Below are positions 1 to 64,000 of a stretch of DNA of 64,000 nt, in pieces. Position 1 is the first letter of the stretch. Every line of letters begins with the position of its first letter. Source of the stretch: Flavobacteriaceae bacterium (GTDB taxonomy: Bacteria; Bacteroidota; Bacteroidia; Flavobacteriales; Flavobacteriaceae); NCBI GenBank assembly GCA_020346245.1, contig CP070778.1:2859269-2923268 (forward strand), given 5' to 3'. The position numbers were made by a program, and so were the translations under genes. The notes beneath the pieces are model-generated. The model did not search any database. It saw only the letters and a program-made list of their open reading frames with translations, and was not told the DNA's origin.

Positions 1-1071
1 GAGTATCGTCCTGTACTTAAAGCTGTATGCGCCCGTAACAAAGAGCGTGTAAAAGAATTTGCTGAACAATGGGGGTATGAATCTTTTGAAACAGATTGGA
101 AGACCCTAATTGGCAGGGATGATATTGATGCTGTGGATATCTGTACACCGAACAATATGCATGCCGAGATAGCCATTGCTGCAGCAGAGGCGGGAAAGAT
201 GGTGCTTTGTGAAAAGCCACTGGCAAGAACGGTTGCAGAAGGGCAGCCTATGGTAGATGCAGTTGAAAAAGCAGGAGTCAAAAATACGGTATGGTATAAT
301 TACCGTAGGATTCCGGCTGTAACACTGGCTAAACAGCTTATTGATTCAGGAAAACTTGGTAAAGTATTTCATTATCGCGCTAATTTCTTACAGGACTGGA
401 CTATTAGCCCCGAGCTCCCCCAGGGTGGTGAAGGCTTGTGGCGATTAGACAATGCTGCGGCAGGTTCCGGAGTAACTGGTGATCTTTTGGCCCATTGTAT
501 AGATACGGCCATGTGGTTGAATGGAGGCATAAAAGATGTATCGGCAGTAACAGAAACATTTATTAAGGAAAGAGTGCATACCGCTTCAGGAGAAGTTCAA
601 AAAGTGGATATAGACGATGCCTGTATCTTCCATTGCCATTTTGACAATGGTTCATTGGGCCTTTTTGAATCTACGCGTTACGCAAGAGGTCATAAAGCAT
701 TATATACCTTCGAAATTAATGGAGAACACGCTTCTATTAAATGGAATTTACATGACCTCAGTCGACTGGAATATTTTGACCACAGGGATGACTCAATAGA
801 ACGTGGATGGCGCTCTATTCATGTCACGGATGGAGATCAGCCCTATATGGACAAATGGTGGGTACCCGGGTTGTCTATTGGATATGAGCATAGTTTTGTG
901 CATCAGGTGGCAGATTTCTTTAAAAGTATTGAAACCGGGAAACCCTGTTCCCCGACTTTTCGGGAAGCTCAGGAAACCCAAAAGGTATGTGAAGCTGTCC
1001 TGGAATCATCCAAATCCAGAAGCTGGAAAGACACAGGGGTCTCCTGGGGAGCAAATGGTAAACAGAAATGA
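1..1071 (+). CDS. Gfo/Idh/MocA family NAD(P)-dependent sugar oxidoreductase (5'-truncated by window edge)
   Basis: The frame is open from base 1, so the true start and the first nucleotide-binding strands lie outside the window; 356 residues are visible. The family oxidises or reduces sugar hydroxyls with NAD(P), often at C1 or C3. Visible hallmarks are [12 protein letters not shown] (end of the Rossmann fold), CEKPLA with the family EKP motif at about residue 71, and [11 protein letters not shown], the substrate-side D/H segment of the C-terminal alpha/beta domain. The next gene starts 9 bp downstream, so it belongs to the sugar operon that follows. Family is certain; the substrate cannot be read from the sequence. 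Confidence 0.9.
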
Positions 1072-1080
1072 TACATAATA

Positions 1081-2193
1081 ATGGGTGAATCAATAAGGGG
1101 ATTCTGTCTTCAGGGAAGAGAAAAGATAATACCTAAGTCGGGAGTTAAGGTAACCAGTAATACTGCTGTAATAGAAATGGAATTGCCTCAATTGAAGGAA
1201 GGAGAAATCAGGGCCAGGACTTTATTTACGGGTATTTGTGGTTCAGATAATAGTGCCAGCCTGGGTAAACCAAACTTTGATTGGGTGGAACGGCCAAGAA
1301 TAATTGGCCATGAATTTAGCGCTGAGGTATTGGAATTGGGACCCGGGGATCATGGCGATTTGATGGTAGGGGATGTTTTTACACCACTCGCTATGCTCGG
1401 TTGTCAGGATGAGGATTGCCCGGCATGCAGTGTTGCTAAATGGAATTTATGCCCGTCAAAACAGATCATAGGATTTCATAGGAATGGTGGCTTTGGACAA
1501 CAGGTGGTATTGGAATCGGACCGGGTTGTGCCATTAATGAGAGGTTTAACAGCGGAACAAGGCGCGCTGGTTGAACCTTTGTCGGTTATCGTAAATGCGC
1601 TACACAATAAGTGCAATATAAAACCGGGGCAGGATGTAATAGTTACAGGTTGCGGGATAATTGGTTTGATGTCTGCTGAACTGGCCAGGGCCGCAGGTGC
1701 CAGGGTAGCAGTTACAGGGATAGAACATGACGTGAATATGCGTTTAAAGAAAGCAGCAGAACGTGGATTTATTACCATAGTTGTTTCTACGGAGAATTCT
1801 TTGAGTAAGCAACTGGCAAATGGAATAATGGATAATAATGGTATTCCTTTTGGAGCTAATGCAAAAGTAGATTTACTTATTGAATGCTCAGGGGTGCCAC
1901 ACGTACTTACAGAAGCCATATCGGTGGTTAAGCCGGAGGGTGATATTTGTGTAATTGCCACCTATCCGAAGGATGTGGAGATCAATGCCACACATCTCAC
2001 ACGTACGTCTCTGAATATGAGGGGCTCCATGGGTTCTTGCAGAGACGATTATATGGTAGCTCAAAAGCTAATGGTTACTGGAGTATTTCCATCAGAACAT
2101 TATATTAACAGGTATGGGTTTAATGATATCAGTCGGGCTTTTGAAGATTCAATCCTTGCCAATAATGTAAAAGCTGTAATTAAAATGAACTAA
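1081..2193 (+). CDS. Zinc-dependent medium-chain alcohol/sugar dehydrogenase
   Basis: 370 residues, normal for the MDR family. Catalytic zinc ligands are visible as Cys53 (GICGSD) and His77-Glu78 (GHEF). The structural zinc lobe is present as Cys108, Cys113, Cys116 and Cys124. The Rossmann glycine motif VTGCGIIG lies at about residue 187. The family oxidises secondary alcohols such as sorbitol, threonine or sugar acids with NAD(P). It starts 9 bp after the Gfo/Idh/MocA gene and 46 bp before the epimerase gene, which points to one catabolic operon. A sugar or polyol substrate is inferred from this context only. Confidence 0.9.
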   Translation: MGESIRGFCLQGREKIIPKSGVKVTSNTAVIEMELPQLKEGEIRARTLFTGICGSDNSASLGKPNFDWVERPRIIGHEFSAEVLELGPGDHGDLMVGDVFTPLAMLGCQDEDCPACSVAKWNLCPSKQIIGFHRNGGFGQQVVLESDRVVPLMRGLTAEQGALVEPLSVIVNALHNKCNIKPGQDVIVTGCGIIGLMSAELARAAGARVAVTGIEHDVNMRLKKAAERGFITIVVSTENSLSKQLANGIMDNNGIPFGANAKVDLLIECSGVPHVLTEAISVVKPEGDICVIATYPKDVEINATHLTRTSLNMRGSMGSCRDDYMVAQKLMVTGVFPSEHYINRYGFNDISRAFEDSILANNVKAVIKMN

Positions 2194-2239
2194 TTTAAAT
2201 TGAGTTAAAGTCTTATATCAACAAACTGGAATATAATCT

Positions 2240-3259
2240 ATGCATACAATTTTCATAACCGGAGGTACAGGTTGTATTGGTTCGGTCACCATATATAAAC
2301 TATTACAATCCGGGAACACAGGTAAAATTGTAGTTGCTTCCAGGTCTGGCAATCACGGGACTTTGAAATTATGGCTAGGAGCGGACATGGACCCCAGGCT
2401 CGAATTCATAGCCCTTGATGTCGCAGATTACAGGGCCATATCAGAAGTGCTGCCAAAGATAAACCCAACGCATATTATCCATTTAGGTGCCTATCAGAGC
2501 CCGGACTGTTCCAAAGATCATATTCGGGGAATGGAAATAAATACCGGAGGTACTATGGCCCTTTTCGACGCCGCAGAAAAATTGACAAATCTAAAAAGAT
2601 TTGTGTTCGCAAGTTCTGCAGCAGTGTATGGGATGAGGGCTATGTATCCGGAAGCTACTATCGGTGAAAACGCCCGGCTGGCACCACCAAATCACTATGG
2701 GATCTGGAAACTGGCAGGGGAGCACCTTGCCCGCTTGTTTCATGAAAATACAAATGTTCCCACGGTTTGTCTCAGGATTAATACCACCTATGGAAAAGGA
2801 AGGGATAAGGGGAAAACTTCTGCACCTACCAATGCCTTAAAGGCCATTGCTATAGGGTCGGCTGCTGGTGCAAAAATCCCTTTTGAAATGCCCTATGGCG
2901 GAAGAGAGAATTATCATTTTGTAGAAGATGTAGGAACTCATTTTGCGGAATGTACCTTACAGGATTTTGATGGTTTCGGTGCTTTTAATATTAAGGGAAA
3001 AACCATCCCGATTGAAACTTTTTTAAGTATTGTAAAAGAGGAGGCCAATAAACTTGGAATAGGGGAGTTTACGGATCTTTCTGTTGTTGAAGGAGCACCT
3101 CCAAATTTATTTGTTTCCGATTTAAGCCATGATAAAATAGAAAGAACATTTAATAATTTACCCTTAACTTCAATTGCCGACGGAGTGAGGATTTCCCTTC
3201 AGGAATTCCTTAAAATGGCAACTAACGGAGTTTTGAAATATTCAGTAGAAAGTTCATGA
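2240..3259 (+). CDS. NAD-dependent epimerase/dehydratase (extended SDR)
   Basis: 339 residues. The N-terminal NAD motif TGGTGCIG is at residues 7-14, the SSAAVYG segment carries the catalytic Ser at about 125, and Tyr153-x3-Lys157 (YGIWK) completes the extended-SDR active site. Family members epimerise, dehydrate or oxidise sugars, often nucleotide-linked; here the catabolic neighbours make a free or acid sugar substrate more likely. Its last codons overlap the next start by 4 bp (ATGA at 3256-3259), so translation is probably coupled to the second Gfo/Idh/MocA gene. Confidence 0.85.
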   Translation: MHTIFITGGTGCIGSVTIYKLLQSGNTGKIVVASRSGNHGTLKLWLGADMDPRLEFIALDVADYRAISEVLPKINPTHIIHLGAYQSPDCSKDHIRGMEINTGGTMALFDAAEKLTNLKRFVFASSAAVYGMRAMYPEATIGENARLAPPNHYGIWKLAGEHLARLFHENTNVPTVCLRINTTYGKGRDKGKTSAPTNALKAIAIGSAAGAKIPFEMPYGGRENYHFVEDVGTHFAECTLQDFDGFGAFNIKGKTIPIETFLSIVKEEANKLGIGEFTDLSVVEGAPPNLFVSDLSHDKIERTFNNLPLTSIADGVRISLQEFLKMATNGVLKYSVESS

Positions 3260-4224
3260 ACACAATAGGAATAGGGTTTATAGGAGCAGGAGATATTGCA
3301 GATCTGCATGCTGAAGCCATTAACGGGCTTCCGGGTGCCGAAATGGTTGGGCTATGGAACAGAACAGTTGAAAAAGCCCGGAAAAAAGCACAGCAGTATG
3401 GGTGTGCTGTTTACGCAACTGCAGATGAAATGTTACTAGATCCTCAGATAGATGCAGTTTTCATCCTGACAAATATGGAAACGCATTGCGAATATACTAT
3501 AAAGGCTGCACGGGCCGGGAAGCACATATTGGTTGAAAAACCTGCCGCATCCAGCATAAAGGAACTGAAAAGCATGCAAAAAGCGGTAAAAGAGGCAGGG
3601 GTAAAATGTATGCCAGTGCATAATTATATTTATGAACCGGGTATCTTAAGAACGAAATCCATGATTCAGAATGGTAGCCTTGGGGACATTACCCAATTTT
3701 ATATGATGTATAACATACATCATGCAGATGATATCAGAGTTCGTTATCCCGGGGTTATAAGACAGATTTTAACGCATCATTGTTATACCATGCTCTATCT
3801 TGCCGGGAAACCCAAAACCATTTCCTGCTTAAAGCATACCGTAGACAGTACAATTGCCCCACAGGAAAATGTGGCAATGGCAAATATTCAAATGGAGAAT
3901 GGAATACTGAGTCATTTATCGGCAAGTTTTGCCAATGACGACCATTCGGGGGATCCATGGACCTGTATTATAAAGGTGATTGGAACAAAAGGGAGTACCC
4001 GTTATAGCTATCGGGATTGGGTTATAAATGAGCGGAAGGGTGCGCATTCTCAAACCTATTACAGCTATCCGGAGTCCATTAAAAATACTGCTACCCATTT
4101 TATTAACAAGGTGCTGCGATCAGGAGAGAAACCGCTTTCAACATTGGAAGACGCTATAAGCTGTCAACGTATTATTGAAGCTTGTGAACGTTCTGAAAAA
4201 GAGGGCATCCATGTGGAGTTTTAA
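3256..4224 (+). CDS. Gfo/Idh/MocA family oxidoreductase (second copy)
   Basis: 322 residues. The N-terminus has the dinucleotide motif GFIGAGDIADLH (residues 7-18), and VEKPAA gives the EKP motif at residues 94-96. The C-terminal part has the usual open beta-sheet domain. It is translationally coupled to the upstream epimerase by an ATGA overlap and lies 35 bp before the large cytochrome lipoprotein gene. Two members of this family in one operon suggest two successive hydroxyl/keto conversions on a sugar or glycoside. Substrate unknown. Confidence 0.88.
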   Translation: MNTIGIGFIGAGDIADLHAEAINGLPGAEMVGLWNRTVEKARKKAQQYGCAVYATADEMLLDPQIDAVFILTNMETHCEYTIKAARAGKHILVEKPAASSIKELKSMQKAVKEAGVKCMPVHNYIYEPGILRTKSMIQNGSLGDITQFYMMYNIHHADDIRVRYPGVIRQILTHHCYTMLYLAGKPKTISCLKHTVDSTIAPQENVAMANIQMENGILSHLSASFANDDHSGDPWTCIIKVIGTKGSTRYSYRDWVINERKGAHSQTYYSYPESIKNTATHFINKVLRSGEKPLSTLEDAISCQRIIEACERSEKEGIHVEF

Positions 4225-4259
4225 TTAAAGGGTAAATGAACTTAGTATAAGGAAATGTT

Positions 4260-7200
4260 ATGCGTACAAAGATAAAAATGGATGTTTCAAATTTATGTTA
4301 CTCCCTCATCGTTATTTTGCTGTTAATTTCATGTGGCAAGAAGAGCAATACGCTGGAGTTAAAAAAGGGGAACCATATTGTACTTATAGGCAATAATTTG
4401 GGTTCCCGGATGATGAATTTTGGTCATTTTGAAACGGAATTGCAATTGCGGTATCCGGATAGTCTGCTCTTTATAAGAAATATGTGCGACGGTGGAAACA
4501 CCCCTGGCTTCAGACCACACTCTTCCAGAAATTCGCCATGGGCCTTTCCGGGAGCAGAAAAGTTTCAGACTGAACTGGCTGAGCCATCCGGAAGTATCGG
4601 GCATTTTGAAACAGAAGATGAATGGCTGAACAGACTACAGGCAGATATTATAATTGCATTTTTTGGATATAACGAATCTTTTCAGGGGATAGAAGGCCTG
4701 GAGAATTATAAAGCTGAATTACAGGCATTTATTCAGCATACTTTAAACCAGAAATACAACGGTGAAACAACCCCGCAATTAGTTTTGGTTTCTCCTATTG
4801 CTTTTGAGGACCTGTCGGCAAAAATGGACCTACCCAATGGCGTAGAAGAGAATCAAAACCTGACTATGTATACGCAGGCCATGAGAGAAGTAGCTGAAAT
4901 GTATAATGTTTTATTTGTAGATGCATTTGAAGCCTCCGGGAAATGGTTTACAGCTGAAAAAAATAATTTGACTGCAGACGGATTTCAACTTAATGATTAT
5001 GGGAATAAAAAGTTAGCAAAGCTTCTGGCAGACCAGATATTTGGAAAGAAGAAAAGAAAAGCAGAGGAGAATCGCAATTTAGTGCATGAGGCTATTATGG
5101 ATAAGAACTGGTTTTGGCATAATGATATTAAAATACCTAATGGAGTACATGCCTATGGAAGGCGTTTTAACCCTTTTGGCCCCGACAACTATCCGTTTGA
5201 AGTAAAAAAAATACGCCAGATGACAGCCATTCGCGATTCGGCTATATGGGCTGCCCTAAAGGGGAATAAGATAGATGTAGTGGCTGCAGATGCCAAAACT
5301 ATTAAACTTCCACCCGTTAAAACCAACTATGATCCTGGACAAGGGGATGTGGAAGCCGGTTATTTGTATGGAAAAGATGCGTTGGACAAGATCGATGTAG
5401 CCAAGGGTTATAAAATAGAAATGTTTGCCTCCGAAAAGGAATTCCCGGACCTGGCTAATCCTGTGCAACTATCTTTTGACAATAAAGGCAGACTTTGGGT
5501 AGCCGTAATGCCCAGCTATCCTCATTACAGACCAGGAGATAGTAAACCAAACGATAAACTGCTTATTTTAGAAGATACAGACAATGATGGCATGGCCGAT
5601 AAGCAAACTACATTTGCTGATGGTCTTCACCTCACCATTGGTTTTGAATTTGCTCCTGAAGGGGTATATGTGTCTCAGGGAACAAACCTCATCTTACTTA
5701 CGGATACAAATGGCGACGATAATGCCGATACAAAAGAAATAATACTAAGTGGATTTGACGACCATGATACACACCATGCTATAAGTGCTTTTTCAGCAGA
5801 TCCTTCCGGGGCCCTTTACATGGGGGAAGGGGTATTTTTACATACTAATGTGGAGACAGCATATGGACCTGTCAGGGCCACCAATGGGGGGTTTTACCGG
5901 TACAGCCCGCAGAGGCACCATTTGGAACGGACTGCTCAACTTCCTATTCCAAACCCCTGGGGTATTGCTTTTGATGAATGGGGCCAGAATTTCTTTGCTC
6001 ATACATCGGGCCCCGATGTCACCTGGATGATGCCCGGGTCTATCAGGCCAAGATATGGACAGGCATCCCCATTACCCAAAAACCTGATAGAGGAGGAACA
6101 CCGGGTTCGTCCCACTTCTGGCCTGGAATTTATTTCCAGTCGCCACTTTCCGGATGAAGTTCAGGGCGATTTGATCATCAATAACACCATTGGATTCCTG
6201 GGAACTAAGCAGCATACCATGGTTGATGATCCTGAATCTGCCGGATATATAAGCCAACACAGGATGGATTTGGTGACATCTGATGATACTAATTTTCGCC
6301 CGGTGGATATGGAGTTTGCACCCGATGGATCATTATATTTAGTAGACTGGCATAACGTATTGGTTGGGCATATGCAGCACAATGCCCGTGATCCGTTACG
6401 TGATCATGTTCATGGTAGAATATATCGCATTACCTATCCATCAAGGCCTCTAGTGAAGCCAGCGAGGATCGTTAACGCAAGGATAGATGAGTTATTGGAT
6501 AATTTAAAACTTCCTGAATACCGGACGCGCTATCGCACACGAAGGGAATTACGTGCCAGGAATTCTGCCGAAGTACTTGCCAGACTTAAGGATTGGGTTA
6601 AAGACCTAGATGAAAATGATGACAGCTATGAGCATCATGTCCTGGAAGCCTTATGGGTAAGTTGGGGATTAAACAAAATTGATGAAAATCTTTTAAGACA
6701 ACTTTTAAGCGCTAAGGATTACAGGGCAAGAGCGGCAGCAGTACGAGTTTTGAGGTATGCTGGTCATCAAATACCTGAGCAAACGGAGCTATTGCTTTTG
6801 GCCGCCAAGGATGATCATCCCCGTGTGCGGCTCGAGGCTTTTGTTGCAGCTTCCTGGCTGGAAAAGGAAGCCGGACTAGCTGTGCTTGAGGCCGCAGGTC
6901 TGAAACCGCTGGATGATTGGATGAAGTTACCTTTTGAAGCTGCGATGGCACATATTAATGGCCATAATTTGGGGCAGGACCCTGATACAAAGGGTGTAAA
7001 AACCGAACTTGAAGGTAAGGAACTCGAATTGTTTGTGAAAGGTGAAGAAATCTATAAAAGAGAGGGCTATTGTATAACCTGTCATCAGCCGGATGGAAGA
7101 GGTTTAAGTGCATCCCAATTTCCGCCGCTGGCTGGGGTAAAATGGGTGACAGGTAGTGAAGAGCGTCTTATTAAATTAACTCTCAAAGGACTTATGGGAC

Positions 7201-7430
7201 CTATTGACGTAAAAGGGAAAACATATCCCGGACAGGTTCCTATGACTCCGTTTGGTGGTATGCTCAACGATGAAGAGGTGGCAGCTGTATTAACGTTTGT
7301 CAGGAACGCTTTCGGAAATAAATCCCCTGCCATCTTACCTGAAAAAGTAAAGGAAGTAAGGAATAATATTGAAGATAAAGAGGGCTTTTATACTGCGGAA
7401 GAACTTTTAAAGGAACATCCGATTAACTAA
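4260..7430 (+). CDS. SGNH-like / PVC-type beta-propeller / HEAT / cytochrome c lipoprotein
   Basis: 1056 residues with four parts. (1) Lipoprotein signal with Cys25 (LLISC). (2) An SGNH-hydrolase-like domain, about 35-270, with IGNNLGSRM in place of the classical GDS block, FGYNES as the GxN block, and a late TADGFQLNDYG block. (3) A propeller-type membrane-bound dehydrogenase domain, about 370-720, with Ca-type DTDNDGMAD and DTNGDDNAD loops, followed by HEAT-like repeats. (4) A C-terminal haem-binding CITCH at 938-942 with a candidate Met ligand in QVPMTPFGGM. Such PVC-type proteins are thought to oxidise carbohydrates and pass electrons to haem. It probably sits in the periplasm. Its stop overlaps the convergent mutarotase stop. 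Confidence 0.85.
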   Translation: MRTKIKMDVSNLCYSLIVILLLISCGKKSNTLELKKGNHIVLIGNNLGSRMMNFGHFETELQLRYPDSLLFIRNMCDGGNTPGFRPHSSRNSPWAFPGAEKFQTELAEPSGSIGHFETEDEWLNRLQADIIIAFFGYNESFQGIEGLENYKAELQAFIQHTLNQKYNGETTPQLVLVSPIAFEDLSAKMDLPNGVEENQNLTMYTQAMREVAEMYNVLFVDAFEASGKWFTAEKNNLTADGFQLNDYGNKKLAKLLADQIFGKKKRKAEENRNLVHEAIMDKNWFWHNDIKIPNGVHAYGRRFNPFGPDNYPFEVKKIRQMTAIRDSAIWAALKGNKIDVVAADAKTIKLPPVKTNYDPGQGDVEAGYLYGKDALDKIDVAKGYKIEMFASEKEFPDLANPVQLSFDNKGRLWVAVMPSYPHYRPGDSKPNDKLLILEDTDNDGMADKQTTFADGLHLTIGFEFAPEGVYVSQGTNLILLTDTNGDDNADTKEIILSGFDDHDTHHAISAFSADPSGALYMGEGVFLHTNVETAYGPVRATNGGFYRYSPQRHHLERTAQLPIPNPWGIAFDEWGQNFFAHTSGPDVTWMMPGSIRPRYGQASPLPKNLIEEEHRVRPTSGLEFISSRHFPDEVQGDLIINNTIGFLGTKQHTMVDDPESAGYISQHRMDLVTSDDTNFRPVDMEFAPDGSLYLVDWHNVLVGHMQHNARDPLRDHVHGRIYRITYPSRPLVKPARIVNARIDELLDNLKLPEYRTRYRTRRELRARNSAEVLARLKDWVKDLDENDDSYEHHVLEALWVSWGLNKIDENLLRQLLSAKDYRARAAAVRVLRYAGHQIPEQTELLLLAAKDDHPRVRLEAFVAASWLEKEAGLAVLEAAGLKPLDDWMKLPFEAAMAHINGHNLGQDPDTKGVKTELEGKELELFVKGEEIYKREGYCITCHQPDGRGLSASQFPPLAGVKWVTGSEERLIKLTLKGLMGPIDVKGKTYPGQVPMTPFGGMLNDEEVAAVLTFVRNAFGNKSPAILPEKVKEVRNNIEDKEGFYTAEELLKEHPIN

Positions 7431-7768
7431 TCATCGGCTTCAAATTCAAATATTTTGTCCATTGGAAGCCACTTTTCACCAGGTTTGGCGAAAGGCAAGG
7501 CCTGCTGATAGTTCCACATTAAAACCTCCCATTCCTGTACTTTTTCGTTGTCGGCATCCAGTTTTGCTTTTCTATCGAAAGAAAAACCATCTTCAACCTC
7601 AATTATCATAAATAAACGGTTTCCAACACGGTAGATTTCCATATGGATAATACCGGAATTTGACAGACTATCCAAAACCTCGGGCCAAACCCTGGTATGA
7701 TAATCCTCATATTTGGCAATAAGGGCATCATCATCTTTAAGATCTAATGCCAGACAATGTTTTTTCAT
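7427..7768 (-). CDS. L-rhamnose mutarotase-like sugar mutarotase
   Basis: 113 residues if started at the Met at 7768; an in-frame Met 8 codons upstream (7792) is possible, but the fold begins at MKKHCLALDL. The family (RhaM, DUF718) interconverts alpha and beta anomers of L-rhamnose or L-fucose. The Tyr-His region YEDYHTRVWPE and the C-terminal EKWLPMDKIF match the family active site and closing Trp/Met segment. It is the last gene of the minus operon, 2 bp after the cytochrome gene, which hints that the locus handles a 6-deoxysugar. That substrate guess is inference. Confidence 0.8.
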   Translation of the reverse strand: MKKHCLALDLKDDDALIAKYEDYHTRVWPEVLDSLSNSGIIHMEIYRVGNRLFMIIEVEDGFSFDRKAKLDADNEKVQEWEVLMWNYQQALPFAKPGEKWLPMDKIFEFEADD

Positions 7769-7794
7769 CCTATCGTTTTTTAAAATAATCATTT

Positions 7795-10338
7795 TTAAAG
7801 GTCAGAATCAAAAATAAAACTATCTAATTCAGCAGAAGTCCATGGTGTTATCTTTCCCTGGGTCCGAAACCTTATTTTTCCAACAGTGCCGTTTGAAATG
7901 GCTTCAGCAGAATTTCCCCAGCTATTTCTTATATAGGTAGAAATAGCAGCGATGTCTTCATTCTGCAGCGTAGAAAATGAGGGCATATTGGGTAATATTT
8001 CCGGAATTCCGTATTCTTTTCCATTCACCACAACGGGGCCTTCCATACCATGTAATAAAATCATTGCCAGTTTTTCTTTATCCCCGATAACCCATTCAGA
8101 ATGCTTCAATGGCGGGGCAAACCTGGACATGCCCTCTCCCTGTGTACCATGACAATTTGCACAAAGGTTTAAATATTTTTGCCTGCCGGAAGCCAAAACT
8201 ACCTGGTCAATCTCTATTAAATTATCTTTGGAATCTGCAACTTCCATGGGTTTACCTGGCCAGATGAATAATTTTTCCAGGCTGCTCACTACGTTTTTAT
8301 CCAGGCCATCTCCGGCATTACTTTTTTGGAAAATAGGCGGCGCATTAGTAAGTTCAATTTTTGCCTCATCCCGGATAGCAGTGCTGTTCAGAATACCATT
8401 TATAATAGCGTTAGTAACCCATTCTGTTTCTTGATTTTCTGTAGAATTCAATTTATCTAGAACAGGGATAATTTCTTCTTCAGCTCCCTTTGCAGCAATT
8501 GCACTAACCAGCATTTCAACAAATATTTCCCTGTTCTGATCATAGGTTTTCCAGGTGTCATCAGCTATTATATTGTTGAAAAACGCAAACTCCTTATTGT
8601 TCAAACTACTCATAACAACATCGCGCGCTACCGGATACTGATCGTATTTATTTAAAAACTTCTTTAATATATTAAATGCCCTCTCCGTTTCTAATATATC
8701 TGAGGTTAAGACCATTTGCAGCTGTAAAATCGGGTCTGCGTTATCGTATGAATTCGTTATAAAATCCTGAACTTCTTTACGCACCTCAGGTTGTTCATTA
8801 GACATAGCAGCAGCCAGGCGCAAGGCTGTCTGTGTAACTTTTGGATCTGTTGTATGCAGGGCGGATAGATAGGGTTTTGGGCTGGTAATACCCAACCCTT
8901 CCAGAGTCCATAGGGCATGTAGCTGTCCTAATGGATGCTCAGCAACCACAAGTTTTTCTAATTCGGGAACAATATTAAGATCCTTGCTTTCAACAAGTAA
9001 GCGCTGCGCCATATCCCTGGTCCAGCCATTCCGATGTTTTAAAAGATTGACGAGCTCTTCGGGATTTAATTCAGAGAGATCCTTTTGAGTTATATTAATT
9101 TTCTTTTTTGTTGTAATACGCCAGATCCTACCCATATTAATAGGTTTGTCTAGTTTCCGCTTCAAGGTTACCTCACGCAGATAATCCGTCATATAGGGTC
9201 CATGCTGAATTATTCCTTTATACATGTCCACTACATAGAGCGCCCCATCAGGGCCTGAAGCCAGGGAAATTGGCCGAAATCGCTCGTCTGTAGAAGCCAG
9301 GAATTCACGGTTTTTATAAACACCTTTAGCACTTAACATAAAACCATCCTCACGGACTGAATTTCTTTTGATCAGGTTTCCGGTAGGTTCACACACAAAA
9401 GCATTTCCCAAATAGGATTCAGGAAGGGCATTACCCCGATAGATTAAAGGGCCACAAGCCGAAGCAAATTCGAGCAATTTACCTTCCTCATCAAGGGTTC
9501 CCGGAACATAACCACGGTTGACAGCCGTATTACTTCTTATAGGATATATTTTGCGATCTAGTGTCAGGCCATGATCTATGCCACTGCTGCTTTTATGATA
9601 TTTATTTCTTTGGAGCATATTGGGGGGGACAAGGTCTGCATGTAACTGTGACCAGTTGTAATTGTAAAATAAGCGTCCCGAATTATCGTGGCAGATTCCC
9701 CACTGCCCTCTGAATTCGGTTTCTTCTTTAATCCAAACAGAATCAAATTTGAGGTAACGGTTTTTGGATTTGGCATTATAATACCAATTATCCATCCCTC
9801 TCCATAAACCATTGGCCGAATGTTCCGGCATTCCTTGTCCACCATAGGTGGGATCTATCAATGTTTTTTTATCCGCTACGAAATCCCCGTCAATATCTTC
9901 TGCAAACCAAAGAGGAATGTTTTCCGCAACAAGGGCTCCTCCTTTAACCACGGCAATAGCTCTAGGTAGCACCAGGCTATCCAGAAAAATCGTACTCTTA
10001 TCCATTTGTCCATCCCCGTCATTATCAAATAATACACTAACTCTGCCTACAGGATCCTTTTCACCGGTACCATCAATATCCTGCATAAAACCAATCATTT
10101 CAACCACCCATAGTCTGCCGCCTTCATCAAATGAAATTGCCACGGGATCCTGTACAAGAGGCTCCGCCGCCACCAATTGAATTTCAAGTTCCGGATCTGC
10201 CAATTCAAAAGATTTAAGGGCATCAGAAGGCGATAGAGCAGGAGAAGGCTCTTTTTTACAACTATGGAGGTACGCTATAAGCACCGTAAAAACCAATAGT
10301 TTTGGTAACCTAAAGCATAATTTATAATCTCTAAACAT
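7795..10338 (-). CDS. PVC-type propeller-HEAT-cytochrome c lipoprotein (second copy)
   Basis: 847 residues. It has a lipoprotein signal with AYLHSC, a propeller dehydrogenase domain (about 45-400) with a NDGDGQMD calcium-type loop, HEAT-like repeats (about 420-600), and a C-terminal haem c site CANCH at 726-730 with a likely axial Met in the LPNMPSF stretch. It lacks the SGNH domain of its convergent paralogue. It lies between the GntP permease and the mutarotase in one minus-strand operon. Expected role: periplasmic oxidation of a sugar or sugar acid with transfer of electrons to a cytochrome chain. Substrate not shown. Confidence 0.85.
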   Translation of the reverse strand: MFRDYKLCFRLPKLLVFTVLIAYLHSCKKEPSPALSPSDALKSFELADPELEIQLVAAEPLVQDPVAISFDEGGRLWVVEMIGFMQDIDGTGEKDPVGRVSVLFDNDGDGQMDKSTIFLDSLVLPRAIAVVKGGALVAENIPLWFAEDIDGDFVADKKTLIDPTYGGQGMPEHSANGLWRGMDNWYYNAKSKNRYLKFDSVWIKEETEFRGQWGICHDNSGRLFYNYNWSQLHADLVPPNMLQRNKYHKSSSGIDHGLTLDRKIYPIRSNTAVNRGYVPGTLDEEGKLLEFASACGPLIYRGNALPESYLGNAFVCEPTGNLIKRNSVREDGFMLSAKGVYKNREFLASTDERFRPISLASGPDGALYVVDMYKGIIQHGPYMTDYLREVTLKRKLDKPINMGRIWRITTKKKINITQKDLSELNPEELVNLLKHRNGWTRDMAQRLLVESKDLNIVPELEKLVVAEHPLGQLHALWTLEGLGITSPKPYLSALHTTDPKVTQTALRLAAAMSNEQPEVRKEVQDFITNSYDNADPILQLQMVLTSDILETERAFNILKKFLNKYDQYPVARDVVMSSLNNKEFAFFNNIIADDTWKTYDQNREIFVEMLVSAIAAKGAEEEIIPVLDKLNSTENQETEWVTNAIINGILNSTAIRDEAKIELTNAPPIFQKSNAGDGLDKNVVSSLEKLFIWPGKPMEVADSKDNLIEIDQVVLASGRQKYLNLCANCHGTQGEGMSRFAPPLKHSEWVIGDKEKLAMILLHGMEGPVVVNGKEYGIPEILPNMPSFSTLQNEDIAAISTYIRNSWGNSAEAISNGTVGKIRFRTQGKITPWTSAELDSFIFDSDL

Positions 10339-10402
10339 AGTACTCTAAAATACGATATTTATGTTTTGGAAAGGACTGACAGGCATTTTGAAATTTTTTG
10401 TA

Positions 10403-11740
10403 TTATATTATGAAAGTTGCTATATAAACCAATAATGCGGCAAAAGATCCAACAACAAAAGTACCCAGGGTATAAACCCTATACCCGGTCTTTACATCAA
10501 TGCCAGAAAACTGAGTAAGGATCCAGAATCCACTGTCATTAGCGTGGGAAACCACCATGGCACCTGCACCAATAGCTGCAACCACTAGTGCCTTGTCTAC
10601 TTCGGTAGCAAAGCCCATGGAAATCAATAAGGGAGCTATAATAGATGCTGTTGTAATTAAAGCGACAGTAGATGATCCCTGAGCCGTTTTTATTGCCGCA
10701 CATAGCATAAAAGGCAACCATATTCCCAGATTAGCTGTTGAGAGAGTATCTGCAAGTGTAGTGGCAATACCACTATTTTGCAAAATGGTACCAAAAATTC
10801 CACCGGCACCTGTAATAAGGATTATGTTTGAGGCATCGGTAAGAGCCCTGCCTACCCAGCCTGTGGTAGATAATATGGTTTTATCCCACTTCCTGGGGAG
10901 TAAGAAAGCGAAGAGCATTCCAATTATTAGTGCAATTACCGGAGAACCGACAAAGGTGATAAACTTAACCCATGCAGTCTCTGCCTGGCCTTCAGTCAAA
11001 TTAAATTCTACAAGAGATTTACCTACGATTAATAATATAGGGATGAGGATGGGTAAAAAGGACTTAAAAGCACCGGGAGCCTGCTTAATTTTTTCCTGAA
11101 TCTCATCTTCTGAAATATCAGGATTTGGATCTATATAATGTTTGCCCCCCATTTTTTTGCAATAAAAAACTGCAACGATAAGCGATAAGACGCCAATGAC
11201 AAGGCCAATTAACATTACCAGACCAACGTCTGCACCAATAATTCCTGCAGCTGCAATGGGCCCCGGAGTAGGAGGTACCAAAACATGCGTTATCATAAGT
11301 CCAAGAATTAAGGCAGTGGCCGTTCCAACTATAGATAAGCCCGCCCTTTTAGAGAGGCTTTTATTTAAAGGGTTCAGGATGATAAAACCACTGTCTGCAA
11401 ATACCGGGATTGATACCACAAAACCAACCAAACCCATAGCTTCATGCACCCTGTTTTTTCCTATTATCTTAAGGATTATTTCCGCCAGTTTAAAGGCGCC
11501 CCCGGAATGCTCCAGGAAAGCACCTATAATGACCCCCAGGACAATGACTACCCCAATTTTGCCAAGGGTGATCCCAAATCCGTCATTAATAGATTTTACC
11601 ACCATATCCAGTTCCATTCCTGAAAGCAAGCCAAAGAACAAGGCAGCACCAAGCAGTGCTAAAAATGGGTGTACATTTAATTTTGCTGTAAGCAATACAA
11701 TGATTACAACACTTATTAGAAGTAATAAAATGGATATCAT
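10403..11740 (-). CDS. GntP-family sugar-acid:H+ symporter
   Basis: 445 residues, almost entirely hydrophobic, about 12 membrane segments. The GntP signature is visible in the central loop (THVLVPPTPGPIAA), with FADSGFIILNPL before it and NDSGFWIL near the end. The family imports gluconate and related aldonic acids with protons. It lies 12 bp downstream of the IlvD/Edd dehydratase and 64 bp upstream of the second cytochrome lipoprotein, so uptake and dehydration of an aldonic acid are probably co-expressed. Confidence 0.92.
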   Translation of the reverse strand: MISILLLLISVVIIVLLTAKLNVHPFLALLGAALFFGLLSGMELDMVVKSINDGFGITLGKIGVVIVLGVIIGAFLEHSGGAFKLAEIILKIIGKNRVHEAMGLVGFVVSIPVFADSGFIILNPLNKSLSKRAGLSIVGTATALILGLMITHVLVPPTPGPIAAAGIIGADVGLVMLIGLVIGVLSLIVAVFYCKKMGGKHYIDPNPDISEDEIQEKIKQAPGAFKSFLPILIPILLIVGKSLVEFNLTEGQAETAWVKFITFVGSPVIALIIGMLFAFLLPRKWDKTILSTTGWVGRALTDASNIILITGAGGIFGTILQNSGIATTLADTLSTANLGIWLPFMLCAAIKTAQGSSTVALITTASIIAPLLISMGFATEVDKALVVAAIGAGAMVVSHANDSGFWILTQFSGIDVKTGYRVYTLGTFVVGSFAALLVYIATFII

Positions 11741-11752
11741 AAAATTAGTGGT

Positions 11753-13483
11753 TTAGTGTGCATCTCGCTTTACTACTGAACTTGATTTCCCTACTAAAAA
11801 ATCAAGATCTGCACCCAGATGAGCCTGCTGCACGGTTTTTATATATAAGTTGGTATATCCTCTGTCGGACGCCGCCTCAGGAGGTGTCCAGGCGGCCCTG
11901 CGTTTTGCAATTTCTGATTCTTCTACTTCCAAATGCAGTTTTCTGTTTGGAACATCAAGGACAATATAGTCACCTGTTTGCACAAGACCCAAAACACCAC
12001 CTATTGAAGATTCAGGAGAAACATGCAAGATAACCGTTCCAAATGCTGTGCCGCTCATTCTGCCATCTGAAATACGAACCATGTCCTTAATTCCTTTTTT
12101 CAGAAGTTTTTCGGGAAGGTCTACATTGCCCACTTCCGGCATACCCGGATAACCAACTGGACCCGCCCCTTTTAACACTATTATGCTGTTCCCATCTATT
12201 TCCAAATCGGGCCGGTCTATATTGGCATGACAGTCTTCAATATTTTCGAATACTACAGCCGGACCTCTATGCGTCATCAATTCCGGAGTGGCTGCAGAGG
12301 GTTTTATGACAGCACCATTTTCGCATAGATTGCCATAGAGTACAGCAATCCCTGCTTCTTCAATAAAAGGTTTATCAATTGCTGCAATTACTTCAGGATT
12401 ATAACATTCCGCTTTTTTATTATTCTCACCAATTGGTTTACCGTTAACAGTTAAGGCATCATTATGAAGGTGTTCTTTCATTTGATTGATGACTACCGGT
12501 AACCCCCCTGCATCAAAAAAATCTTCCATCAGGAATTTACCTGAGGGCATTAGATTGACCAATAAAGGAATTTTACTGCCCAGAGTGTCAAATTCTTTTA
12601 AGTTAAGGGGCACCCCAATTCTTCCCGCAATTGCTTGCAGGTGAATAATAAAATTGGTTGAACCTCCTATGGCGGCATTTAATTTTATAGCATTTTCAAA
12701 GGCTTTACGCGTAAGTATCCTGGACAATTTCAGGTCTTCTTTTACCATTTCAACTATTCGTCTGCCAGATAGCTGTGCCAGAACTTTTTTACGAGAGTCC
12801 ACCGCAGGGATAGCTGCAGCACCTGGCAGGGTTAATCCAAGAGATTCAACCATACAAGCCATAGTCGAAGCTGTACCCATAGTCATACAATGTCCTGCGC
12901 TTCGGGCAGAACAAATCTCAGCCTCAATCTGATCCTCAGGGGTAAATCCCTCATTCTTAATCTTGTCTTTCAGGGTCCATACAAATGTCCCGGAGCCAAT
13001 TCGTTCTCCTTTGTATTTTCCATTGAGCATTGGTCCTCCGGGTACAACTATTGTGGGTAGGTCTACGCTGCAGGCACCCATAACGGTTGAAGGCGTGGTC
13101 TTGTCGCACCCGGTAAGAAGAACTACTCCATCAAGGGGGTTTGCACGGATGCTCTCCTCAGTATCCATACTTGCCAGGTTTCTGAAGAGCATTGCCGTGG
13201 GCCGCATTAAAATTTCTCCCATGCTGGTGACAGGGAATTCAAAAGGAACCCCGCCAGCTTCAAGTACACCTTTTTTAACAAACTCAGCAAAATCTCTTAA
13301 GTGTCCATTACAAGGGGTTAATTCAGACCAGGTATTGCAAATTCCAATAACAGGTCTTCCATTGAAATAATCATTGGGATAGCCCTGGTTACGAAGCCAT
13401 GACCTGTGAATAAAAGCGGATTTTGGATCTCCCGGGTTAAACCAATCTTCACTTCTCAATCTTTTTTGTTTGTCTTTTTTCAT
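11753..13483 (-). CDS. IlvD/Edd-family sugar-acid dehydratase
   Basis: 576 residues. The three cluster cysteines are Cys58 (TPCN), Cys126 (TGCDKTTP) and Cys199 (GHCM), the spacing seen in pentonate dehydratases with a [2Fe-2S] cluster. The N-terminus (RSEDWFNPGDPKSAF) is typical of L-arabinonate/D-xylonate-type enzymes, not of branched-chain IlvD. Reaction: aldonate to 2-keto-3-deoxyaldonate. It heads the minus operon that also encodes the GntP importer, so it acts in the cytoplasm on the imported acid. The branched-chain role is unlikely because no ilv genes are nearby. Confidence 0.88.
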   Translation of the reverse strand: MKKDKQKRLRSEDWFNPGDPKSAFIHRSWLRNQGYPNDYFNGRPVIGICNTWSELTPCNGHLRDFAEFVKKGVLEAGGVPFEFPVTSMGEILMRPTAMLFRNLASMDTEESIRANPLDGVVLLTGCDKTTPSTVMGACSVDLPTIVVPGGPMLNGKYKGERIGSGTFVWTLKDKIKNEGFTPEDQIEAEICSARSAGHCMTMGTASTMACMVESLGLTLPGAAAIPAVDSRKKVLAQLSGRRIVEMVKEDLKLSRILTRKAFENAIKLNAAIGGSTNFIIHLQAIAGRIGVPLNLKEFDTLGSKIPLLVNLMPSGKFLMEDFFDAGGLPVVINQMKEHLHNDALTVNGKPIGENNKKAECYNPEVIAAIDKPFIEEAGIAVLYGNLCENGAVIKPSAATPELMTHRGPAVVFENIEDCHANIDRPDLEIDGNSIIVLKGAGPVGYPGMPEVGNVDLPEKLLKKGIKDMVRISDGRMSGTAFGTVILHVSPESSIGGVLGLVQTGDYIVLDVPNRKLHLEVEESEIAKRRAAWTPPEAASDRGYTNLYIKTVQQAHLGADLDFLVGKSSSVVKRDAH

Positions 13484-13804
13484 TAGTTGATACTTATTAC
13501 TGGGAAAATCTTACACTTTAAACTAGCATTAATCTTCTATACGGAAATCAAGGTATCATCTTTAATGCAGTTAACAAAATGGATTTTATATTTATTTCGA
13601 ATCTTCAGTCTTTTTAGGTGAATATTTGCAGGGACTGAAAATCTTTTGTTACTTTTAAGTAAATGACACTATCTGGTAATTATTAACCCCTGGAGCAAAT
13701 CTGTTAGTATATTAGTATACCGGTTTGATTTGTGATTTTAGTGAATAACAGGATTTTTTTGAAGAGATTGGATTAATATAGAATGCAATAGATAAATTAA
13801 ACAT
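13484..13804. promoter_or_regulatory. Divergent promoter gap between dehydratase operon and TIM-barrel gene
   Basis: The 321-bp gap has no supported gene. It must hold the promoters of two divergent units. The clearest element is a palindrome at 13707-13720 (separate entry). I found no good TAnnTTTG -7 box for either direction, which could mean activator-dependent promoters. Confidence 0.5.
13707..13720. promoter_or_regulatory. Palindromic operator candidate GTATA-N4-TATAC
   Basis: Perfect 5-4-5 inverted repeat GTATATTAGTATAC, about 90 bp before the TIM-barrel start and 224 bp before the dehydratase start. Short AT-rich palindromes of this kind are typical for GntR-type or similar dimeric repressors of sugar-acid genes. 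No such regulator is in the window, so the assignment is inferential. Confidence 0.4.
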
Positions 13805-14875
13805 ATGAAAAGAAGGACTTTTATTAAAAAAAGTGGTTCAGCAGGGTTGTTAACAATGTCCTTACCCATACTTCCTTCCTTTTCAACTACAGTTTCAGAA
13901 ATGCGGTTTGGTATTGCAGAAGCCTCTTATATGCAGCGCCGCTATGCAAAATTAGATAGTAATTCCTATCCACCTTTTACAGATTCTTTACAAATGATTG
14001 AGCACTGTAGTTCTGCCGGCTTTGGTGGTGTGCAGTTCAGTGTTAGTGGGTGGGATGCATCCTATGCCAAAAAGGTAAAGGAAAGGGTTGAGGAATTGGG
14101 ACTTTTTTTTGAAGGCCAGATTAGATTGCCAAAAGACGACTCAGACCTTCAGAGGTTCACGGCAGAGGTGTCTGCGGCTAAGGAAGCTGGGGCAGATATT
14201 ATCAGGACAGTCTGTTTATCCGGACGCAGGTATGAGAATTTTGACACCATGAGCGCCTTTCAGGAATTCAGGAAAAAATCAATAAATTCTTTAAGGCTGG
14301 CGGAACCTGTGGTTCGCAAATTTCAGGTGAAGCTCGCCATCGAGAATCACAAGGATTGGCGGATTACAGAAATGATAGAGTTACTTAATCTAATTGACAG
14401 CGAGTGGGTAGGGGTGACCCTGGATACCGGCAATAACATTTCGTTATTGGAAGATCCCATGGAAGTGGTGGAAGCACTTGCACCATATGCATTTACAGTT
14501 CATCTAAAGGATATGGCCATTGAGGAATATGAAGATGGGTTTTTACTGGCAGAAATTAATTTGGGGGATGGATTTTTGGATATAGACAAAATGATTACCA
14601 TTATCAGAAAACATAATCCGGAAATTCGTTTTAATCTGGAAATGATAACCAGAGACCCATTGAAAATCCCTTATTTAACGAAAGGTTATTGGGCAACTTT
14701 TGAAGAATTACCTGCGAGTGAGCTGGCCCGATTTCTATCTAGAATTAAAAAAGAACAAATTACGACACCCCTCATGGTAGTATCTAAAAACCCTGCAGAT
14801 GAGATTCTAGCCCTGGAAATTGCTAATAATAGGGCATCTCTAAAATACGCCAGGCAACGCCTTGGCTTTAGTTAA
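13805..14875 (+). CDS. Exported TIM-barrel sugar isomerase/epimerase-like protein
   Basis: 356 residues of the xylose-isomerase-like TIM-barrel family. The N-terminus MKRRTFIKKSGSAGL is a Tat signal (RRTFIK), so the folded protein is exported. Barrel motifs include the GFGGVQFSVSGWD strand, the metal-side AIENHKDWR, the VTLDTGNN strand and VHLKDMAIEEYEDG, which offer the Glu/Asp/His ligands usual for these enzymes. Relatives isomerise or epimerise keto-sugars, and some cleave 3-keto-glycosides. It starts the small plus operon with the SDR gene 22 bp downstream. Confidence 0.82.
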   Translation: MKRRTFIKKSGSAGLLTMSLPILPSFSTTVSEMRFGIAEASYMQRRYAKLDSNSYPPFTDSLQMIEHCSSAGFGGVQFSVSGWDASYAKKVKERVEELGLFFEGQIRLPKDDSDLQRFTAEVSAAKEAGADIIRTVCLSGRRYENFDTMSAFQEFRKKSINSLRLAEPVVRKFQVKLAIENHKDWRITEMIELLNLIDSEWVGVTLDTGNNISLLEDPMEVVEALAPYAFTVHLKDMAIEEYEDGFLLAEINLGDGFLDIDKMITIIRKHNPEIRFNLEMITRDPLKIPYLTKGYWATFEELPASELARFLSRIKKEQITTPLMVVSKNPADEILALEIANNRASLKYARQRLGFS

Positions 14876-14897
14876 TAAAAATTAAAAAATCATTAAA

Positions 14898-15683
14898 ATG
14901 AAAGAAGCACCTTTACCCGGAATAAGCCAATTTAATATGAAGGACCGAACAGCCATGATTACAGGAGGCTCCAAAGGTCTGGGATTGGCTATGGCCGCTG
15001 GATTGGCATCTGCGGATTGTTCTATTGCCCTGGTAAACAGAAATTTAGACGAAGGCATAATATCAGCAGAAAAACTTACCAAAGATTTCGGTGTAAAAGC
15101 TAAGGCCTATTCTGCCGATGTAACTAATTTAATCCAGGTAGAGGCAGTTGTAAAAGAAATTGAAAATGATTTTGGTAAAATAGATATTCTGATTAACAGT
15201 GCAGGGATTAATATCAGAGGCGCCATAGATGAATTAAGTCCGGAGGAGTTCAATCAGGTTATGAAGGTGAACGTAGATGGTACCTGGAATGCTTCCCGTG
15301 CAGTAACTCCTGTGATGAAAAAGAACAACTATGGAAGAATTATAAATATGGCGAGTACCCTTGGATTAGTGGGATTGGCTAATCGCACTCCTTATGCAAC
15401 CAGCAAAGGGGCCGTTGTTCAAATGACCAGGGCTTTGGGGTTAGAGCTTGCCCCATTTAATATTACGGTAAATGCTATATGTCCAGGGCCTTTTCTAACT
15501 GAAATGAATATCCCGATTGCGAATACTGAAGAAGCTAAAAATTTTATCGTTGGAGCAACAGCATTGGGCCGTTGGGGAGAATTGCGTGAAATTCAGGGGG
15601 CAGCAATATTTTTAGCCAGCGACGCTGGTAGCTATATGGTGGGTTCTATGCTCACTGTAGATGGCGGCTGGACAGCCAAATAA
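14898..15683 (+). CDS. SDR oxidoreductase, gluconate/keto-deoxyaldonate dehydrogenase-like
   Basis: 261 residues, classical SDR length. Cofactor motif TGGSKGLG at about residues 20-27, NSAG at about 97-100, catalytic Ser in MASTLG and Tyr-x3-Lys in YATSKG at about 166-170. The pattern resembles gluconate 5-dehydrogenase and 2-keto-3-deoxygluconate 5-dehydrogenase. With the divergent aldonate dehydratase and GntP gene, oxidation of a keto-deoxyaldonate is a reasonable inference. Cytoplasmic; no signal peptide. Confidence 0.85.
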   Translation: MKEAPLPGISQFNMKDRTAMITGGSKGLGLAMAAGLASADCSIALVNRNLDEGIISAEKLTKDFGVKAKAYSADVTNLIQVEAVVKEIENDFGKIDILINSAGINIRGAIDELSPEEFNQVMKVNVDGTWNASRAVTPVMKKNNYGRIINMASTLGLVGLANRTPYATSKGAVVQMTRALGLELAPFNITVNAICPGPFLTEMNIPIANTEEAKNFIVGATALGRWGELREIQGAAIFLASDAGSYMVGSMLTVDGGWTAK

Positions 15684-15748
15684 TCAACATTGTAGATTTA
15701 GAATTCTGAAGCAAGGATAAATTAGTAAATACTTTCTTTCACTGCTAC

Positions 15749-15819
15749 GTAACAGTTGTTACACAAGGCCTATTTATGACTTTTGTCATATTTTACGGGA
15801 CTACCTATAATTAATTTTA
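15749..15819 (+). promoter_or_regulatory. Tandem palindromes and -7 box of the SQR promoter
   Basis: Distal site CGTAACAGTTGTTACA has a perfect 5-N4-5 core at 15749-15762. The proximal site is TATGACTTTTGTCATA at 15775-15790, a perfect 6-N4-6 palindrome. Their centres are 27 bp apart. TAATTTTA at 15812-15819 fits the Bacteroidota -7 box (TAnnTTTG) with one mismatch and starts 29.5 bp after the proximal centre. No TTG stands at the -33 position. The layout matches class II activation by a Crp/Fnr-type dimer. Confidence 0.65.
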
Positions 15820-15874
15820 CATCAATTAATACGAGTAACAAGGCTTGTATTTAAACTAAAGAAGGTAAATAGTT

Positions 15875-17119
15875 ATGAAAAACGTAGTCATTTTAGGCGC
15901 AGGAACTTCCGGAACAATGATGGCAAATCATTTGGAATCTACACTACCCAAAAAGGAATGGAAAATTACCATTGTAGACCAATATAAAACACATTATTAT
16001 CAGCCTGGATTCCTGTTTCTTCCATTTGATATTTATACTACAAAACAGGTTAAGAAAAATGGTGCCAAGTTTTTACCTAAAGGTGTAAATTATATCCAGG
16101 AAAAAATAGATTTAATTGTGCCCGAAAACAACAAGGTGCTTCTTGCAGATAGCCGGGAGTTGCCTTATGATATTTTAATTGTGGCTACAGGGACGAAAAC
16201 TGTTCCTGAAGAAGTAGAAGGGATGATGAGTCCAAAATGGTATAAAAATGTCTTTGACTTCTATACTTATGAAGGCGCTAAAGCACTAAGGAATAAATTC
16301 AGGACCTGGGAGGGCGGAAAACTGGTAGTCCATATCACTGAAATGCCTATTAAATGTCCGGTAGCACCCCTTGAATTTGCATTTTTGGCCGATTCCTATT
16401 TTAAAAACAAAGGGATGCGGGATAAGGTAGATATAACCTTTGTGACGCCACTTGATGGAGCTTTTACTAAACCACGAGCTACGGAGACACTTCATTATTT
16501 GCTGGAAGAGAAAAATATTAAAGAAGTTACCGATTTTAATATAGAGCGCGTAGATTATGAGAATAACAAGATCATAGATTATGCAGATACAGAGATAGAA
16601 TATGACCTCTTGGTTACCGTTCCTACAAATATGGGTGATCCATTGCTGGAACGCTCAGGCATGGGAGATGATCTGAATTATATTCCTACAGATAAAGCGA
16701 CTTTACAGTCCACAGATCATGAGAATATATTTGCCATTGGCGATGCTACTAATTTACCGGCATCAAAAGCAGGATCTGTAGCTCATTTTGAAGCTGAAAT
16801 TCTGACAGAAAACATATTACGCTTTATAAATGGTGAGGAATTGAAAGAAGAATTTGATGGTCATGCCAATTGTTTCATAGAAACCGGAGGTGGCAAAGCC
16901 TTATTGATTGATTTTAATTATACGACTGAACCGGTTGAAGGAACATTTCCTTTTCCTGGAGTAGGTCCTTTAAGGCTATTAAAGGAAAGTAGAATGAATC
17001 ATATGGGAAAACTTGCCTTCCGATGGATATATTGGAACATGCTTTTAAAGGGTGTGCCTATACCATTTGTGGATGCGCAAATGTCTGAAAAAGGAAAACA
17101 ATTAGAAAAAGTTAAATAG
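15875..17119 (+). CDS. Sulfide:quinone oxidoreductase-like FAD protein
   Basis: 414 residues. The FAD-binding motif is VVILGAGTSG near the N-terminus, with ATGTKT and the second FAD contact IFAIGDATN. Only two cysteines exist, Cys161 (KCPVAP) and Cys333 (HANCFIE). These are at positions expected for the redox pair of SQR enzymes, while the third cysteine of classical type I SQR is absent. SQR oxidises sulfide to polysulfide or persulfide and reduces quinone at the membrane surface. The next two genes encode DsrC/TusE-like and DsrE-like sulfur carriers, which supports a sulfur role. A flavocytochrome- or NDH2-like alternative is less likely. Confidence 0.85.
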   Translation: MKNVVILGAGTSGTMMANHLESTLPKKEWKITIVDQYKTHYYQPGFLFLPFDIYTTKQVKKNGAKFLPKGVNYIQEKIDLIVPENNKVLLADSRELPYDILIVATGTKTVPEEVEGMMSPKWYKNVFDFYTYEGAKALRNKFRTWEGGKLVVHITEMPIKCPVAPLEFAFLADSYFKNKGMRDKVDITFVTPLDGAFTKPRATETLHYLLEEKNIKEVTDFNIERVDYENNKIIDYADTEIEYDLLVTVPTNMGDPLLERSGMGDDLNYIPTDKATLQSTDHENIFAIGDATNLPASKAGSVAHFEAEILTENILRFINGEELKEEFDGHANCFIETGGGKALLIDFNYTTEPVEGTFPFPGVGPLRLLKESRMNHMGKLAFRWIYWNMLLKGVPIPFVDAQMSEKGKQLEKVK

Positions 17120-17139
17120 ATAAATTTAAATTAGAAAAC

Positions 17140-17448
17140 ATGAAAAAATTTATAGCAGATCGGGAAATTGATGTTAACGAAGAAGGTTATTTAGTCGATT
17201 TTAACCAGTGGGATAAGGAGGTATGTCAGACTCTTGCAGAAGAACAGGGTATTTCCATGACTGAAAGACATTGGGATGTTATAGAGTATCTACAAGACAA
17301 ACATCAAAAAGAAGAACCACTATCTATAAGAGGTATTAAGAAGAGTGGTGTCATAAACATTAAGGAATTCTATAGCCTGTTTCCAGGAGGGCCTCTTAAA
17401 AAATCCACATTAATAGCAGGAGTTCCTAAACCGAAGAGTTGTATTTGA
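17140..17448 (+). CDS. DsrC/TusE-like sulfur carrier with a single C-terminal Cys
   Basis: 102 residues. Family features are the early VDFNQWDKEV strand, TERHWDVIEYL helix, and a C-terminal arm ending in GVPKPKSCI with the conserved penultimate Cys101. The second arm cysteine of true DsrC, eleven residues earlier, is Thr90 here, so it resembles TusE or a pure persulfide carrier, not a trisulfide-forming DsrC of dissimilatory sulfite reductase. It starts 20 bp after the SQR gene and is followed by a DsrE-like gene. Probable role: accept sulfane sulfur in the cytoplasm. Confidence 0.88.
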   Translation: MKKFIADREIDVNEEGYLVDFNQWDKEVCQTLAEEQGISMTERHWDVIEYLQDKHQKEEPLSIRGIKKSGVINIKEFYSLFPGGPLKKSTLIAGVPKPKSCI

Positions 17449-17495
17449 CCAGCAAAAAGGAAATCTAAGAGTTTAATGATATTAAAAAAAGAGAG

Positions 17496-18020
17496 ATGAG
17501 CGAAACAACAATAAAACAGAAAAGCGAAACAGAAGTAAAAGAGGTTAGCAAAACGAAAGTAAAAAAGATGCTTTTTATCCTTTCTAAAGGTACCTTGGAG
17601 AATGCATATGCTGCCTTTGTTATGGCGAATGGGGCAAGGATGGAAGGTATTGAATCTGAAATATTTTTCACATTTTTTGGACTGGAAGCCATTCAAAAGA
17701 AGAAATTAGAACATTTGCACACAGCTACCGTAGGTAATCCTGCTTTGCATATGCCAACTATGTTAGGCGGTTTACCAGGAGTAGAGGCATTGGCTACTAA
17801 AATGATGAAGAAGGAAATGGATAAATTAGATATGCCACCGGTCAGTGAGTTCCTTGAAATTTTATCAGACTCCGGTTGTAAATTATGGGGTTGTAAACTG
17901 GCTATAGATATGTTCCACCTCGAAAAAGAAGATCTTATTGATGAATTAGACGGAATACTTACTATTGGAGACTTCTATGGCAGAGCCAACGAAGAAGGTA
18001 CCCACTTGTTATTTATCTAA
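17496..18020 (+). CDS. DsrE/DsrF-like peroxiredoxin-fold sulfurtransferase (DsrE2 type)
   Basis: 174 residues. The first 25 residues are a charged, Lys/Glu/Thr-rich low-complexity lead. The fold then begins at KKMLFILSKGTLENAY. The conserved sulfur-binding motif is CKLWGCKLAIDMF, Cys128 and Cys133. The family carries persulfide and often sits beside DsrC/TusE and SQR. It is the last gene of the SQR operon and is followed by a strong terminator 45 bp downstream. Cytoplasmic or membrane-associated; no signal peptide. Confidence 0.88.
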   Translation: MSETTIKQKSETEVKEVSKTKVKKMLFILSKGTLENAYAAFVMANGARMEGIESEIFFTFFGLEAIQKKKLEHLHTATVGNPALHMPTMLGGLPGVEALATKMMKKEMDKLDMPPVSEFLEILSDSGCKLWGCKLAIDMFHLEKEDLIDELDGILTIGDFYGRANEEGTHLLFI

Positions 18021-18064
18021 AAAAGGCGACTGATCTAATAATCTTCGTTGTGAATTTAATGGAA

Positions 18065-18097
18065 AACCCTGCCAAAATAATTTGGCAGGGTTTTTTT
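18065..18097 (+). terminator. Rho-independent terminator of the SQR operon
   Basis: A 12-bp perfect stem (AACCCTGCCAAA paired with TTTGGCAGGGTT) with a 4-nt loop is followed by a run of T. It lies 45 bp after the DsrE-like stop and just before the end of the convergent DUF3604 gene. Confidence 0.9.
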
Positions 18098-18111
18098 AGG
18101 TTCTTTTCAAT

Positions 18112-20118
18112 CTAATTCGGTGTATACCAAATTGGGCTGGTATAGGCACGTTCCTGCTGGCTGGTTGGAGCGCCTTCAGGTAATTCCTTGCCAAAACGGA
18201 AGGCATCATACAAATACCAGGGGGGTGTTGGAATTTCCATTACTCTCACATAATAGAATGCCCTTTCAGATGGGTCAAAATCCGGATCTGTCCAAACCGT
18301 TGCAAGTTCAGATGCCCAAGGAGTGTTAGTCCAGCTTGCCGTGGCAATGTCTACTGTATTTCCCACTGTGGGTACCTTACCATCTCGTCCCGGTTTTCGA
18401 TCACCGGACCAGGCCACGTCGTAAACTTTTTCATGGGTTTCACCATCGGCGTCAAGCCATCCTTTAATGATTTGTATACGATCCAGGTTCGCACCAATGG
18501 CATCCCGAATGGCATAGACCATAAAACTTGGTGATTTTCCGGAAGGAGCATTTACCAGATCGCCTCCCATGGGAACACCTTTGGCATAACCTGCGAAAGC
18601 TGGTTCTCTGCTTTGAATATCTTCTTTGGTATATTCCCAACCACCAAAAAAGCGAACCATCATGCGCGGACCAGTGGTGGCATAAACTTCTTTACGGTGC
18701 ATGGCATCCCAGATAGACTCACGGGTATTCTCCTTAGCCCAAACCCCGGTAATGCCTGCAGCAAGTTGTGACCAACCCAATATTTCCCCATTTTCATTTT
18801 TCATAAAGGGATGTGTCATTCTTTCCGGAGAAGGTTCGTAACCTGTGTGTTTTCCAAAAAAATTATTTTCCTCTGCGGTGGTCAACGAGGTATGACTATC
18901 CGTTGCACCTTGCAATCCAAATTTATACGGGTTAGTTCCAAATTTTTCCTCCAGGACCAATCCATTTTTAAGAGCCTCACGGGTATACTCATACTGAAAC
19001 ATTTCATCGGTTTTGGCCTCAGAGAGATCTAGATTACCTATGTCCCATTTATAGTAGTCCGCAAACTCATCATTTACCGAAAGGAAAGGATGCGTTTCAC
19101 CATCACCTTTTATCTGGGTTATTTCATAGGTACGCTCCCATTTGGCACGTTGCTCCACATAAAATTTATCTAGTTTTTTGCCGGTATATTGTGCGTCAAC
19201 AGGAAACATAATACCATTGGAAAGGTTTCCATTATGGGCTAATGTCTGTACCTGTCCGCCGGTTTTAGTTTCATAGTCTTCCAGATACTTATACAGATCA
19301 AGAGGATCCGTACTGCCAATCGGGGCCTGTGTGGTAAAAGGTACTACCTGACCTGCCTTATCTGCCCCATCGCGAAAAATTACATTTCGGTGCATGTTTC
19401 CACCCCTGACCAAAGAAGTCCATTCAAAACCTATAAAGGCTGTGAATTGCCCAGGATCATTGAATTCCTCCGCTGCGGCAATTACATCTTCCCATATAGT
19501 TTTATACCTTTTTGCACCCGGTGAATAATTCCCAAGCAATGCAGGATCAACTTCTCCCTGTGAAAATGTAGTTATCAGGTTTAAGGTAGTCTCAACCGCC
19601 TCCTGTCCGCCGGCCCTAAAACCATTAGACCAGCGTTCGCCCTGTTCATATTTCATTACAAATGGTTCTGCTGCCAAAAGATCTGTAATAAATCCTAAAC
19701 CATCTGAATGATCTGCCACAACCAGCCAATCTAAAGGCCTGGCTAACCTGGCTTGTTGGCCGGAAGAAGCAGTTACTTCTTCACCTCTGGCAAATCGATA
19801 GGCATCACGCACACCTAAGCGATTTCCAAAGCCACCGGCATCCATGGAAAGCCCTGTGTGCAAATGAGTTTCTCCCCATAGAGGAAAAGTTGCAAATTCT
19901 CGTATAGCATATGGCGAATAGGTTTCCCCGGTATATTTGGTAGAAAGTATTCGACGCAAGTCTTCATCCGTGTTAGTGGTTTCACCCACCTTTAAAGGAT
20001 CTTGTGAGCCAGTCACGGTTTGAGAATCAGTCTTAGATTCTTTGGATTTGTCTGGAGTACATGAAATAAAGAGTGAAAAGGAAATAAGTAATACAATTAA
20101 TCCGGATAACAATTTCAT
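18112..20118 (-). CDS. DUF3604 lipoprotein
   Basis: 668 residues, near the usual length for DUF3604. The signal ends in SLFISC (lipobox). Early metal-type motif [16 protein letters not shown], followed by [14 protein letters not shown] and later [12 protein letters not shown], resembles the PHP-type metal-binding pattern, so a metal-dependent hydrolase or phosphoesterase is possible. Function is not known. It converges on the SQR operon and probably sits on the outer membrane or in the periplasm. Single gene with its own upstream gap. Confidence 0.85.
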
Positions 20119-20265
20119 AATTTTATCGATTAAAGTGAATAAAATAAATTAATTATTGGAGGGGAATAATTCTATATAAATATACGTATTTACTGAATTC
20201 TAAGCTATTTCTATGAGGGTTTTTATTACGGTGTACAAATAAAAGTATGAAGTGTGATCTACGAA

Positions 20266-20295
20266 TTGAAGTATGTATAAAACAATTTATATTTG
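20266..20295 (+). promoter_or_regulatory. Canonical Bacteroidota promoter for the ferric-reductase-like gene
   Basis: TTG at 20266-20268, exactly 19 bp, then TATATTTG at 20288-20295: a full match to the -33/-7 consensus TTG-N19-TAnnTTTG. The expected start of transcription is near 20302, about 107 nt before the ATG. It contrasts with the nearby sulfur promoters, which lack the TTG. Confidence 0.7.
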
Positions 20296-20408
20296 AAACA
20301 ATACGCTAAGCATGCGATTTATTTTTATTTGAACTATTTAAATTGGGTAATTACCTATTATCCTCTTTTGGCTATATCGGACGAAGAATAAATAATTGTA
20401 CTATTCAA

Positions 20409-21056
20409 ATGGAAAATATTAAAGAAAGAAATAGTGCCGGCAGCATCATAGCTGTTACCTGCTTACTCTCATTGCTATATGCAATACTCAGATACCATAT
20501 CATGGGCCCTGTACCATGGAAAGATTTTCCATTTTTTATTCTAAACAAAGGAATTTCATTATCAGCTTTTATTTTGCTGACATTTAATTTTAGCCTGGGA
20601 CCACTAAAAAACCTGGGGGTTAAAGTTGGTTTAGGGTGGCTAAATGCCAGGAGGGCATTAGGTATGACTGGCTTCTTGTTGGTGCTCATACACGCGCTTA
20701 TGAGCTTTATGCTTTTTAAGCCTTCCATTTACGGTAAATTCTTTGAAGAAAATGGCATGCTAACGCTAATGGCTGGGCTCAGCATGTTAGGTGGAGTTAT
20801 AGGTTTTGTTATTCTTTGGGCTTATAATCTGAGTTTTCAGACTCATATGAGTGAAGATAAGATCTTTATACAATTTATTACGTCCCGTAAGTTTTTATTA
20901 GTAGCCCTTTTGTTCGGTATTGCCCATGTATTTTTTATGGGCTATGAAGGATGGTTAAATCCGGAGGGGTGGCACGGTGGTTTGCCTCCAATTAGCTTAG
21001 TTGCGTTTGCTTTTTGTACCCTGGGATATATTGTTAATCTCCTGGGAAGAAAATAA
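20409..21056 (+). CDS. Ferric-reductase-like (MsrQ/FRD-type) transmembrane haem protein
   Basis: 215 residues from the ATG at 20409; a TTG start 22 codons upstream (20343) is open but its extra residues look unlike a signal. Six hydrophobic helices are visible. Histidines inside membrane segments (LLVLIHALMSF and FGIAHVFFMGY) fit haem b ligands of the ferric-reductase-like domain found in MsrQ, STEAP and NOX. Role inferred: transmembrane electron transfer from quinol to a periplasmic partner. No MsrP is adjacent. Confidence 0.75.
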   Translation: MENIKERNSAGSIIAVTCLLSLLYAILRYHIMGPVPWKDFPFFILNKGISLSAFILLTFNFSLGPLKNLGVKVGLGWLNARRALGMTGFLLVLIHALMSFMLFKPSIYGKFFEENGMLTLMAGLSMLGGVIGFVILWAYNLSFQTHMSEDKIFIQFITSRKFLLVALLFGIAHVFFMGYEGWLNPEGWHGGLPPISLVAFAFCTLGYIVNLLGRK

Positions 21057-21074
21057 TTCATGTTTATTCTCAAT

Positions 21075-21104
21075 AAAAAAAGCGGCACCATAATCGGTGC
21101 CGCT
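21075..21104 (-). terminator. Rho-independent terminator of the FadL-type gene
   Basis: Read on the minus strand: 9-bp stem AGCGGCACC / GGTGCCGCT with a 6-nt loop, then a run of T (A run at 21075-21080 on plus). It lies about 40 bp after the FadL-type stop. Confidence 0.85.
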
Positions 21105-21141
21105 GTCAATTTTCTAGAACGGATCTTTTTCATTAAGATCG

Positions 21142-22452
21142 CTAATTAAGGAATTTGTAACTCGCTCCTACCATAATCATACTGGTGGTCATATCATAGG
21201 AAACTTCACTGCCCGGAATGGCTCCATAGGGTGGGAAATTAGCTATAAACTGAGGATTTAGCAATGGCCCTGAAGTGGCCTCCCCGCTAAAGCCCATATG
21301 GTATACACCATCTATAGCCCAACGATCGCTTATTTCATAACTCAAACCAAATTGGAAGGCGTTTTTAATAATAGCCGTTGCGGGTACATTGAAAAATGCA
21401 ACATCACTTTCTATTGGGTTGGAACTATAGGTATACCCAAGTCTTAATGGCAGGCGGTCAACTCCTTTGTACTGGATACCAAAAGATACTATACTGATGT
21501 TCTGCCATCCAAATCCGGCTACTGAAGCAGTTGGTGTCCAGCCCACGGAAGAAAATCCGGCTGCTTTATCATATTGGACATACCTGTAATCCAGGGCCAG
21601 ATCAAATTGGCCAGGCGATAAACCAAGGCCTAATGACCAGATAGCCGGGTAATCTATTTGGAATTTATTTTCCCCGGTACTTGAGTCCAGATAGGTGTTA
21701 TCTAATGTAAAATCGCCAAAGGACTGCTTGGTTTTATAGGAAGCACCGGCGGAAAATCCGTTTCCTGAATCATAATACAAGCCTAGTTGTCCTCCAAAAC
21801 CAAAAGCTGATGAATTGTCTGTTGATGGATATCCTGCCAAGGTTGGATCTGCTGTAGGGTTAGGGATTAATTTTAGAGTTGCATAATTAAAAGTAGGTTG
21901 AACGCCTACGGAGAATTTATCTGATAATTCATAGGCATATGTAAATCCTAATTGTAGTAAACTATAGTTAGATTCAATTCGGCCAAATCCGCCCATACTC
22001 TGTGGCATATTAATAGGATTGGTGGTACTTTCCGGGAAAGTAACCCCAAAACCACTGATACCAAAGGCGGACGCTCCAAATGTATGACGGCTACCTTCTT
22101 TACCCCAAACCATAGCTAAAGCTGGAAGAGGAGAAACACCTCTGTCGTCCTTGGTTGTACCACTGAAAAAATTTCCGGTGGGTACCCCTGAACCGTCAAA
22201 TTCAGGTACAGTGGAACTCAATTCCGGAGAGGAGAAGAATAAACCAAGGTCAAACTTTATGGTTTTTTCATCAAATGTTGAAAGAGAAGCAGGGTTCCAT
22301 TGAATCGCACCTGAAATATCTAATGGCTGGCCGGTTGAGGCTCCACCCATAGACATATTTACGGCTCCCACACCCTGCATGATATGGCCTGCCTGTGAAA
22401 ATGCAGCAGTTGCAAATAATAGAAAACAAAGTTTTAGAAAATATGCTTTCAT
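21142..22452 (-). CDS. OmpP1/FadL-family outer-membrane transporter
   Basis: 436 residues from the Met at 22452; the frame extends 15 codons further upstream to 22497, but MKAYFLKLCFLLFATAAFSQ is the evident signal peptide. After it comes QAGHIMQGVGAVNMSMGGAS, the conserved plug/hatch start of FadL. The rest is alternating beta-strand pattern ending in MVGASYKFLN. The family carries hydrophobic compounds across the outer membrane. It diverges from the persulfide dioxygenase gene, and its own promoter carries a palindrome like those of the sulfur genes, which suggests a link to sulfur or hydrophobic sulfur species. Confidence 0.88.
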   Translation of the reverse strand: MKAYFLKLCFLLFATAAFSQAGHIMQGVGAVNMSMGGASTGQPLDISGAIQWNPASLSTFDEKTIKFDLGLFFSSPELSSTVPEFDGSGVPTGNFFSGTTKDDRGVSPLPALAMVWGKEGSRHTFGASAFGISGFGVTFPESTTNPINMPQSMGGFGRIESNYSLLQLGFTYAYELSDKFSVGVQPTFNYATLKLIPNPTADPTLAGYPSTDNSSAFGFGGQLGLYYDSGNGFSAGASYKTKQSFGDFTLDNTYLDSSTGENKFQIDYPAIWSLGLGLSPGQFDLALDYRYVQYDKAAGFSSVGWTPTASVAGFGWQNISIVSFGIQYKGVDRLPLRLGYTYSSNPIESDVAFFNVPATAIIKNAFQFGLSYEISDRWAIDGVYHMGFSGEATSGPLLNPQFIANFPPYGAIPGSEVSYDMTTSMIMVGASYKFLN

Positions 22453-22548
22453 GTTTACGTGATTTATGCAACTAAAAACAAATTCTAACCGCTTCAATCA
22501 AAGGTTATTTTTTATTGATAATTGCTGGTTAATATCTCAAATTTGAAT

Positions 22549-22593
22549 CAAAATTAACTTCAACATTATCAATTAATTATGATAATTATCATA
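22549..22593 (-). promoter_or_regulatory. FadL-type gene promoter with palindrome
   Basis: TATGATAATTATCATA at 22578-22593 is a perfect 16-bp palindrome. On the minus strand TAATTTTG at 22556-22549 is a perfect -7 box, starting 29.5 bp after the palindrome centre. No TTG is at -33. Predicted transcript start near 22542, about 90 nt before the ATG. Confidence 0.6.
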
Positions 22594-22729
22594 GATTATA
22601 TCCGTACATAACAAAGCCTCAAATTGTGTTAATTAGTGGCAGGATGTGCCTAATTAATAACCGCATAAATATCTGATTATAAGGAACATAAGAACTTAAA
22701 TCCTTATTTTATGTACAGAAAAAAAGTTG

Positions 22730-22918
22730 TGTAACCAAAGTTACATTCAAGGGGGAGTGGGGGGGGAATTATTGTTATTATAAAACATCAATTTGCGTCA
22801 AATGGGATTCATTAACCATTAGTAGTGTACAATGATAAATGTCATTCTTTTTTAACTGGCAAAAAGCGAGTTTTGTAACCTTGGTTACTGTAAAAGTGCT
22901 ATTTGCACAATACTTTTA
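22730..22918 (+). promoter_or_regulatory. Persulfide dioxygenase-rhodanese promoter with three palindromes
   Basis: TGTAACCAAAGTTACA (22730-22745, perfect), AATGATAAATGTCATT (22831-22846, one mismatch) and TGTAACCTTGGTTACT (22874-22889, perfect 5-N4-5 core). The -7-like TACTTTTA at 22911-22918 begins 29.5 bp after the centre of the third site. There is no TTG at -33. Predicted transcript start near 22925, 32 nt before the ATG. Confidence 0.65.
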
Positions 22919-22956
22919 TGACGTGACTTTGGAAAAATCACAAAAATCATGAAGAA

Positions 22957-24372
22957 ATGAAAATTGAGCAGATTTATACAGGATGTTTAGCCCACGCAGC
23001 TTATTATATAGAAAGTAAAGGAGAAGCTGCCATATTTGATCCATTGAGAGAGGTAGAACCCTATATTAAACGGGCAAAGAAAGATAATGCCTTAATGAAG
23101 TATGTTTTTGAAACACATTTCCATGCAGATTTTGTTAGCGGACATTTAGATTTAAAGAAAAAGACCGGTGCAGAAATTGTTTTTGGCCCTACAGCCAAAC
23201 CCGGATATGAAGCTATTGTTGCCAAAGACAATCAAATTTTCAGAGTTGGCGATTATCAGGTTAAAGTGATTCATACCCCGGGGCATACCATGGAGAGCAC
23301 TACTTATTTGTTAATTGACGAGAATGATGAGGAGCATGGTATAATAACAGGTGATACTTTGTTTATTGGAGATGTTGGCAGACCAGATCTTGCCCAGCAT
23401 GTGATTTCTGAACTTACGGAGGAAAAACTGGCTGGTCATTTATACGATTCACTTCGTAATAAAATAATGCCATTAGATGATAATTTGATTGTTTATCCTA
23501 ACCATGGGGCAGGTTCTGCCTGTGGAAAAATGATGAGTAAGGAGACAACGGACTCTTTAGGGCATCAGAAAAAAGTTAATTATGCACTTAGGGCTGATAT
23601 GACAAAAGATGAATTTATAAAGGAACTACTAACCGGCTTAATGCCACCCCCAGGTTATTTCCCGCAAAATGTTTTGATGAATATTAAAGGGTATGAGAGT
23701 CTGGACACTATTAAAGAAAGAGGGGAGAAACCTTTGTCACCCGATGCTTTTGAAGCGGCTGCAAATGAAACGAATGCTCTGATGCTGGATACGCGAACAC
23801 CGAGAGATTTTGGAAGAGGCCACATACCTAATAGCATAAATATTGGTCTGGACGGGAATTTTGCACAATGGGTTGGAGAATTGATACCTGATGTAAAACA
23901 AGAGATATTGTTAATAACCTATTCAGGTAAGGAAGAAGAGGCTATTACCAGACTTTCAAGAGTTGGTTATGACCATACTATTGGTTTCCTGGACGGTGGA
24001 TTTGATGCATGGCAAAAAGGGAAGAAGGAGGTTGAAAGAATTAAAAGGATAACAGCAGAACAATTTGAAAAGGCATATTTTGGAGAAGGACCACTTGCCT
24101 TTGATGTAAGGAAAAAAAGTGAATTTGATTCCGAACATGTTATGGGGTCTATCAATATTCCTTTAAATAAATTAAATGAACACCTTTCTCAATTTCCTAA
24201 GGATAAACCCTTTGTGCTTTATTGTCAGGGAGGTTATAGAAGTATGATTGCTGCTTCTATGCTAATGCAAAGAGGTTGGGACGATTTTGTTGATGTTTCT
24301 GACGGATTCGATGAAATAAAAAAAACAAAGGTTGAGAAATCGGATTATGAATGTCCGACAACCATGTTATAA
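22957..24372 (+). CDS. Persulfide dioxygenase-type MBL hydrolase fused to two rhodanese domains
   Basis: 471 residues. The metallo-beta-lactamase domain (1-250) has THFHADFVSGH, with His54, His56, Asp58 and His63, plus HTPGHT and a NHGAGSACGK loop, as in ETHE1-type persulfide dioxygenases. Two rhodanese domains follow. The first (about 265-360) has lost its active-site cysteine: the loop reads ITYSGKEEEA. The second has Cys423 in LYCQGGYRS and should be active. Likely reaction: oxidation of glutathione- or protein-persulfide to sulfite, with sulfur delivery by rhodanese. It heads an operon with further sulfur genes. Confidence 0.9.
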   Translation: MKIEQIYTGCLAHAAYYIESKGEAAIFDPLREVEPYIKRAKKDNALMKYVFETHFHADFVSGHLDLKKKTGAEIVFGPTAKPGYEAIVAKDNQIFRVGDYQVKVIHTPGHTMESTTYLLIDENDEEHGIITGDTLFIGDVGRPDLAQHVISELTEEKLAGHLYDSLRNKIMPLDDNLIVYPNHGAGSACGKMMSKETTDSLGHQKKVNYALRADMTKDEFIKELLTGLMPPPGYFPQNVLMNIKGYESLDTIKERGEKPLSPDAFEAAANETNALMLDTRTPRDFGRGHIPNSINIGLDGNFAQWVGELIPDVKQEILLITYSGKEEEAITRLSRVGYDHTIGFLDGGFDAWQKGKKEVERIKRITAEQFEKAYFGEGPLAFDVRKKSEFDSEHVMGSINIPLNKLNEHLSQFPKDKPFVLYCQGGYRSMIAASMLMQRGWDDFVDVSDGFDEIKKTKVEKSDYECPTTML

Positions 24373-24408
24373 AAATTTGGTTCAAAATTTGTTTTGGTTG
24401 ATTGTTAC

Positions 24409-24442
24409 GGGAATGACCAGATTATATTTGGTCGTTCCCTTT
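24409..24442 (+). terminator. Possible weak terminator or attenuator after the MBL gene
   Basis: Stem GGGAATGACCA / TGGTCGTTCCC (11 bp with one G-T pair) and a 9-nt loop, followed by a pyrimidine-rich TTTCCTTCC. The tail is a poor U-run, so read-through into the next rhodanese gene is likely. Confidence 0.4.
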
Positions 24443-24479
24443 CCTTCCAGAGCTTTTATATGTAATAAAAACTATATCA

Positions 24480-24824
24480 ATGTCATTATTTAAATCGTTA
24501 TTCAGGTCCAAAGCCCAACTATCAGATAAATTTGAAGTATTAGAGACCTCCAGGTATAAGGAGGCTATCTCAGATCCAAAAGTGCAGTTGGTTGATGTAA
24601 GAACTGCCAAAGAATATCAGCGGTGGCATATAGGCAAGGCAATTAATATAGATTTCTATAATGCTCGAGATTTTCAAAAGTCATTTGAAAAATTACAGAA
24701 GGACAAACCTGTTTACCTTTATTGTCAATCAGGTAACAGAAGTCAAAAAGCGGCTAGAAAACTTATTGAAATGGGCTTTGAAAAGATTTATGATCTTAAA
24801 GGGGGAATTTTAAGATGGCAATAG
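24480..24824 (+). CDS. Single-domain rhodanese
   Basis: 114 residues. The active loop is CQSGNRS with Cys82, preceded by the VDVRTAKEYQRWHIGKAINI start typical of GlpE/PspE-like rhodaneses. The family moves sulfane sulfur from thiosulfate or persulfides to a thiol acceptor. No clear signal peptide, so cytoplasmic. It lies 107 bp after the MBL fusion and 33 bp before the CxxC chaperone, probably in one transcript. Confidence 0.88.
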   Translation: MSLFKSLFRSKAQLSDKFEVLETSRYKEAISDPKVQLVDVRTAKEYQRWHIGKAINIDFYNARDFQKSFEKLQKDKPVYLYCQSGNRSQKAARKLIEMGFEKIYDLKGGILRWQ

Positions 24825-24857
24825 TGTTATGATTACCCAAGTAAATCAATAGAAATT

Positions 24858-25127
24858 ATGAAGGCATCGGTAATAATTCAAAATCTCAAGTGTAATGGTT
24901 GTGCTAAAACAATCACCAGTAAGTTATCAGAAATAGTTGCTCTATCCGATATTGATGTGGATCTGGAAACGGCTACAGTTCATTTTACATGTGAAAATAT
25001 GGATGATGCAATTTTAGTGAAGGATAAGCTAAAATCGATTGGGTATCCATCTATTGAGTATAAAAACACGGTTGCTGCCAAAGCACGATCTTTTGTAAGT
25101 TGCGCCAGTGGGAAAATGTCGAAATAA
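24858..25127 (+). CDS. Heavy-metal-associated (HMA) domain protein
   Basis: 89 residues. The HMA fold starts at once and carries the metal site KCNGC with Cys12 and Cys15, then the usual helix-strand order up to about residue 68. A short tail with another Cys (SFVSCASGK) follows. Such proteins shuttle Cu(I) or other soft metals. Placement between a rhodanese and a haem lipoprotein in a sulfur operon is unusual; thiol chemistry or copper protection from sulfide are both possible. The stop overlaps the next start by 1 bp. Confidence 0.85.
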   Translation: MKASVIIQNLKCNGCAKTITSKLSEIVALSDIDVDLETATVHFTCENMDDAILVKDKLKSIGYPSIEYKNTVAAKARSFVSCASGKMSK

Positions 25128-25768
25128 TGAAGTACCTATTACTTTTTATAGGGTTATTTTTCCTGTCCTCATGTAAAGACTCGCCTAAACCTGGCATTCA
25201 GGCCGTTGAACAAACCTCAGAAACCGAATTAGTAGTTGATCAATCTCACCATGGAAAAGTATCTATAGATACACTTGAAAAATATAAGAACTTAGGTCAG
25301 AAGTACGCAGCTACTACAAAGGGTGTATTAGGTAAGAAACTAGTGCAGGCTATTACGGAAAAAGGCCCGGACGGCGCAGTTGAATTTTGTAATATAAATG
25401 CACTTCCACTAACCGACAGTCTGTCCTTAGTGCAAGGAGCTAAAATAAGGCGTGTTTCTGATAAACCCAGAAATCCTTTAAATAAAGCCAATGAAAAAGA
25501 GTTGGTTTTTATAGCTGACTTCAAAAAAATGCTGGCATCAGGTAAGGCTGTAGAGCCAATATTGGACACCACAGATGGGCAGATAGACTTCTATTACCCC
25601 ATTACAACAAACGCCATGTGCCTTCAGTGTCATGGAGCGCCGGAAGAGCAGATCGTAACATCCACCTTATCTATATTAGATAAGCTTTATCCAAAGGATA
25701 TGGCCCGCGTATACCAGGAAAATGAGGTCCGCGGTATCTGGGCCATAAGTTTTAAGCAGACTAATTAA
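25127..25768 (+). CDS. DUF3365 c-type haem lipoprotein
   Basis: 213 residues from the ATG at 25127, which overlaps the previous stop (TAATG). An open frame reaches 25100, but the lipoprotein signal MKYLLLFIGLFFLSSC starts at 25127. The haem motif is CLQCH at 165-169 in the TNAMCLQCHGAP segment typical of Tll0287-like DUF3365 proteins. These are periplasmic monohaem redox or sensor proteins. It is likely an electron acceptor or redox sensor in the sulfur operon, last gene before a convergent desaturase. Confidence 0.82.
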   Translation: MKYLLLFIGLFFLSSCKDSPKPGIQAVEQTSETELVVDQSHHGKVSIDTLEKYKNLGQKYAATTKGVLGKKLVQAITEKGPDGAVEFCNINALPLTDSLSLVQGAKIRRVSDKPRNPLNKANEKELVFIADFKKMLASGKAVEPILDTTDGQIDFYYPITTNAMCLQCHGAPEEQIVTSTLSILDKLYPKDMARVYQENEVRGIWAISFKQTN

Positions 25769-25780
25769 AAGAAATTTGCC

Positions 25781-26662
25781 TTAATCTCCATCTTTTGGTT
25801 TCCCAAAGCCATACAAATTCTGATGTACAAAATCATGTGGAAACTTATCGTCTCCAGGGAAACCAAGTTCAATGGTTCCGCTATCTTCAGGAACGTGATT
25901 AGTTTTAAATATATAGTCCCAGAGACTTAAACTGATCCCGAAATTAATTCCATATTTACCTTCTGGTAAATCCATTGCGTGATGATATAAATGCATTACC
26001 GGATTGTTTAAAATATACTTCAACGGACCATACGTAATTTTAATATTTGAGTGATTTAAATGGCCTATGGCAATTGCAAAAAAGTGAACTACATAAGCTT
26101 GTTCTGGTTCAAACCCTCCTAAAATCATTACACCAAAGGTTTTCAAAGGTTTGTACAATATATTCTCCATCCAGTGATACCTTAGATGTGCTGCAAACCC
26201 CATTTCCTTAACAGAATGATGCACTTTATGAAAATTCCACAAAAATGAATATTTGTGAAGCAGGATATGAGTAAACCATTGTACAAAATCCAGAACAATA
26301 AAAAACAAAAGCAATTGCAACCACATGGGGTATGCCGAAATATCTACAATAGCAAGACTTTTAGAAGTAATACCTATATCGCTGAACAGGGCTTCCAATA
26401 ATTTATAGAATCCACTTATGGCTATGGCGAACATGAAAAAATTAAAGAACATGTAAAAAGCATCCAACCAAAAATCTTTTCTAAAAATAGATTGGTCCTT
26501 CCGCCATGGGAAAATAATTTCCAGAATCCAGACTACCAAAGAAATGGCCACCAGTCCCCAAAAATAATTGGTATACCAGGGCACATCAAACAAGATGGAC
26601 TTCCATGTCCATTGTACACTTCCAGTAAAAGCAGAGACAAACGCATCGATATATTTTTCCAT
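25781..26662 (-). CDS. Sterol desaturase/fatty-acid hydroxylase family membrane protein
   Basis: 293 residues with about four membrane helices. The di-iron histidine clusters are HILLHKYSFLWNFHKVHH, HLNHSN and HLYHHAMD. The family hydroxylates or desaturates lipids, and some members work in carotenoid or ether-lipid metabolism. It lies downstream of the sulfite dehydrogenase genes on the same strand, separated by a broken rhodanese gene, so it could be transcribed from the same promoter. Substrate unknown. Confidence 0.85.
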   Translation of the reverse strand: MEKYIDAFVSAFTGSVQWTWKSILFDVPWYTNYFWGLVAISLVVWILEIIFPWRKDQSIFRKDFWLDAFYMFFNFFMFAIAISGFYKLLEALFSDIGITSKSLAIVDISAYPMWLQLLLFFIVLDFVQWFTHILLHKYSFLWNFHKVHHSVKEMGFAAHLRYHWMENILYKPLKTFGVMILGGFEPEQAYVVHFFAIAIGHLNHSNIKITYGPLKYILNNPVMHLYHHAMDLPEGKYGINFGISLSLWDYIFKTNHVPEDSGTIELGFPGDDKFPHDFVHQNLYGFGKPKDGD

Positions 26663-26673
26663 AACTATTTATT

Positions 26674-26940
26674 TTATAATATTAAACTATCTTTTTCATA
26701 AGGTAAATCGTAAAAATAACTCCATCCTACCCAGGATCCATTATAATTCCTGACATTTTCAAAACCCATCAATTCTTATAATTCTTCGGATCTCAGAAAT
26801 CCACTATTTTTATATCATTTAAAATTCTTACTAATTCTATTGCCTCTATAATATGATTTGTTGAAACATAATTTGATTGGATATTATTTGCGTTTTTATT
26901 AATTCCGTTACAGGATGAAATAAAATATACTAGGCTTCAT
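26674..26940 (-). pseudogene. Rhodanese lipoprotein remnant (frameshift plus internal deletion)
   Basis: No intact frame exists, but pieces align in order on the minus strand. From ATG 26940 comes a short hydrophobic signal, MKPSIFYFI. A frame change then gives SSCNG, a lipobox. NYVSTNHIIEAIELVRILND and KIVDF (stop at 26793-26795) match the first strand of thiosulfate sulfurtransferases. After a large deletion, ELMGFENVRNYNGSW and GWSYFYDLP (26674-26775) match the C-terminal GxxNVRNYDGSW signature. The catalytic Cys domain is gone. It starts 5 bp after the cytochrome stop of the sulfite dehydrogenase operon. Confidence 0.75.
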
Positions 26941-26945
26941 AAAAA

Positions 26946-27425
26946 CTAATCCTCAAGATCATACCATTCAATATTTGATAATACTTCACGTCTTCCTTTT
27001 TTCTTTGGGGGGTAATTGGTAACCAGATAGTTAACAATTATCTCCTCATTATTTCCCAAATCCCATAAATTTTGTGTTTCCTGCATCCATTTTATAGTGG
27101 CTATCCATCGTTCCTCATTCATTCTGTTTTGGGTGACCAGTTTTGCAGAATGGCAGTTGGTACAATTATTAACTACGGTCATTAATCCGTCTGCTTCGAT
27201 AAGCCCGGTTCTGACATGTATGCCATTTTCAATCTTGTCAAAATCGTCCGGTTCTGCGATGGCGACATATTCAGGCTCAACTTCAGTTGCTTTTTTCCGG
27301 GTCCAATCTGGATTGGACACTAACAGGAGGATTCCGATTGCAGCCACAATGAATAAACCGAATAAACCTGCCATAAGTCTATAGATGGCTTTTACCTGCT
27401 GTTTAAACTTAGCGTGTTCCTGCAT
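26946..27425 (-). CDS. Membrane-anchored monohaem cytochrome c, SorB-like sulfite dehydrogenase subunit
   Basis: 159 residues. One N-terminal membrane helix (about 13-35) is followed by a periplasmic domain with the haem site CTNCH at 88-92 and a methionine-rich IKWMQETQNLWDL stretch that can supply the sixth ligand. Its ATG abuts the stop of the molybdenum enzyme gene with no gap, so the two are translated together. Role: accept electrons from sulfite oxidation and pass them to the respiratory chain. SorB is the best match; symbol not assigned. Confidence 0.82.
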   Translation of the reverse strand: MQEHAKFKQQVKAIYRLMAGLFGLFIVAAIGILLLVSNPDWTRKKATEVEPEYVAIAEPDDFDKIENGIHVRTGLIEADGLMTVVNNCTNCHSAKLVTQNRMNEERWIATIKWMQETQNLWDLGNNEEIIVNYLVTNYPPKKKGRREVLSNIEWYDLED

Positions 27426-28646
27426 TTATGTAACCTTTACTGCGATTCTATGACATGCGTTATTCAGATACCCTTTTGGATTCCAACCTGGTAAAAGCAT
27501 AGGTTGACTTGCACCGCGAGAATCTGTGGCTCTTGCCCATACTTCATAATAACCTTTCTTTGGAAAGTCTATTGAAGCACTAAAATGTTGCCATGCCAAT
27601 CTGTTTGACGGTTTTTCTATGGGGCATGTTTGCCAGGTTGAACCAAAATCTATGGAATATTCCATTCGTTCAACTTCAAGTTCTCCGGCCCAGGCATGTC
27701 CCCGGATATTGAGTTTTTTACCTTCATTAATCATAGCCCCGGTTTTTGGATAGGTAATTAATGATTTTACGGGCATAGATTCAATTATACACATATCTTC
27801 ATCTTTAACTTTCTCTCCCGGTGCCACCGGATTACATGGAACTCTGTATGCTGTACCAGTCATTTTTGTGCCATCATGAACCTTATTACGCACACTGATT
27901 CTATTAATCCATTTTCCCGAAACAGAAGCGGGCCAGCCTCCTGCAATCAGCCTTAAAGGGTAACCATGCGCAAGTGGAATATCCTCATTGTTCATTTTAA
28001 AGGCAAGCAGAGTTTCTTCCTGAAGGGCTTTTGCCATCGGAGCACCTCTTGAAATAGGTTCTTTCCCCGGATCCCTGCTCAGGTGTACATCCGCTGCATG
28101 ATAACCAATATAAACAGCACCATCTTTTATTCCAACATCTTCCAGAACGTCCTTTAGCCTGACGCCAGTCCAGCTGGCACAGAAAACAGCGCCGACAGTC
28201 CATTGGTTTCCTTTGGCAGGCGGGTCAAATTCACTTCTGCCATTACCACCACATTCCAGTGTTAGTTGATAAGTATACTGTGGAAATTTGGATTTTAATT
28301 CTGCCAGGGTATATGTTTTCTCCTGAGCTACAGACTCTCCATCAAAAGTTATGGTCCATTTATTTATGTCTATATTTTCAGGGATTAATCCATTATTACG
28401 AATAAACATAAACTTATTAGGCGTTACTTTGTCATCCAAAAGATGGGCCTTTGCCTCAATATTCCAGGGTTTGTCATTTAACACTGCCATTCCTGTGTCC
28501 TTATTGAACATTTTAAAAGGGTCAGGGTCTTGCAGAGCAAGTGGTTTATAGCCTTCTGGAAGAACCGAACCAAATACAATATCCGCACCTATTACGGATG
28601 CCATGGAGCCTAAAGTGGTCTTTTTAACAAAGTTTCGTCTATTCAT
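27426..28646 (-). CDS. Molybdopterin sulfite dehydrogenase, SorA/SoxC-like
   Basis: 406 residues. Tat signal MNRRNFVKKTTLGSMASVIG shows export as a folded cofactor protein. The molybdenum-ligating Cys132 sits in LTLECGGNGRSEF, the sulfite-oxidase signature. Later motifs include AHGYPLRLIAGGWPASVSGK and the C-terminal dimerisation domain (from about 285) with WAGELEVERMEYS. Reaction: sulfite to sulfate in the periplasm with electrons to the adjacent cytochrome. Family members without Arg-rich sulfite sites act on other substrates, but the sulfur locus favours sulfite. Confidence 0.87.
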   Translation of the reverse strand: MNRRNFVKKTTLGSMASVIGADIVFGSVLPEGYKPLALQDPDPFKMFNKDTGMAVLNDKPWNIEAKAHLLDDKVTPNKFMFIRNNGLIPENIDINKWTITFDGESVAQEKTYTLAELKSKFPQYTYQLTLECGGNGRSEFDPPAKGNQWTVGAVFCASWTGVRLKDVLEDVGIKDGAVYIGYHAADVHLSRDPGKEPISRGAPMAKALQEETLLAFKMNNEDIPLAHGYPLRLIAGGWPASVSGKWINRISVRNKVHDGTKMTGTAYRVPCNPVAPGEKVKDEDMCIIESMPVKSLITYPKTGAMINEGKKLNIRGHAWAGELEVERMEYSIDFGSTWQTCPIEKPSNRLAWQHFSASIDFPKKGYYEVWARATDSRGASQPMLLPGWNPKGYLNNACHRIAVKVT

Positions 28647-28983
28647 TAGATTAGTTTATATCCAAAGTATTAAAATTAAGAATTTATTTAATGAAGTACA
28701 TGTAACAAATGTTACTTTACTTCAAATTATTGTAGATTTTATAAAGGAAATTAATTGATCATCTTCAAAACAAAATCTCATCAATTAAAACTGATGATTG
28801 GAAGGTGAACTGCTGACATCAAAACTTCAATATTATAATTCTAAAACATTAAACTTTTTAAGTTTATCAAACTGTAAGTTGATTTTCATTATATTTAAAT
28901 CAACATAATTATCCTATGTAAAGAGACTAAAATTTTTGTCCGTTAGGACCAAACAATAAGAGATTACATCCAAATTTTTATTT
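28647..28983. promoter_or_regulatory. Divergent gap between sulfite dehydrogenase and upp
   Basis: 337 bp without a supported gene. The sulfite dehydrogenase promoter is at 28671-28716. A loose hairpin, TTTGTCC-GTTA-GGACCAAA, about 45 bp before the upp start could be an attenuator, but it has a bulge and no U-run. Nothing else stands out. Confidence 0.45.
28671..28716 (-). promoter_or_regulatory. Sulfite dehydrogenase promoter with palindrome
   Basis: TGTAACAAATGTTACT, perfect GTAAC-N4-GTTAC core at 28702-28715. On the minus strand TAATTTTA at 28678-28671 fits the -7 box with one mismatch and starts 30.5 bp from the palindrome centre. No TTG at -33. Predicted start near 28664, 18 nt before the ATG. 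Confidence 0.62.
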
Positions 28984-29637
28984 ATGATCATTCATAATTT
29001 TGGAGCTGAAAATTCCTTGCTCAATCAATTTGTCGCAGAACTGAGAGATGTAAATATTCAAAAAGATTCCATGCGTTTCCGAAGAAATATTGAGCGAATT
29101 GGGGAGATCTTGAGTTATGAGTTAAGCAAAACCCTGAATTATAAAGTAAGCACTTTACAGACTCCGTTTGGCAATAAGGCCATGTCATTGCCTTTAAATA
29201 ACATTGTATTGTGTTCTGTATTAAGAGCTGGCTTACCTTTACACCGCGGATTATTGAATTACTTTGATAAAGCCGAAAACGCATTTATTTCTGCTTACAG
29301 GCATCATCCAAACGGGGGTGATGAATTTGATGTCATTGTTAAATATTTTGCCGCTCCGGCTTTGGGGGGAAAAACCCTGATTCTAACAGACCCAATGCTG
29401 GCTACAGGCAAGACTTTAGAGAATGTTTTAAACGCCTTAAAAACCCATGGCCAACCCAAACAAATACATATTATTTCTGTTATTGGTTCTAAAGCAGGGA
29501 TTGCATATGTAAAAAGTGTTTTCCCTGAAAATACGCACTTGTGGATCGCTGCCATTGACGATGAATTAACCGCTAAAGGGTATATAATTCCTGGATTGGG
29601 CGATGCCGGGGACTTATCCTACGGAACTAAACTTTGA
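28984..29637 (+). CDS. upp: Uracil phosphoribosyltransferase
   Basis: 217 residues, normal for UPRT. The PRPP-binding loop is LILTDPMLATGKTL and the C-terminal uracil-binding stretch is GLGDAGDLSYGTKL. It salvages uracil to UMP with PRPP in the cytoplasm. It is unrelated to the sulfur genes on either side and is the only housekeeping gene inside that locus. ATG start is clear. Confidence 0.95.
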   Translation: MIIHNFGAENSLLNQFVAELRDVNIQKDSMRFRRNIERIGEILSYELSKTLNYKVSTLQTPFGNKAMSLPLNNIVLCSVLRAGLPLHRGLLNYFDKAENAFISAYRHHPNGGDEFDVIVKYFAAPALGGKTLILTDPMLATGKTLENVLNALKTHGQPKQIHIISVIGSKAGIAYVKSVFPENTHLWIAAIDDELTAKGYIIPGLGDAGDLSYGTKL

Positions 29638-29715
29638 ATTTCGTTTAGCTGCTCTGAAAAAGCAACTAAACCCATACTCTTCCTTTTCATTTACAATATT
29701 CAGTACAAATATTCT

Positions 29716-29782
29716 GTAACTTTTGTTACCGGCTTTTGGTAACATTGGTTACGGTCTGCCTATTCTTCCAAGTCTAATTTTG
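29716..29782 (+). promoter_or_regulatory. TolC-RND efflux operon promoter with two palindromes
   Basis: TGTAACTTTTGTTACC (core 29716-29729) and GGTAACATTGGTTACG (core 29739-29752), both perfect GTAAC-N4-GTTAC, centres 23 bp apart. TAATTTTG at 29775-29782 is a perfect -7 box starting 29.5 bp after the proximal centre. No TTG at -33. Predicted start near 29789, only about 12 nt before the ATG. Confidence 0.7.
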
Positions 29783-29800
29783 CTTCAAATTAATTAGTTG

Positions 29801-31102
29801 ATGAAGAATACATTACAAATACTGATTATGCTGAGCGTGTTTTTTATAAATGCACAAAATAGCGTACTGATTACTAAGGGAGAGGTTATGAACAGGGTGA
29901 TGGAGCACAATGCTACCTTAAAGATCACTGAAAAGGATGTTATAGCAGCTGAAGGTGATTACAGACAAACCAATGCGGTGCTTTTACCTAATATTAGCCT
30001 TTCACATACTGGTGTTGCCACGAATAATCCTTTGATGGCATTTGGTATTAAGTTAAATCAGCAAATTGTAACGCAAGCCGATTTTAATCCTGATCTCCTT
30101 AATAATCCGAACCAAATTGAAGATTATGCAACCCGATTTGAGATTCAGCAACCTTTGCTGAATTTTGATGGTTTTTATCAGCGCAAAGCGGCCAAAGCTA
30201 AAATGACAGCCTCGGAATATCAATCTGAGCGGACAAGAGATTATCTGGTACTGGAAGTTGAAAAAGCATATATGCAATTACAACTGGCTTACAAAACAGT
30301 AGAAGTCCTGGAAAAAACCAGGGAGGCTGCAATGGAAAACAAAAGGCTTGCAGAGAACAGCTTCAAGCAAGGTTATCTTCAAAAGTCTGATGTCCTCGCT
30401 GTTGAAGTTCGTGTAACCGAAATTGATAATCAACTGCAATACGCAAAAAGTAATATTCACAATGCCTCGAATTACCTCTCGGTGATGATGAATGATTCTA
30501 CTTACCAGATATTGACCCCAGCAGATTCACTAAAGATTTTTGCCAACCAATTTTCCTTAAAAGATGTATCGGAGAACAGAAAAGATATTTTGGCTATGGA
30601 ATCAGCCAAGGAGGCCTATTATCAAATATACAGATCAGATAAAATGAGTTTTTTGCCAAAACTCAATGCTTTTGGGTCTTACGAACTACATGATGATGAG
30701 GTGTTTCAGGGAGGTTCAAACAGCTATCTCTTCGGCGCAGAATTGAGATGGGATATATTGAATGGTACAAAGCGATTTGGAAGAGCACATAAAAGCAAAG
30801 CAGAGTTTGAAAAAGCCAAATTGGAATTAGAGCAGTATAAATCGGAGAGTCAGGTCGAGCTCAATAAGGCGAGACGCATGCTTCAGGATACAAAAAATAA
30901 TCTGGAGCTTACAACCCTCGCTGTAAACCAGTCAAAAGAAGCATTGAGAATACGCAGTAATCGTTTTGCGCAAGGTCTGGAAAAAACAACGGATTTACTT
31001 CTGGCTGAAACCCAATATGCCCATAAACAACTGGAATATTATTTTACAATTTTTCAGCACAATTCTGCTGTCGCTTACATGGAGTTTTTAACAAAGGAAT
31101 GA
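29801..31102 (+). CDS. TolC-family outer-membrane efflux protein
   Basis: 433 residues from ATG 29801 (a TTG codon directly before it is open but unneeded). Signal peptide MKNTLQILIMLSVFFINAQ. Two similar halves of long helices follow, as in TolC, with repeated coiled-coil segments around residues 150-250 and 330-420. It forms the outer-membrane exit duct of the pump encoded by the next two genes. The RND adaptor starts 28 bp downstream. Confidence 0.9.
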   Translation: MKNTLQILIMLSVFFINAQNSVLITKGEVMNRVMEHNATLKITEKDVIAAEGDYRQTNAVLLPNISLSHTGVATNNPLMAFGIKLNQQIVTQADFNPDLLNNPNQIEDYATRFEIQQPLLNFDGFYQRKAAKAKMTASEYQSERTRDYLVLEVEKAYMQLQLAYKTVEVLEKTREAAMENKRLAENSFKQGYLQKSDVLAVEVRVTEIDNQLQYAKSNIHNASNYLSVMMNDSTYQILTPADSLKIFANQFSLKDVSENRKDILAMESAKEAYYQIYRSDKMSFLPKLNAFGSYELHDDEVFQGGSNSYLFGAELRWDILNGTKRFGRAHKSKAEFEKAKLELEQYKSESQVELNKARRMLQDTKNNLELTTLAVNQSKEALRIRSNRFAQGLEKTTDLLLAETQYAHKQLEYYFTIFQHNSAVAYMEFLTKE

Positions 31103-31130
31103 GTACATAATGAATTATAAAAATCGAAAT

Positions 31131-32198
31131 ATGCAAAAATTATATGTTTTACTTCTAATACTTCTAGTTTGGAGTTGTGGAGAAAAGGAGCAAAAGACCC
31201 AGGGAACAGATGACTCCGTTATTCCGGTAACCGTAAAAACGGTTGGTGAAATTGATGGTCCTGCCGTGATTTCTACAAGTGGAAAGATAGAAGCCGTTAA
31301 AAGTGCCAACCTAAGCACCAGAATGATGGGACATGTAGATAAAATTTATGTTGGGATAGGGGATAAAGTTTCCAGAGGACAACTTCTATTGAGCATTAAC
31401 AACATGGATCTCTCTGCAAAGCTAGCTCAGGTAAACGCGGGAATAACCGAAGCTACGGCAGCCTATGATAATGCAGAGAAGGACCTGAAAAGATTTACGG
31501 CATTGTTTGAGGAAAAAAGCGCAACCCAAAAAGAACTTGATGATATAACCGCCAATTTCAGGATGGTAGAAGCCAGACTGGAAGCCGCCAGGCAAATGAA
31601 AAATGAAGTAAATGCACAGTTTTCTTATGCAGACCTACGTGCTCCTTTCAATGGAGTAGTTACTAATAGGTTCATAAATCCGGGAGATATGGCTAATCCC
31701 GGAATACCTCTTCTTGAAGTAGAAGCTCCGGGGAAATACCAGGTATTGACATTGGTGCCGGAATCTGAAATAACAAAAATCAAACAGGGTATGAAGGTAC
31801 AGGTTGGTTTAAACTCCTTAGGTGTTAATGTCCCGGGAGAAGTTGTTGAGGTAAGTAGCTCATCCAAAAATACAGGCGGGCAGTATCGTGTTAAAGTAGC
31901 TATATCGGAAACAAATGCACCTATTTTAACCGGGATGTATGCCACAGTAAAATTCCCTATAAAAGCCAATGATCAGCCAAAAGCGGCTTTGATACCAAAA
32001 GAAGCAATTGTGTATAAAGGGCAGCTATCAGGAGTATATACAGTAAGCGAAAGTAACACAGCGCTCCTGAGATGGCTGCGTTTAGGACGTTCCTATGGGG
32101 ATAGGGTTGAGGTTTTATCCGGCCTGTCAGCCGACGAAAGTTTCATTGTTTCATCTAATGGAAAATTATATAACGGGGCTAAAATAGCCATAAAATAG
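31131..32198 (+). CDS. RND efflux periplasmic adaptor (membrane fusion) lipoprotein
   Basis: 355 residues from the Met at 31131; an in-frame ATG at 31110 would add 7 residues before the signal. The signal MQKLYVLLLILLVWSC gives a lipid anchor at Cys16. The order is typical: beta-barrel strand, lipoyl half (MMGHVDKIYVGIGDKVSRGQ), coiled-coil hairpin (about 95-160), second lipoyl half (YADLRAPFNGVVTNRF), beta-barrel and membrane-proximal domain. It bridges TolC and the RND pump. Confidence 0.9.
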   Translation: MQKLYVLLLILLVWSCGEKEQKTQGTDDSVIPVTVKTVGEIDGPAVISTSGKIEAVKSANLSTRMMGHVDKIYVGIGDKVSRGQLLLSINNMDLSAKLAQVNAGITEATAAYDNAEKDLKRFTALFEEKSATQKELDDITANFRMVEARLEAARQMKNEVNAQFSYADLRAPFNGVVTNRFINPGDMANPGIPLLEVEAPGKYQVLTLVPESEITKIKQGMKVQVGLNSLGVNVPGEVVEVSSSSKNTGGQYRVKVAISETNAPILTGMYATVKFPIKANDQPKAALIPKEAIVYKGQLSGVYTVSESNTALLRWLRLGRSYGDRVEVLSGLSADESFIVSSNGKLYNGAKIAIK

Positions 32199-32258
32199 AC
32201 CCGGTTAGGTTTATTTACCTCCATCGGGAAAAGAAGTTCATAAAGCAATACAAATAAT

Positions 32259-35200
32259 ATGAAAGAAGGATTAGCAGGGAAAATTGCAAAGTTGTTTATA
32301 GGGTCTAAACTAACAGTACTCCTAATGATAGTTTTTATGATCATTGGTGTATATAGCTCCTTTTTAATTCCCAGGGAAGAAGAACCACAAATAGATGTTC
32401 CCATTGCTGATATTTTTGTGGGATATCCGGGGGCGAGTCCAACCGAAGTTGAATCAAGGGTTGTAAAGCCATTGGAAAAACTAATCTCCAACATCAAAGG
32501 GGTAGAATATGTTTATTCTACTTCTATGAAGGAACAAGCCATGGTTATTGTACAATTTTATGTGGGTGAGGATATTGAAAGATCTTTCGTTAAACTCTAT
32601 AATGAGATCAACAAGCATATGGATATCATGCCACAGGGCGTGACATTTCCACTTGTAAAAACCAGGGCTATTGATGATGTGCCAATGCTGGGATTAACCC
32701 TGTGGAGTGAAAATTATGATGATTATCAATTAAAACAGATTGCACAGGAACTTTCTGATGAAATTGAAAAGATTAATGATGTTTCCGCGATCAAAAAAAT
32801 TGGTGGCAGAAACAGGCAATTAAGAGTTGTGCTCGACAAGGACAAAATGGCTGAAAGCGACCTGGATTTCCTTGCTGTTGCCAAAATGATAAAAGCCAAC
32901 AATAGCCAACTTAGCGGCGGTACTTTTGACAAGTACGACACTGAGTTTACAGTAACTACCGGAAGGTTTATAGAAACGACTGAGGATGTTGAAAACCTTG
33001 TTGTAGGTATCCAACAGAATCAACCAATATATCTCAAACAAATTGCCTCAATTCATGACGGAGCAGAATTACCTAAAAATTATGTTTCTCTTGGCTTTGG
33101 TCAGGCAAGTGCTAAGGTCCATTCATATAATTCAGAATATCCAGCAGTTACCATTTCCATTGCCAAAAGAAAAGGTGCCGATGCTATGAAGATTTCGGAT
33201 ATCATTTTGAAAAAGGTAGACCATCTAAAACAAAATTTGATCCCATCAGATGTCCATGTAGAAGTTACCCGTAATTATGGTGAAACCGCTTCTCAAAAAG
33301 TATCGGAACTGCTTATGCACCTTATTGGCGCAATAATAGCGGTCACATTTGTTGTTATGTTGGCCATGGGATGGCGGGGAGGCTTAGTGGTCTTTTTATC
33401 CGTTCCAATTACTTTCGCCCTCACACTTCTGAGCTATTATATGCTGGATTATACCCTGAACCGGATTACTCTTTTTGCCCTGGTTTTTGTTACCGGTATT
33501 GTTGTAGACGATTCCATAATTATTGCCGAGAACATGCATCGTCATTTTAAAATGAAACGCTTGCCATTTAAACAAGCTGCACTCTACGCAATTAATGAAG
33601 TTGGTAACCCAACAATTTTAGCCACATTTACCGTAATCGCATCTGTTTTACCAATGGCTTTTGTGTCAGGACTAATGGGCCCATATATGTCTCCAATGCC
33701 TATAGGAGCATCTATAGCCATGATTTTGTCTTTGTTTGTCGCACTGACAATCACACCATATCTCGGTTTTGTTTTTCTGAGGGAAAAAGAAAAGAAAGGA
33801 AAGAAAAAGGAAGAGAAGCAACTAAATGAAACGTTGATATATAAAGTCTATGAAAGATTTGAAAAACCCTTATTAGAAAATAAAAAGAAACGCTGGATAT
33901 TTCTGGGAATAACCTTCTTCCTGTTGCTTGCTTCTGTTGGTATGTTCTTTACAAAATCAGTGGCCGTAAAAATGTTGCCTTTCGATAATAAAAATGAATT
34001 TCAGGTAGTCATAGACATGCCTGAAGGAACTACCCTCGAACGTACTGCCGTTGTTGCAAAAGAAATTTCTCAGTATCTGACAACACGTCCGGAAGTAATT
34101 AATTATCAAAGTTACGTGGGTACTTCGGCACCAATTACGTTTAATGGCCTAGTGCGTCATTATGATTTACGCGGTGGAAGCAACATGGCAGATATTCAGG
34201 TAAATTTAGTAGATAAGCACGATAGAAGTGCTCAAAGTCATCATATAGCAAGTCTTCTACGACCTGAAATTCAAAAAATTGGAAAGAAATATAATGCAAA
34301 TGTAAAAGTAGTGGAAGTCCCACCAGGACCTCCTGTACTATCCACAATTGTTGGAGAAGTTTATGGGCCTGATTATGAAAAGCAGATTGATATTGCAGAT
34401 CAGGTACAGAACCTTTTAAATAATACGCAGGATGTTGTGGACGTGGACTGGATGGTGGAAGCAGATCAAACTGAATATGAATTTATCATAGATAAACAAA
34501 AAGCGATGCTTTATGGGGTGGCACCTCAACAGATCACTCAAACATTAAACATGGCACTTTCTGAGAGAGCAATAACCAACTTATATGACGAAGATGCATC
34601 CAACCAGGTTGGTCTGGTACTTGCTTTGGATGAAAAAGAGAAATCAACGATAGCCGATATTTCTCAACTCAAAGTTAAATCCAGTATGGGAACAATGAAT
34701 ACCATTGGAGATTTAACAGAAATTGATAAAACCATAAGCGCAAAAAGTATTTATAGAAAGAACCAAAAAAGAGTAGTCTATGTAATAGGCGACATGGCAG
34801 GTGAACTGGAAAGCCCCGTATATGCTATCCTGGGAATGACAGATAAATTAAATGAAATAAATGTCCCGGAGGGATACGGGCTTGAAGAACTTTATATAAA
34901 GCAACCCGATTTTGAAGATGATTACACCATAAAATGGGATGGAGAGTGGCAGATTACATTGGAAGTTTTCCGGGATTTAGGAATTGCGTTTCTTGGCGTA
35001 ATAGTCATTATCTATATTTTAATCGTGGGTTGGTTCCAGAATTTCAAAGCTCCTGTTGTGATGATGGTAGCCATTCCGCTATCACTGGTGGGGATTGTTT
35101 TAGGACATTGGTTGCTGGATGCATTCTTTACAGCTACCTCTTTTATTGGGATGATTGCATTAGCCGGAATTATGGTAAGGAATTCTGTATTGCTCATTGA

Positions 35201-35453
35201 TTTTATCAACCTGCGTGTTGGAGAAGGTGTTCCTTTAAAACAAGCAGTTATAGAGGCCGGGGCGGTAAGAACAACTCCTATTCTATTAACTGCAGGAACG
35301 GTTGTTATTGGTGCTTTTGTTATTCTTTTTGATCCTATATTTCAAGGTCTTGCTATTTCACTAATGGGAGGGACCATTGCGTCCACAGTACTTACACTGT
35401 TGGTGGTGCCACTGGTTTATTATTTAATAGAACGTAAAAATCACAAAATATGA
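32259..35453 (+). CDS. RND efflux pump permease (HAE-like)
   Basis: 1064 residues, full RND length. Twelve membrane helices are visible with two large periplasmic loops, one after the first helix and one after the seventh. The proton-relay Asp pair is in FVTGIVVDDSIIIAE (Asp417-Asp418), and a late repeat GIMVRNSVLLIDF marks the second half. Substrate is not evident; the operator shared with sulfide and sulfite oxidation genes points to a sulfur-derived or sulfide-stress substrate. The stop overlaps the next start by 4 bp. Confidence 0.92.
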   Translation: MKEGLAGKIAKLFIGSKLTVLLMIVFMIIGVYSSFLIPREEEPQIDVPIADIFVGYPGASPTEVESRVVKPLEKLISNIKGVEYVYSTSMKEQAMVIVQFYVGEDIERSFVKLYNEINKHMDIMPQGVTFPLVKTRAIDDVPMLGLTLWSENYDDYQLKQIAQELSDEIEKINDVSAIKKIGGRNRQLRVVLDKDKMAESDLDFLAVAKMIKANNSQLSGGTFDKYDTEFTVTTGRFIETTEDVENLVVGIQQNQPIYLKQIASIHDGAELPKNYVSLGFGQASAKVHSYNSEYPAVTISIAKRKGADAMKISDIILKKVDHLKQNLIPSDVHVEVTRNYGETASQKVSELLMHLIGAIIAVTFVVMLAMGWRGGLVVFLSVPITFALTLLSYYMLDYTLNRITLFALVFVTGIVVDDSIIIAENMHRHFKMKRLPFKQAALYAINEVGNPTILATFTVIASVLPMAFVSGLMGPYMSPMPIGASIAMILSLFVALTITPYLGFVFLREKEKKGKKKEEKQLNETLIYKVYERFEKPLLENKKKRWIFLGITFFLLLASVGMFFTKSVAVKMLPFDNKNEFQVVIDMPEGTTLERTAVVAKEISQYLTTRPEVINYQSYVGTSAPITFNGLVRHYDLRGGSNMADIQVNLVDKHDRSAQSHHIASLLRPEIQKIGKKYNANVKVVEVPPGPPVLSTIVGEVYGPDYEKQIDIADQVQNLLNNTQDVVDVDWMVEADQTEYEFIIDKQKAMLYGVAPQQITQTLNMALSERAITNLYDEDASNQVGLVLALDEKEKSTIADISQLKVKSSMGTMNTIGDLTEIDKTISAKSIYRKNQKRVVYVIGDMAGELESPVYAILGMTDKLNEINVPEGYGLEELYIKQPDFEDDYTIKWDGEWQITLEVFRDLGIAFLGVIVIIYILIVGWFQNFKAPVVMMVAIPLSLVGIVLGHWLLDAFFTATSFIGMIALAGIMVRNSVLLIDFINLRVGEGVPLKQAVIEAGAVRTTPILLTAGTVVIGAFVILFDPIFQGLAISLMGGTIASTVLTLLVVPLVYYLIERKNHKI

Positions 35454-35755
35454 AACTACTAATTGTTACCGTAGTTGAACAATACGAAGAGGCCATTCTG
35501 GAACTCTTTAAAAAAGCCAATATTGAAAATTTTAGTGGCTCAGAGATCGACGGCTACAAACAACAGGCATCTCTTTTAATGACCTCGAATTGGTTTCCCG
35601 GTGTTAAAGGGGGTGTAGAATCCAGTCTTTTTTTCTCCTTTACCGAAGATGAAAAAATAGACTCCCTTTTTAATTTAATTAAAGTGTTTAATGAAAACCT
35701 GGTAACTAACAACCCCATCAAAGCAATTGTAGTTCCCATAGAAAGATCAATTTAA
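35450..35755 (+). CDS. Small PII-like/ferredoxin-fold protein of the RND operon
   Basis: 101 residues. It begins with MKLLIVTVVEQYEEAILELF and ends with PIKAIVVPIERSI, a beta-alpha-beta pattern like PII-type or DUF3240 proteins found with RND metal pumps. No CxxC or other catalytic residues. Overlap with the pump stop (ATGA) implies coupled translation, so it probably regulates or senses for the pump. Family placement is tentative. Confidence 0.7.
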   Translation: MKLLIVTVVEQYEEAILELFKKANIENFSGSEIDGYKQQASLLMTSNWFPGVKGGVESSLFFSFTEDEKIDSLFNLIKVFNENLVTNNPIKAIVVPIERSI

Positions 35756-35766
35756 AGATAATCAAT

Positions 35767-35952
35767 ATGAAAAACAGAATTGTCAGGGCTGTAGCCGGAA
35801 TCTTTATTCTGGTTAGCCTGGTGCTTGCCATTTATGTGAATATTAATTGGCTGTGGTTTACTGCCTTCGTTGGGGTTAATCTTTTACAGTCATCACTTAC
35901 GAAATGGTGTTTAATGGAGGATATCTTAACCAAAATTGGCGTAAAGGATTGA
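35767..35952 (+). CDS. DUF2892 (YgaP-type) small membrane protein
   Basis: 61 residues, two membrane helices. The C-terminal NLLQSSLTKWCLMEDILTKI segment fits DUF2892, where a Cys near the second helix is followed by a short ME-x-IL-x-K tail. In YgaP this module is fused to a rhodanese; here it ends the RND operon close to several rhodanese genes. It may help sulfur or cyanide-like sulfur species cross or dock at the inner membrane. 11 bp after the previous gene. Confidence 0.8.
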   Translation: MKNRIVRAVAGIFILVSLVLAIYVNINWLWFTAFVGVNLLQSSLTKWCLMEDILTKIGVKD

Positions 35953-36159
35953 ATGAATTCTTTCAGGATCTATGTTGACATTGGCAAATTGCTGCTCTTT
36001 TTAAAGTCATAGCGGAACTTGTTGTCAGGTTTAAACCTTATCCAAAAGCAGGGTTAGTTTTATTTATGAACTTATAATAACTTTTTATAACTTTTAAAGT
36101 AAGGTTTATCCTGAAAATCCTACTTTTATGGCATACTAATTACAGTTATATATTTGATC

Positions 36160-37125
36160 ATGTCAGAAAAAAATGAACGTGTTAAAACACTCATACTAGG
36201 TTCAGGTCCTGCGGGTTATACCGCTGCAATTTATGCCGCGAGAGCAGATTTAAAACCAGTTATGTATACCGGAATGGAACCCGGTGGGCAATTAACCACC
36301 ACCACAGAGGTCGATAATTTTCCAGGTTATCCCGAAGGAATAGACGGACCTACAATGATGGTCCAATTACAGCAACAGGCAGAACGCTTTGGAACGGAAG
36401 TGCGCATAGGAATGGCTACCGCAGTTGATTTCAGCGATGAAGTTGGAGGAATCCACAAAGTAACCATAGACGATTCTAAAATTATTGAGGCAGAGACGGT
36501 TATTATTTCCACTGGCGCAACTGCAAAATATCTGAATATTCCCAGTGAACAGCGGTTACGAGGCGGGGGTGTTTCAGCTTGCGCCGTATGCGACGGGTTT
36601 TTTTATAAAGAACAGGATGTGGCCATAGTAGGTGGAGGTGATACCGCAGCAGAAGAGGCTTCCTATCTTGCTAATATTTGCAACAAAGTTACTATGTTGG
36701 TCAGAAAGGATTATATGAGAGCCTCCAAGGCTATGCAGCATAGGGTTAACAGTCTGCCAAACATTGATTTGAGATATAATTCTGAGGTGGATGAAGTTTT
36801 AGGTGACCAGGTAGTTGAAGGTTTACGAATAGTGAATAATAAAACAGGGGAAAAGGAAGAAATTCCGATTACCGGATTCTTTGTTGCTATTGGGCATAAA
36901 CCAAATACTGAAATATTTAATGGACAGCTTGAGATGGATGATACAGGTTATCTCATTACCCATGGTAAATCTACCAAAACAAGCAAGCCCGGAGTTTTTG
37001 CAAGTGGTGATGTTCAGGATAAGGAATACAGGCAGGCGGTAACTGCTGCAGGAACTGGATGCATGGCGGCCTTAGACGCAGAACGATATCTTGCGACAAT
37101 AGAAACACCTCAGGAAGTATCCTGA
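36160..37125 (+). CDS. trxB: Thioredoxin-disulfide reductase
   Basis: 321 residues from ATG 36160; a TTG two codons earlier is open but unlikely. FAD motif LGSGPAGYTAAIYAAR, redox pair Cys141 and Cys144 in CAVCDGFF, NADPH motif GGGDTAAEEA and the C-terminal FASGDVQD. It reduces thioredoxin with NADPH. It is downstream of the RND operon with a 207-bp gap and its own terminator. Confidence 0.95.
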   Translation: MSEKNERVKTLILGSGPAGYTAAIYAARADLKPVMYTGMEPGGQLTTTTEVDNFPGYPEGIDGPTMMVQLQQQAERFGTEVRIGMATAVDFSDEVGGIHKVTIDDSKIIEAETVIISTGATAKYLNIPSEQRLRGGGVSACAVCDGFFYKEQDVAIVGGGDTAAEEASYLANICNKVTMLVRKDYMRASKAMQHRVNSLPNIDLRYNSEVDEVLGDQVVEGLRIVNNKTGEKEEIPITGFFVAIGHKPNTEIFNGQLEMDDTGYLITHGKSTKTSKPGVFASGDVQDKEYRQAVTAAGTGCMAALDAERYLATIETPQEVS

Positions 37126-37154
37126 TAAAACTTAGAAAGTATTCTCCAAACAAT

Positions 37155-37186
37155 AAAAAAGACCGCCATCTCGGGCGGTCTTTTTT
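37155..37186. terminator. Bidirectional terminator between trxB and the convergent gene
   Basis: Stem GACCGCC / GGCGGTC with six A before and six T after, so it reads as a terminator from both sides: trxB on plus and the 37202-37672 gene on minus. Confidence 0.9.
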
Positions 37187-37201
37187 ACATTATATCGTTT
37201 C

Positions 37202-37672
37202 CTAATCTATACGTTTGTAATTTTCTGAGAAAGTGCGTTCCCCCTCAGCATTTGTGCTTATTTGGCTATAGGTATCATTCTTCAGTACCAGTTCAAAAGT
37301 AAAATTTCTTAAAGTCTCCAAATCCCTCATCATGCCTTTATCGCCATATTCTATGGTTTCTATTAATTCGTCCTCAGTTATTTTATAGGTTCCATAGCCA
37401 AACCTTCCAACAACATCATTTCCATCTGCGTCTTTTGTATCGCTGGAAGTAGTTCGAGACCACATGACCTTGCCGTTATAATACATTTTTACTTGTCTGT
37501 ATCCCTCGGCAAGAGGTACAGTATCTATGATATTATCACCATCATAGTTATAAAAGCTTTGCAGCTCCCAGGTGCCTTCTATTGTATGCATTGTATTAGG
37601 TTTTAATGATATAAGTGCGGCAGCACTAATAAGGAGTGCCATCACTAAAACCAGTCCCAGTAATTTCTTCAT
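37202..37672 (-). CDS. Exported protein of unknown function
   Basis: 156 residues. The N-terminal hydrophobic stretch LVLVMALLISAAALISL is a signal peptide or anchor. The rest begins IEGTWELQSFYNYDGDNI and has a strand-rich pattern ending ERTFSENYKRID, reminiscent of lipocalin-like proteins in Bacteroidota that start with a GTW motif. I do not recognise a known family with confidence. Single gene, convergent with trxB. Confidence 0.75.
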   Translation of the reverse strand: MKKLLGLVLVMALLISAAALISLKPNTMHTIEGTWELQSFYNYDGDNIIDTVPLAEGYRQVKMYYNGKVMWSRTTSSDTKDADGNDVVGRFGYGTYKITEDELIETIEYGDKGMMRDLETLRNFTFELVLKNDTYSQISTNAEGERTFSENYKRID

Positions 37673-37791
37673 GTTAGTGTATTTTAATGTTATTCTTAAA
37701 TATATCTTAAAAGTTACAATTTTTTTACGAAACTAGGAGAATATCAGGGAATAAATTATGAATTGAAAATAGGTTCCAAGCAGTTTAATTC

Positions 37792-38841
37792 TTAATCGTA
37801 GAAAGAATTAATTAGTGCGGTAAGAATCGTAATGTCTTTCTCAGTATGGGAGGCTGTCAAAACTATCCTGCTTTTTAGGCTGACTTCTTCCGAAGGGTAG
37901 TTGAAATCAGTAACAATTACCCCATTGCTATGTAGAAATTTTGTCAGTTCAGAATTGGAATAACCAAATACCGGAAAACCTTCTATATAGCTAAAATTCT
38001 TTCTATTATTTATTTGATTTAAGAAAAGAGCCAAATTATAATCCAAAGTTCTTTTTTTGGATTTATATATTTCCTGAGTTTGCATTAACGTAGCCATACT
38101 AGCCGGTGATGGGGGTGAGGCTCCGGCATAAAAGTCAGTATTTAATACTTCTCTCAATCTTGCACTAGTGCCAAAGATGGCCCCTGCATCAATACCTAAG
38201 GCCTTGCCCAAAGAGCAGCAAATTAACAGCTCTAATGGTCTAAACCCGGAGAGGATTTGAAAGACACCACTATTTCCCGGGCCTATTTGTCCTATACCGT
38301 GTGAATCATCTACCACGAGAATACATTTTTTTACCGGGAGCGAAGTTAAGCCTTGAAATTGCGGGTAATTGTAGCCTGAAAAATCTATGGAGTCTAAAAG
38401 AATTACGGGTATCGCGTCTTTTTCTGAAGACAGATGGTCCCTTAACGCTATATTCAATGCTGAATAAGTGATATAAGGTTTTATGTTAGATTGGTAAAGT
38501 GCAGAATGACTATTTGGGGTATAGAATAACCTATATGGCCCGGTACTGAATAAATTACATATCAACTGGCCTGCAAGATATCCGGAAGAAAGCGTTACAC
38601 AGTCTTCACAACCAACCCATTCAGAAAGATAACTTTCTGCTTCTCTGTATACCGATAACTGAACATTGGATTTTCTGGAAGCACCATAGCCGGTGCCATA
38701 CTTTTTGATGTTTTTGATAAAAATATTCTGAAACTCCCTATCAGTTTGAATTCCAAAATAAGATGTTCCACCAAAATAAAGAAACTTCTTGCCCTTGATT
38801 ACAATTTCACGACCCGGAAAAGAATCTATTTTAGAGGTCAT
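37792..38841 (-). CDS. AONS-like PLP-dependent acyltransferase/aminotransferase
   Basis: 349 residues, shorter than typical 8-amino-7-oxononanoate synthase (about 385-400), of fold type I. Lys213 in CSLGKALGIDAG is the PLP lysine, and VDDSHGIGQIGPGN holds the Asp-His pair that binds the cofactor. Closest family: alpha-oxoamine synthases and aminotransferase class I/II. Its ATG overlaps the stop of the upstream dipeptide epimerase (38838-38841), so the two may act in one pathway, perhaps cell-wall peptide use. No biotin genes are near. Confidence 0.78.
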   Translation of the reverse strand: MTSKIDSFPGREIVIKGKKFLYFGGTSYFGIQTDREFQNIFIKNIKKYGTGYGASRKSNVQLSVYREAESYLSEWVGCEDCVTLSSGYLAGQLICNLFSTGPYRLFYTPNSHSALYQSNIKPYITYSALNIALRDHLSSEKDAIPVILLDSIDFSGYNYPQFQGLTSLPVKKCILVVDDSHGIGQIGPGNSGVFQILSGFRPLELLICCSLGKALGIDAGAIFGTSARLREVLNTDFYAGASPPSPASMATLMQTQEIYKSKKRTLDYNLALFLNQINNRKNFSYIEGFPVFGYSNSELTKFLHSNGVIVTDFNYPSEEVSLKSRIVLTASHTEKDITILTALINSFYD

Positions 38842-39851
38842 ACCAGTAGTTCTATTCCACTTCCATTTATTCCGGGAAAAACCACCCGGCCGGTTTCTTT
38901 AATTTTAACACCTTTGGCAATATCCTCAGCCAATAACATTGCCCCATCCATATCTACATAATCCAATTTTGGCAATAGCTGTGCGATGGCAGAAATCCCA
39001 ACTGTAGATTCTGTCATGCAGCCCACCATTACTTTTAAATCTAATTCCCTTGCTTTGTCTATCATTCGCAAAGCCGGAGTTAGACCCCCACATTTGGTCA
39101 GCTTTATATTTATACCATTAAAATGGAGCCAGCATTTTTCTACATCACTTTCTTCAATACAACTTTCGTCTGCTATTACCGGAAGAACACTTTGATGAAT
39201 TACTTTCTCCATGCCCTCCCAATCATCGGCCTTTAAGGGTTGTTCCAAAAACTCAACACCCAGTTCTTTAAGCAATGGTGCGTTATGAATTGTTTCTGCT
39301 GCAGTCCAGGCACAATTGGCATCAATCCTGAAAATAGCTGATGTGTGTTTGCGCAACTCTCGAATGATGGCCACATCATTATCTGTTCCTAACTTAATCT
39401 TGTAAATAGGCCAGGGTTTTTCTTTCATTTTCGCGACCATGGTATCTATGGTATCCAGACCGATAGTATAGTTGGTAATTGGATAATTCTCAATAGTAGT
39501 ACCCCAAATCTCGTACAACGGTTTCCCTAGGATTTTGCCATAGAGATCATGGGCAGCAAGATCCAGAGCACATAGAGCAAAGTTGCTCAATCCCTTCGAT
39601 AAAATAAAAGCATAAAAATCTTCAGTAGTATTAAAATCGTAGGCCTCTATTTCCTGGCGAATGCCTTCTATTTCAGAGATCATGCTTTTACAGCTAATAT
39701 TGTAATATGGATTAGAGGTTGCTTCACCGTATCCCGTACAATTATCAGATGAGAGAGAAACTATTAAAGTATCTTGTGAATTATGAGATTCCCTTGAAAT
39801 ACTAAAGGTGTGCTTCAAGGTCAACGTATACTTTTTAAGTTTGAGATCCAT
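38838..39851 (-). CDS. L-Ala-D/L-Glu dipeptide epimerase
   Basis: 337 residues of the enolase superfamily. Acid-base Lys pair Lys151 and Lys153 (YKIKLG), metal ligands in RIDANCAW, EQPL and ADESC, and the second catalytic Lys in KLTKCGG match the muconate-lactonizing subgroup of dipeptide epimerases. It converts L-Ala-D-Glu from peptidoglycan to L-Ala-L-Glu. The start is followed on its strand by the AONS-like gene with a 4-bp overlap. Confidence 0.87.
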   Translation of the reverse strand: MDLKLKKYTLTLKHTFSISRESHNSQDTLIVSLSSDNCTGYGEATSNPYYNISCKSMISEIEGIRQEIEAYDFNTTEDFYAFILSKGLSNFALCALDLAAHDLYGKILGKPLYEIWGTTIENYPITNYTIGLDTIDTMVAKMKEKPWPIYKIKLGTDNDVAIIRELRKHTSAIFRIDANCAWTAAETIHNAPLLKELGVEFLEQPLKADDWEGMEKVIHQSVLPVIADESCIEESDVEKCWLHFNGINIKLTKCGGLTPALRMIDKARELDLKVMVGCMTESTVGISAIAQLLPKLDYVDMDGAMLLAEDIAKGVKIKETGRVVFPGINGSGIELLV

Positions 39852-39898
39852 TCATAAATTGTTTAATACGAATATAAATAAATCCCATATATGTCTAA

Positions 39899-39926
39899 CT
39901 AAAACCCCGGTAAGAATACCGGGGTT
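39899..39926 (-). terminator. Terminator of the GIN-domain gene
   Basis: Minus-strand stem AACCCCGGTA / TACCGGGGTT with a 4-nt loop followed by TTTT. It lies 53 bp after the head-GIN stop and also stops read-through into the epimerase gene. Confidence 0.8.
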
Positions 39927-39978
39927 AAAATAAAAATGTTAAGGTAAAAGTATGTCGTTGTTTATTGGCTAGCCGATC

Positions 39979-40701
39979 TTAGTTTTTATGGACGCTTCCG
40001 GAAACAGATTTCTTCATTTGAACTGTTGCGTCACCAGTATATGAAATATCTCCGCCACTGCTTGCATCAGCAATGAGGTTTTCAGATACATTTACAGAAA
40101 TATCGGCTCCGCTGCTTGCATCGGCATGGCAGGTTTGTACTATGAAGTCCCGAGCCTTAATGTCCGAACCACTGCTGGCTTTAACATTGAGCATATTGGC
40201 TTCTCCGGATAATTTAATATCCGCTCCGCTGCTTGTATTGGCACTAACCTCATCTGCACTTAGTTCCACTTCAAGATCCGATCCGCTAGTGGCTTTCAAT
40301 GAAATTTTATCAGATTCTATAACATTCTTCCCAATTAAATCAGCACCACTGGAAGATGCCAGTCCGGTTATATCCGGCAAAGAAACATATACTTTTTTTG
40401 TAGCTCTGCCAATATTTTCAATGGCATGTATTTTTAGTTTGCCATCTCGGATATCTGTTCCTATAAGGTCTATAATATTTTCATCTGCTTCCACGGTAAT
40501 TTCAAAATCTTTTGCCTGGGTAACATAAACATCCAGACCTTCCTGGGCTGATACAACAGTAAATTCTTCAGTAACTTCTCTCTGGTCCTCGGCGACAATA
40601 CCATTTCCTTTTTTGCCGTCTCCAAAGTTAATATCAAAGGCACAGGAGGATAAAAATAGTGCCAGGATAAATGCGATTGTAATTCTTGCTAATGTTGTCA
40701 T
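39979..40701 (-). CDS. Head-GIN (DUF2807) lipoprotein
   Basis: 240 residues. Lipoprotein signal MTTLARITIAFILALFLSSC. The mature part is an all-beta repeat of short strands with many SSG(S/A)D motifs, typical of the putative auto-transporter adhesin head-GIN domain of Bacteroidota. Function unknown, on the cell envelope. It is downstream of the PspC gene on the same strand with a 143-bp gap. Confidence 0.87.
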   Translation of the reverse strand: MTTLARITIAFILALFLSSCAFDINFGDGKKGNGIVAEDQREVTEEFTVVSAQEGLDVYVTQAKDFEITVEADENIIDLIGTDIRDGKLKIHAIENIGRATKKVYVSLPDITGLASSSGADLIGKNVIESDKISLKATSGSDLEVELSADEVSANTSSGADIKLSGEANMLNVKASSGSDIKARDFIVQTCHADASSGADISVNVSENLIADASSGGDISYTGDATVQMKKSVSGSVHKN

Positions 40702-40844
40702 GATAGTCGTTTTTTAGGAACCGCAATTCCTGCGGGTTTTGATTAAATGTTTACTTATTTTGATTGATAAAATTCTTTGTTTCTTTTTAAAAAAATAAAA
40801 ATGAATAACTCAATTGTGGTATTCAAATGATGAATTGTAAGCTT

Positions 40845-42569
40845 CTAGTTATTCTCGTTGGTTTTGATCTTCACGCCCTCCTCGTCAATTTTCATTTTAA
40901 AGGAATCCCCGTCATCTTTAATATCAATATCTACACCATCGCCATTGATAATTATGCGGCCATCTTCATCTTCTTCATCCTCTTCCAGATCTTCAGGACA
41001 GTCCAAACACTTTAGGATACCATTATCCTGCATAAGCCATTGATAATCTACAATATTGCTTCTATAAATATCTTTGTCGTATCGGGTTACTCTTCCAATA
41101 TGGCGTTTGGCAGATTCATCTAATTGTATTACACTATTTGAAGGAACAAAAACGGTTACTCTTACTTCCTGATCCCTTACTTTGTTTTTCGCAGCTGTAG
41201 TATAAAAATTATCCAGTATTAGGGTATTAGCTTCCACGGAATAAGCATAATCAATTTTGGTTGCCCTGTCTTTGGCACTTTCAAAAGAACTTCCGTCTGC
41301 GTCTTTTCGTATACGTATATGAGCAAGAGAATCTTCAGATTTTTTAATATCAAATCTTACATCATCGTCGAATAGCAATTTATCTCCTTCCTCATTGTAG
41401 GTTAAAGTCATTCCGTTTATACCCACGTTTTCCTGATTTTCATAGAGATCACTGGCCTGCAGGTTAATACGCAAAGTATCTACCCCTTGCGGAAAATACA
41501 GATCTTCTTTAATAGTTGTAGTTCCACTAAAAGCATGAGCCGAGACCTGTTGAATACCAAGGACACTTAACCCTATTATTGCGAGCAGCCATAGTCCCAA
41601 TAAGGAAAACTTAGCTATGTTTCCAATGGACTGAAGGTTATTCACCAGAATTTTTAATCCAAGGTATAACAGAAAGAAAAATGGAATACCAACGGCAAAA
41701 AAGCATAACAGAGAAACAAGCCAAACAGGTGCAGAGGTGGAATTTACCATGTCATAAAAGTCTATTCCAGGGATATGTACAATATCCAAAATTCCAACGG
41801 TGAAAAATCCTATAAAGAGACCGATTAAAGTTGCAGCTCCTATTATGATTAATAAGATCCCAATAAATTTTCCGAAAACTTTAAATAGGAACATTATAAC
41901 ATCACCCAGTGCATCAAAAAAAGTTTTGCCACTGCTTTTTACCTTATTACCTACTTTTTCATAATCTACACTCTTTACTTTATCTGCAACATCATCAAAA
42001 CCCTCTTTTACTTTTCGTTCAATATTACTGATGTTTACGGGTTCACCTCTCATATCCAATTTCTGAGAGGTGGTTGCAGCTTCCGGTACTAAAATCCAAA
42101 GTAAGATATAGGCAATGAAGCCAAAACCTGTAAAAATACCCAGTATGATAAAAATGAGACGTATCCAGATGACATCAAACCCAAGATAGTGCTCCAGGCC
42201 AGCACACACACCTCCAATATATTTGTTGTCAATATCTCTATAGAGTTTTTTAATTTTCGGACGTGATTCCGTGCTTCTTTTGGGTTCATCTTCAAAAATG
42301 TCTTCATCGACCATGTAATCTTCAGGTTGCCCCATGATGTTGATGACCTCATCTACCTCTTTAAGGGTGATAACCTGTCTGTCGTTTTCCATTTTTTCCT
42401 GGAAAAGTTCTGCTATCCTGGCTTCAATATCAGCAATGATTTCATCGCTCCCGGCTGTACCGGAAAATGAGCGCTTTATGGATTCCAGGTAACGCTGTAA
42501 TTTGTTAAATGCTTTTTCATCAATGTGAAAAAGTATATTTGCGAGATTTATATTTACTGTTTTATTCAT
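40845..42569 (-). CDS. PspC-domain membrane protein
   Basis: 574 residues. An N-terminal coiled domain (about 1-95) is followed by the PspC domain YRDIDNKYIGGVCAGLEHYL (about 110-170) with its first membrane helix pair, then several more helices between about 225 and 350, and a strand-rich C-terminal domain rich in acidic residues (EEDEEDEDGR). PspC proteins sense or guard envelope stress. It overlaps a regulator-plus-target pattern: the PadR gene ends 2 bp upstream. Confidence 0.86.
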   Translation of the reverse strand: MNKTVNINLANILFHIDEKAFNKLQRYLESIKRSFSGTAGSDEIIADIEARIAELFQEKMENDRQVITLKEVDEVINIMGQPEDYMVDEDIFEDEPKRSTESRPKIKKLYRDIDNKYIGGVCAGLEHYLGFDVIWIRLIFIILGIFTGFGFIAYILLWILVPEAATTSQKLDMRGEPVNISNIERKVKEGFDDVADKVKSVDYEKVGNKVKSSGKTFFDALGDVIMFLFKVFGKFIGILLIIIGAATLIGLFIGFFTVGILDIVHIPGIDFYDMVNSTSAPVWLVSLLCFFAVGIPFFFLLYLGLKILVNNLQSIGNIAKFSLLGLWLLAIIGLSVLGIQQVSAHAFSGTTTIKEDLYFPQGVDTLRINLQASDLYENQENVGINGMTLTYNEEGDKLLFDDDVRFDIKKSEDSLAHIRIRKDADGSSFESAKDRATKIDYAYSVEANTLILDNFYTTAAKNKVRDQEVRVTVFVPSNSVIQLDESAKRHIGRVTRYDKDIYRSNIVDYQWLMQDNGILKCLDCPEDLEEDEEDEDGRIIINGDGVDIDIKDDGDSFKMKIDEEGVKIKTNENN

Positions 42570-42571
42570 TA

Positions 42572-42907
42572 TTAGTTGTTTTTAGTATTGGTAACCAAAT
42601 TAACTGCACCTCTAAGTTCATCCCAGGTTATGTTTAATTCTTTAAGGAACACTTTACCTGTTTCTGTAAGAGCGTAATATTTCCTTGGTGGGCCGGAGGT
42701 CGATTCCTCCCAACGATAATTCAGCAAGCCTGCATTCTTTAACCTGGTAAGCAAAGGATAAATTGTACCTTCAACTACCAGCATTTTTGCATCCTTAAGG
42801 GTACCCAGAATTTCGGATGCATATTTATCATCTCCTTTTAGAATGGAGAGTATGCAATATTCCAAAACCCCTTTCCGCATCTGTGCTTTTGTGTTTTCTA
42901 TGTTCAT
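42572..42907 (-). CDS. PadR-family transcriptional regulator
   Basis: 111 residues: a compact winged helix, GVLEYCILSILKGDDKYASE, with the recognition stretch VVEGTIYPLLTRLKNAGLL and the YRWEESTSGPPRKYYALTETG wing. It represses its own operon in many bacteria. It is cotranscribed with the PspC gene (2-bp gap), so it likely controls PspC and possibly the GIN protein. Confidence 0.93.
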   Translation of the reverse strand: MNIENTKAQMRKGVLEYCILSILKGDDKYASEILGTLKDAKMLVVEGTIYPLLTRLKNAGLLNYRWEESTSGPPRKYYALTETGKVFLKELNITWDELRGAVNLVTNTKNN

Positions 42908-43066
42908 AATTTCATAATTCTGTTTTGTGCTGCTCCGCTTGCTGCGGGTTTAATTCAGCATCTGGTTAACTGTTCGTTTTTTTGCTTTTCATTTGATGAT
43001 GATTGATAAATAAACTCTTTTTATTGATGAATAACTCCTAGTATACAGCGTGATTAAGGCTGTTTA

Positions 43067-43549
43067 TTATTTTATAAAATTTATCGTAATCGGATATTTA
43101 AAGTATTGTCCTTCATTGGTTCTTAAGGTGGCTAATATGGTATAAACAATATTGATTACAAAAAGCGCAACCTGCAACATGCCTGTAATTCCGATTGGCC
43201 AAAGCCACCATCCAAAACGCAGGTTTTCTCCTAAGAAATGAAAGTTTATATTGTTGAATTCATTGTAATCGTGAATATTTAAAAGCCCTCCTTCAAAAAT
43301 ACCGGGCAAAAATCCAAGAACGAAAGGAACAGTTATGACGCCAAGAATAATTGAGTATAATAAGAGGCTAATTTGGAAATTTAAGGCCTGTTTACCATTG
43401 TAGTCCACAAAGCTATGTTCCTTCTTATTTCCTATCCATAAAACCAATGGCAAAAGAAAATTACCAAAGGGAATAAAGTACTTGCTTAGTGTGCTTGCAT
43501 GTATAACTGCGGATAAATTTCTTTCGTGTTTAGTCAATGTCTCTGTCAT
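43067..43549 (-). CDS. DUF4870 membrane protein
   Basis: 160 residues with about four membrane helices. It opens with a short polar stretch, then FIPFGNFLLPLVLWIGNKKE and FVDYNGKQALNFQISLLLY, the signature of DUF4870 (also TMEM-like). Function unknown. It is the first gene of the minus-strand group upstream of PadR but separated by 159 bp, so it may have its own promoter. Confidence 0.85.
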   Translation of the reverse strand: MTETLTKHERNLSAVIHASTLSKYFIPFGNFLLPLVLWIGNKKEHSFVDYNGKQALNFQISLLLYSIILGVITVPFVLGFLPGIFEGGLLNIHDYNEFNNINFHFLGENLRFGWWLWPIGITGMLQVALFVINIVYTILATLRTNEGQYFKYPITINFIK

Positions 43550-43682
43550 GGCATATTAGTTTCTTATGCAAATATATGGCTAAAAGAAGGTATTATGCAA
43601 AACATAGTACTAATATTTAACAATAAATTAACATTTATAAGTTAAAATAGAATACGTATTTTTACCTAATATTTATAGTTCA

Positions 43683-44138
43683 ATGAGTCTTAGTCCCAGT
43701 AAATTCAATCTTTTCGCGTTTTTTAAATTACCATCGGCCTGGTGGTGTGGGGTTCGACTTAAATCTTGTGATGAAGAGAAAGCTGTGGTTACCGTAAGAC
43801 ATAAATGGTTTAATCAGAACCCGTTTAAATCTATGTTTTGGGCCGTTCAGGGTATGGCGGCTGAACTCAGTACCGGGATTATGGTCAGTTCACAAATACG
43901 GGAGTGTGGTGAAAATATTTCCATGCTAGTAGCCAATAATAATGGTAATTTCTCAAAAAAAGCGACAGGTAAGATAACCTTCACCTGCGAAGATGGGAAG
44001 AAGATAAAGGAAGCATTGGACCAGACTATCGCCACAGGAGAGGGGCAAACCTTTTGGATGAAATCTGTAGGCATAAATGAGGAAGGAATTATAGTCTCTA
44101 CCTTTAACTTTGAATGGACGGTAAAATTGAGAGCATAA
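43683..44138 (+). CDS. DUF4442 hot-dog-fold protein
   Basis: 151 residues. The LPSAWWCGVRLKSCDEEKAV strand and NPFKSMFWAVQGMAAELSTG helix match DUF4442, a PaaI-type thioesterase-like fold. Likely acyl-CoA or acyl-thioester hydrolysis or binding; no catalytic residue is certain. It stands alone, divergent from the DUF4870 gene. Confidence 0.82.
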   Translation: MSLSPSKFNLFAFFKLPSAWWCGVRLKSCDEEKAVVTVRHKWFNQNPFKSMFWAVQGMAAELSTGIMVSSQIRECGENISMLVANNNGNFSKKATGKITFTCEDGKKIKEALDQTIATGEGQTFWMKSVGINEEGIIVSTFNFEWTVKLRA

Positions 44139-44214
44139 AAACTTTTAAATTTAGGCTGTTGATGTAACAATTTAAAACTTAATTCAACTAACTATTGATA
44201 CTAAAACCTATAAA

Positions 44215-44277
44215 TATGAAGGCACACGAAATGGACGATCTGATATGGAGTGTTTTTAGACCTAAACTTGATTCCTA
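44215..44277 (+). CDS. Possible 20-residue ORF before the CDF transporter
   Basis: ATG to TAA gives a 20-residue peptide (MKAHEMDDLIWSVFRPKLDS) that ends 22 bp before the transporter start. No family is recognised. It may be a leader peptide, a small protein, or chance. Low confidence. Confidence 0.25.
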
Positions 44278-44299
44278 AGTTTAGAAGGTTATCATCCAA

Positions 44300-45094
44300 A
44301 TGAATAAAACCGTATACGAAATAGCAAAAATGGACTGCGCTTCAGAAGAAAATCTAATTCGGATGAAATTGGATGGTATCTCTGAAATTAAGAACTTAGA
44401 GTTTGATATCCCCAATAGGATGCTTACTGTATATCATGAGGGACAAATAAGCCTTATTGAGAAGTCAATAATAGAATTGAATTTAGGTGGAAAAAAAATT
44501 ATATCTGAACAGACCAATCAAACAGAATTTGCCGAAAATACAAATCAGGCAAAGTTACTTTGGGCCGTCCTTGCGATTAATTTTGCTTTTTTTCTTATAG
44601 AGATCACGACCGGACTGATTTCAAGATCTATGGGGCTGGTTGCAGACAGTTTGGATATGCTTGCAGATTCATTTGTTTATGGATTAAGCCTTTTTGCTGT
44701 CGGAGGAACGCTGTCACGAAAGAAAAGTATTGCCAAGTTTGCTGGCTATTTTCAAATAACACTTGCCATCTTTGGTTTCGTTGAAGTTTTGAGACGCTTT
44801 TTCGGAGTGGAAGCATTACCCGATTTTAAGACAATGATTGTAGTTTCGGTTTTGGCTTTAATTGCGAATGGCATTTGTCTGTATCTGCTTCAACAATCTA
44901 AAAGCAAGGAAGAAGCGCATATGAAAGCAAGTATGATTTTTACTTCAAATGATATAATTATTAACTTGGGAGTTATAGCAGCTGGACTTCTAGTCAATTG
45001 GCTAAACTCTAATAAACCTGACTTGGTTATAGGAACAATAGTTTTCATTTTGGTCATTCAGGGGGCAAGAAGAATACTAAAAATAGGAACTTGA
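44300..45094 (+). CDS. Cation diffusion facilitator-like transporter with HMA-like N-terminus
   Basis: 264 residues. The N-terminal 75 residues form an HMA-like beta-alpha fold (MDCASEENLIRMKLDG) with only one Cys, so classic CxxC metal binding is lost. Six membrane helices follow, with the CDF metal site GLVADSLDMLADSFVYGLSL. It probably exports Zn, Co or a related divalent ion. It lies 12 bp upstream of the AIM24 gene. Confidence 0.85.
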   Translation: MNKTVYEIAKMDCASEENLIRMKLDGISEIKNLEFDIPNRMLTVYHEGQISLIEKSIIELNLGGKKIISEQTNQTEFAENTNQAKLLWAVLAINFAFFLIEITTGLISRSMGLVADSLDMLADSFVYGLSLFAVGGTLSRKKSIAKFAGYFQITLAIFGFVEVLRRFFGVEALPDFKTMIVVSVLALIANGICLYLLQQSKSKEEAHMKASMIFTSNDIIINLGVIAAGLLVNWLNSNKPDLVIGTIVFILVIQGARRILKIGT

Positions 45095-45106
45095 AAAATT
45101 AAAATT

Positions 45107-45913
45107 ATGAATAGAGCAAATCACGAAATAGACTACCACATATACGGTGAAGAAATGCAATATGTGGAAATAGAGCTGGATCCTCAGGAAGCAGTTGTTG
45201 CTGAAGCCGGAAGCTTTATGATGATGGATACAGATATAAAGATGGAAACTATTTTTGGGGATGGTTCCAACCAGGATAACAGTGTTCTTGGTAAAATATT
45301 TTCAGCCGGAAAACGAATTCTTACAGGGGAGAGCCTGTTTATGACGGCTTTTTTAAATGTTGGTCAGGGCAAAAAAGAAGTTAGTTTTGCTTCACCTTAC
45401 CCAGGTAAGATTGTACCCATTGATTTATCTGAGAAACAAGGAAAATTTATTTGTCAGAAAGATGCCTTTCTATGTGCCGCCAAGGGAGTATCTATTGGAA
45501 TAGAATTCTCCAAGCGCCTTGGAAGGGGTCTGTTTGGGGGTGAAGGGTTTATTATGCAAAAACTCGAAGGTGACGGGATGGCTTTTGTACATGCAGGAGG
45601 AACCCTGGCCAGGAAGGAATTAGGACCAGGTGAAATTTTAAAGGTAGACACAGGATGCATCGTGGGATTTACAAAGGATATAGATTACGATATTGAGTTT
45701 GTTGGAGGAATACGAAATACTGTATTTGGCGGTGAAGGTTTGTTTTTCGCTTCTTTGAGGGGCCCCGGAACGGTTTATATTCAGTCCTTGCCTTTCAGCA
45801 GGCTGGCTGGCAGAGTTTGGGCTGCAGCACCTAAAGGAGGAGGTAAGGATAAAGGCGAAGGAAGTATTTTAGGAGGATTAGGAGATATCCTGGATGGCGA
45901 TAATCGTTTCTAA
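45107..45913 (+). CDS. AIM24/TIGR00266-family protein
   Basis: 268 residues. Family features are the early VEIELDPQEAVVAEAGSFMM and GLFGGEGFIMQKLEGDG segments, the AIM24 beta-trefoil-like fold seen in bacteria and mitochondria. Glycine-rich C-terminus (KGGGKDKGEGSILGG). Function unknown. Starts 12 bp after the CDF transporter gene. Confidence 0.88.
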   Translation: MNRANHEIDYHIYGEEMQYVEIELDPQEAVVAEAGSFMMMDTDIKMETIFGDGSNQDNSVLGKIFSAGKRILTGESLFMTAFLNVGQGKKEVSFASPYPGKIVPIDLSEKQGKFICQKDAFLCAAKGVSIGIEFSKRLGRGLFGGEGFIMQKLEGDGMAFVHAGGTLARKELGPGEILKVDTGCIVGFTKDIDYDIEFVGGIRNTVFGGEGLFFASLRGPGTVYIQSLPFSRLAGRVWAAAPKGGGKDKGEGSILGGLGDILDGDNRF

Positions 45914-45953
45914 ATAGACAACAATATTACTAATGCGCCAAACCGGGTTCCCT

Positions 45954-46607
45954 ATGGATTTTAAAAAGCTTTTTGATTTCTTAAGCGAATTGGAGAAGAA
46001 CAACGCCAAGGTTTGGATGGATAACAACCGAAAATGGTATAAGGAAATCCGTGCAGAATTTATTGGCTGGTTAGATGATTTGGATGATACTCTCGCAGAT
46101 ATTGATAAGTATTATTATCGCACTCCCGGAAGAAAAGGGATAAACAGGATTAACAATAACTTGATGTTTCACCCGCATAAACCGGTATATAAAGATCACT
46201 TTGGTGCAGGTTTGGATAAAGAACCGGGCACCGGAGATTTTTATATTCAGATTGGCATAAATGAATCTTTGCTTGCAGGGGGTATATGGCGCCCAGAACC
46301 AAAGTCTCTTCGCAGTATTAGGGAGGCCATTGATTATAATGGCGAAGAATTAGTAGAAATTATCAATAAAGATTCATTTAAAAGAGCTTTTGGGTCGCTA
46401 TATATTGACGAGAAATTGAAAGGCGCTCCAAAAGGTTTTACAAAGGAACATCCTTACATTGATTTGTTGAAACATAAATCTTTTGCCGTAGTTTACCCAC
46501 TTTCTGAAAAGCAGGTCCTAAGTGCTGGTTTTAAAGAAATAGTAATCGAAGTATATAGGGAAATGCTTCCTTTTAGAAGGTATTTAAATCAGGCACTTAC
46601 TGTTTAA
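45954..46607 (+). CDS. DUF2461 protein
   Basis: 217 residues from the Met at 45954; an ATG seven codons upstream (45933) is possible but the family starts MDFKKLFDFLSEL. Motifs NRKWYKEIRAEF and the FHPHKPVYKDHFGAGLDKE loop fit TIGR02453. Function unknown; conserved as a single cytoplasmic protein across Bacteroidota. It follows AIM24 by 40 bp. Confidence 0.84.
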   Translation: MDFKKLFDFLSELEKNNAKVWMDNNRKWYKEIRAEFIGWLDDLDDTLADIDKYYYRTPGRKGINRINNNLMFHPHKPVYKDHFGAGLDKEPGTGDFYIQIGINESLLAGGIWRPEPKSLRSIREAIDYNGEELVEIINKDSFKRAFGSLYIDEKLKGAPKGFTKEHPYIDLLKHKSFAVVYPLSEKQVLSAGFKEIVIEVYREMLPFRRYLNQALTV

Positions 46608-46650
46608 ACAAATTTTACAGGATATTTGAATAGATATAAGTCGGGAAAAA

Positions 46651-47232
46651 GTGAGTAAAAGCAAGATTAGAAATATTAAGAAGGATATATTATCAGATAA
46701 TTGGTACACCTTATACAAGTACACCTATGAATACCAAAAGGAGGATGGAAGCTGGGAAACGCAGATTCGGGAGTCGTATGATCGTGGAAATGGAGCTGCA
46801 ATCCTCTTATATAACAAAGAACAAGGAACGGTTATACTAACAAAACAATTCAGAATGCCCACCTATGTAAATAGAAATCCCTCGGGTATGATGATAGAGG
46901 TTTGCGCCGGGGTACTGGATGGGGCTGATCCGGAAGATTGTATCAAAAAAGAAGTAGAAGAAGAGACTGGGTATCAAATTCATCATGTAAAAAAGGTGTT
47001 CGAATCTTATATGTCACCGGGCGCCGTAACGGAAATACTTCATTTTTTTATTGGGGAATACCAGGAACATATGAAAATAAGTGACGGTGGGGGTGCCGAG
47101 GATGAGAGTGAAAATATTGAAGTTTTGGAGGTTTTGTTTGATACTGCCCTCAATATGATTACAAATGGTGAAATAAAAGACGCGAAAACCATTATGCTCC
47201 TGCAATATGCACGCTTAAACAATATAATTTAA
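46651..47232 (+). CDS. nudK: GDP-mannose pyrophosphatase, Nudix
   Basis: 193 residues with a GTG start at 46651. The Nudix box is GVLDGADPEDCIKKEVEEET followed by GY, and the FESYMSPGAVTEILHFF stretch after it is specific for NudK. It hydrolyses GDP-mannose to GMP and mannose-1-phosphate. The stop overlaps the convergent PBP4 gene stop by 4 bp. Confidence 0.9.
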   Translation: MSKSKIRNIKKDILSDNWYTLYKYTYEYQKEDGSWETQIRESYDRGNGAAILLYNKEQGTVILTKQFRMPTYVNRNPSGMMIEVCAGVLDGADPEDCIKKEVEEETGYQIHHVKKVFESYMSPGAVTEILHFFIGEYQEHMKISDGGGAEDESENIEVLEVLFDTALNMITNGEIKDAKTIMLLQYARLNNII

Positions 47233-48503
47233 TAATTATCACGCAGCCATTCAAAGACAGACTGCATTTGTTTTTTGATCTCCGAAACCGAATTCTTAAA
47301 ATGATTATTCATAAAACTGAATATCAGGGTTTTCCCTGATTTGGTAATTAAATAACCACTTATATTATGATTATTACCCAGTGAGCCGGTTTTGGCGTAG
47401 ATATAAGGATGGGGATTTCCGGGGTACCAATCCGCTATGGTTCCCGAATGTCCTCCCTGTGCAAAAAGATTGAATAGTCGTTCTTTGGGGATCTCTTTAT
47501 GCATGGCGTTCAGAACATATACCATTGATTCAGGGCTAAAAAGATTATATCTGGAAAGTCCCGAACCATCTACCCACCGGGGTGGCTGTTTTAAATCTTT
47601 AAGGCGATTTTTTAGCATGTACGCTATCGCAATTTCAGTGTTTAAAGTATCTGATAGGGTAGAGGAGGCCAATAGCAGTAATTGTTCAGCCAAAAAATTA
47701 TCACTTTCCTGCATCATTATTTTATTTATGCTGTCGGTAGGCATTCCCGGGAGAATCTTTTTCTCTTCACAAGGCATTTTTGAAACCAATGAGATTTCAC
47801 GACCGATGGCAGCTTCTAATAGTTCCTGAATAACAAGACTATCGGTCTTAAAAGGAATTTCAAGCGAGTCTTTTATTGCAGGATCGTAATAAAAGGAGTT
47901 CGAATCAATTTCGCGATTTGTCGTGTTTTTCATCATGGTTACACCAGACCTGAAATAACCGGGAATTACATGTAAGGTATCTGTTTTATAGATAGTTACA
48001 ACATTTCCAAATATGGGTAATGCACTTCGTTCAGCAGCATAATATCCGTCATAATCTTCCCAGGCCCAGCCAGGCCCGAATCTGGTATCCGTAAAGTTTT
48101 TCAGGTTTAGGGAGATATTATTATAGCCCTCTAAAAACCTGATAGCTGAGCTATCTTTAAAAAATGGATGTAAAAGTGAGGGATTACCCGTGCCTTCAAT
48201 AAATAACGTATCGTCTACATTGCAATATTTTATTGCTGGAATATCCCGGGGAAGGAGGGTTAAGGAGGTATACAGGGTAAATATTTTTGTATTGCTTGCC
48301 GGAGTAAAATATTTTGCACTGTTACGTCTGTACAACGTATCCCGGGATATGGGATCATAGATCATTATCCCCGAAAAATGATTTCCAAATGTTTCAGGAT
48401 TCAATGCCGTATTTATGGTTTTATCCAGCTTTTTACTTCCTGCACAGGCTCCGACAAGCACAGTTAGCAGGATTAAGATGCAACTATTTAGGTTTCTTTT
48501 CAA
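47229..48503 (-). CDS. dacB: D-alanyl-D-alanine carboxypeptidase/endopeptidase, PBP4 type
   Basis: 424 residues. Lipobox LVGAC with Cys20 gives an outer-membrane or inner-membrane lipoprotein. Penicillin-binding motifs: Ser70-x2-Lys73 in PASNTKIF, SGLSRYN as SxN, and YAKTGSLGN as KTG. It trims or cuts peptidoglycan cross-links. Single gene, convergent with nudK. Confidence 0.88.
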   Translation of the reverse strand: MKRNLNSCILILLTVLVGACAGSKKLDKTINTALNPETFGNHFSGIMIYDPISRDTLYRRNSAKYFTPASNTKIFTLYTSLTLLPRDIPAIKYCNVDDTLFIEGTGNPSLLHPFFKDSSAIRFLEGYNNISLNLKNFTDTRFGPGWAWEDYDGYYAAERSALPIFGNVVTIYKTDTLHVIPGYFRSGVTMMKNTTNREIDSNSFYYDPAIKDSLEIPFKTDSLVIQELLEAAIGREISLVSKMPCEEKKILPGMPTDSINKIMMQESDNFLAEQLLLLASSTLSDTLNTEIAIAYMLKNRLKDLKQPPRWVDGSGLSRYNLFSPESMVYVLNAMHKEIPKERLFNLFAQGGHSGTIADWYPGNPHPYIYAKTGSLGNNHNISGYLITKSGKTLIFSFMNNHFKNSVSEIKKQMQSVFEWLRDNY

Positions 48504-48639
48504 TTTAAATCGAGTACTTAGTTAGAGAGATAAAAGTTTTAACATGAAATTATCCAATTTTTAACGGATACCATGCAATATTGTATGCCTTTTTTTGGTT
48601 ATTTTTGGAATAACAGTCTAATTAAAATAAACTCTTAAT

Positions 48640-48837
48640 ATGGCAAAATCTATGTTGGAGTATTATAAAACAGTACTCCAAAAAGTAAGTTTTGATGTAA
48701 AACTCTTTGGTAAAGAACTTAAAAAAGCAATTTCTAAACTATTGCCTGATGAAATTGAAGAGTTGAAAGCCTGGTTGCAAGTCTTTATAACAGATAAACC
48801 AGAGCTAAAACCCACACTAATTTATTTAAAAGTATAA
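48640..48837 (+). CDS. Small conserved-looking protein of unknown function
   Basis: 65 residues: MAKSMLEYYKTVLQKVSFD, a lysine-rich amphipathic helix, then ISKLLPDEIEELKAWLQVF. A Rho-independent terminator 6 bp downstream and a TATTTTTG -7-like box at 48600-48607 support it as a real gene. It resembles short helical proteins of Bacteroidota but I do not recognise a family. Cytoplasmic. Confidence 0.7.
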   Translation: MAKSMLEYYKTVLQKVSFDVKLFGKELKKAISKLLPDEIEELKAWLQVFITDKPELKPTLIYLKV

Positions 48838-48842
48838 CCCAT

Positions 48843-48871
48843 AAGCCACCCATTGAGGTGGCTTTTAATTT
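48843..48871 (+). terminator. Rho-independent terminator of the 65-residue gene
   Basis: Stem AAGCCACC / GGTGGCTT with a 6-nt loop and TTAATTTTT tail. It also lies at the 3' end of the oxyR gene on the opposite strand. Confidence 0.8.
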
Positions 48872-49806
48872 TTATGGATGGGACTAATTATTTGCACATC
48901 CTGAAAAGCAATTGCTCCACGCACAATTCCGGAAATAACTTCTTTTAATGCTCTTGTAATCTGAATTTTTAGTTCGCTTTTGTGGTAAATAAGACTGACT
49001 TCCCGCGCTGGAGAAGGGTTATTAAAATATTTTAAATTTTCCCTTTTTTTCTCATCCAGTTCCAGGGTATTGAGGTAAGGCAATAGGGTCATTCCCATAT
49101 CTTCATCCGCTAGGTTTATCAGGGTTTCAAAACTTCCGCTTTGAAGTTGAAAATGCTCATCTTCATAGTTTTTAGGGGTATTACAAAGGTTAATTACGCC
49201 ATCCCTAAAACAATGCCCGTCTTTCAACAATAAAATGTCACTAATATCAAGATCACCAGGATCTAACTTATCAGCTTCTCTAAGTCTATGATTCTTGGGG
49301 ACATAGCCCACAAAAGGCTCATAGTACAAGGGCCTTTCTATTATATACTCAATTTTAAGTGGTGTGGCAGCAATCGCTCCATCTAAATGTCCTTCCTGTA
49401 TATTCCTTATAAGAGTTTCTGTACTTTGCTCTTTTATTATCAAATTTACTTTCGGGTATTTGTTGATAAATGCTTTAAGAAACATGGGTAGCAGCGTGGG
49501 CATAACTGTTGGAATAATACCCAATGTGTATTCACCCCCAATAAATCCTTTCTCCTGATCAACAATATCCTTGATTCGCTCAGCTTCGTTAACAATATTC
49601 TTTGCTTGTTCCACAATTTTTTGACCGGCTTCCGTTATGCGAATTGGTTTCTTGCTTCTGTCAAAAATAAGCACGTCGAGTTCGTCCTCAAGTTTTTGGA
49701 CTTGCATGCTCAAAGTGGGTTGTGTAACGAAACTTTTTTCTGCAGCCAGCGTGAAATTCTGGTATTCCGCCACCGCCAGGACATATTGCAGTTGGGTAAT
49801 GGTCAT
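48865..49806 (-). CDS. oxyR: Peroxide-responsive LysR regulator OxyR
   Basis: 313 residues. N-terminal helix-turn-helix with FTLAAEKSFVTQPTLSMQVQ. The redox cysteines are Cys199 and Cys208 (HCFRDGVINLC), at the same positions as in E. coli OxyR. It senses hydrogen peroxide and activates catalase/peroxiredoxin-type genes, none of which are adjacent. On its own strand TATATTTG (49835-49828) is a perfect -7 box 22 bp before the ATG. Confidence 0.93.
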   Translation of the reverse strand: MTITQLQYVLAVAEYQNFTLAAEKSFVTQPTLSMQVQKLEDELDVLIFDRSKKPIRITEAGQKIVEQAKNIVNEAERIKDIVDQEKGFIGGEYTLGIIPTVMPTLLPMFLKAFINKYPKVNLIIKEQSTETLIRNIQEGHLDGAIAATPLKIEYIIERPLYYEPFVGYVPKNHRLREADKLDPGDLDISDILLLKDGHCFRDGVINLCNTPKNYEDEHFQLQSGSFETLINLADEDMGMTLLPYLNTLELDEKKRENLKYFNNPSPAREVSLIYHKSELKIQITRALKEVISGIVRGAIAFQDVQIISPIHKN

Positions 49807-49904
49807 CTACGATAATTATGAGTAATACAAATATAAAAACTATCAAGAAAATTTATACTATAAGGAATAGATATTTATTAATTTTATAGCAAATAAAGAA
49901 ATTA

Positions 49905-49991
49905 ATGCGAGGGGATTTTATCTCAGAACAGGAAAAATCTTTGGATGATAAAAGCCTGGTTGGCAGAGGAGATATTTTAAATGGATACTAA
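49905..49991 (+). CDS. Possible 28-residue ORF divergent from oxyR
   Basis: Frame opens with ATG at 49905 and reads MRGDFISEQEKSLDDKS followed by about ten more residues, ending NGY and a TAA. The hairpin of a terminator begins 2 bp after the stop. Position beside oxyR and the terminator suggest a small expressed peptide, but there is no family match. Low confidence. Confidence 0.3.
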   Translation: MRGDFISEQEKSLDDKSLVGRGDILNGY

Positions 49992-49992
49992 T

Positions 49993-50019
49993 AAAAAAAA
50001 GGCCCATATACGGGCCTTT
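49993..50019. terminator. Terminator between the small ORF and the DUF2141 gene
   Basis: Stem AAAGGCCC / GGGCCTTT. On the minus strand it is followed by eight T and ends the DUF2141 transcript. On plus the tail ATAAGTTTTATT is a poorer U-run. Confidence 0.75.
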
Positions 50020-50036
50020 ATAAGTTTTATTCTGAT

Positions 50037-50456
50037 TTAATAACGAAGTTTTAATTCAAGATCGTTACCGTCTACTTCAAACTTTACATCCTGGAAGGCT
50101 GGAGGCCCCATGATTAGTTCACTACCACTCATTGCATAACTTTCTTTTGGCATACCATTATCCTGGAAATCCATTCTTTGATTCTCATTTATATCATGCA
50201 TGGATGATATTGCATAGGCCCCGGGCTTAACATCTTCAAAAATAAAGGAAATGCTCCCGGGCTTTGCTTCACTTTTAATATTTTGAATTCCCGGACCTTT
50301 CATAAATGTGTCCTTGGTATGGAGCGCTGTCAGGATTTGACCTTCATTACTTGCTACATTTTCAATAGTGACTGTAAGGGTGATACTTTTTGCGTCCTGT
50401 GCATTGGCAATAAGTGCCGTAATAAATAAACTTATGAGAAGTGCTAAAGTTTTCAT
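50037..50456 (-). CDS. DUF2141 exported protein
   Basis: 139 residues. Signal peptide MKTLALLISLFITALIANAQ. The strand pattern with NEGQILTALHTKDTF and GAYAISSMHDINENQRMDFQ matches DUF2141. Secreted, function unknown. Single gene followed by a good terminator. Confidence 0.88.
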   Translation of the reverse strand: MKTLALLISLFITALIANAQDAKSITLTVTIENVASNEGQILTALHTKDTFMKGPGIQNIKSEAKPGSISFIFEDVKPGAYAISSMHDINENQRMDFQDNGMPKESYAMSGSELIMGPPAFQDVKFEVDGNDLELKLRY

Positions 50457-50733
50457 GTTGCTGTTTTTACTGTTAATGATGGCACAAACTTCTTAATACT
50501 TAAGTCACTATCTAATTATTATATACCCAACTGTAGATTATAAGGTGTGAATCGTATTCATTCTTTTACAGGAATCAATTCTTATTATTCAATGGAAAGA
50601 TTGATGCTCAAATTTGGATCAACATCTCAAAGGAATTTTTGCCGGTAATGTATGCTGTAAGGGCTGTTATAAAAGAGCAATCAAGTAGAAAAACTATAAT
50701 GAAACCATAACCCCAACTAAGGTCATACTGCAC

Positions 50734-52077
50734 TTAATTATTTGTAATATCAAAAGCAGCTTCCTTGTCCTGAACAATTAAACAGAGGAATCCTGCAATG
50801 ATCATGGAGACCCCTCCAATTATCAAAGCATAAATAGAAATATTACCAAAAAAAGACTTTAGCATGAAACCGAGGATCCCTGCTGCCACGATCTGGGGAA
50901 TAACTATAAAAAAATTAAAAACTCCCATATAATAACCCATCTTGTTGGCAGGCAAGATACTGGATAGCATAGCATAGGGCATGGATAAAATGCTCGCCCA
51001 GGCAATACCAACACCTATCATTGATATAAGCAATAAATTAGGGTCTGTAATAAAATAAATTGAGATCAATCCAACTCCTCCGATAACAAGTGCAATTAGG
51101 TGTGTTATTTTTCGACTTATTTTTTTAGCTACAACAGGTAATAAAAAGGCAACCAGAGCAGCGATACCATTATAGATAGCAAAACAAATTCCAACCCAAT
51201 CTGCTCCCTCATTGTATAATGCCGAAGTAGTATCTGAAGTCTGGTAAATATGACTTGTTACAGCTGAAGTTGTGTAGATCCACATGGCAAATAATGCAAA
51301 CCATGAAAAGAACTGGACAAAAGCGAGTTGAATCATGGTTTTGGGCATTTTAAAAATTCCCATGAAGGACTCCTTAAGTCCACTGAATACTCCTTTCTCT
51401 GCATTTTCAATTTTAAGCTTTTCAATATCATCGGGAGGATATTCTTCAGTATTGAAAACAGTCCACATAACGGCAATGAAATAGGCTATACCTCCCATAT
51501 AAAAAGACCATTTTACAGAATCAGGGATGCCGCCATCCGCGGCTATATTTTCTATTCCAAACCAATTTGTCATTATAAAGGGTAGGGCAGAGGCAATAAT
51601 GGCTCCCAAACCAATAAAAAAACTTTGCATGGCAAAGCCACTGGTCCGTTGTTCATTAGGCAACATATCACCTACAAAAGCCCTGAAGGGTTCCATACTT
51701 ATGTTAATTGATGCGTCCATCAGCCACAACATAATTACAGCCATCCAAAGTGCTGTTGAATTTGGCATAGCAAATAAGGCGATGGTAGCTAGAATTGCTC
51801 CGATAGCAAAGAAAGGTCTTCGCCTTCCCCATTTCCGGTGCCAGGTTCTATCACTATAGTATCCAATAATTGGTTGTACCACAAGGCCGGTTACCGGTGC
51901 TGCCAGCCATAGAATTGGCAATGCATCTTTAGATGCACCCAGTGTTTCAAAAATCCTGCTCACATTGGCATTTTGCAATGCAAAACCAAATTGAATTCCC
52001 AGGAATCCAAAACTCATATTCCAGATCTGCCAAAAAGTTAATCTGGGTTTGACTGAGCTAAGAGAAATGTGCGACAT
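50734..52077 (-). CDS. MFS transporter, SLC45-like (sugar:H+ type)
   Basis: 447 residues, twelve membrane helices. The loop GYYSDRTWHRKWGRRRPFF is the signature between helices 2 and 3 of SLC45-type sugar transporters, and the NMSFGFLGIQFGFALQNANV start is typical of the bacterial group, which often sits near maltose or glucoside genes. None of those are adjacent here. The gene starts 54 bp from a broken nucleotide cyclase sequence on the other strand. Confidence 0.87.
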   Translation of the reverse strand: MSHISLSSVKPRLTFWQIWNMSFGFLGIQFGFALQNANVSRIFETLGASKDALPILWLAAPVTGLVVQPIIGYYSDRTWHRKWGRRRPFFAIGAILATIALFAMPNSTALWMAVIMLWLMDASINISMEPFRAFVGDMLPNEQRTSGFAMQSFFIGLGAIIASALPFIMTNWFGIENIAADGGIPDSVKWSFYMGGIAYFIAVMWTVFNTEEYPPDDIEKLKIENAEKGVFSGLKESFMGIFKMPKTMIQLAFVQFFSWFALFAMWIYTTSAVTSHIYQTSDTTSALYNEGADWVGICFAIYNGIAALVAFLLPVVAKKISRKITHLIALVIGGVGLISIYFITDPNLLLISMIGVGIAWASILSMPYAMLSSILPANKMGYYMGVFNFFIVIPQIVAAGILGFMLKSFFGNISIYALIIGGVSMIIAGFLCLIVQDKEAAFDITNN

Positions 52078-52130
52078 ATTTATTGGTTTAGTTTGGACCT
52101 GTTCGGTTAGTTACTAAAAATAGGTTTTTT

Positions 52131-52388
52131 TTACCAATAACAATAGGTGCTATAATCAAAGGTGAAATCGGAATAATTAAGAAGGATATAATATATACAG
52201 GAGACGCTTTGAACACTACAGCAAGGATTCAATCGGAATGCAATAATTATAGCGTAAGGGCTTTGATATCAGAAGATCTGGTTACAAAGTTAAATCAGGA
52301 TGTCAATTTTTCATATACTGAAATTGGAAAACTCAAACTGCGGGGAAAACAGGCCCCCATTAAATTATCTGCCTTCAATTTTAAATAA
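52131..52388 (+). pseudogene. 5'-truncated class III adenylate/guanylate cyclase remnant
   Basis: Frame reads IGAIIKGEIGIIKKDIIYTG, then DALNTTARIQSECNNYS, then LGKLKLRGK-like (IGKLKLRGKQAPIKLSAF) and a stop at 52386-52388. This is the C-terminal part of the catalytic domain: GxIxxGEIGxxKK, the GDxLNTTARIQ helix and the LRGK strand. The N-terminal half with the first metal Asp is missing, and no start exists. The upstream 50 bp run straight into the MFS promoter region. A remnant of a lost gene, not a working enzyme. Confidence 0.75.
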
Positions 52389-52440
52389 TTTGATACATCT
52401 AAAATTGACCACAAAGGTCTCGGCTTTGAGTAATTCAGTG

Positions 52441-52561
52441 TCCCGATAGCCATCGGGATAACGCTTAACTTTGCGAGCTTACCTGCCGGAAGGCAGGTAC
52501 ACACCTAGCTGAAAATCCGCGCCTCGCTCACCGAGGCTCTGTGAAGGTGGGACGATTTTCA
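52441..52561. repeat. Cluster of short perfect hairpins (interspersed palindrome element)
   Basis: Includes TCCCGAT-AGCC-ATCGGGA (52441-52458), ACCTGCC-GGAA-GGCAGGT (52481-52498) and an outer pair TGAAAATC / GATTTTCA (52510-52517, 52554-52561) enclosing GCCTCG-CTCAC-CGAGGC. Such GC-rich palindromes look like the interspersed elements common in flavobacterial genomes. A 70-codon minus frame over it is not a gene. Confidence 0.6.
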
Positions 52562-52610
52562 AAAATCTGTCTGCCTTAGAAGGAATGCTTATAACCATTG
52601 TAAGGCAATG

Positions 52611-53375
52611 TTATTGTTTGTTTAATTCTGAATTAATTAGCTTTACTGTTGCTCCCATATCGTCTCTTATAGGGACATAAAAAGAGCGATTTGCCGCAAT
52701 TGATGTTATTTTAAAAAAGTATAAACTATTGAAAAAATGTAATGACTTAAAAAGTTCCTTATTACTCCTGTTTTCATATATTGATTCCCAATTAGAATCC
52801 CATCCGAGTTCTTCTAAATATCGTTTATAATTTGCCTGATTCCTAAAGTGCTCCATAATTTCGAGTCTGGGTATATTTATTTCATTTTCCTGATGACTAA
52901 TTTGTTCTAAAGAACTTTCAAAAGAGGCAAGCTTTTGCTTTAATTTTTGGTTTTGTATTAGTTTTAAATTACCGGAGCTTATGATTTCTGTTAGCACTCC
53001 AGTGCTTGGTGTATAGTTTACTTCACTTGAAAATGTTTCAAAAAAATAATTTACTACAGTCCTTTCAGAGATGGTATCGATAACATTCTGTTGAAATACT
53101 TCAACTAACTTATCAACGTTTTCAATTAAATTAGTGTTTAAGTCAATAGTTTGGTCTAGTTTATGTATGTTGGTCTCAAACTCTTCTTTTAGGGCAACCA
53201 GATACGTTTTTTCAATTGATCTTTCTTGCTTATAAACATTTTGATTATTTATTTGCAGCGCGATTAGTATTCCAACTACAACCAATACAATTTCTCCAAT
53301 TGCATAAATCAGATATTTACTGAATTTATTTTCAGTCAGCAATTGCTGCCTTATTCGTCTTAAAAATTTTATCAT
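52611..53375 (-). CDS. DUF6090 membrane protein
   Basis: 254 residues. It starts MIKFLRRIRQQLLTENKFSK, then a membrane helix AIGEIVLVVVGILIALQINN, the DUF6090 signature, and a long helical exported domain. Function unknown; these genes often occur in groups in Flavobacteriia. A second, broken start of the same family lies 50-130 bp upstream. Confidence 0.87.
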   Translation of the reverse strand: MIKFLRRIRQQLLTENKFSKYLIYAIGEIVLVVVGILIALQINNQNVYKQERSIEKTYLVALKEEFETNIHKLDQTIDLNTNLIENVDKLVEVFQQNVIDTISERTVVNYFFETFSSEVNYTPSTGVLTEIISSGNLKLIQNQKLKQKLASFESSLEQISHQENEINIPRLEIMEHFRNQANYKRYLEELGWDSNWESIYENRSNKELFKSLHFFNSLYFFKITSIAANRSFYVPIRDDMGATVKLINSELNKQ

Positions 53376-53388
53376 GTTTTTTTGTATT

Positions 53389-53500
53389 AATGCCCTCGCT
53401 TCAGCCTCACCTTCGCGTAGCCACTACGGCAGAGCAAGGTGGCTCCTCACTAATAAAGGTCTATCAGACCTTTGCTTACCGTTCGGCCCTCTAAAGAATT
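53389..53500. repeat. Second hairpin cluster upstream of the DUF6090 gene
   Basis: Contains AGCCAC / GTGGCT (53419-53444) and a perfect AAAGGTCT-ATC-AGACCTTT hairpin (53455-53473). It is inserted between the broken and the intact DUF6090 starts. Confidence 0.5.
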
Positions 53501-53507
53501 TTATCAT
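53424..53507 (-). pseudogene. Truncated DUF6090 start
   Basis: From ATG 53507 the minus strand reads MIKFFRGPNGKQRSD and stops at 53424. The first six residues match the DUF6090 start (MIKFxR), after which the family sequence is replaced by the hairpin cluster. So a second DUF6090 gene once stood here and was cut by rearrangement. Confidence 0.5.
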
Positions 53508-53618
53508 TAGTTTTCTTATGTTCTAATGAAGCCTAACATAGGAGTAACTTTTATAGCGTCTGAATAATCAATTAATGGATGTGTTCGTGATTAAAGTATC
53601 TGAAAATTGAAAACTGCC

Positions 53619-54563
53619 TTATTCTAAATTGTGCCAGACTTTTTCAATCAGCGCCCTGGTTGCTTTGATCCCTTCTGGTTCGCTTAGTTTTTCACCCTCA
53701 TATTCTATCCCTATAAAACCGTTAAACCCAGAATCCTTTACTATTTTAAGCAATCTTCCGTAATCCAGAAAAGTTTCATCGCCATTGCTGTCAAAATTGT
53801 AAGACTTGGCACTAACTCCTTTAGCATAGGGTAAAAATTCTGAAACTCCTCGATAAGGGTCATACATTTCTGCACATTTATTATTTTGCGTGCTTCCCCA
53901 CTTAGCATTGAGGCACCAGTTTCCAAAGTCTGGTAAGGTTCCTAAATTAGGGTGATTAACTTCTTTTATTATTGAAATGATAAACTTTGCATCAGACGTG
54001 TGCAGGCCATGGTTTTCTATCAGTACATTAATATTTTCCCTGGCACCGTGGTCACTTAATCTTCCAAGGCCCTCTACTAAAGAATTCTTTAGGGTGCTCT
54101 TATTTCCCTGTCCAAAGGCATTAACTCTGATGGAGTGACATCCTAATAGTTTGGCAGCGTTAATCCATTTGTAATGATTTTCAATGGCCTGTGTACGCTC
54201 CTTATTATCGGGATTTCCAAGTTCCCCTTCATCATCAACCATAATCAGCAGATTTTTTACTCCCGCATCATTCGCTCTCCGCTTTAATTGATTCCAAAAC
54301 TTTTCCTTTGCTCCATGCTCTTTATAAAATGCATTTACATATTCCACGGCATTGATACCAAATGAGTTTTTGGCAATTTCCGGAAAGTCAACGGCATTTA
54401 ATTCACCTTTGAAAAAAGCCCTGTTTAAGGACCACTGTGCAAGTGATATGTTTGGTGAACTAGATTTTAAACCTGAATTTAATGCAAACACTCCTGTAAA
54501 AGGAGACATAAGTGCTGCACTACCAAGGACGGTTTTTTTAACAAAGGATCTTCTGGTTTCCAT
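53619..54563 (-). CDS. Exported TIM-barrel sugar isomerase/epimerase-like protein
   Basis: 314 residues. Tat signal METRRSFVKKTVLGSAALMS. Barrel motifs: the ISLAQWSLNRAFF first strand, VLIENHGLHTSDAKF, LPDFGNWCLN and FIGIEYEGEKLSEPEG near the end, the metal-ligand pattern of xylose-isomerase-like enzymes. Substrate unknown. The next gene upstream on the same strand ends 8 bp away. Confidence 0.83.
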   Translation of the reverse strand: METRRSFVKKTVLGSAALMSPFTGVFALNSGLKSSSPNISLAQWSLNRAFFKGELNAVDFPEIAKNSFGINAVEYVNAFYKEHGAKEKFWNQLKRRANDAGVKNLLIMVDDEGELGNPDNKERTQAIENHYKWINAAKLLGCHSIRVNAFGQGNKSTLKNSLVEGLGRLSDHGARENINVLIENHGLHTSDAKFIISIIKEVNHPNLGTLPDFGNWCLNAKWGSTQNNKCAEMYDPYRGVSEFLPYAKGVSAKSYNFDSNGDETFLDYGRLLKIVKDSGFNGFIGIEYEGEKLSEPEGIKATRALIEKVWHNLE

Positions 54564-54571
54564 CGGGAAAA

Positions 54572-54952
54572 TTATTCTATTTGCGGATTTTGACCCCTCT
54601 TCGATACAATTTCAACCAGCCAGTAAATCAATTGTCCCAGGCCACCGACAAAAATGAACAATAAGATCCACAAGAGCAGCATATGCCCTTGTTTAAGATT
54701 GGGATTCTGTACGGCATGTACTATAAAGAATACCAGACTTGCAATAGAAAGCAGCACCACCAGAAAAATTACAATCATAAAGGAACCAATCCATTCCAAA
54801 ATCAGCTCCGGAGGTTCATCATGAGACCGCTCTAATTCCGGGATATTGCTGAATAATGAAAAAAGAAAAATAAAATACCCCAACATCATAATAAATAAAA
54901 TAATAATGGGAGATAAAGCGAAAAAGGCCTGCCAGTATTTATTGTGTATCAT
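54572..54952 (-). CDS. Small membrane protein, PLD-nuclease-N-terminal-like
   Basis: 126 residues with three membrane helices: one near the start, one around residue 60 and one near 100 (LLWILLFIFVGGLGQLIYWL). That last stretch resembles the PLDc_N domain of small Bacteroidota membrane proteins. Function unknown. It is 8 bp upstream of the TIM-barrel gene and 77 bp downstream of the S9 peptidase gene reading frame direction, possibly one transcript. Confidence 0.7.
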   Translation of the reverse strand: MIHNKYWQAFFALSPIIILFIMMLGYFIFLFSLFSNIPELERSHDEPPELILEWIGSFMIVIFLVVLLSIASLVFFIVHAVQNPNLKQGHMLLLWILLFIFVGGLGQLIYWLVEIVSKRGQNPQIE

Positions 54953-55029
54953 GAGTCTGTCTTCCAGAGCTTTAAGATAATCATAATTAGTTACTTTCTG
55001 GTAAAAATTTGGGTAGAAAATTGTTGTGA

Positions 55030-57057
55030 TTAGTCTTTTTTATACTTTTCAAACCAGGTCAGTACACTTGCTATCTTTGCCATAAGGTTACTTGGTTTAT
55101 TGGCAATACCGTGTGATGCTCCCGGAATTCGCACCATGGCCGTTTCTACCTTTTCCAGTTTAAGTGCGGCGTAAAATTGCTCAGATTCGGCAATTGGAGT
55201 ACGGTAATCTTCTTCCCCGGTCAATAGCATAGTAGGAGTTGAAATATTTCCTACATAAGAAATTGGTGATCTTTTTAGGTAGTTGCTTGGATCTTCCCAG
55301 GGTTTATTTGGAAACCAGTATTTATAAAAGAATCCGACTCCATCCGCGTAGAGCACAAAACTATACCAGTTAATGACCGGTTTAGCAACAACCGCTGCAG
55401 CAAATCTGTCTGTTTTTCCAATAATCCATGCGGATAATACTCCACCACCACTGCCTCCTGTAACAAACATATTTTCTTCATCTACAAACCCCTGGCTTAT
55501 TACTTCATCTACACCAGACATGAGGTCATCATAGTCATGATTTGGATAATCATGATGAATTAAGTTTCCAAATTCTTCACCATAGCTAGTGCTACCTCTG
55601 GGATTTGCATATAAGACTAAATAACCCTGAGCCGCATATAACTGTATTTCAGTGGAGAATACCGATCCATAACTTGTAAAGGGTCCACCGTGAATTTCAA
55701 GAATCAAAGGGTATTTTTTGGAAGGATCAAAACCTGGTGGTTTTACCAGCCAACCTTGGATCTTTCGCTTATCAAAAGAAGATTCCCACCATAATTCTTC
55801 AACCCCCGCAACATTCCTATAGGAAAACAGATCATCATTGAGTTTAGTAATTCTCTGATTATTACCTTTATAATAGGCCCCTAAATCTGCAGGATGCTCT
55901 GTGCCACCTAAGGTATATGCAAATTTATTGTTCTTTGAAACGGTAAAAGCAGCAGCATTGTAAGGCCTTCCTAAAGATAAGCCTCCTAAATTTTCGAATA
56001 TACGAGTTACTTTACCAGAGGTAGAAATAAAACCTACTTTCGTATCTCCCTTATCATCGAATTGAAAGTACAACCCCTTCCCATCCCCGGACCAGCTAAT
56101 GTTCTGAATATCCCGGTCAAAGTCTCCGGATAATAGCCTGGAATTTGTCCCGTCTGCATTCATAAGGTATAGTTGTGTGACCTGATATCCCTGATATCTA
56201 TCGTCAAATCCTGTATAGGCAATGAACTTTCCATCCGGGGACAGTGCAGGCCCATTATCCGGTCCCAGCCTATCTGTAAGAGGCTTAATTGAATTATTGG
56301 CTATAGTAAGTTCGTAAATTTCACTATTCATTGTTTCAAATTCATAGTTTTCATGAAGGTTAGCCCCAAAATAAAGTCTTCGGTTGTCCTTTGACCAGAC
56401 AGGAGTACCATGATCATATTCTGAAAAAGTGAGCTGGCGGGGTGAACCTCCATCTGTTGATAAAATAAAAAGCTGGTCATTGCCGCTTTTGTAATATCCT
56501 TGACCATCACCACGGTAGTTCATTTCATCTATATAAACAGGTGGTTTGTTCCATTTAGCACCTTCCGGTTTATCCGGCAATTCGATGATTGATTCCGGTT
56601 TTTTTGGAACAAACATTGCAAATGCCAAATGCCTATCATCATGAGACCAGCTAACAGTTTCTGGGGAAGAAGTGGTATTTGTAAGAGCTGCATAATCTTT
56701 TGTATCCAGCCACATCATATAAAGCTTGAATTTACCATCCTGCATGTTCGACTTAAACACAATTTTAGTGCCATCATGGGACCATCGCGGAGCAAGATCA
56801 TTTTGGTTTCCATTCGTTAATGGCCTGTTTTGAGAGCCGTCAAAATTTACAATCCATAAATTTGAAAGATTCTTGTCGGTCATAATATCCTTAAAATTCC
56901 TCACATAAATTATTCTAGTTCCATCCGGAGATATTTGCGGATCAGAGACATATTCCAAACTAAAAATATCTGTTAGTTCGAGGTTGGTTTTCTGCTGTCC
57001 GAAAGCAGTACCACATAGTAAGAACATAATAAAAAGAATGGATAAGGTGTTTTGCAT
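55030..57057 (-). CDS. S9-family (prolyl oligopeptidase-like) secreted peptidase
   Basis: 675 residues. Signal peptide MQNTLSILFIMFLLCGTAFGQ. The N-terminal beta-propeller (about 25-400) has WD40-like TolB repeats such as PQISPDGTRIIYVRNF. The catalytic alpha/beta-hydrolase has Ser536 in GGSGGG, Asp617 in GEEDYRTP and His649 in GASHGI. It cleaves peptides, often dipeptides or acyl-peptides, in the periplasm or outside. It lies after the terminator of the NTF2-like operon on the same strand. Confidence 0.92.
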   Translation of the reverse strand: MQNTLSILFIMFLLCGTAFGQQKTNLELTDIFSLEYVSDPQISPDGTRIIYVRNFKDIMTDKNLSNLWIVNFDGSQNRPLTNGNQNDLAPRWSHDGTKIVFKSNMQDGKFKLYMMWLDTKDYAALTNTTSSPETVSWSHDDRHLAFAMFVPKKPESIIELPDKPEGAKWNKPPVYIDEMNYRGDGQGYYKSGNDQLFILSTDGGSPRQLTFSEYDHGTPVWSKDNRRLYFGANLHENYEFETMNSEIYELTIANNSIKPLTDRLGPDNGPALSPDGKFIAYTGFDDRYQGYQVTQLYLMNADGTNSRLLSGDFDRDIQNISWSGDGKGLYFQFDDKGDTKVGFISTSGKVTRIFENLGGLSLGRPYNAAAFTVSKNNKFAYTLGGTEHPADLGAYYKGNNQRITKLNDDLFSYRNVAGVEELWWESSFDKRKIQGWLVKPPGFDPSKKYPLILEIHGGPFTSYGSVFSTEIQLYAAQGYLVLYANPRGSTSYGEEFGNLIHHDYPNHDYDDLMSGVDEVISQGFVDEENMFVTGGSGGGVLSAWIIGKTDRFAAAVVAKPVINWYSFVLYADGVGFFYKYWFPNKPWEDPSNYLKRSPISYVGNISTPTMLLTGEEDYRTPIAESEQFYAALKLEKVETAMVRIPGASHGIANKPSNLMAKIASVLTWFEKYKKD

Positions 57058-57161
57058 GATAGGTGAGTTTTAATTCCGGGTAAATTAATGAAGAATGTTG
57101 TAATGCCCTAATAAAGGGTTTAATGTATTTTATAGCTTTGTAATTAAAGGATAGTTACAGG

Positions 57162-57192
57162 TAAAACAAAACCCGGTATTTACCGGGTTTTG
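57162..57192 (-). terminator. Terminator of the NTF2/alpha-beta-barrel operon
   Basis: Perfect 12-bp stem CAAAACCCGGTA / TACCGGGTTTTG with a 2-nt loop, minus-strand T-rich tail (TTTTACC). It lies 66 bp after the stop of the 57258-58022 gene. Confidence 0.85.
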
Positions 57193-57257
57193 AATGGTTG
57201 GTTTGAAGTCGACTTCAATTAAAACTTCAATAATGGTTTTATTTAGATGAATGGTAA

Positions 57258-58022
57258 TTATTGTCTGTTTTGAGCATTGACGGTTCCGCTAAGTCCGCTT
57301 AGGTCTTCTCTAAAGGACCATAATTCTACTCGATCCCCGTTAGTTGCCGCTTCCACGTCCTTCAGGAATTTTGTAAAACTTCCTTCACCATGCACTTCTT
57401 CAAACTTTTTTGGAAAAGTGTCTTCACGACCCATCCATCCTGAATTGCTAAAGAAATTTACGAAGGCCATATCTCTGCCATCCTCGGTATCCGGCATTTC
57501 ATTAGTGTAAACGCCATAGGTTTCATTAGGGTTTTTTTCCATATTTACCTTCTTAACTCTTTCCAGAATACTGATCATTTCAGGATACTTAAATCTTTTG
57601 AAATCCACCATGAATACTGACAAATACTTCAGTTCAAAATCATTGGAAAAATTGGAGAATTGAGGGTGAAACTTCCAGTACGTTACATCACTTTCGGCAG
57701 TAGTATAAGGAACTACATTTTTACTCCAGTCCTCATCGTGCCCATCTGCAGCAGGCCTGCTATCCATTGCGCTCCAGGGTAAAGGGCCCATTGCCCAAAT
57801 ATATTTTCCGGCATTTTTACCATTGGATATCCAATAAACACGGGCGCCATGGGTACCTTCTGCATGGTATTTTTTATTATGGGCAGCTAAACCTGCTTCA
57901 AATTCTGCAGTTTTAGACGGAATAGCCGTCAACATTACATTTTCCAGGACCACGTATTCATCAGTGCCTTGAGACACTACTAATAGAGGAATAAGGAACA
58001 TCAGATAAAGAACTTTTTTCAT
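57258..58022 (-). CDS. Exported duplicated dimeric alpha/beta-barrel-like protein
   Basis: 254 residues. Signal MKKVLYLMFLIPLLVVSQ. Two similar halves: one with PSKTAEFEAGLAAHNKKYH and YWISNGKNAGKYIWAM, the other with VDFKRFKYPEMISILERV and the MAFVNFFSNSGW strand. This looks like a duplicated ferredoxin-like (ABM/NIPSNAP type) fold. The 59616-60386 protein is built the same way. Secreted, function unknown; last gene of the minus operon. Confidence 0.65.
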   Translation of the reverse strand: MKKVLYLMFLIPLLVVSQGTDEYVVLENVMLTAIPSKTAEFEAGLAAHNKKYHAEGTHGARVYWISNGKNAGKYIWAMGPLPWSAMDSRPAADGHDEDWSKNVVPYTTAESDVTYWKFHPQFSNFSNDFELKYLSVFMVDFKRFKYPEMISILERVKKVNMEKNPNETYGVYTNEMPDTEDGRDMAFVNFFSNSGWMGREDTFPKKFEEVHGEGSFTKFLKDVEAATNGDRVELWSFREDLSGLSGTVNAQNRQ

Positions 58023-58070
58023 TGTGTTTTGGTTTTAATTAAATGTTCGTAATTTATTTTATGATTTATA

Positions 58071-58997
58071 TTAGTTAGCTTTTGGTGGTGTCAATGTGTA
58101 TCCTAATTGACTTAACATATCCATATTGTCAAAAAATGAATCTTCCTGAACAGCCAAGCCACTGCTGTCAAAAGCCCATACACTAAATCCATGGATCTCA
58201 ATTTTTTTTCCAGTCGCGGGGTTATCCATAAACGGCCCTGTATTAGTGCCAGTGCACGTCCAGTTAATATAGGACTTTCCGTCTTTAAGAAAATAGGAAT
58301 CCATTTTCACATTGAAATCCGGAAAACCGGTATGAAATTGGTTCATCATTTCTGCATATTCAGACTGGTTACTCGCTTGCCTAGTTCCATTTGAGTTTCT
58401 AATAACATTAGCCACTGATAGGGCTTTAAAAGCTTCCACATCATTGGTACTCCATGCCTTAACCATTTTATCGTGGTTTGCCATTATGGTTTTCTCAATT
58501 TCCGGCATATTTTTCATCGCCTCAATTTTACGAAGAGCCGTTTGCATAATGGAGTTATCCCAAAAACCATTCTCCTGTACAATTTTCCCATCTAAAATGC
58601 GAATAGTGAGATGAACCGGCAATACCACTACTTCATTATTTTCCTTAAGTGTACCTTCCCATTTCCCCCAGAAATTAACCCATGTATTTCCGTTATCACT
58701 TATTATTTTTTCATAAGTAATATTATCCCCAAAGCCATATGAACTCAAAAGGGCAATATTAGCTTTATGTCCTTCCATGGATTGGGTTATGGTTATACTG
58801 TCATCCCATTGATTATAGTAGACTTTGGCGGTATCAGCATATTTTGCCATCCAGCTTTCCCAATCGCCTTTTTCATAATCAGCCAGCAATCCTTTTACAT
58901 GGTCAATTTCTGGACCTGAAGTACTATACCTTTCCAATTTTTGCCCACAGGCCATCAAAAGGGTTACGACCAGCCCTATTAAAAATATTTTCTTCAT
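58071..58997 (-). CDS. Two-domain NTF2/SnoaL-like lipoprotein (fusion)
   Basis: 308 residues. Lipobox VTLLMAC. The N-terminal NTF2-like domain (about 25-150) has GDWESWMAKYADTAKVYYN and WVNFWGKWEGT and matches the 59023-59547 protein. The C-terminal domain (about 165-305) has FHTGFPDFNV, NWTCTGTNTGPF and NPATGKKIEIHGF, and matches the 60424-60939 protein. So one gene fuses the two types also found singly beside it. SnoaL-like folds cyclise, hydrolyse or bind small organic molecules. Confidence 0.8.
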   Translation of the reverse strand: MKKIFLIGLVVTLLMACGQKLERYSTSGPEIDHVKGLLADYEKGDWESWMAKYADTAKVYYNQWDDSITITQSMEGHKANIALLSSYGFGDNITYEKIISDNGNTWVNFWGKWEGTLKENNEVVVLPVHLTIRILDGKIVQENGFWDNSIMQTALRKIEAMKNMPEIEKTIMANHDKMVKAWSTNDVEAFKALSVANVIRNSNGTRQASNQSEYAEMMNQFHTGFPDFNVKMDSYFLKDGKSYINWTCTGTNTGPFMDNPATGKKIEIHGFSVWAFDSSGLAVQEDSFFDNMDMLSQLGYTLTPPKAN

Positions 58998-59022
58998 TTA
59001 TTATTTAAATTTTTGTTTAAGT

Positions 59023-59547
59023 CTATTCTTCCATTGCCTCTTCCTCGACTTCCATTTCGGATTGAATTTTTTGCATAACTGCCATATATTCAGATAAATC
59101 GTAATATGCGTGTTCTTCCACTATTTTGCCATCCACATATTGAACAGTAAGATGAACCGGAATTATTAATTTCTGGTTATTCGCTGCAATGGTTCCTTCC
59201 CATGTGCCCCAGAAGTTTACCCATTTTTCATTTTCATCGTCAATTACCATCTCGTAGAATATATCCTTATCTGTAAATCCATAACTAGACGCACCGGCGA
59301 GCAAACCTTTAAGTCCTTCCAGCACTTCTGCCGGCGAGCTTTTATCCAGGGTATTGTGAGATAATTTAGCGGTATCGGCGTAATGCGACATCCAGGTAGT
59401 CCAATCTCCTTCATTATAAGCCTTAATATGGGCTTTTGCGACGTCTATTTCCGGTGAAGAAGAGAAGTACCTCGGTTCTGCATTTTTACAACTTATAAAA
59501 AATGTGATCGCCAGGCAGATTAAAATAATTTTTTTCATTTTTTTCAT
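59023..59547 (-). CDS. NTF2-like lipoprotein, type A
   Basis: 174 residues. Lipobox ITFFISC. Single NTF2-like domain with GDWTTWMSHYADTAKLSHN, WVNFWGTWEGT and IIPVHLTVQYVDGKIVEE. Same type as the N-terminal half of the adjacent fusion. The start at 59547 has an alternative Met three codons in. The acidic C-terminus (EVEEEAMEE) is unusual. Confidence 0.78.
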   Translation of the reverse strand: MKKMKKIILICLAITFFISCKNAEPRYFSSSPEIDVAKAHIKAYNEGDWTTWMSHYADTAKLSHNTLDKSSPAEVLEGLKGLLAGASSYGFTDKDIFYEMVIDDENEKWVNFWGTWEGTIAANNQKLIIPVHLTVQYVDGKIVEEHAYYDLSEYMAVMQKIQSEMEVEEEAMEE

Positions 59548-59565
59548 TTTATTGGTTAGTGAATA

Positions 59566-59601
59566 GTAAAAACCCCAGTAGTTGACCTAAACTATTGGGG
59601 T
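59566..59601 (-). terminator. Possible internal terminator after the 59616 gene
   Basis: Minus-strand stem ACCCCAATAGTT / AACTACTGGGGT with one G-T pair, followed by TTTTT. Probably partial, so downstream genes may still be read. Confidence 0.5.
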
Positions 59602-59615
59602 GATGCTGTTTATTT

Positions 59616-60386
59616 TTATTCTGATGGACTATAAGCCATATCGGGTCTCATTCTTCCTGAAACTACTTCGAATTTCATTAAGTGGCTCCTTAATTCACCA
59701 TATAATTTGGGCCACTCATCACCCAAAAGCTCATTATTGGCGATTACTTTTGCACTATAGTCCGAAGGATTCTTTGCGGCCGCGGCTACCATGTAAAATT
59801 CACCTCTGGTACCAAAACCACTTTTGTAAACCCTGTAATAGAATTTTGAACCTTTGCTGGCAAATAAATTTGTTATGGCTTCCATAGATTTTTTTACCAA
59901 AGCCCTGTTTGAAGGTGTAATATGGAAGTAGAAGAATTTGCGATAATCTTCACCTTCCGGGGTTTGAGTGATCCCCTCAGGCATATAAGACAAAGATTTG
60001 TCTAAATGCAAGATATAATCCTGTTCAACATCATAGCATTCATCCATTCGGTTAAACAAATTATAAAAGGTCTCTTTACCCATTTTTTCCATCAAGGTTT
60101 TGAAGATTGGTTTGTCAATATCCGCCATATTAGCAATAGGAGACACCCATAAATAGCGGTCATCTTCAGTGTTAGTTACAATGCTACTGAATTCCTGAAT
60201 GTTATGCTTTCTCAGGTTATCCGTAAGTTCTTTGCAAATAGCTTCATAATCGGCTGCTTTGGAGGGTTTTACTACATCCTCATGTATCCAAAATGCCTGT
60301 GAACTGCTCGCTTCCTGGGCAATACCTATTGCCCCGGTAAGTATTAGTAAAAGTAAACTTGTTAATCCAGTCTTTAGTTTTTTCAT
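59616..60386 (-). CDS. Exported duplicated dimeric alpha/beta-barrel-like protein
   Basis: 256 residues. Signal LLLLILTGAIGIAQ. Two halves with the same layout: PSKAADYEAICKELTDNLRK and DDRYLWVSPIANM in the first, KSMEAITNLFASKGSKFYY and GEFYMVAAAAKNP in the second. It shares its plan with the 57258-58022 protein. Secreted, function unknown. It lies between two NTF2-like genes of the same strand. Confidence 0.65.
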   Translation of the reverse strand: MKKLKTGLTSLLLLILTGAIGIAQEASSSQAFWIHEDVVKPSKAADYEAICKELTDNLRKHNIQEFSSIVTNTEDDRYLWVSPIANMADIDKPIFKTLMEKMGKETFYNLFNRMDECYDVEQDYILHLDKSLSYMPEGITQTPEGEDYRKFFYFHITPSNRALVKKSMEAITNLFASKGSKFYYRVYKSGFGTRGEFYMVAAAAKNPSDYSAKVIANNELLGDEWPKLYGELRSHLMKFEVVSGRMRPDMAYSPSE

Positions 60387-60423
60387 TAGTAATTCAATTT
60401 TAGTTAAACTTATTAGTATTTAA

Positions 60424-60939
60424 TTATTCAAGTACCGGAGATTTTAGGCTATAACCCAATTGCTGTAGAAGGTCCAGTTCGTTATAATACACATCTTCCT
60501 TATACAATTTTCCCTCTTTGGTGAAATACAGGTGGGAAAGTCCCTGAATCTTTATTTTTTTACCTGTGGCTGGCATTTCACCAAATTCACCGGTATTACT
60601 GCCCGTACACTCCCAATTCATAAATATGTTGTTACCTTCAATATATGCATCATTATATTGAATTTTCAGATCGGGAAAGCCAGTGAAAAATACATTCATA
60701 TGAGCTGCCATTTCATTTTCATTCTTGGCAACACTGATACCGTTGAGCATTCTAACAAAATTTGTGTCAACCAACTCATTCAGTTTAGAGACATTCTGAT
60801 CATTCCAACACGAATCAATAAATACTTTTAAATTATTGGAAAGTTTATTTTTTATAGATGATTCCGAACTTTTGTTTTCTTTTCTGCATGCCGTAATTAC
60901 AACCAACAAAACAAAAATGTAAACGACTGATTTGGACAT
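60424..60939 (-). CDS. SnoaL-like lipoprotein, type B
   Basis: 171 residues. Lipobox VVITAC. Single SnoaL-like domain with FFTGFPDLKIQYND, MNWECTGSNTGEF, MPATGKKIKIQGLSH and QQLGYSLKSP. It matches the second half of the 58071 fusion protein. First gene of the five-gene minus operon, facing the histidine kinase gene across a 205-bp gap. Confidence 0.78.
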   Translation of the reverse strand: MSKSVVYIFVLLVVITACRKENKSSESSIKNKLSNNLKVFIDSCWNDQNVSKLNELVDTNFVRMLNGISVAKNENEMAAHMNVFFTGFPDLKIQYNDAYIEGNNIFMNWECTGSNTGEFGEMPATGKKIKIQGLSHLYFTKEGKLYKEDVYYNELDLLQQLGYSLKSPVLE

Positions 60940-61144
60940 GATCTTCTACAAAGATTACCCGATTGGCGTTCAACATGCCATGCGGGTATACTAAAGACGC
61001 TATATTCCGTCACTAATAAAAACAGCTAAGGACGAAAGGCTCTTTTTACTGTCCGAATGTCCATTTTCATTTATCGAAGCAATTTTATTAAAAAGTTGTA
61101 TATTTAAAAATTGCAGGTCCCCCATCGGTTATTAGTAAACTATC

Positions 61145-63106
61145 ATGGTAAGCCGAATTTTTACGGTTTTGTTGTTGTCTGCGTGCTCGTTTTTGAGTCC
61201 TAAACTTGTTCGGGCCCAAATTATAGACTTTACCACTGAAAATTCCTACAAAAGAGTATTCCTTGACACCGATAATTTTGGAATTTCCTATCTGGATATT
61301 CTTGAGAGATCCTACCCTTTAAGCAAAATAGATACGATCCAATTCAATATCCTGAATGATCTTGCCTACTATTGGCATACAAGGAATTTGACAAAAGCCC
61401 TGAATTTTACAAAAGAAGGTTTACAATTAACCCGTGAAAAAAAAGATACCCTATGGGAAGGTAGGTTTCAAATTACTGAAGGAGCCATTCTTCTAAGGAT
61501 GGAAAAACTGGATAGTGCACGAATTGTTTTGGAATCTGCAATGAAAAAGGTTTTGAAGAATGACTTACCATTGCTCTATACTCAGCTGGGTTATGTTAAT
61601 GAAAGACAGGGAAAACTGGATAAGGCTGCTGATATTGCTATGGAAACCTTTTTATTGGGGGAGGAATTGAAAGATAAAAGGGCAATGGCTGTGGCATTTA
61701 GTGATTTAAGTAATTTATTTTGGAAACAATCACGCTTTGAAAAGGCATTAGAATATGGATTAAAGGCCTTAACTCTTTTTGAAGAAAGGGGGTTAAGCGA
61801 CCTGGATTATGATTTTACTCTATATGTTGTTGGAAATTGCTATATGGCCCTCAATGAGCATGAAGAAGCTCTTAAATATTTTAAACATTCAATAGCGATT
61901 GGAGAACGATATGGCTTTTTTAATAATCTGTGCGACGTATATATTTCTATGGTCTATCTAAAGGCGTATCTCAACGATTTTGGAGCAGCAGATCTTGCAG
62001 GGAAAAACGCCATTAAATATGCGGAATTGTTGGATAATAACTTTATGTTAATGCGTTCCTGGTTATCAATAGGAAAATCGCAAAACCTGCAGGGAAAATA
62101 CATTTCTGCAATTGAGAGTCTCGAGCGAAGCATTGAAATTGCTACCGATGATTTTGGAGATGACTTTTATCTTAGTCAGGCCTATGAGGAATTGGGTAAA
62201 GCCTATGCCGGGAATCATAATTACAGAGAAGCATATCAGGCCTATGCAGAGTACGATAAGCTTAAAAAGGAAATATTTACTACTGAGGCTGACCAGCATA
62301 TTTCCTTATTGCTCACAGAGTTTGATGTGGCACAAAAGGAGAGCACCATTATGGTGCAGGAAAATCAAATAAAAAAACAAAGATCCCGACAAACACTCAT
62401 GATTCTCATTGGAGGCCTGCTACTCTTTATTTTGTTGCTATTATATAATACTATACAAACCAATAAGAAAAAAAACAGACTACTTAAAAAGCAAAATGAC
62501 GAGAAAGAATATTTGTTGAAAGAAATACACCATCGTGTAAAGAATAATTTGGAAATCGTTTCCAGTTTGTTGTCCCTGCAATCAGAACAGGTAGGAGATT
62601 CAAAGGTTGCCGATGCCATGCAGAAAAGTCAACATAGGGTACATAGCATGAGTATGATTCACCAAAAACTTTATCAGGGTAAAAGTTTCTCAAGCATTGA
62701 AATGAAGGAATATTTCGTGAACCTGGGGAATTATATTGTTGATATATACGGGGCATCAGACAGAATTGAGATTATGTGTGAAATGAAGGAACTGCAACTG
62801 GATGTGGATACCGCCATTCCCATAGGTTTAATCGTAAATGAGTTGCTTACTAATTCCTTAAAATATGCCTTCCCGGAAAATCGAAAAGGGTGTATAAAAA
62901 TAAGCCTTACTGAAACAGAAAATCAGCTTCATCTCGATGTGTCAGACAACGGAATAGGTAGAAATTATCAAGAAAAAATTCAGGGTACCGGCTTTGGCAC
63001 CCAGTTAATAGATTTACTTACAAGACAATTAGAAGGTAAAATGTCCTTAAATATTAAGAAGGGTACAGCAGTTTCCTTTGAATTCCAAAACCATAAAGCA
63101 GCTTAA
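61145..63106 (+). CDS. TPR sensor histidine kinase (HisKA_2 type)
   Basis: 653 residues. Signal MVSRIFTVLLLSACSF, a periplasmic TPR domain (about 60-380), a membrane helix LMILIGGLLLFILLLLY (about 420-437), a short coiled coil, then HisKA_2 with EIHHRVKNNLEIVSSLLSLQ (His462/His463) and an ATPase with NELLTNSLKYAF, DNGIG and GTGFGTQL. It senses a signal and phosphorylates the next gene product. Divergent from the NTF2-like operon. Confidence 0.92.
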   Translation: MVSRIFTVLLLSACSFLSPKLVRAQIIDFTTENSYKRVFLDTDNFGISYLDILERSYPLSKIDTIQFNILNDLAYYWHTRNLTKALNFTKEGLQLTREKKDTLWEGRFQITEGAILLRMEKLDSARIVLESAMKKVLKNDLPLLYTQLGYVNERQGKLDKAADIAMETFLLGEELKDKRAMAVAFSDLSNLFWKQSRFEKALEYGLKALTLFEERGLSDLDYDFTLYVVGNCYMALNEHEEALKYFKHSIAIGERYGFFNNLCDVYISMVYLKAYLNDFGAADLAGKNAIKYAELLDNNFMLMRSWLSIGKSQNLQGKYISAIESLERSIEIATDDFGDDFYLSQAYEELGKAYAGNHNYREAYQAYAEYDKLKKEIFTTEADQHISLLLTEFDVAQKESTIMVQENQIKKQRSRQTLMILIGGLLLFILLLLYNTIQTNKKKNRLLKKQNDEKEYLLKEIHHRVKNNLEIVSSLLSLQSEQVGDSKVADAMQKSQHRVHSMSMIHQKLYQGKSFSSIEMKEYFVNLGNYIVDIYGASDRIEIMCEMKELQLDVDTAIPIGLIVNELLTNSLKYAFPENRKGCIKISLTETENQLHLDVSDNGIGRNYQEKIQGTGFGTQLIDLLTRQLEGKMSLNIKKGTAVSFEFQNHKAA

Positions 63107-63108
63107 AC

Positions 63109-63846
63109 ATGGATAACGTAATTAGAATTTTAATTGTGGAAGATGATATGATTATCGCCGCGAATCTCTCATTGCAATTAACAAAGTTGGGTTACGAAGT
63201 CATTGGTATTGTATCACGGGGCGAAGACGCTATTAGTAATGCCAACCAAAATAAACCTGATATCATTTTAATGGATGTAAACCTAAAAGGTTCTATTGAT
63301 GGCATAGATGCAGCTATTGCTATTCATCTGCAAAATGAAATACCCATAATATATTTAACGGCCAACAATGATGATGGCACTTTTTCCAGGGCAAAAGAGA
63401 CGCAACCTTATGCTTTTATTTCCAAACCATTTAACAAATTGGATCTTCAGCGCACAATTGCTTTGGTTGTAGAGAAAATAAAGGATAATGGAGGTCTGAA
63501 ACAATTACAGCCGGAAAGTAATTTACTGGTTTTACCAGATCGTATTTTTGTCAGGTATAATGGGAGAATGGTAAAAATATTATTAGACCAAATTCTTTAT
63601 ATAGAGGCAGAACGGAATTATTGTAATATCTATACCACACTGGGTAAATACCTCGTGGTAAGTACTTTAAAGACAATTGAAAATGAACTTAAGGCCAGTT
63701 GTTTTTTACGTGTCCATAGGTCATTTATCGTCAATATTTGTAAATTGGATGCTATAGCCGATAGTCATTTGGAGATAGGCAGAAAAGTTATTCCAATAAG
63801 CAAGTCCTACAAGGAATTTTTACTAGGGAGATTGCACACTATATAA
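63109..63846 (+). CDS. LytTR-family response regulator
   Basis: 245 residues. Receiver domain with the acidic pair in VEDDM, phospho-acceptor Asp56 (LMDVNLKGS), LTAN, and Lys106 (ISKPF). C-terminal LytTR DNA-binding domain (about 145-240) with EAERNYCNIYTTLGKYL and HRSFIVNICKLDAI. It starts 2 bp after the kinase stop, so the two form one unit. Likely target: the divergent secreted-protein operon, inferred from position. Confidence 0.93.
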   Translation: MDNVIRILIVEDDMIIAANLSLQLTKLGYEVIGIVSRGEDAISNANQNKPDIILMDVNLKGSIDGIDAAIAIHLQNEIPIIYLTANNDDGTFSRAKETQPYAFISKPFNKLDLQRTIALVVEKIKDNGGLKQLQPESNLLVLPDRIFVRYNGRMVKILLDQILYIEAERNYCNIYTTLGKYLVVSTLKTIENELKASCFLRVHRSFIVNICKLDAIADSHLEIGRKVIPISKSYKEFLLGRLHTI

Positions 63847-63888
63847 GAGTAAAAAACATTTCTCCATTCGCAAACATGGTTACTACAT

Positions 63889-64000
63889 TTATTTTGTTTG
63901 CTTGTTTTTAATGGCTTCTGCTATTGCGTGCCCATCACGGGTATTACTTTTTTTTAATTCCTCAATTATTTTGGGATGATCATCTTCACGTCCCTGAGAT
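63889..64000 (-). CDS. C-terminal end of an unidentified gene (cut by window edge)
   Basis: On the minus strand a frame runs from the window edge to a TAA at 63889-63891, ending in charged residues with KIIEELKKSNTRDGHAIAEA near its end. The composition looks like real protein. No family can be named from 36 residues. Confidence 0.45.
   Translation of the reverse strand, partial: SQGREDDHPKIIEELKKSNTRDGHAIAEAIKNKQTK

Follow-up and report, generated by a model that had tools for sequence, protein, structure and literature searches.

A five-gene cluster of exported NTF2-like and barrel proteins as a candidate module of a LytTR two-component regulon in Flavobacteriaceae

NTF2/SnoaL and double-ABM folds are otherwise best known from the cytoplasmic tailoring of aromatic polyketides. 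Five adjacent genes in a 64,000-nucleotide stretch of a Flavobacteriaceae genome (the whole stretch analysed, here called the window) encode proteins with export signals, among them such NTF2/SnoaL proteins and a predicted double-ABM protein, which raises the question of what holds these genes together and what their products do outside the cytoplasm. An earlier note, made from the letters alone, had described an operon of secreted proteins. The five minus-strand reading frames B, b1, A, A-B and b2 are indeed intact, with the positions and transcription order claimed, and all carry secretion signals as read from the sequence, namely three lipoboxes (B, A and A-B) and two signal peptides (b1 and b2). 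The term operon suits this same-strand run of genes but needs a qualifier, since a hairpin and a run of T's separate b1 from A. The S9 peptidase gene is left out of the unit because of the strong terminator 3' of b2.

60939-60424, minus strand: gene B, first of the transcription unit; 171 aa, lipoprotein (lipobox ITAC), NTF2 fold, SnoaL PF07366
60386-59616, minus strand: gene b1; 256 aa, signal peptide ending near GIAQ, predicted to hold two fused ABM-type (ferredoxin-like) domains
59572..59601, minus strand: hairpin then T run in the b1/A gap, a palindrome read from the sequence; possible attenuator or terminator splitting B-b1 from A-AB-b2
59547-59023, minus strand: gene A; 174 aa, lipoprotein (lipobox FISC), NTF2 fold, SnoaL_2 PF12680
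58997-58071, minus strand: gene A-B; 308 aa, lipoprotein (lipobox LMAC), A-type and B-type NTF2 domains fused
58022-57258, minus strand: gene b2; 254 aa, signal peptide ending near VVSQ, conserved, no named family
57167..57192, minus strand: strong intrinsic-terminator-like hairpin (palindrome) after b2, parting it from the S9 peptidase gene

The set extends beyond the source strain and is conserved in marine flavobacteria, so it withstands the first of the refuting conditions named in the earlier note; Eudoraea adriatica DSM 19308, a cultured relative, has this cluster too. Among 249 family genomes, 77 carry b1, and in 62 its neighbour is A, A-B or B, so the linkage is not a matter of chance. 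Gene order and partners differ among genomes (b1-A, A-b1, B-b1-AB, extra genes) and the linkage persists. Fusions of the A-B kind recur as well, with a single match spanning both domains in 16 of the 249 genomes. Clusters in other species have gained genes for an O-methyltransferase, a RidA-like protein, a cupin, an SDR, an epimerase and a thioesterase.

The neighbouring two-component system and its putative operator

Divergent from B lie the genes of a two-component system, and the shared intergenic region holds several conserved motifs. The earlier note had overlooked both this system and the operator, which links the cluster to eight further genomic sites.

61145..63106, plus strand: sensor histidine kinase, divergent from B; signal peptide, TPR domain, one TM segment, HisKA_2 and HATPase
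63109..63846, plus strand: response regulator with receiver and LytTR DNA-binding domains, in the kinase's direction and starting 2 bp past it
61071..61078, minus strand: upstream third half-site TTCGATAA (consensus TTYGRTAA), conserved, in phase at 21 bp
61030..61057, minus strand: operator core TTCGGACA-N13-TTCGTCC, a conserved direct repeat with a period of 21 bp
61019..61021, minus strand: putative -33 element TT[T/G], its spacing from the operator fixed and conserved
60991..60998, minus strand: putative -7 element GTCTTTAG (family consensus TTnnTTAG), conserved in position

In Pfam, the regulator matches PF00072 and PF04397 above cut-off and the neighbouring kinase matches HisKA_2 and HATPase_c. 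The kinase is encoded in 51 of the 249 family genomes; among 81 loci (named genomes), 52 have it directly upstream in divergent orientation. The operator is footprinted in 46 of these 52 intergenic regions, with a period of 21 in all 46; in the other six, annotated starts shorten the intergenic region or the stretch is short. Across 26 non-redundant regions the -33/-7 pair keeps an invariant distance from the operator, and the -33-like TT sits 8 bp downstream of it. LytTR repeats lie 12 bp apart (11-13 bp), with the -35 element about 10 bp downstream of them (PMC6193735), and the direct-repeat spacing and the distance to the -33 element here match this rule.

The genome has nine sites with at most one mismatch, against 0.26 expected, and every one lies between genes, with a start codon 65-97 bp further on. 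They precede the window operon, two b2 paralogues, a tandem-NTF2 protein, an NTF2 lipoprotein, three more exported proteins of about 255 aa, and a SAM methyltransferase; thus eight of the nine stand before genes for exported NTF2-like or barrel-type proteins of about 250 aa, and the remaining one before the methyltransferase. The third half-site is also found at the dispersed genomic sites and is missing from the coding-region hits L256, L277 and L278. Operator hits within genes (L230, L234, L235, L237, L249, L250, L252, L253, L255-L258) were judged to be chance, as were L277 and L278; L260 lies within a gene and L261 carries two mismatches. Exact operator sites occur in 30 of the 249 genomes, and the kinase is present in 30 of these 30 (p about 2e-25). 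The operator also precedes orthologues of five target genes in other genera. In other species some operator-linked genes are not obvious small-molecule enzymes (721-aa and 702-aa exported proteins).

The operator, its conservation, its fixed promoter spacing, its restriction to kinase genomes and the identity of the downstream genes are thus established at the level of sequence comparison, and the regulon is very probably real. The LytTR regulator next door is a strong candidate for the protein that binds the operator, an assignment that rests on adjacency and co-occurrence because further response regulators are encoded elsewhere in the genome. Given the operator, its conservation and the dispersed target genes that bear it, the five-gene cluster is read as one module of a dispersed regulon, probably the operator-proximal module of the LytTR two-component system. 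The kinase's periplasmic TPR domain would sense an envelope signal or a protein partner, and the kinase would phosphorylate the LytTR regulator. The regulator would then bind the direct repeats TTYGRTAA-N13-TTCGGACA-N13-TTCGTCC, which are in phase and stand 8 bp ahead of a Bacteroidota-type promoter, and would activate B-b1-A-AB-b2 together with the eight more sites. An unnamed cluster of secreted proteins thereby becomes a testable regulon with one regulator, one operator and nine predicted genomic sites, and the same gene families sit behind the operator in other genera.

Two other accounts of the shared motif and gene order have to be weighed. The conserved motif could be an ECF-sigma promoter (GGAC as -35 and CGTC as -10, 16 bp apart), which would place the set under an ECF sigma factor. 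GGAC-N16-CGTC resembles ECF promoters, which counts in favour of this account, and its distance to the start codons leaves a plausible leader. However, the separate -33/-7 pair stands downstream at a fixed distance in the 26 regions and disfavours the motif as a promoter. The motif also has a third half-site (TTYGRTAA) in phase, 21 bp upstream of it, and its presence tracks that of the adjacent kinase in all 30 genomes. No ECF sigma gene turned up in the cluster's neighbourhood, so that ECF control is very unlikely. The genes might also be plain syntenic neighbours, unrelated small secreted proteins that stay together by descent only. About 15 genomes have A and b1 between an rsmD-like gene and dnaX and lack the kinase; fixation at this one chromosomal spot in one clade fits such descent, and the same genomes indicate that the A-b1 pair can work without the LytTR regulator. 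Descent alone is nevertheless scarcely credible and already disfavoured, as the linkage survives varying order and partners and dispersed paralogues carry a common operator.

Folds and possible roles of the exported proteins

The earlier statement that no catalytic family is named stands for b1 and b2, which have no Pfam or NCBIfam match, but not for A, B and A-B, which fall in the SnoaL/NTF2 superfamily. In Pfam searches, B matches SnoaL (PF07366, 81.3 bits, cut-off 28.4), A matches SnoaL_2 (PF12680, 33.9 bits, cut-off 27), and A-B matches both PF07366 (78.7 bits, cut-off 28.4) and PF12680, its best SnoaL stretch being residues 178-298. In NCBIfam none of the five proteins had a match above cut-off. 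The fusion is genuine, as A-B shares 46% identity with A over its residues 1-168 and 39% with B over its residues 166-305, A and B being those of the same genome. The predicted structure of A-B contains two confident domains, and with an overall pTM of 0.60 their relative placement is not confidently predicted. The closest two-domain folds are Lsd19 and the MonBI-MonBII complex, although the two-domain superposition is poor (rmsd ~19 Å). Profile comparison for B gave SnoaL2/AclR (listed as SnoL) and ester cyclases as matches. In the remote profile alignment B reads EDVYYN against HWDVFN of the closest structure, whose Asp we take to be the catalytic aspartate of SnoaL-type cyclases; in B it appears shifted or replaced.

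For b1 and b2, nothing exceeded the Pfam cut-off, and sequence searches against Pfam, NCBIfam and PDB gave no usable match; for b1, no ABM profile matched in Pfam at E up to 1, nor any in NCBIfam. The description of b1 as a duplicated barrel is borne out by its model (pLDDT 92), which has two successive beta-alpha-beta-beta-alpha-beta units and matches two-domain ABM-type structures over its full length, e.g. the anthrone-oxidase-like 5f9p (Z 15.0 over 214 residues) and the PenE monooxygenase (9kdp, Z 14.7). It is therefore predicted to consist of two fused ABM-type domains. A kinship of b1 and b2 at 78.6% in a first profile comparison was a signal-peptide artefact and disappeared after trimming; with signal peptides removed, sequence similarity between the two is undetectable, and the trace of internal duplication is also lost. 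Only a relationship of b3 with b4/b5 is supported in the trimmed comparison (96.5%). Since the similarity vanished without signal peptides, b1, b2 and b3 are not taken as one family. Among 61 b1 sequences a single histidine is invariant, H35, and it belongs to the N-terminal domain. The haem ligand of Cld/HemQ is presumably a histidine of the C-terminal domain, where b1 has no conserved histidine, and a haem enzyme of the chlorite dismutase/HemQ type was rejected for b1. Fold likeness to oxygenases and cyclases does not establish catalysis.

The products may work outside the cytoplasm, their substrates being small and probably hydrophobic or aromatic molecules, with the NTF2-type pockets of A, B and A-B and the double-ABM pockets of b1 serving as paired steps. 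That A and B act as a pair, as the earlier note proposed from the fusion, is about an even prospect, and the same balance applies to envelope small-molecule processing by the regulon, for which detoxifying or remodelling of a small compound is the most likely role. A literature search limited to open-licence papers gave nothing on the gene set, in line with the earlier view of it, and a two-component regulon with exported NTF2/barrel products is apparently undescribed so far. The full picture is tentative and less likely than not: an undescribed two-component system of the Flavobacteriaceae envelope, with a LytTR regulon of its own that arms the periplasm or surface with NTF2/SnoaL and double-ABM enzymes to transform an external small molecule.

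The exported proteins could instead be signal or ligand carriers that feed the periplasmic TPR domain of the kinase, with a sensory role (e.g. cell-cell signalling) and not an enzymatic one. TPR domains have proteins or peptides as ligands, kinase and operon are divergent neighbours at most loci, and several of the proteins are lipoproteins that face the compartment of the TPR domain. Nine paralogous-target units, together with the enzymes added in relatives (O-methyltransferase, RidA, SDR, cupin), nevertheless resemble an output regulon, and the dnaX-side genomes have the A-b1 pair but not the kinase, which leaves a sensory role unlikely. Somewhat similar doubt attaches to the idea that A and B are the two subunits of one enzyme, comparable to the polyether epoxide hydrolases, with an epoxide or a polyether-type compound as substrate. 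The nearest two-domain folds to A-B are such enzymes, fused in Lsd19 and separate in MonBI-MonBII, and the activity of the latter depends on pairing: MonBI alone is inactive, MonBII is weakly active, and both together are strongly active (PMC8827043). The poor superposition and the pTM of the A-B model count against this proposal, b1 and b2 are left unexplained by it, and no polyketide synthase is seen in the window; an epoxide hydrolase is accordingly improbable. The regulon offers a first functional handle on exported SnoaL/NTF2 proteins and unnamed proteins of about 250 residues, which are frequent in marine Bacteroidota and lack useful annotation.

Comparison with known systems

The system resembles LytTR systems of the AgrA, AlgR and HdrR/BrsR type in its LytTR domain, in repeats 12 bp apart (period 21) that precede the -35 element by about 10 bp, and in an operator between regulator and target genes, consistent with autoregulation. 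It differs in its half-sites (TTCGGACA/TTCGTCC plus a third in phase), in a regulon whose products are mostly exported, NTF2-like proteins and barrel-type proteins of ~250 aa, and in a kinase with a periplasmic TPR sensor. Among two-domain ABM-type proteins (5f9p, PenE 9kdp, sulfur oxygenase reductase, chlorite dismutase/HemQ), b1 shares the fold over its full length, with Z 13.8-15 for the first three kinds, but is only 9-14% identical and has no Pfam ABM match; unlike Cld/HemQ, its C-terminal domain has no invariant histidine for haem ligation.

B and the C-terminal half of A-B share the fold, PF07366 and ~22-25% domain identity with SnoaL-family polyketide cyclases and hydroxylases (SnoaL2, AclR, ChaU, KstA15), whereas B and A-B are exported lipoproteins outside any polyketide cluster: no polyketide synthase-like reading frame was seen in the window or among the recurring neighbour families of the 81 loci. 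Lsd19 and MonBI/MonBII also have two NTF2-type domains, in one protein in the first organism and in two proteins in the second, and there the domains act together. These are cytoplasmic Streptomyces antibiotic-tailoring enzymes, and their domain placement is not reproduced in the A-B model. The cluster provides a second setting, besides Lsd19 and MonBI/MonBII, in which NTF2 domains occur both singly and fused.

Composition and conservation of the cluster

The five open reading frames described in an earlier note are all present on the minus strand in the order given there, and each carries the export signal attributed to it. They are listed in transcription order.

B, 60939-60424, minus strand: lipobox; SnoaL (PF07366)
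b1, 60386-59616, minus strand: signal peptide; no Pfam or NCBIfam family
A, 59547-59023, minus strand: lipobox; SnoaL_2-type
A-B, 58997-58071, minus strand: lipobox; N-terminal half SnoaL_2-type, C-terminal half SnoaL (PF07366)
b2, 58022-57258, minus strand: signal peptide; no Pfam or NCBIfam family

The proposed fusion is borne out, as one half of A-B shares 46% identity with A, and the other 39% with B, both encoded in this genome. A hairpin with a T run lies between b1 and A; together with a strong terminator 3' of b2, this suggests that the cluster may have two expression levels instead of forming the simple operon proposed. Behind the terminator lies an S9-type peptidase gene with PD40 propeller repeats (55030-57057, minus strand), whose place next to the cluster is kept in Eudoraea and in a few further genera.

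The set is conserved outside this strain, a point on which the earlier note had staked its proposal: b1 occurs in 77 of 249 family genomes and adjoins A, A-B or B in 62, with gene order and partners differing between genomes. The b1 of Eudoraea adriatica is 93% identical to that of the window, and the named relatives place the window genome in Eudoraea or near it (Flavobacteriaceae). At 52 of 81 loci (80 named ones and the window), a TPR-HisKA_2 sensor histidine kinase gene is the direct upstream neighbour of the B/b1 operon and is transcribed away from it. A second context was seen at about 15 of 41 loci in the first set examined (L095, L096, L101, L103, L105-L111, L113, L123, L128, L131): here the kinase is missing, and A-b1 has an rsmD-like methyltransferase gene on one side and dnaX on the other. 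Downstream cargo in relatives comprises an O-methyltransferase, an exported RidA-like lipoprotein, an exported cupin, an SDR, an epimerase and a thioesterase. At L136-L139, L160, L162 and other named loci, the stretch upstream of the cluster repeatedly encodes, at a distance of a few genes, a LytS-type kinase, small 2TM proteins and a PaiB-like FMN-binding protein (PF04299). The flavobacterial cluster also appears on contigs labelled Chlorobiota and Deltaproteobacteria (L177, L214), where mis-binning is likely.

Predicted folds

The model of b1, built from 61 homologues (pLDDT 92, pTM 0.83), contains two successive beta-alpha-beta-beta-alpha-beta units, in agreement with the duplicated barrel claimed for it. 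Its top structural matches run over the full length and are two-domain ABM-type proteins, namely anthrone-oxidase-like 5f9p (Z 15.0), PenE monooxygenase (Z 14.7) and sulfur oxygenase reductase (Z about 14). Invariant residues include H35, D37, Y47, Y78, Y118, Y134 and R149. Sequence comparison after signal peptide removal finds no relation between b2 and b1.

The A-B model, from 29 homologues (pLDDT 90.8, pTM 0.60), is best read as two good NTF2 domains of uncertain mutual arrangement. Among two-domain structures its neighbours are Lsd19 and MonBI-MonBII; among single-domain structures they are SnoaL2, ChaU, KstA15 and AclR. MonBI and MonBII are separate, synergistic proteins and Lsd19 is a fused form (PMC8827043); A-B relates to A and B in the same pattern, for which these proteins offer a precedent, not proof.

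The operator and its probable regulon

Intergenic regions between kinase gene and operon were extracted from the 52 divergent loci, and 46 of them contain the direct repeat TTCGGACA-N13-TTCGTCC, with a period of 21 every time. Alignment of 26 non-redundant regions on this operator core placed three further elements at fixed distances from it: an upstream half-site TTYGRTAA, again at 21 bp; 8 bp downstream, at -33 spacing, a TT(T/G); and at -7 the sequence TTnnTTAG. The window carries the core at 61030-61057 (minus strand) with zero mismatches, and the only other matches there have three.

Across the window genome, the degenerate pattern has 7 matches (reversed control 0), and the strict pattern with at most one mismatch has 9 sites against 0.26 expected, all 9 in intergenic DNA with a start codon 65-97 bp downstream. 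The third half-site was also found at the dispersed sites and is absent at the coding-region matches L256, L277 and L278. The targets are as follows.

The window operon
Two paralogues of b2, with profile E-values of 2.5e-55 and 6e-48
A 308-aa exported tandem-NTF2 protein
An NTF2-like lipoprotein of 167 aa (its SnoaL_2 match is under the Pfam cut-off; profile comparison with B, E 2.9e-08)
b3, b4 and b5, three exported proteins of about 255-265 aa, one family by profile comparison
A SAM methyltransferase (operator at L229:4930-4957)

The methyltransferase, which has an Rv2258c-like winged-helix domain, is the only product of an operator-linked gene in this genome to lack an export signal.

In other genera, orthologues of five of the targets bear the operator too. 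The degenerate operator occurs in 10 of 20 test genomes, with the kinase-linked cluster present in 9 of those 10, and is absent from the second-context genomes tested (G061, G125, G159). Exact operators occur in 30 of the 249 genomes and all 30 encode the kinase, itself present in only 51 (p about 2e-25, which overstates independence because the genomes are related). In three genera (L245, L251, L271) the operator precedes a lipoprotein of about 600 aa, by eye a repeat beta-propeller of SMP-30/NHL type; such proteins suggest further enzyme-like members.

Proposed mechanism and known systems

The regulon itself is very probably real. An envelope signal would reach the TPR kinase and pass to the LytTR regulator encoded directly after it, which would act on the in-phase repeats and so activate the genes for exported proteins of NTF2 and barrel type. 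Sequence comparison establishes the DNA side of this scheme; we infer that the LytTR regulator binds, that it activates, and what chemistry is involved. Since NTF2/SnoaL and double-ABM folds occur with methyltransferases, SDR, RidA-like and cupin proteins, the exported proteins may process a small organic molecule outside the cytoplasm, a proposal with about an even chance of being right; the molecule would most likely be aromatic or hydrophobic.

In the searchable literature (open-licence papers), no description of the operator, its cargo or the exported NTF2/double-ABM set was found. Two-component LytTR regulons are already a known kind, and the published layout for LytTR regulators, with a 12-bp gap between direct repeats that lie some 10 bp upstream of the -35 (PMC6193735), is that of the operator in the kinase-operon intergenic regions.
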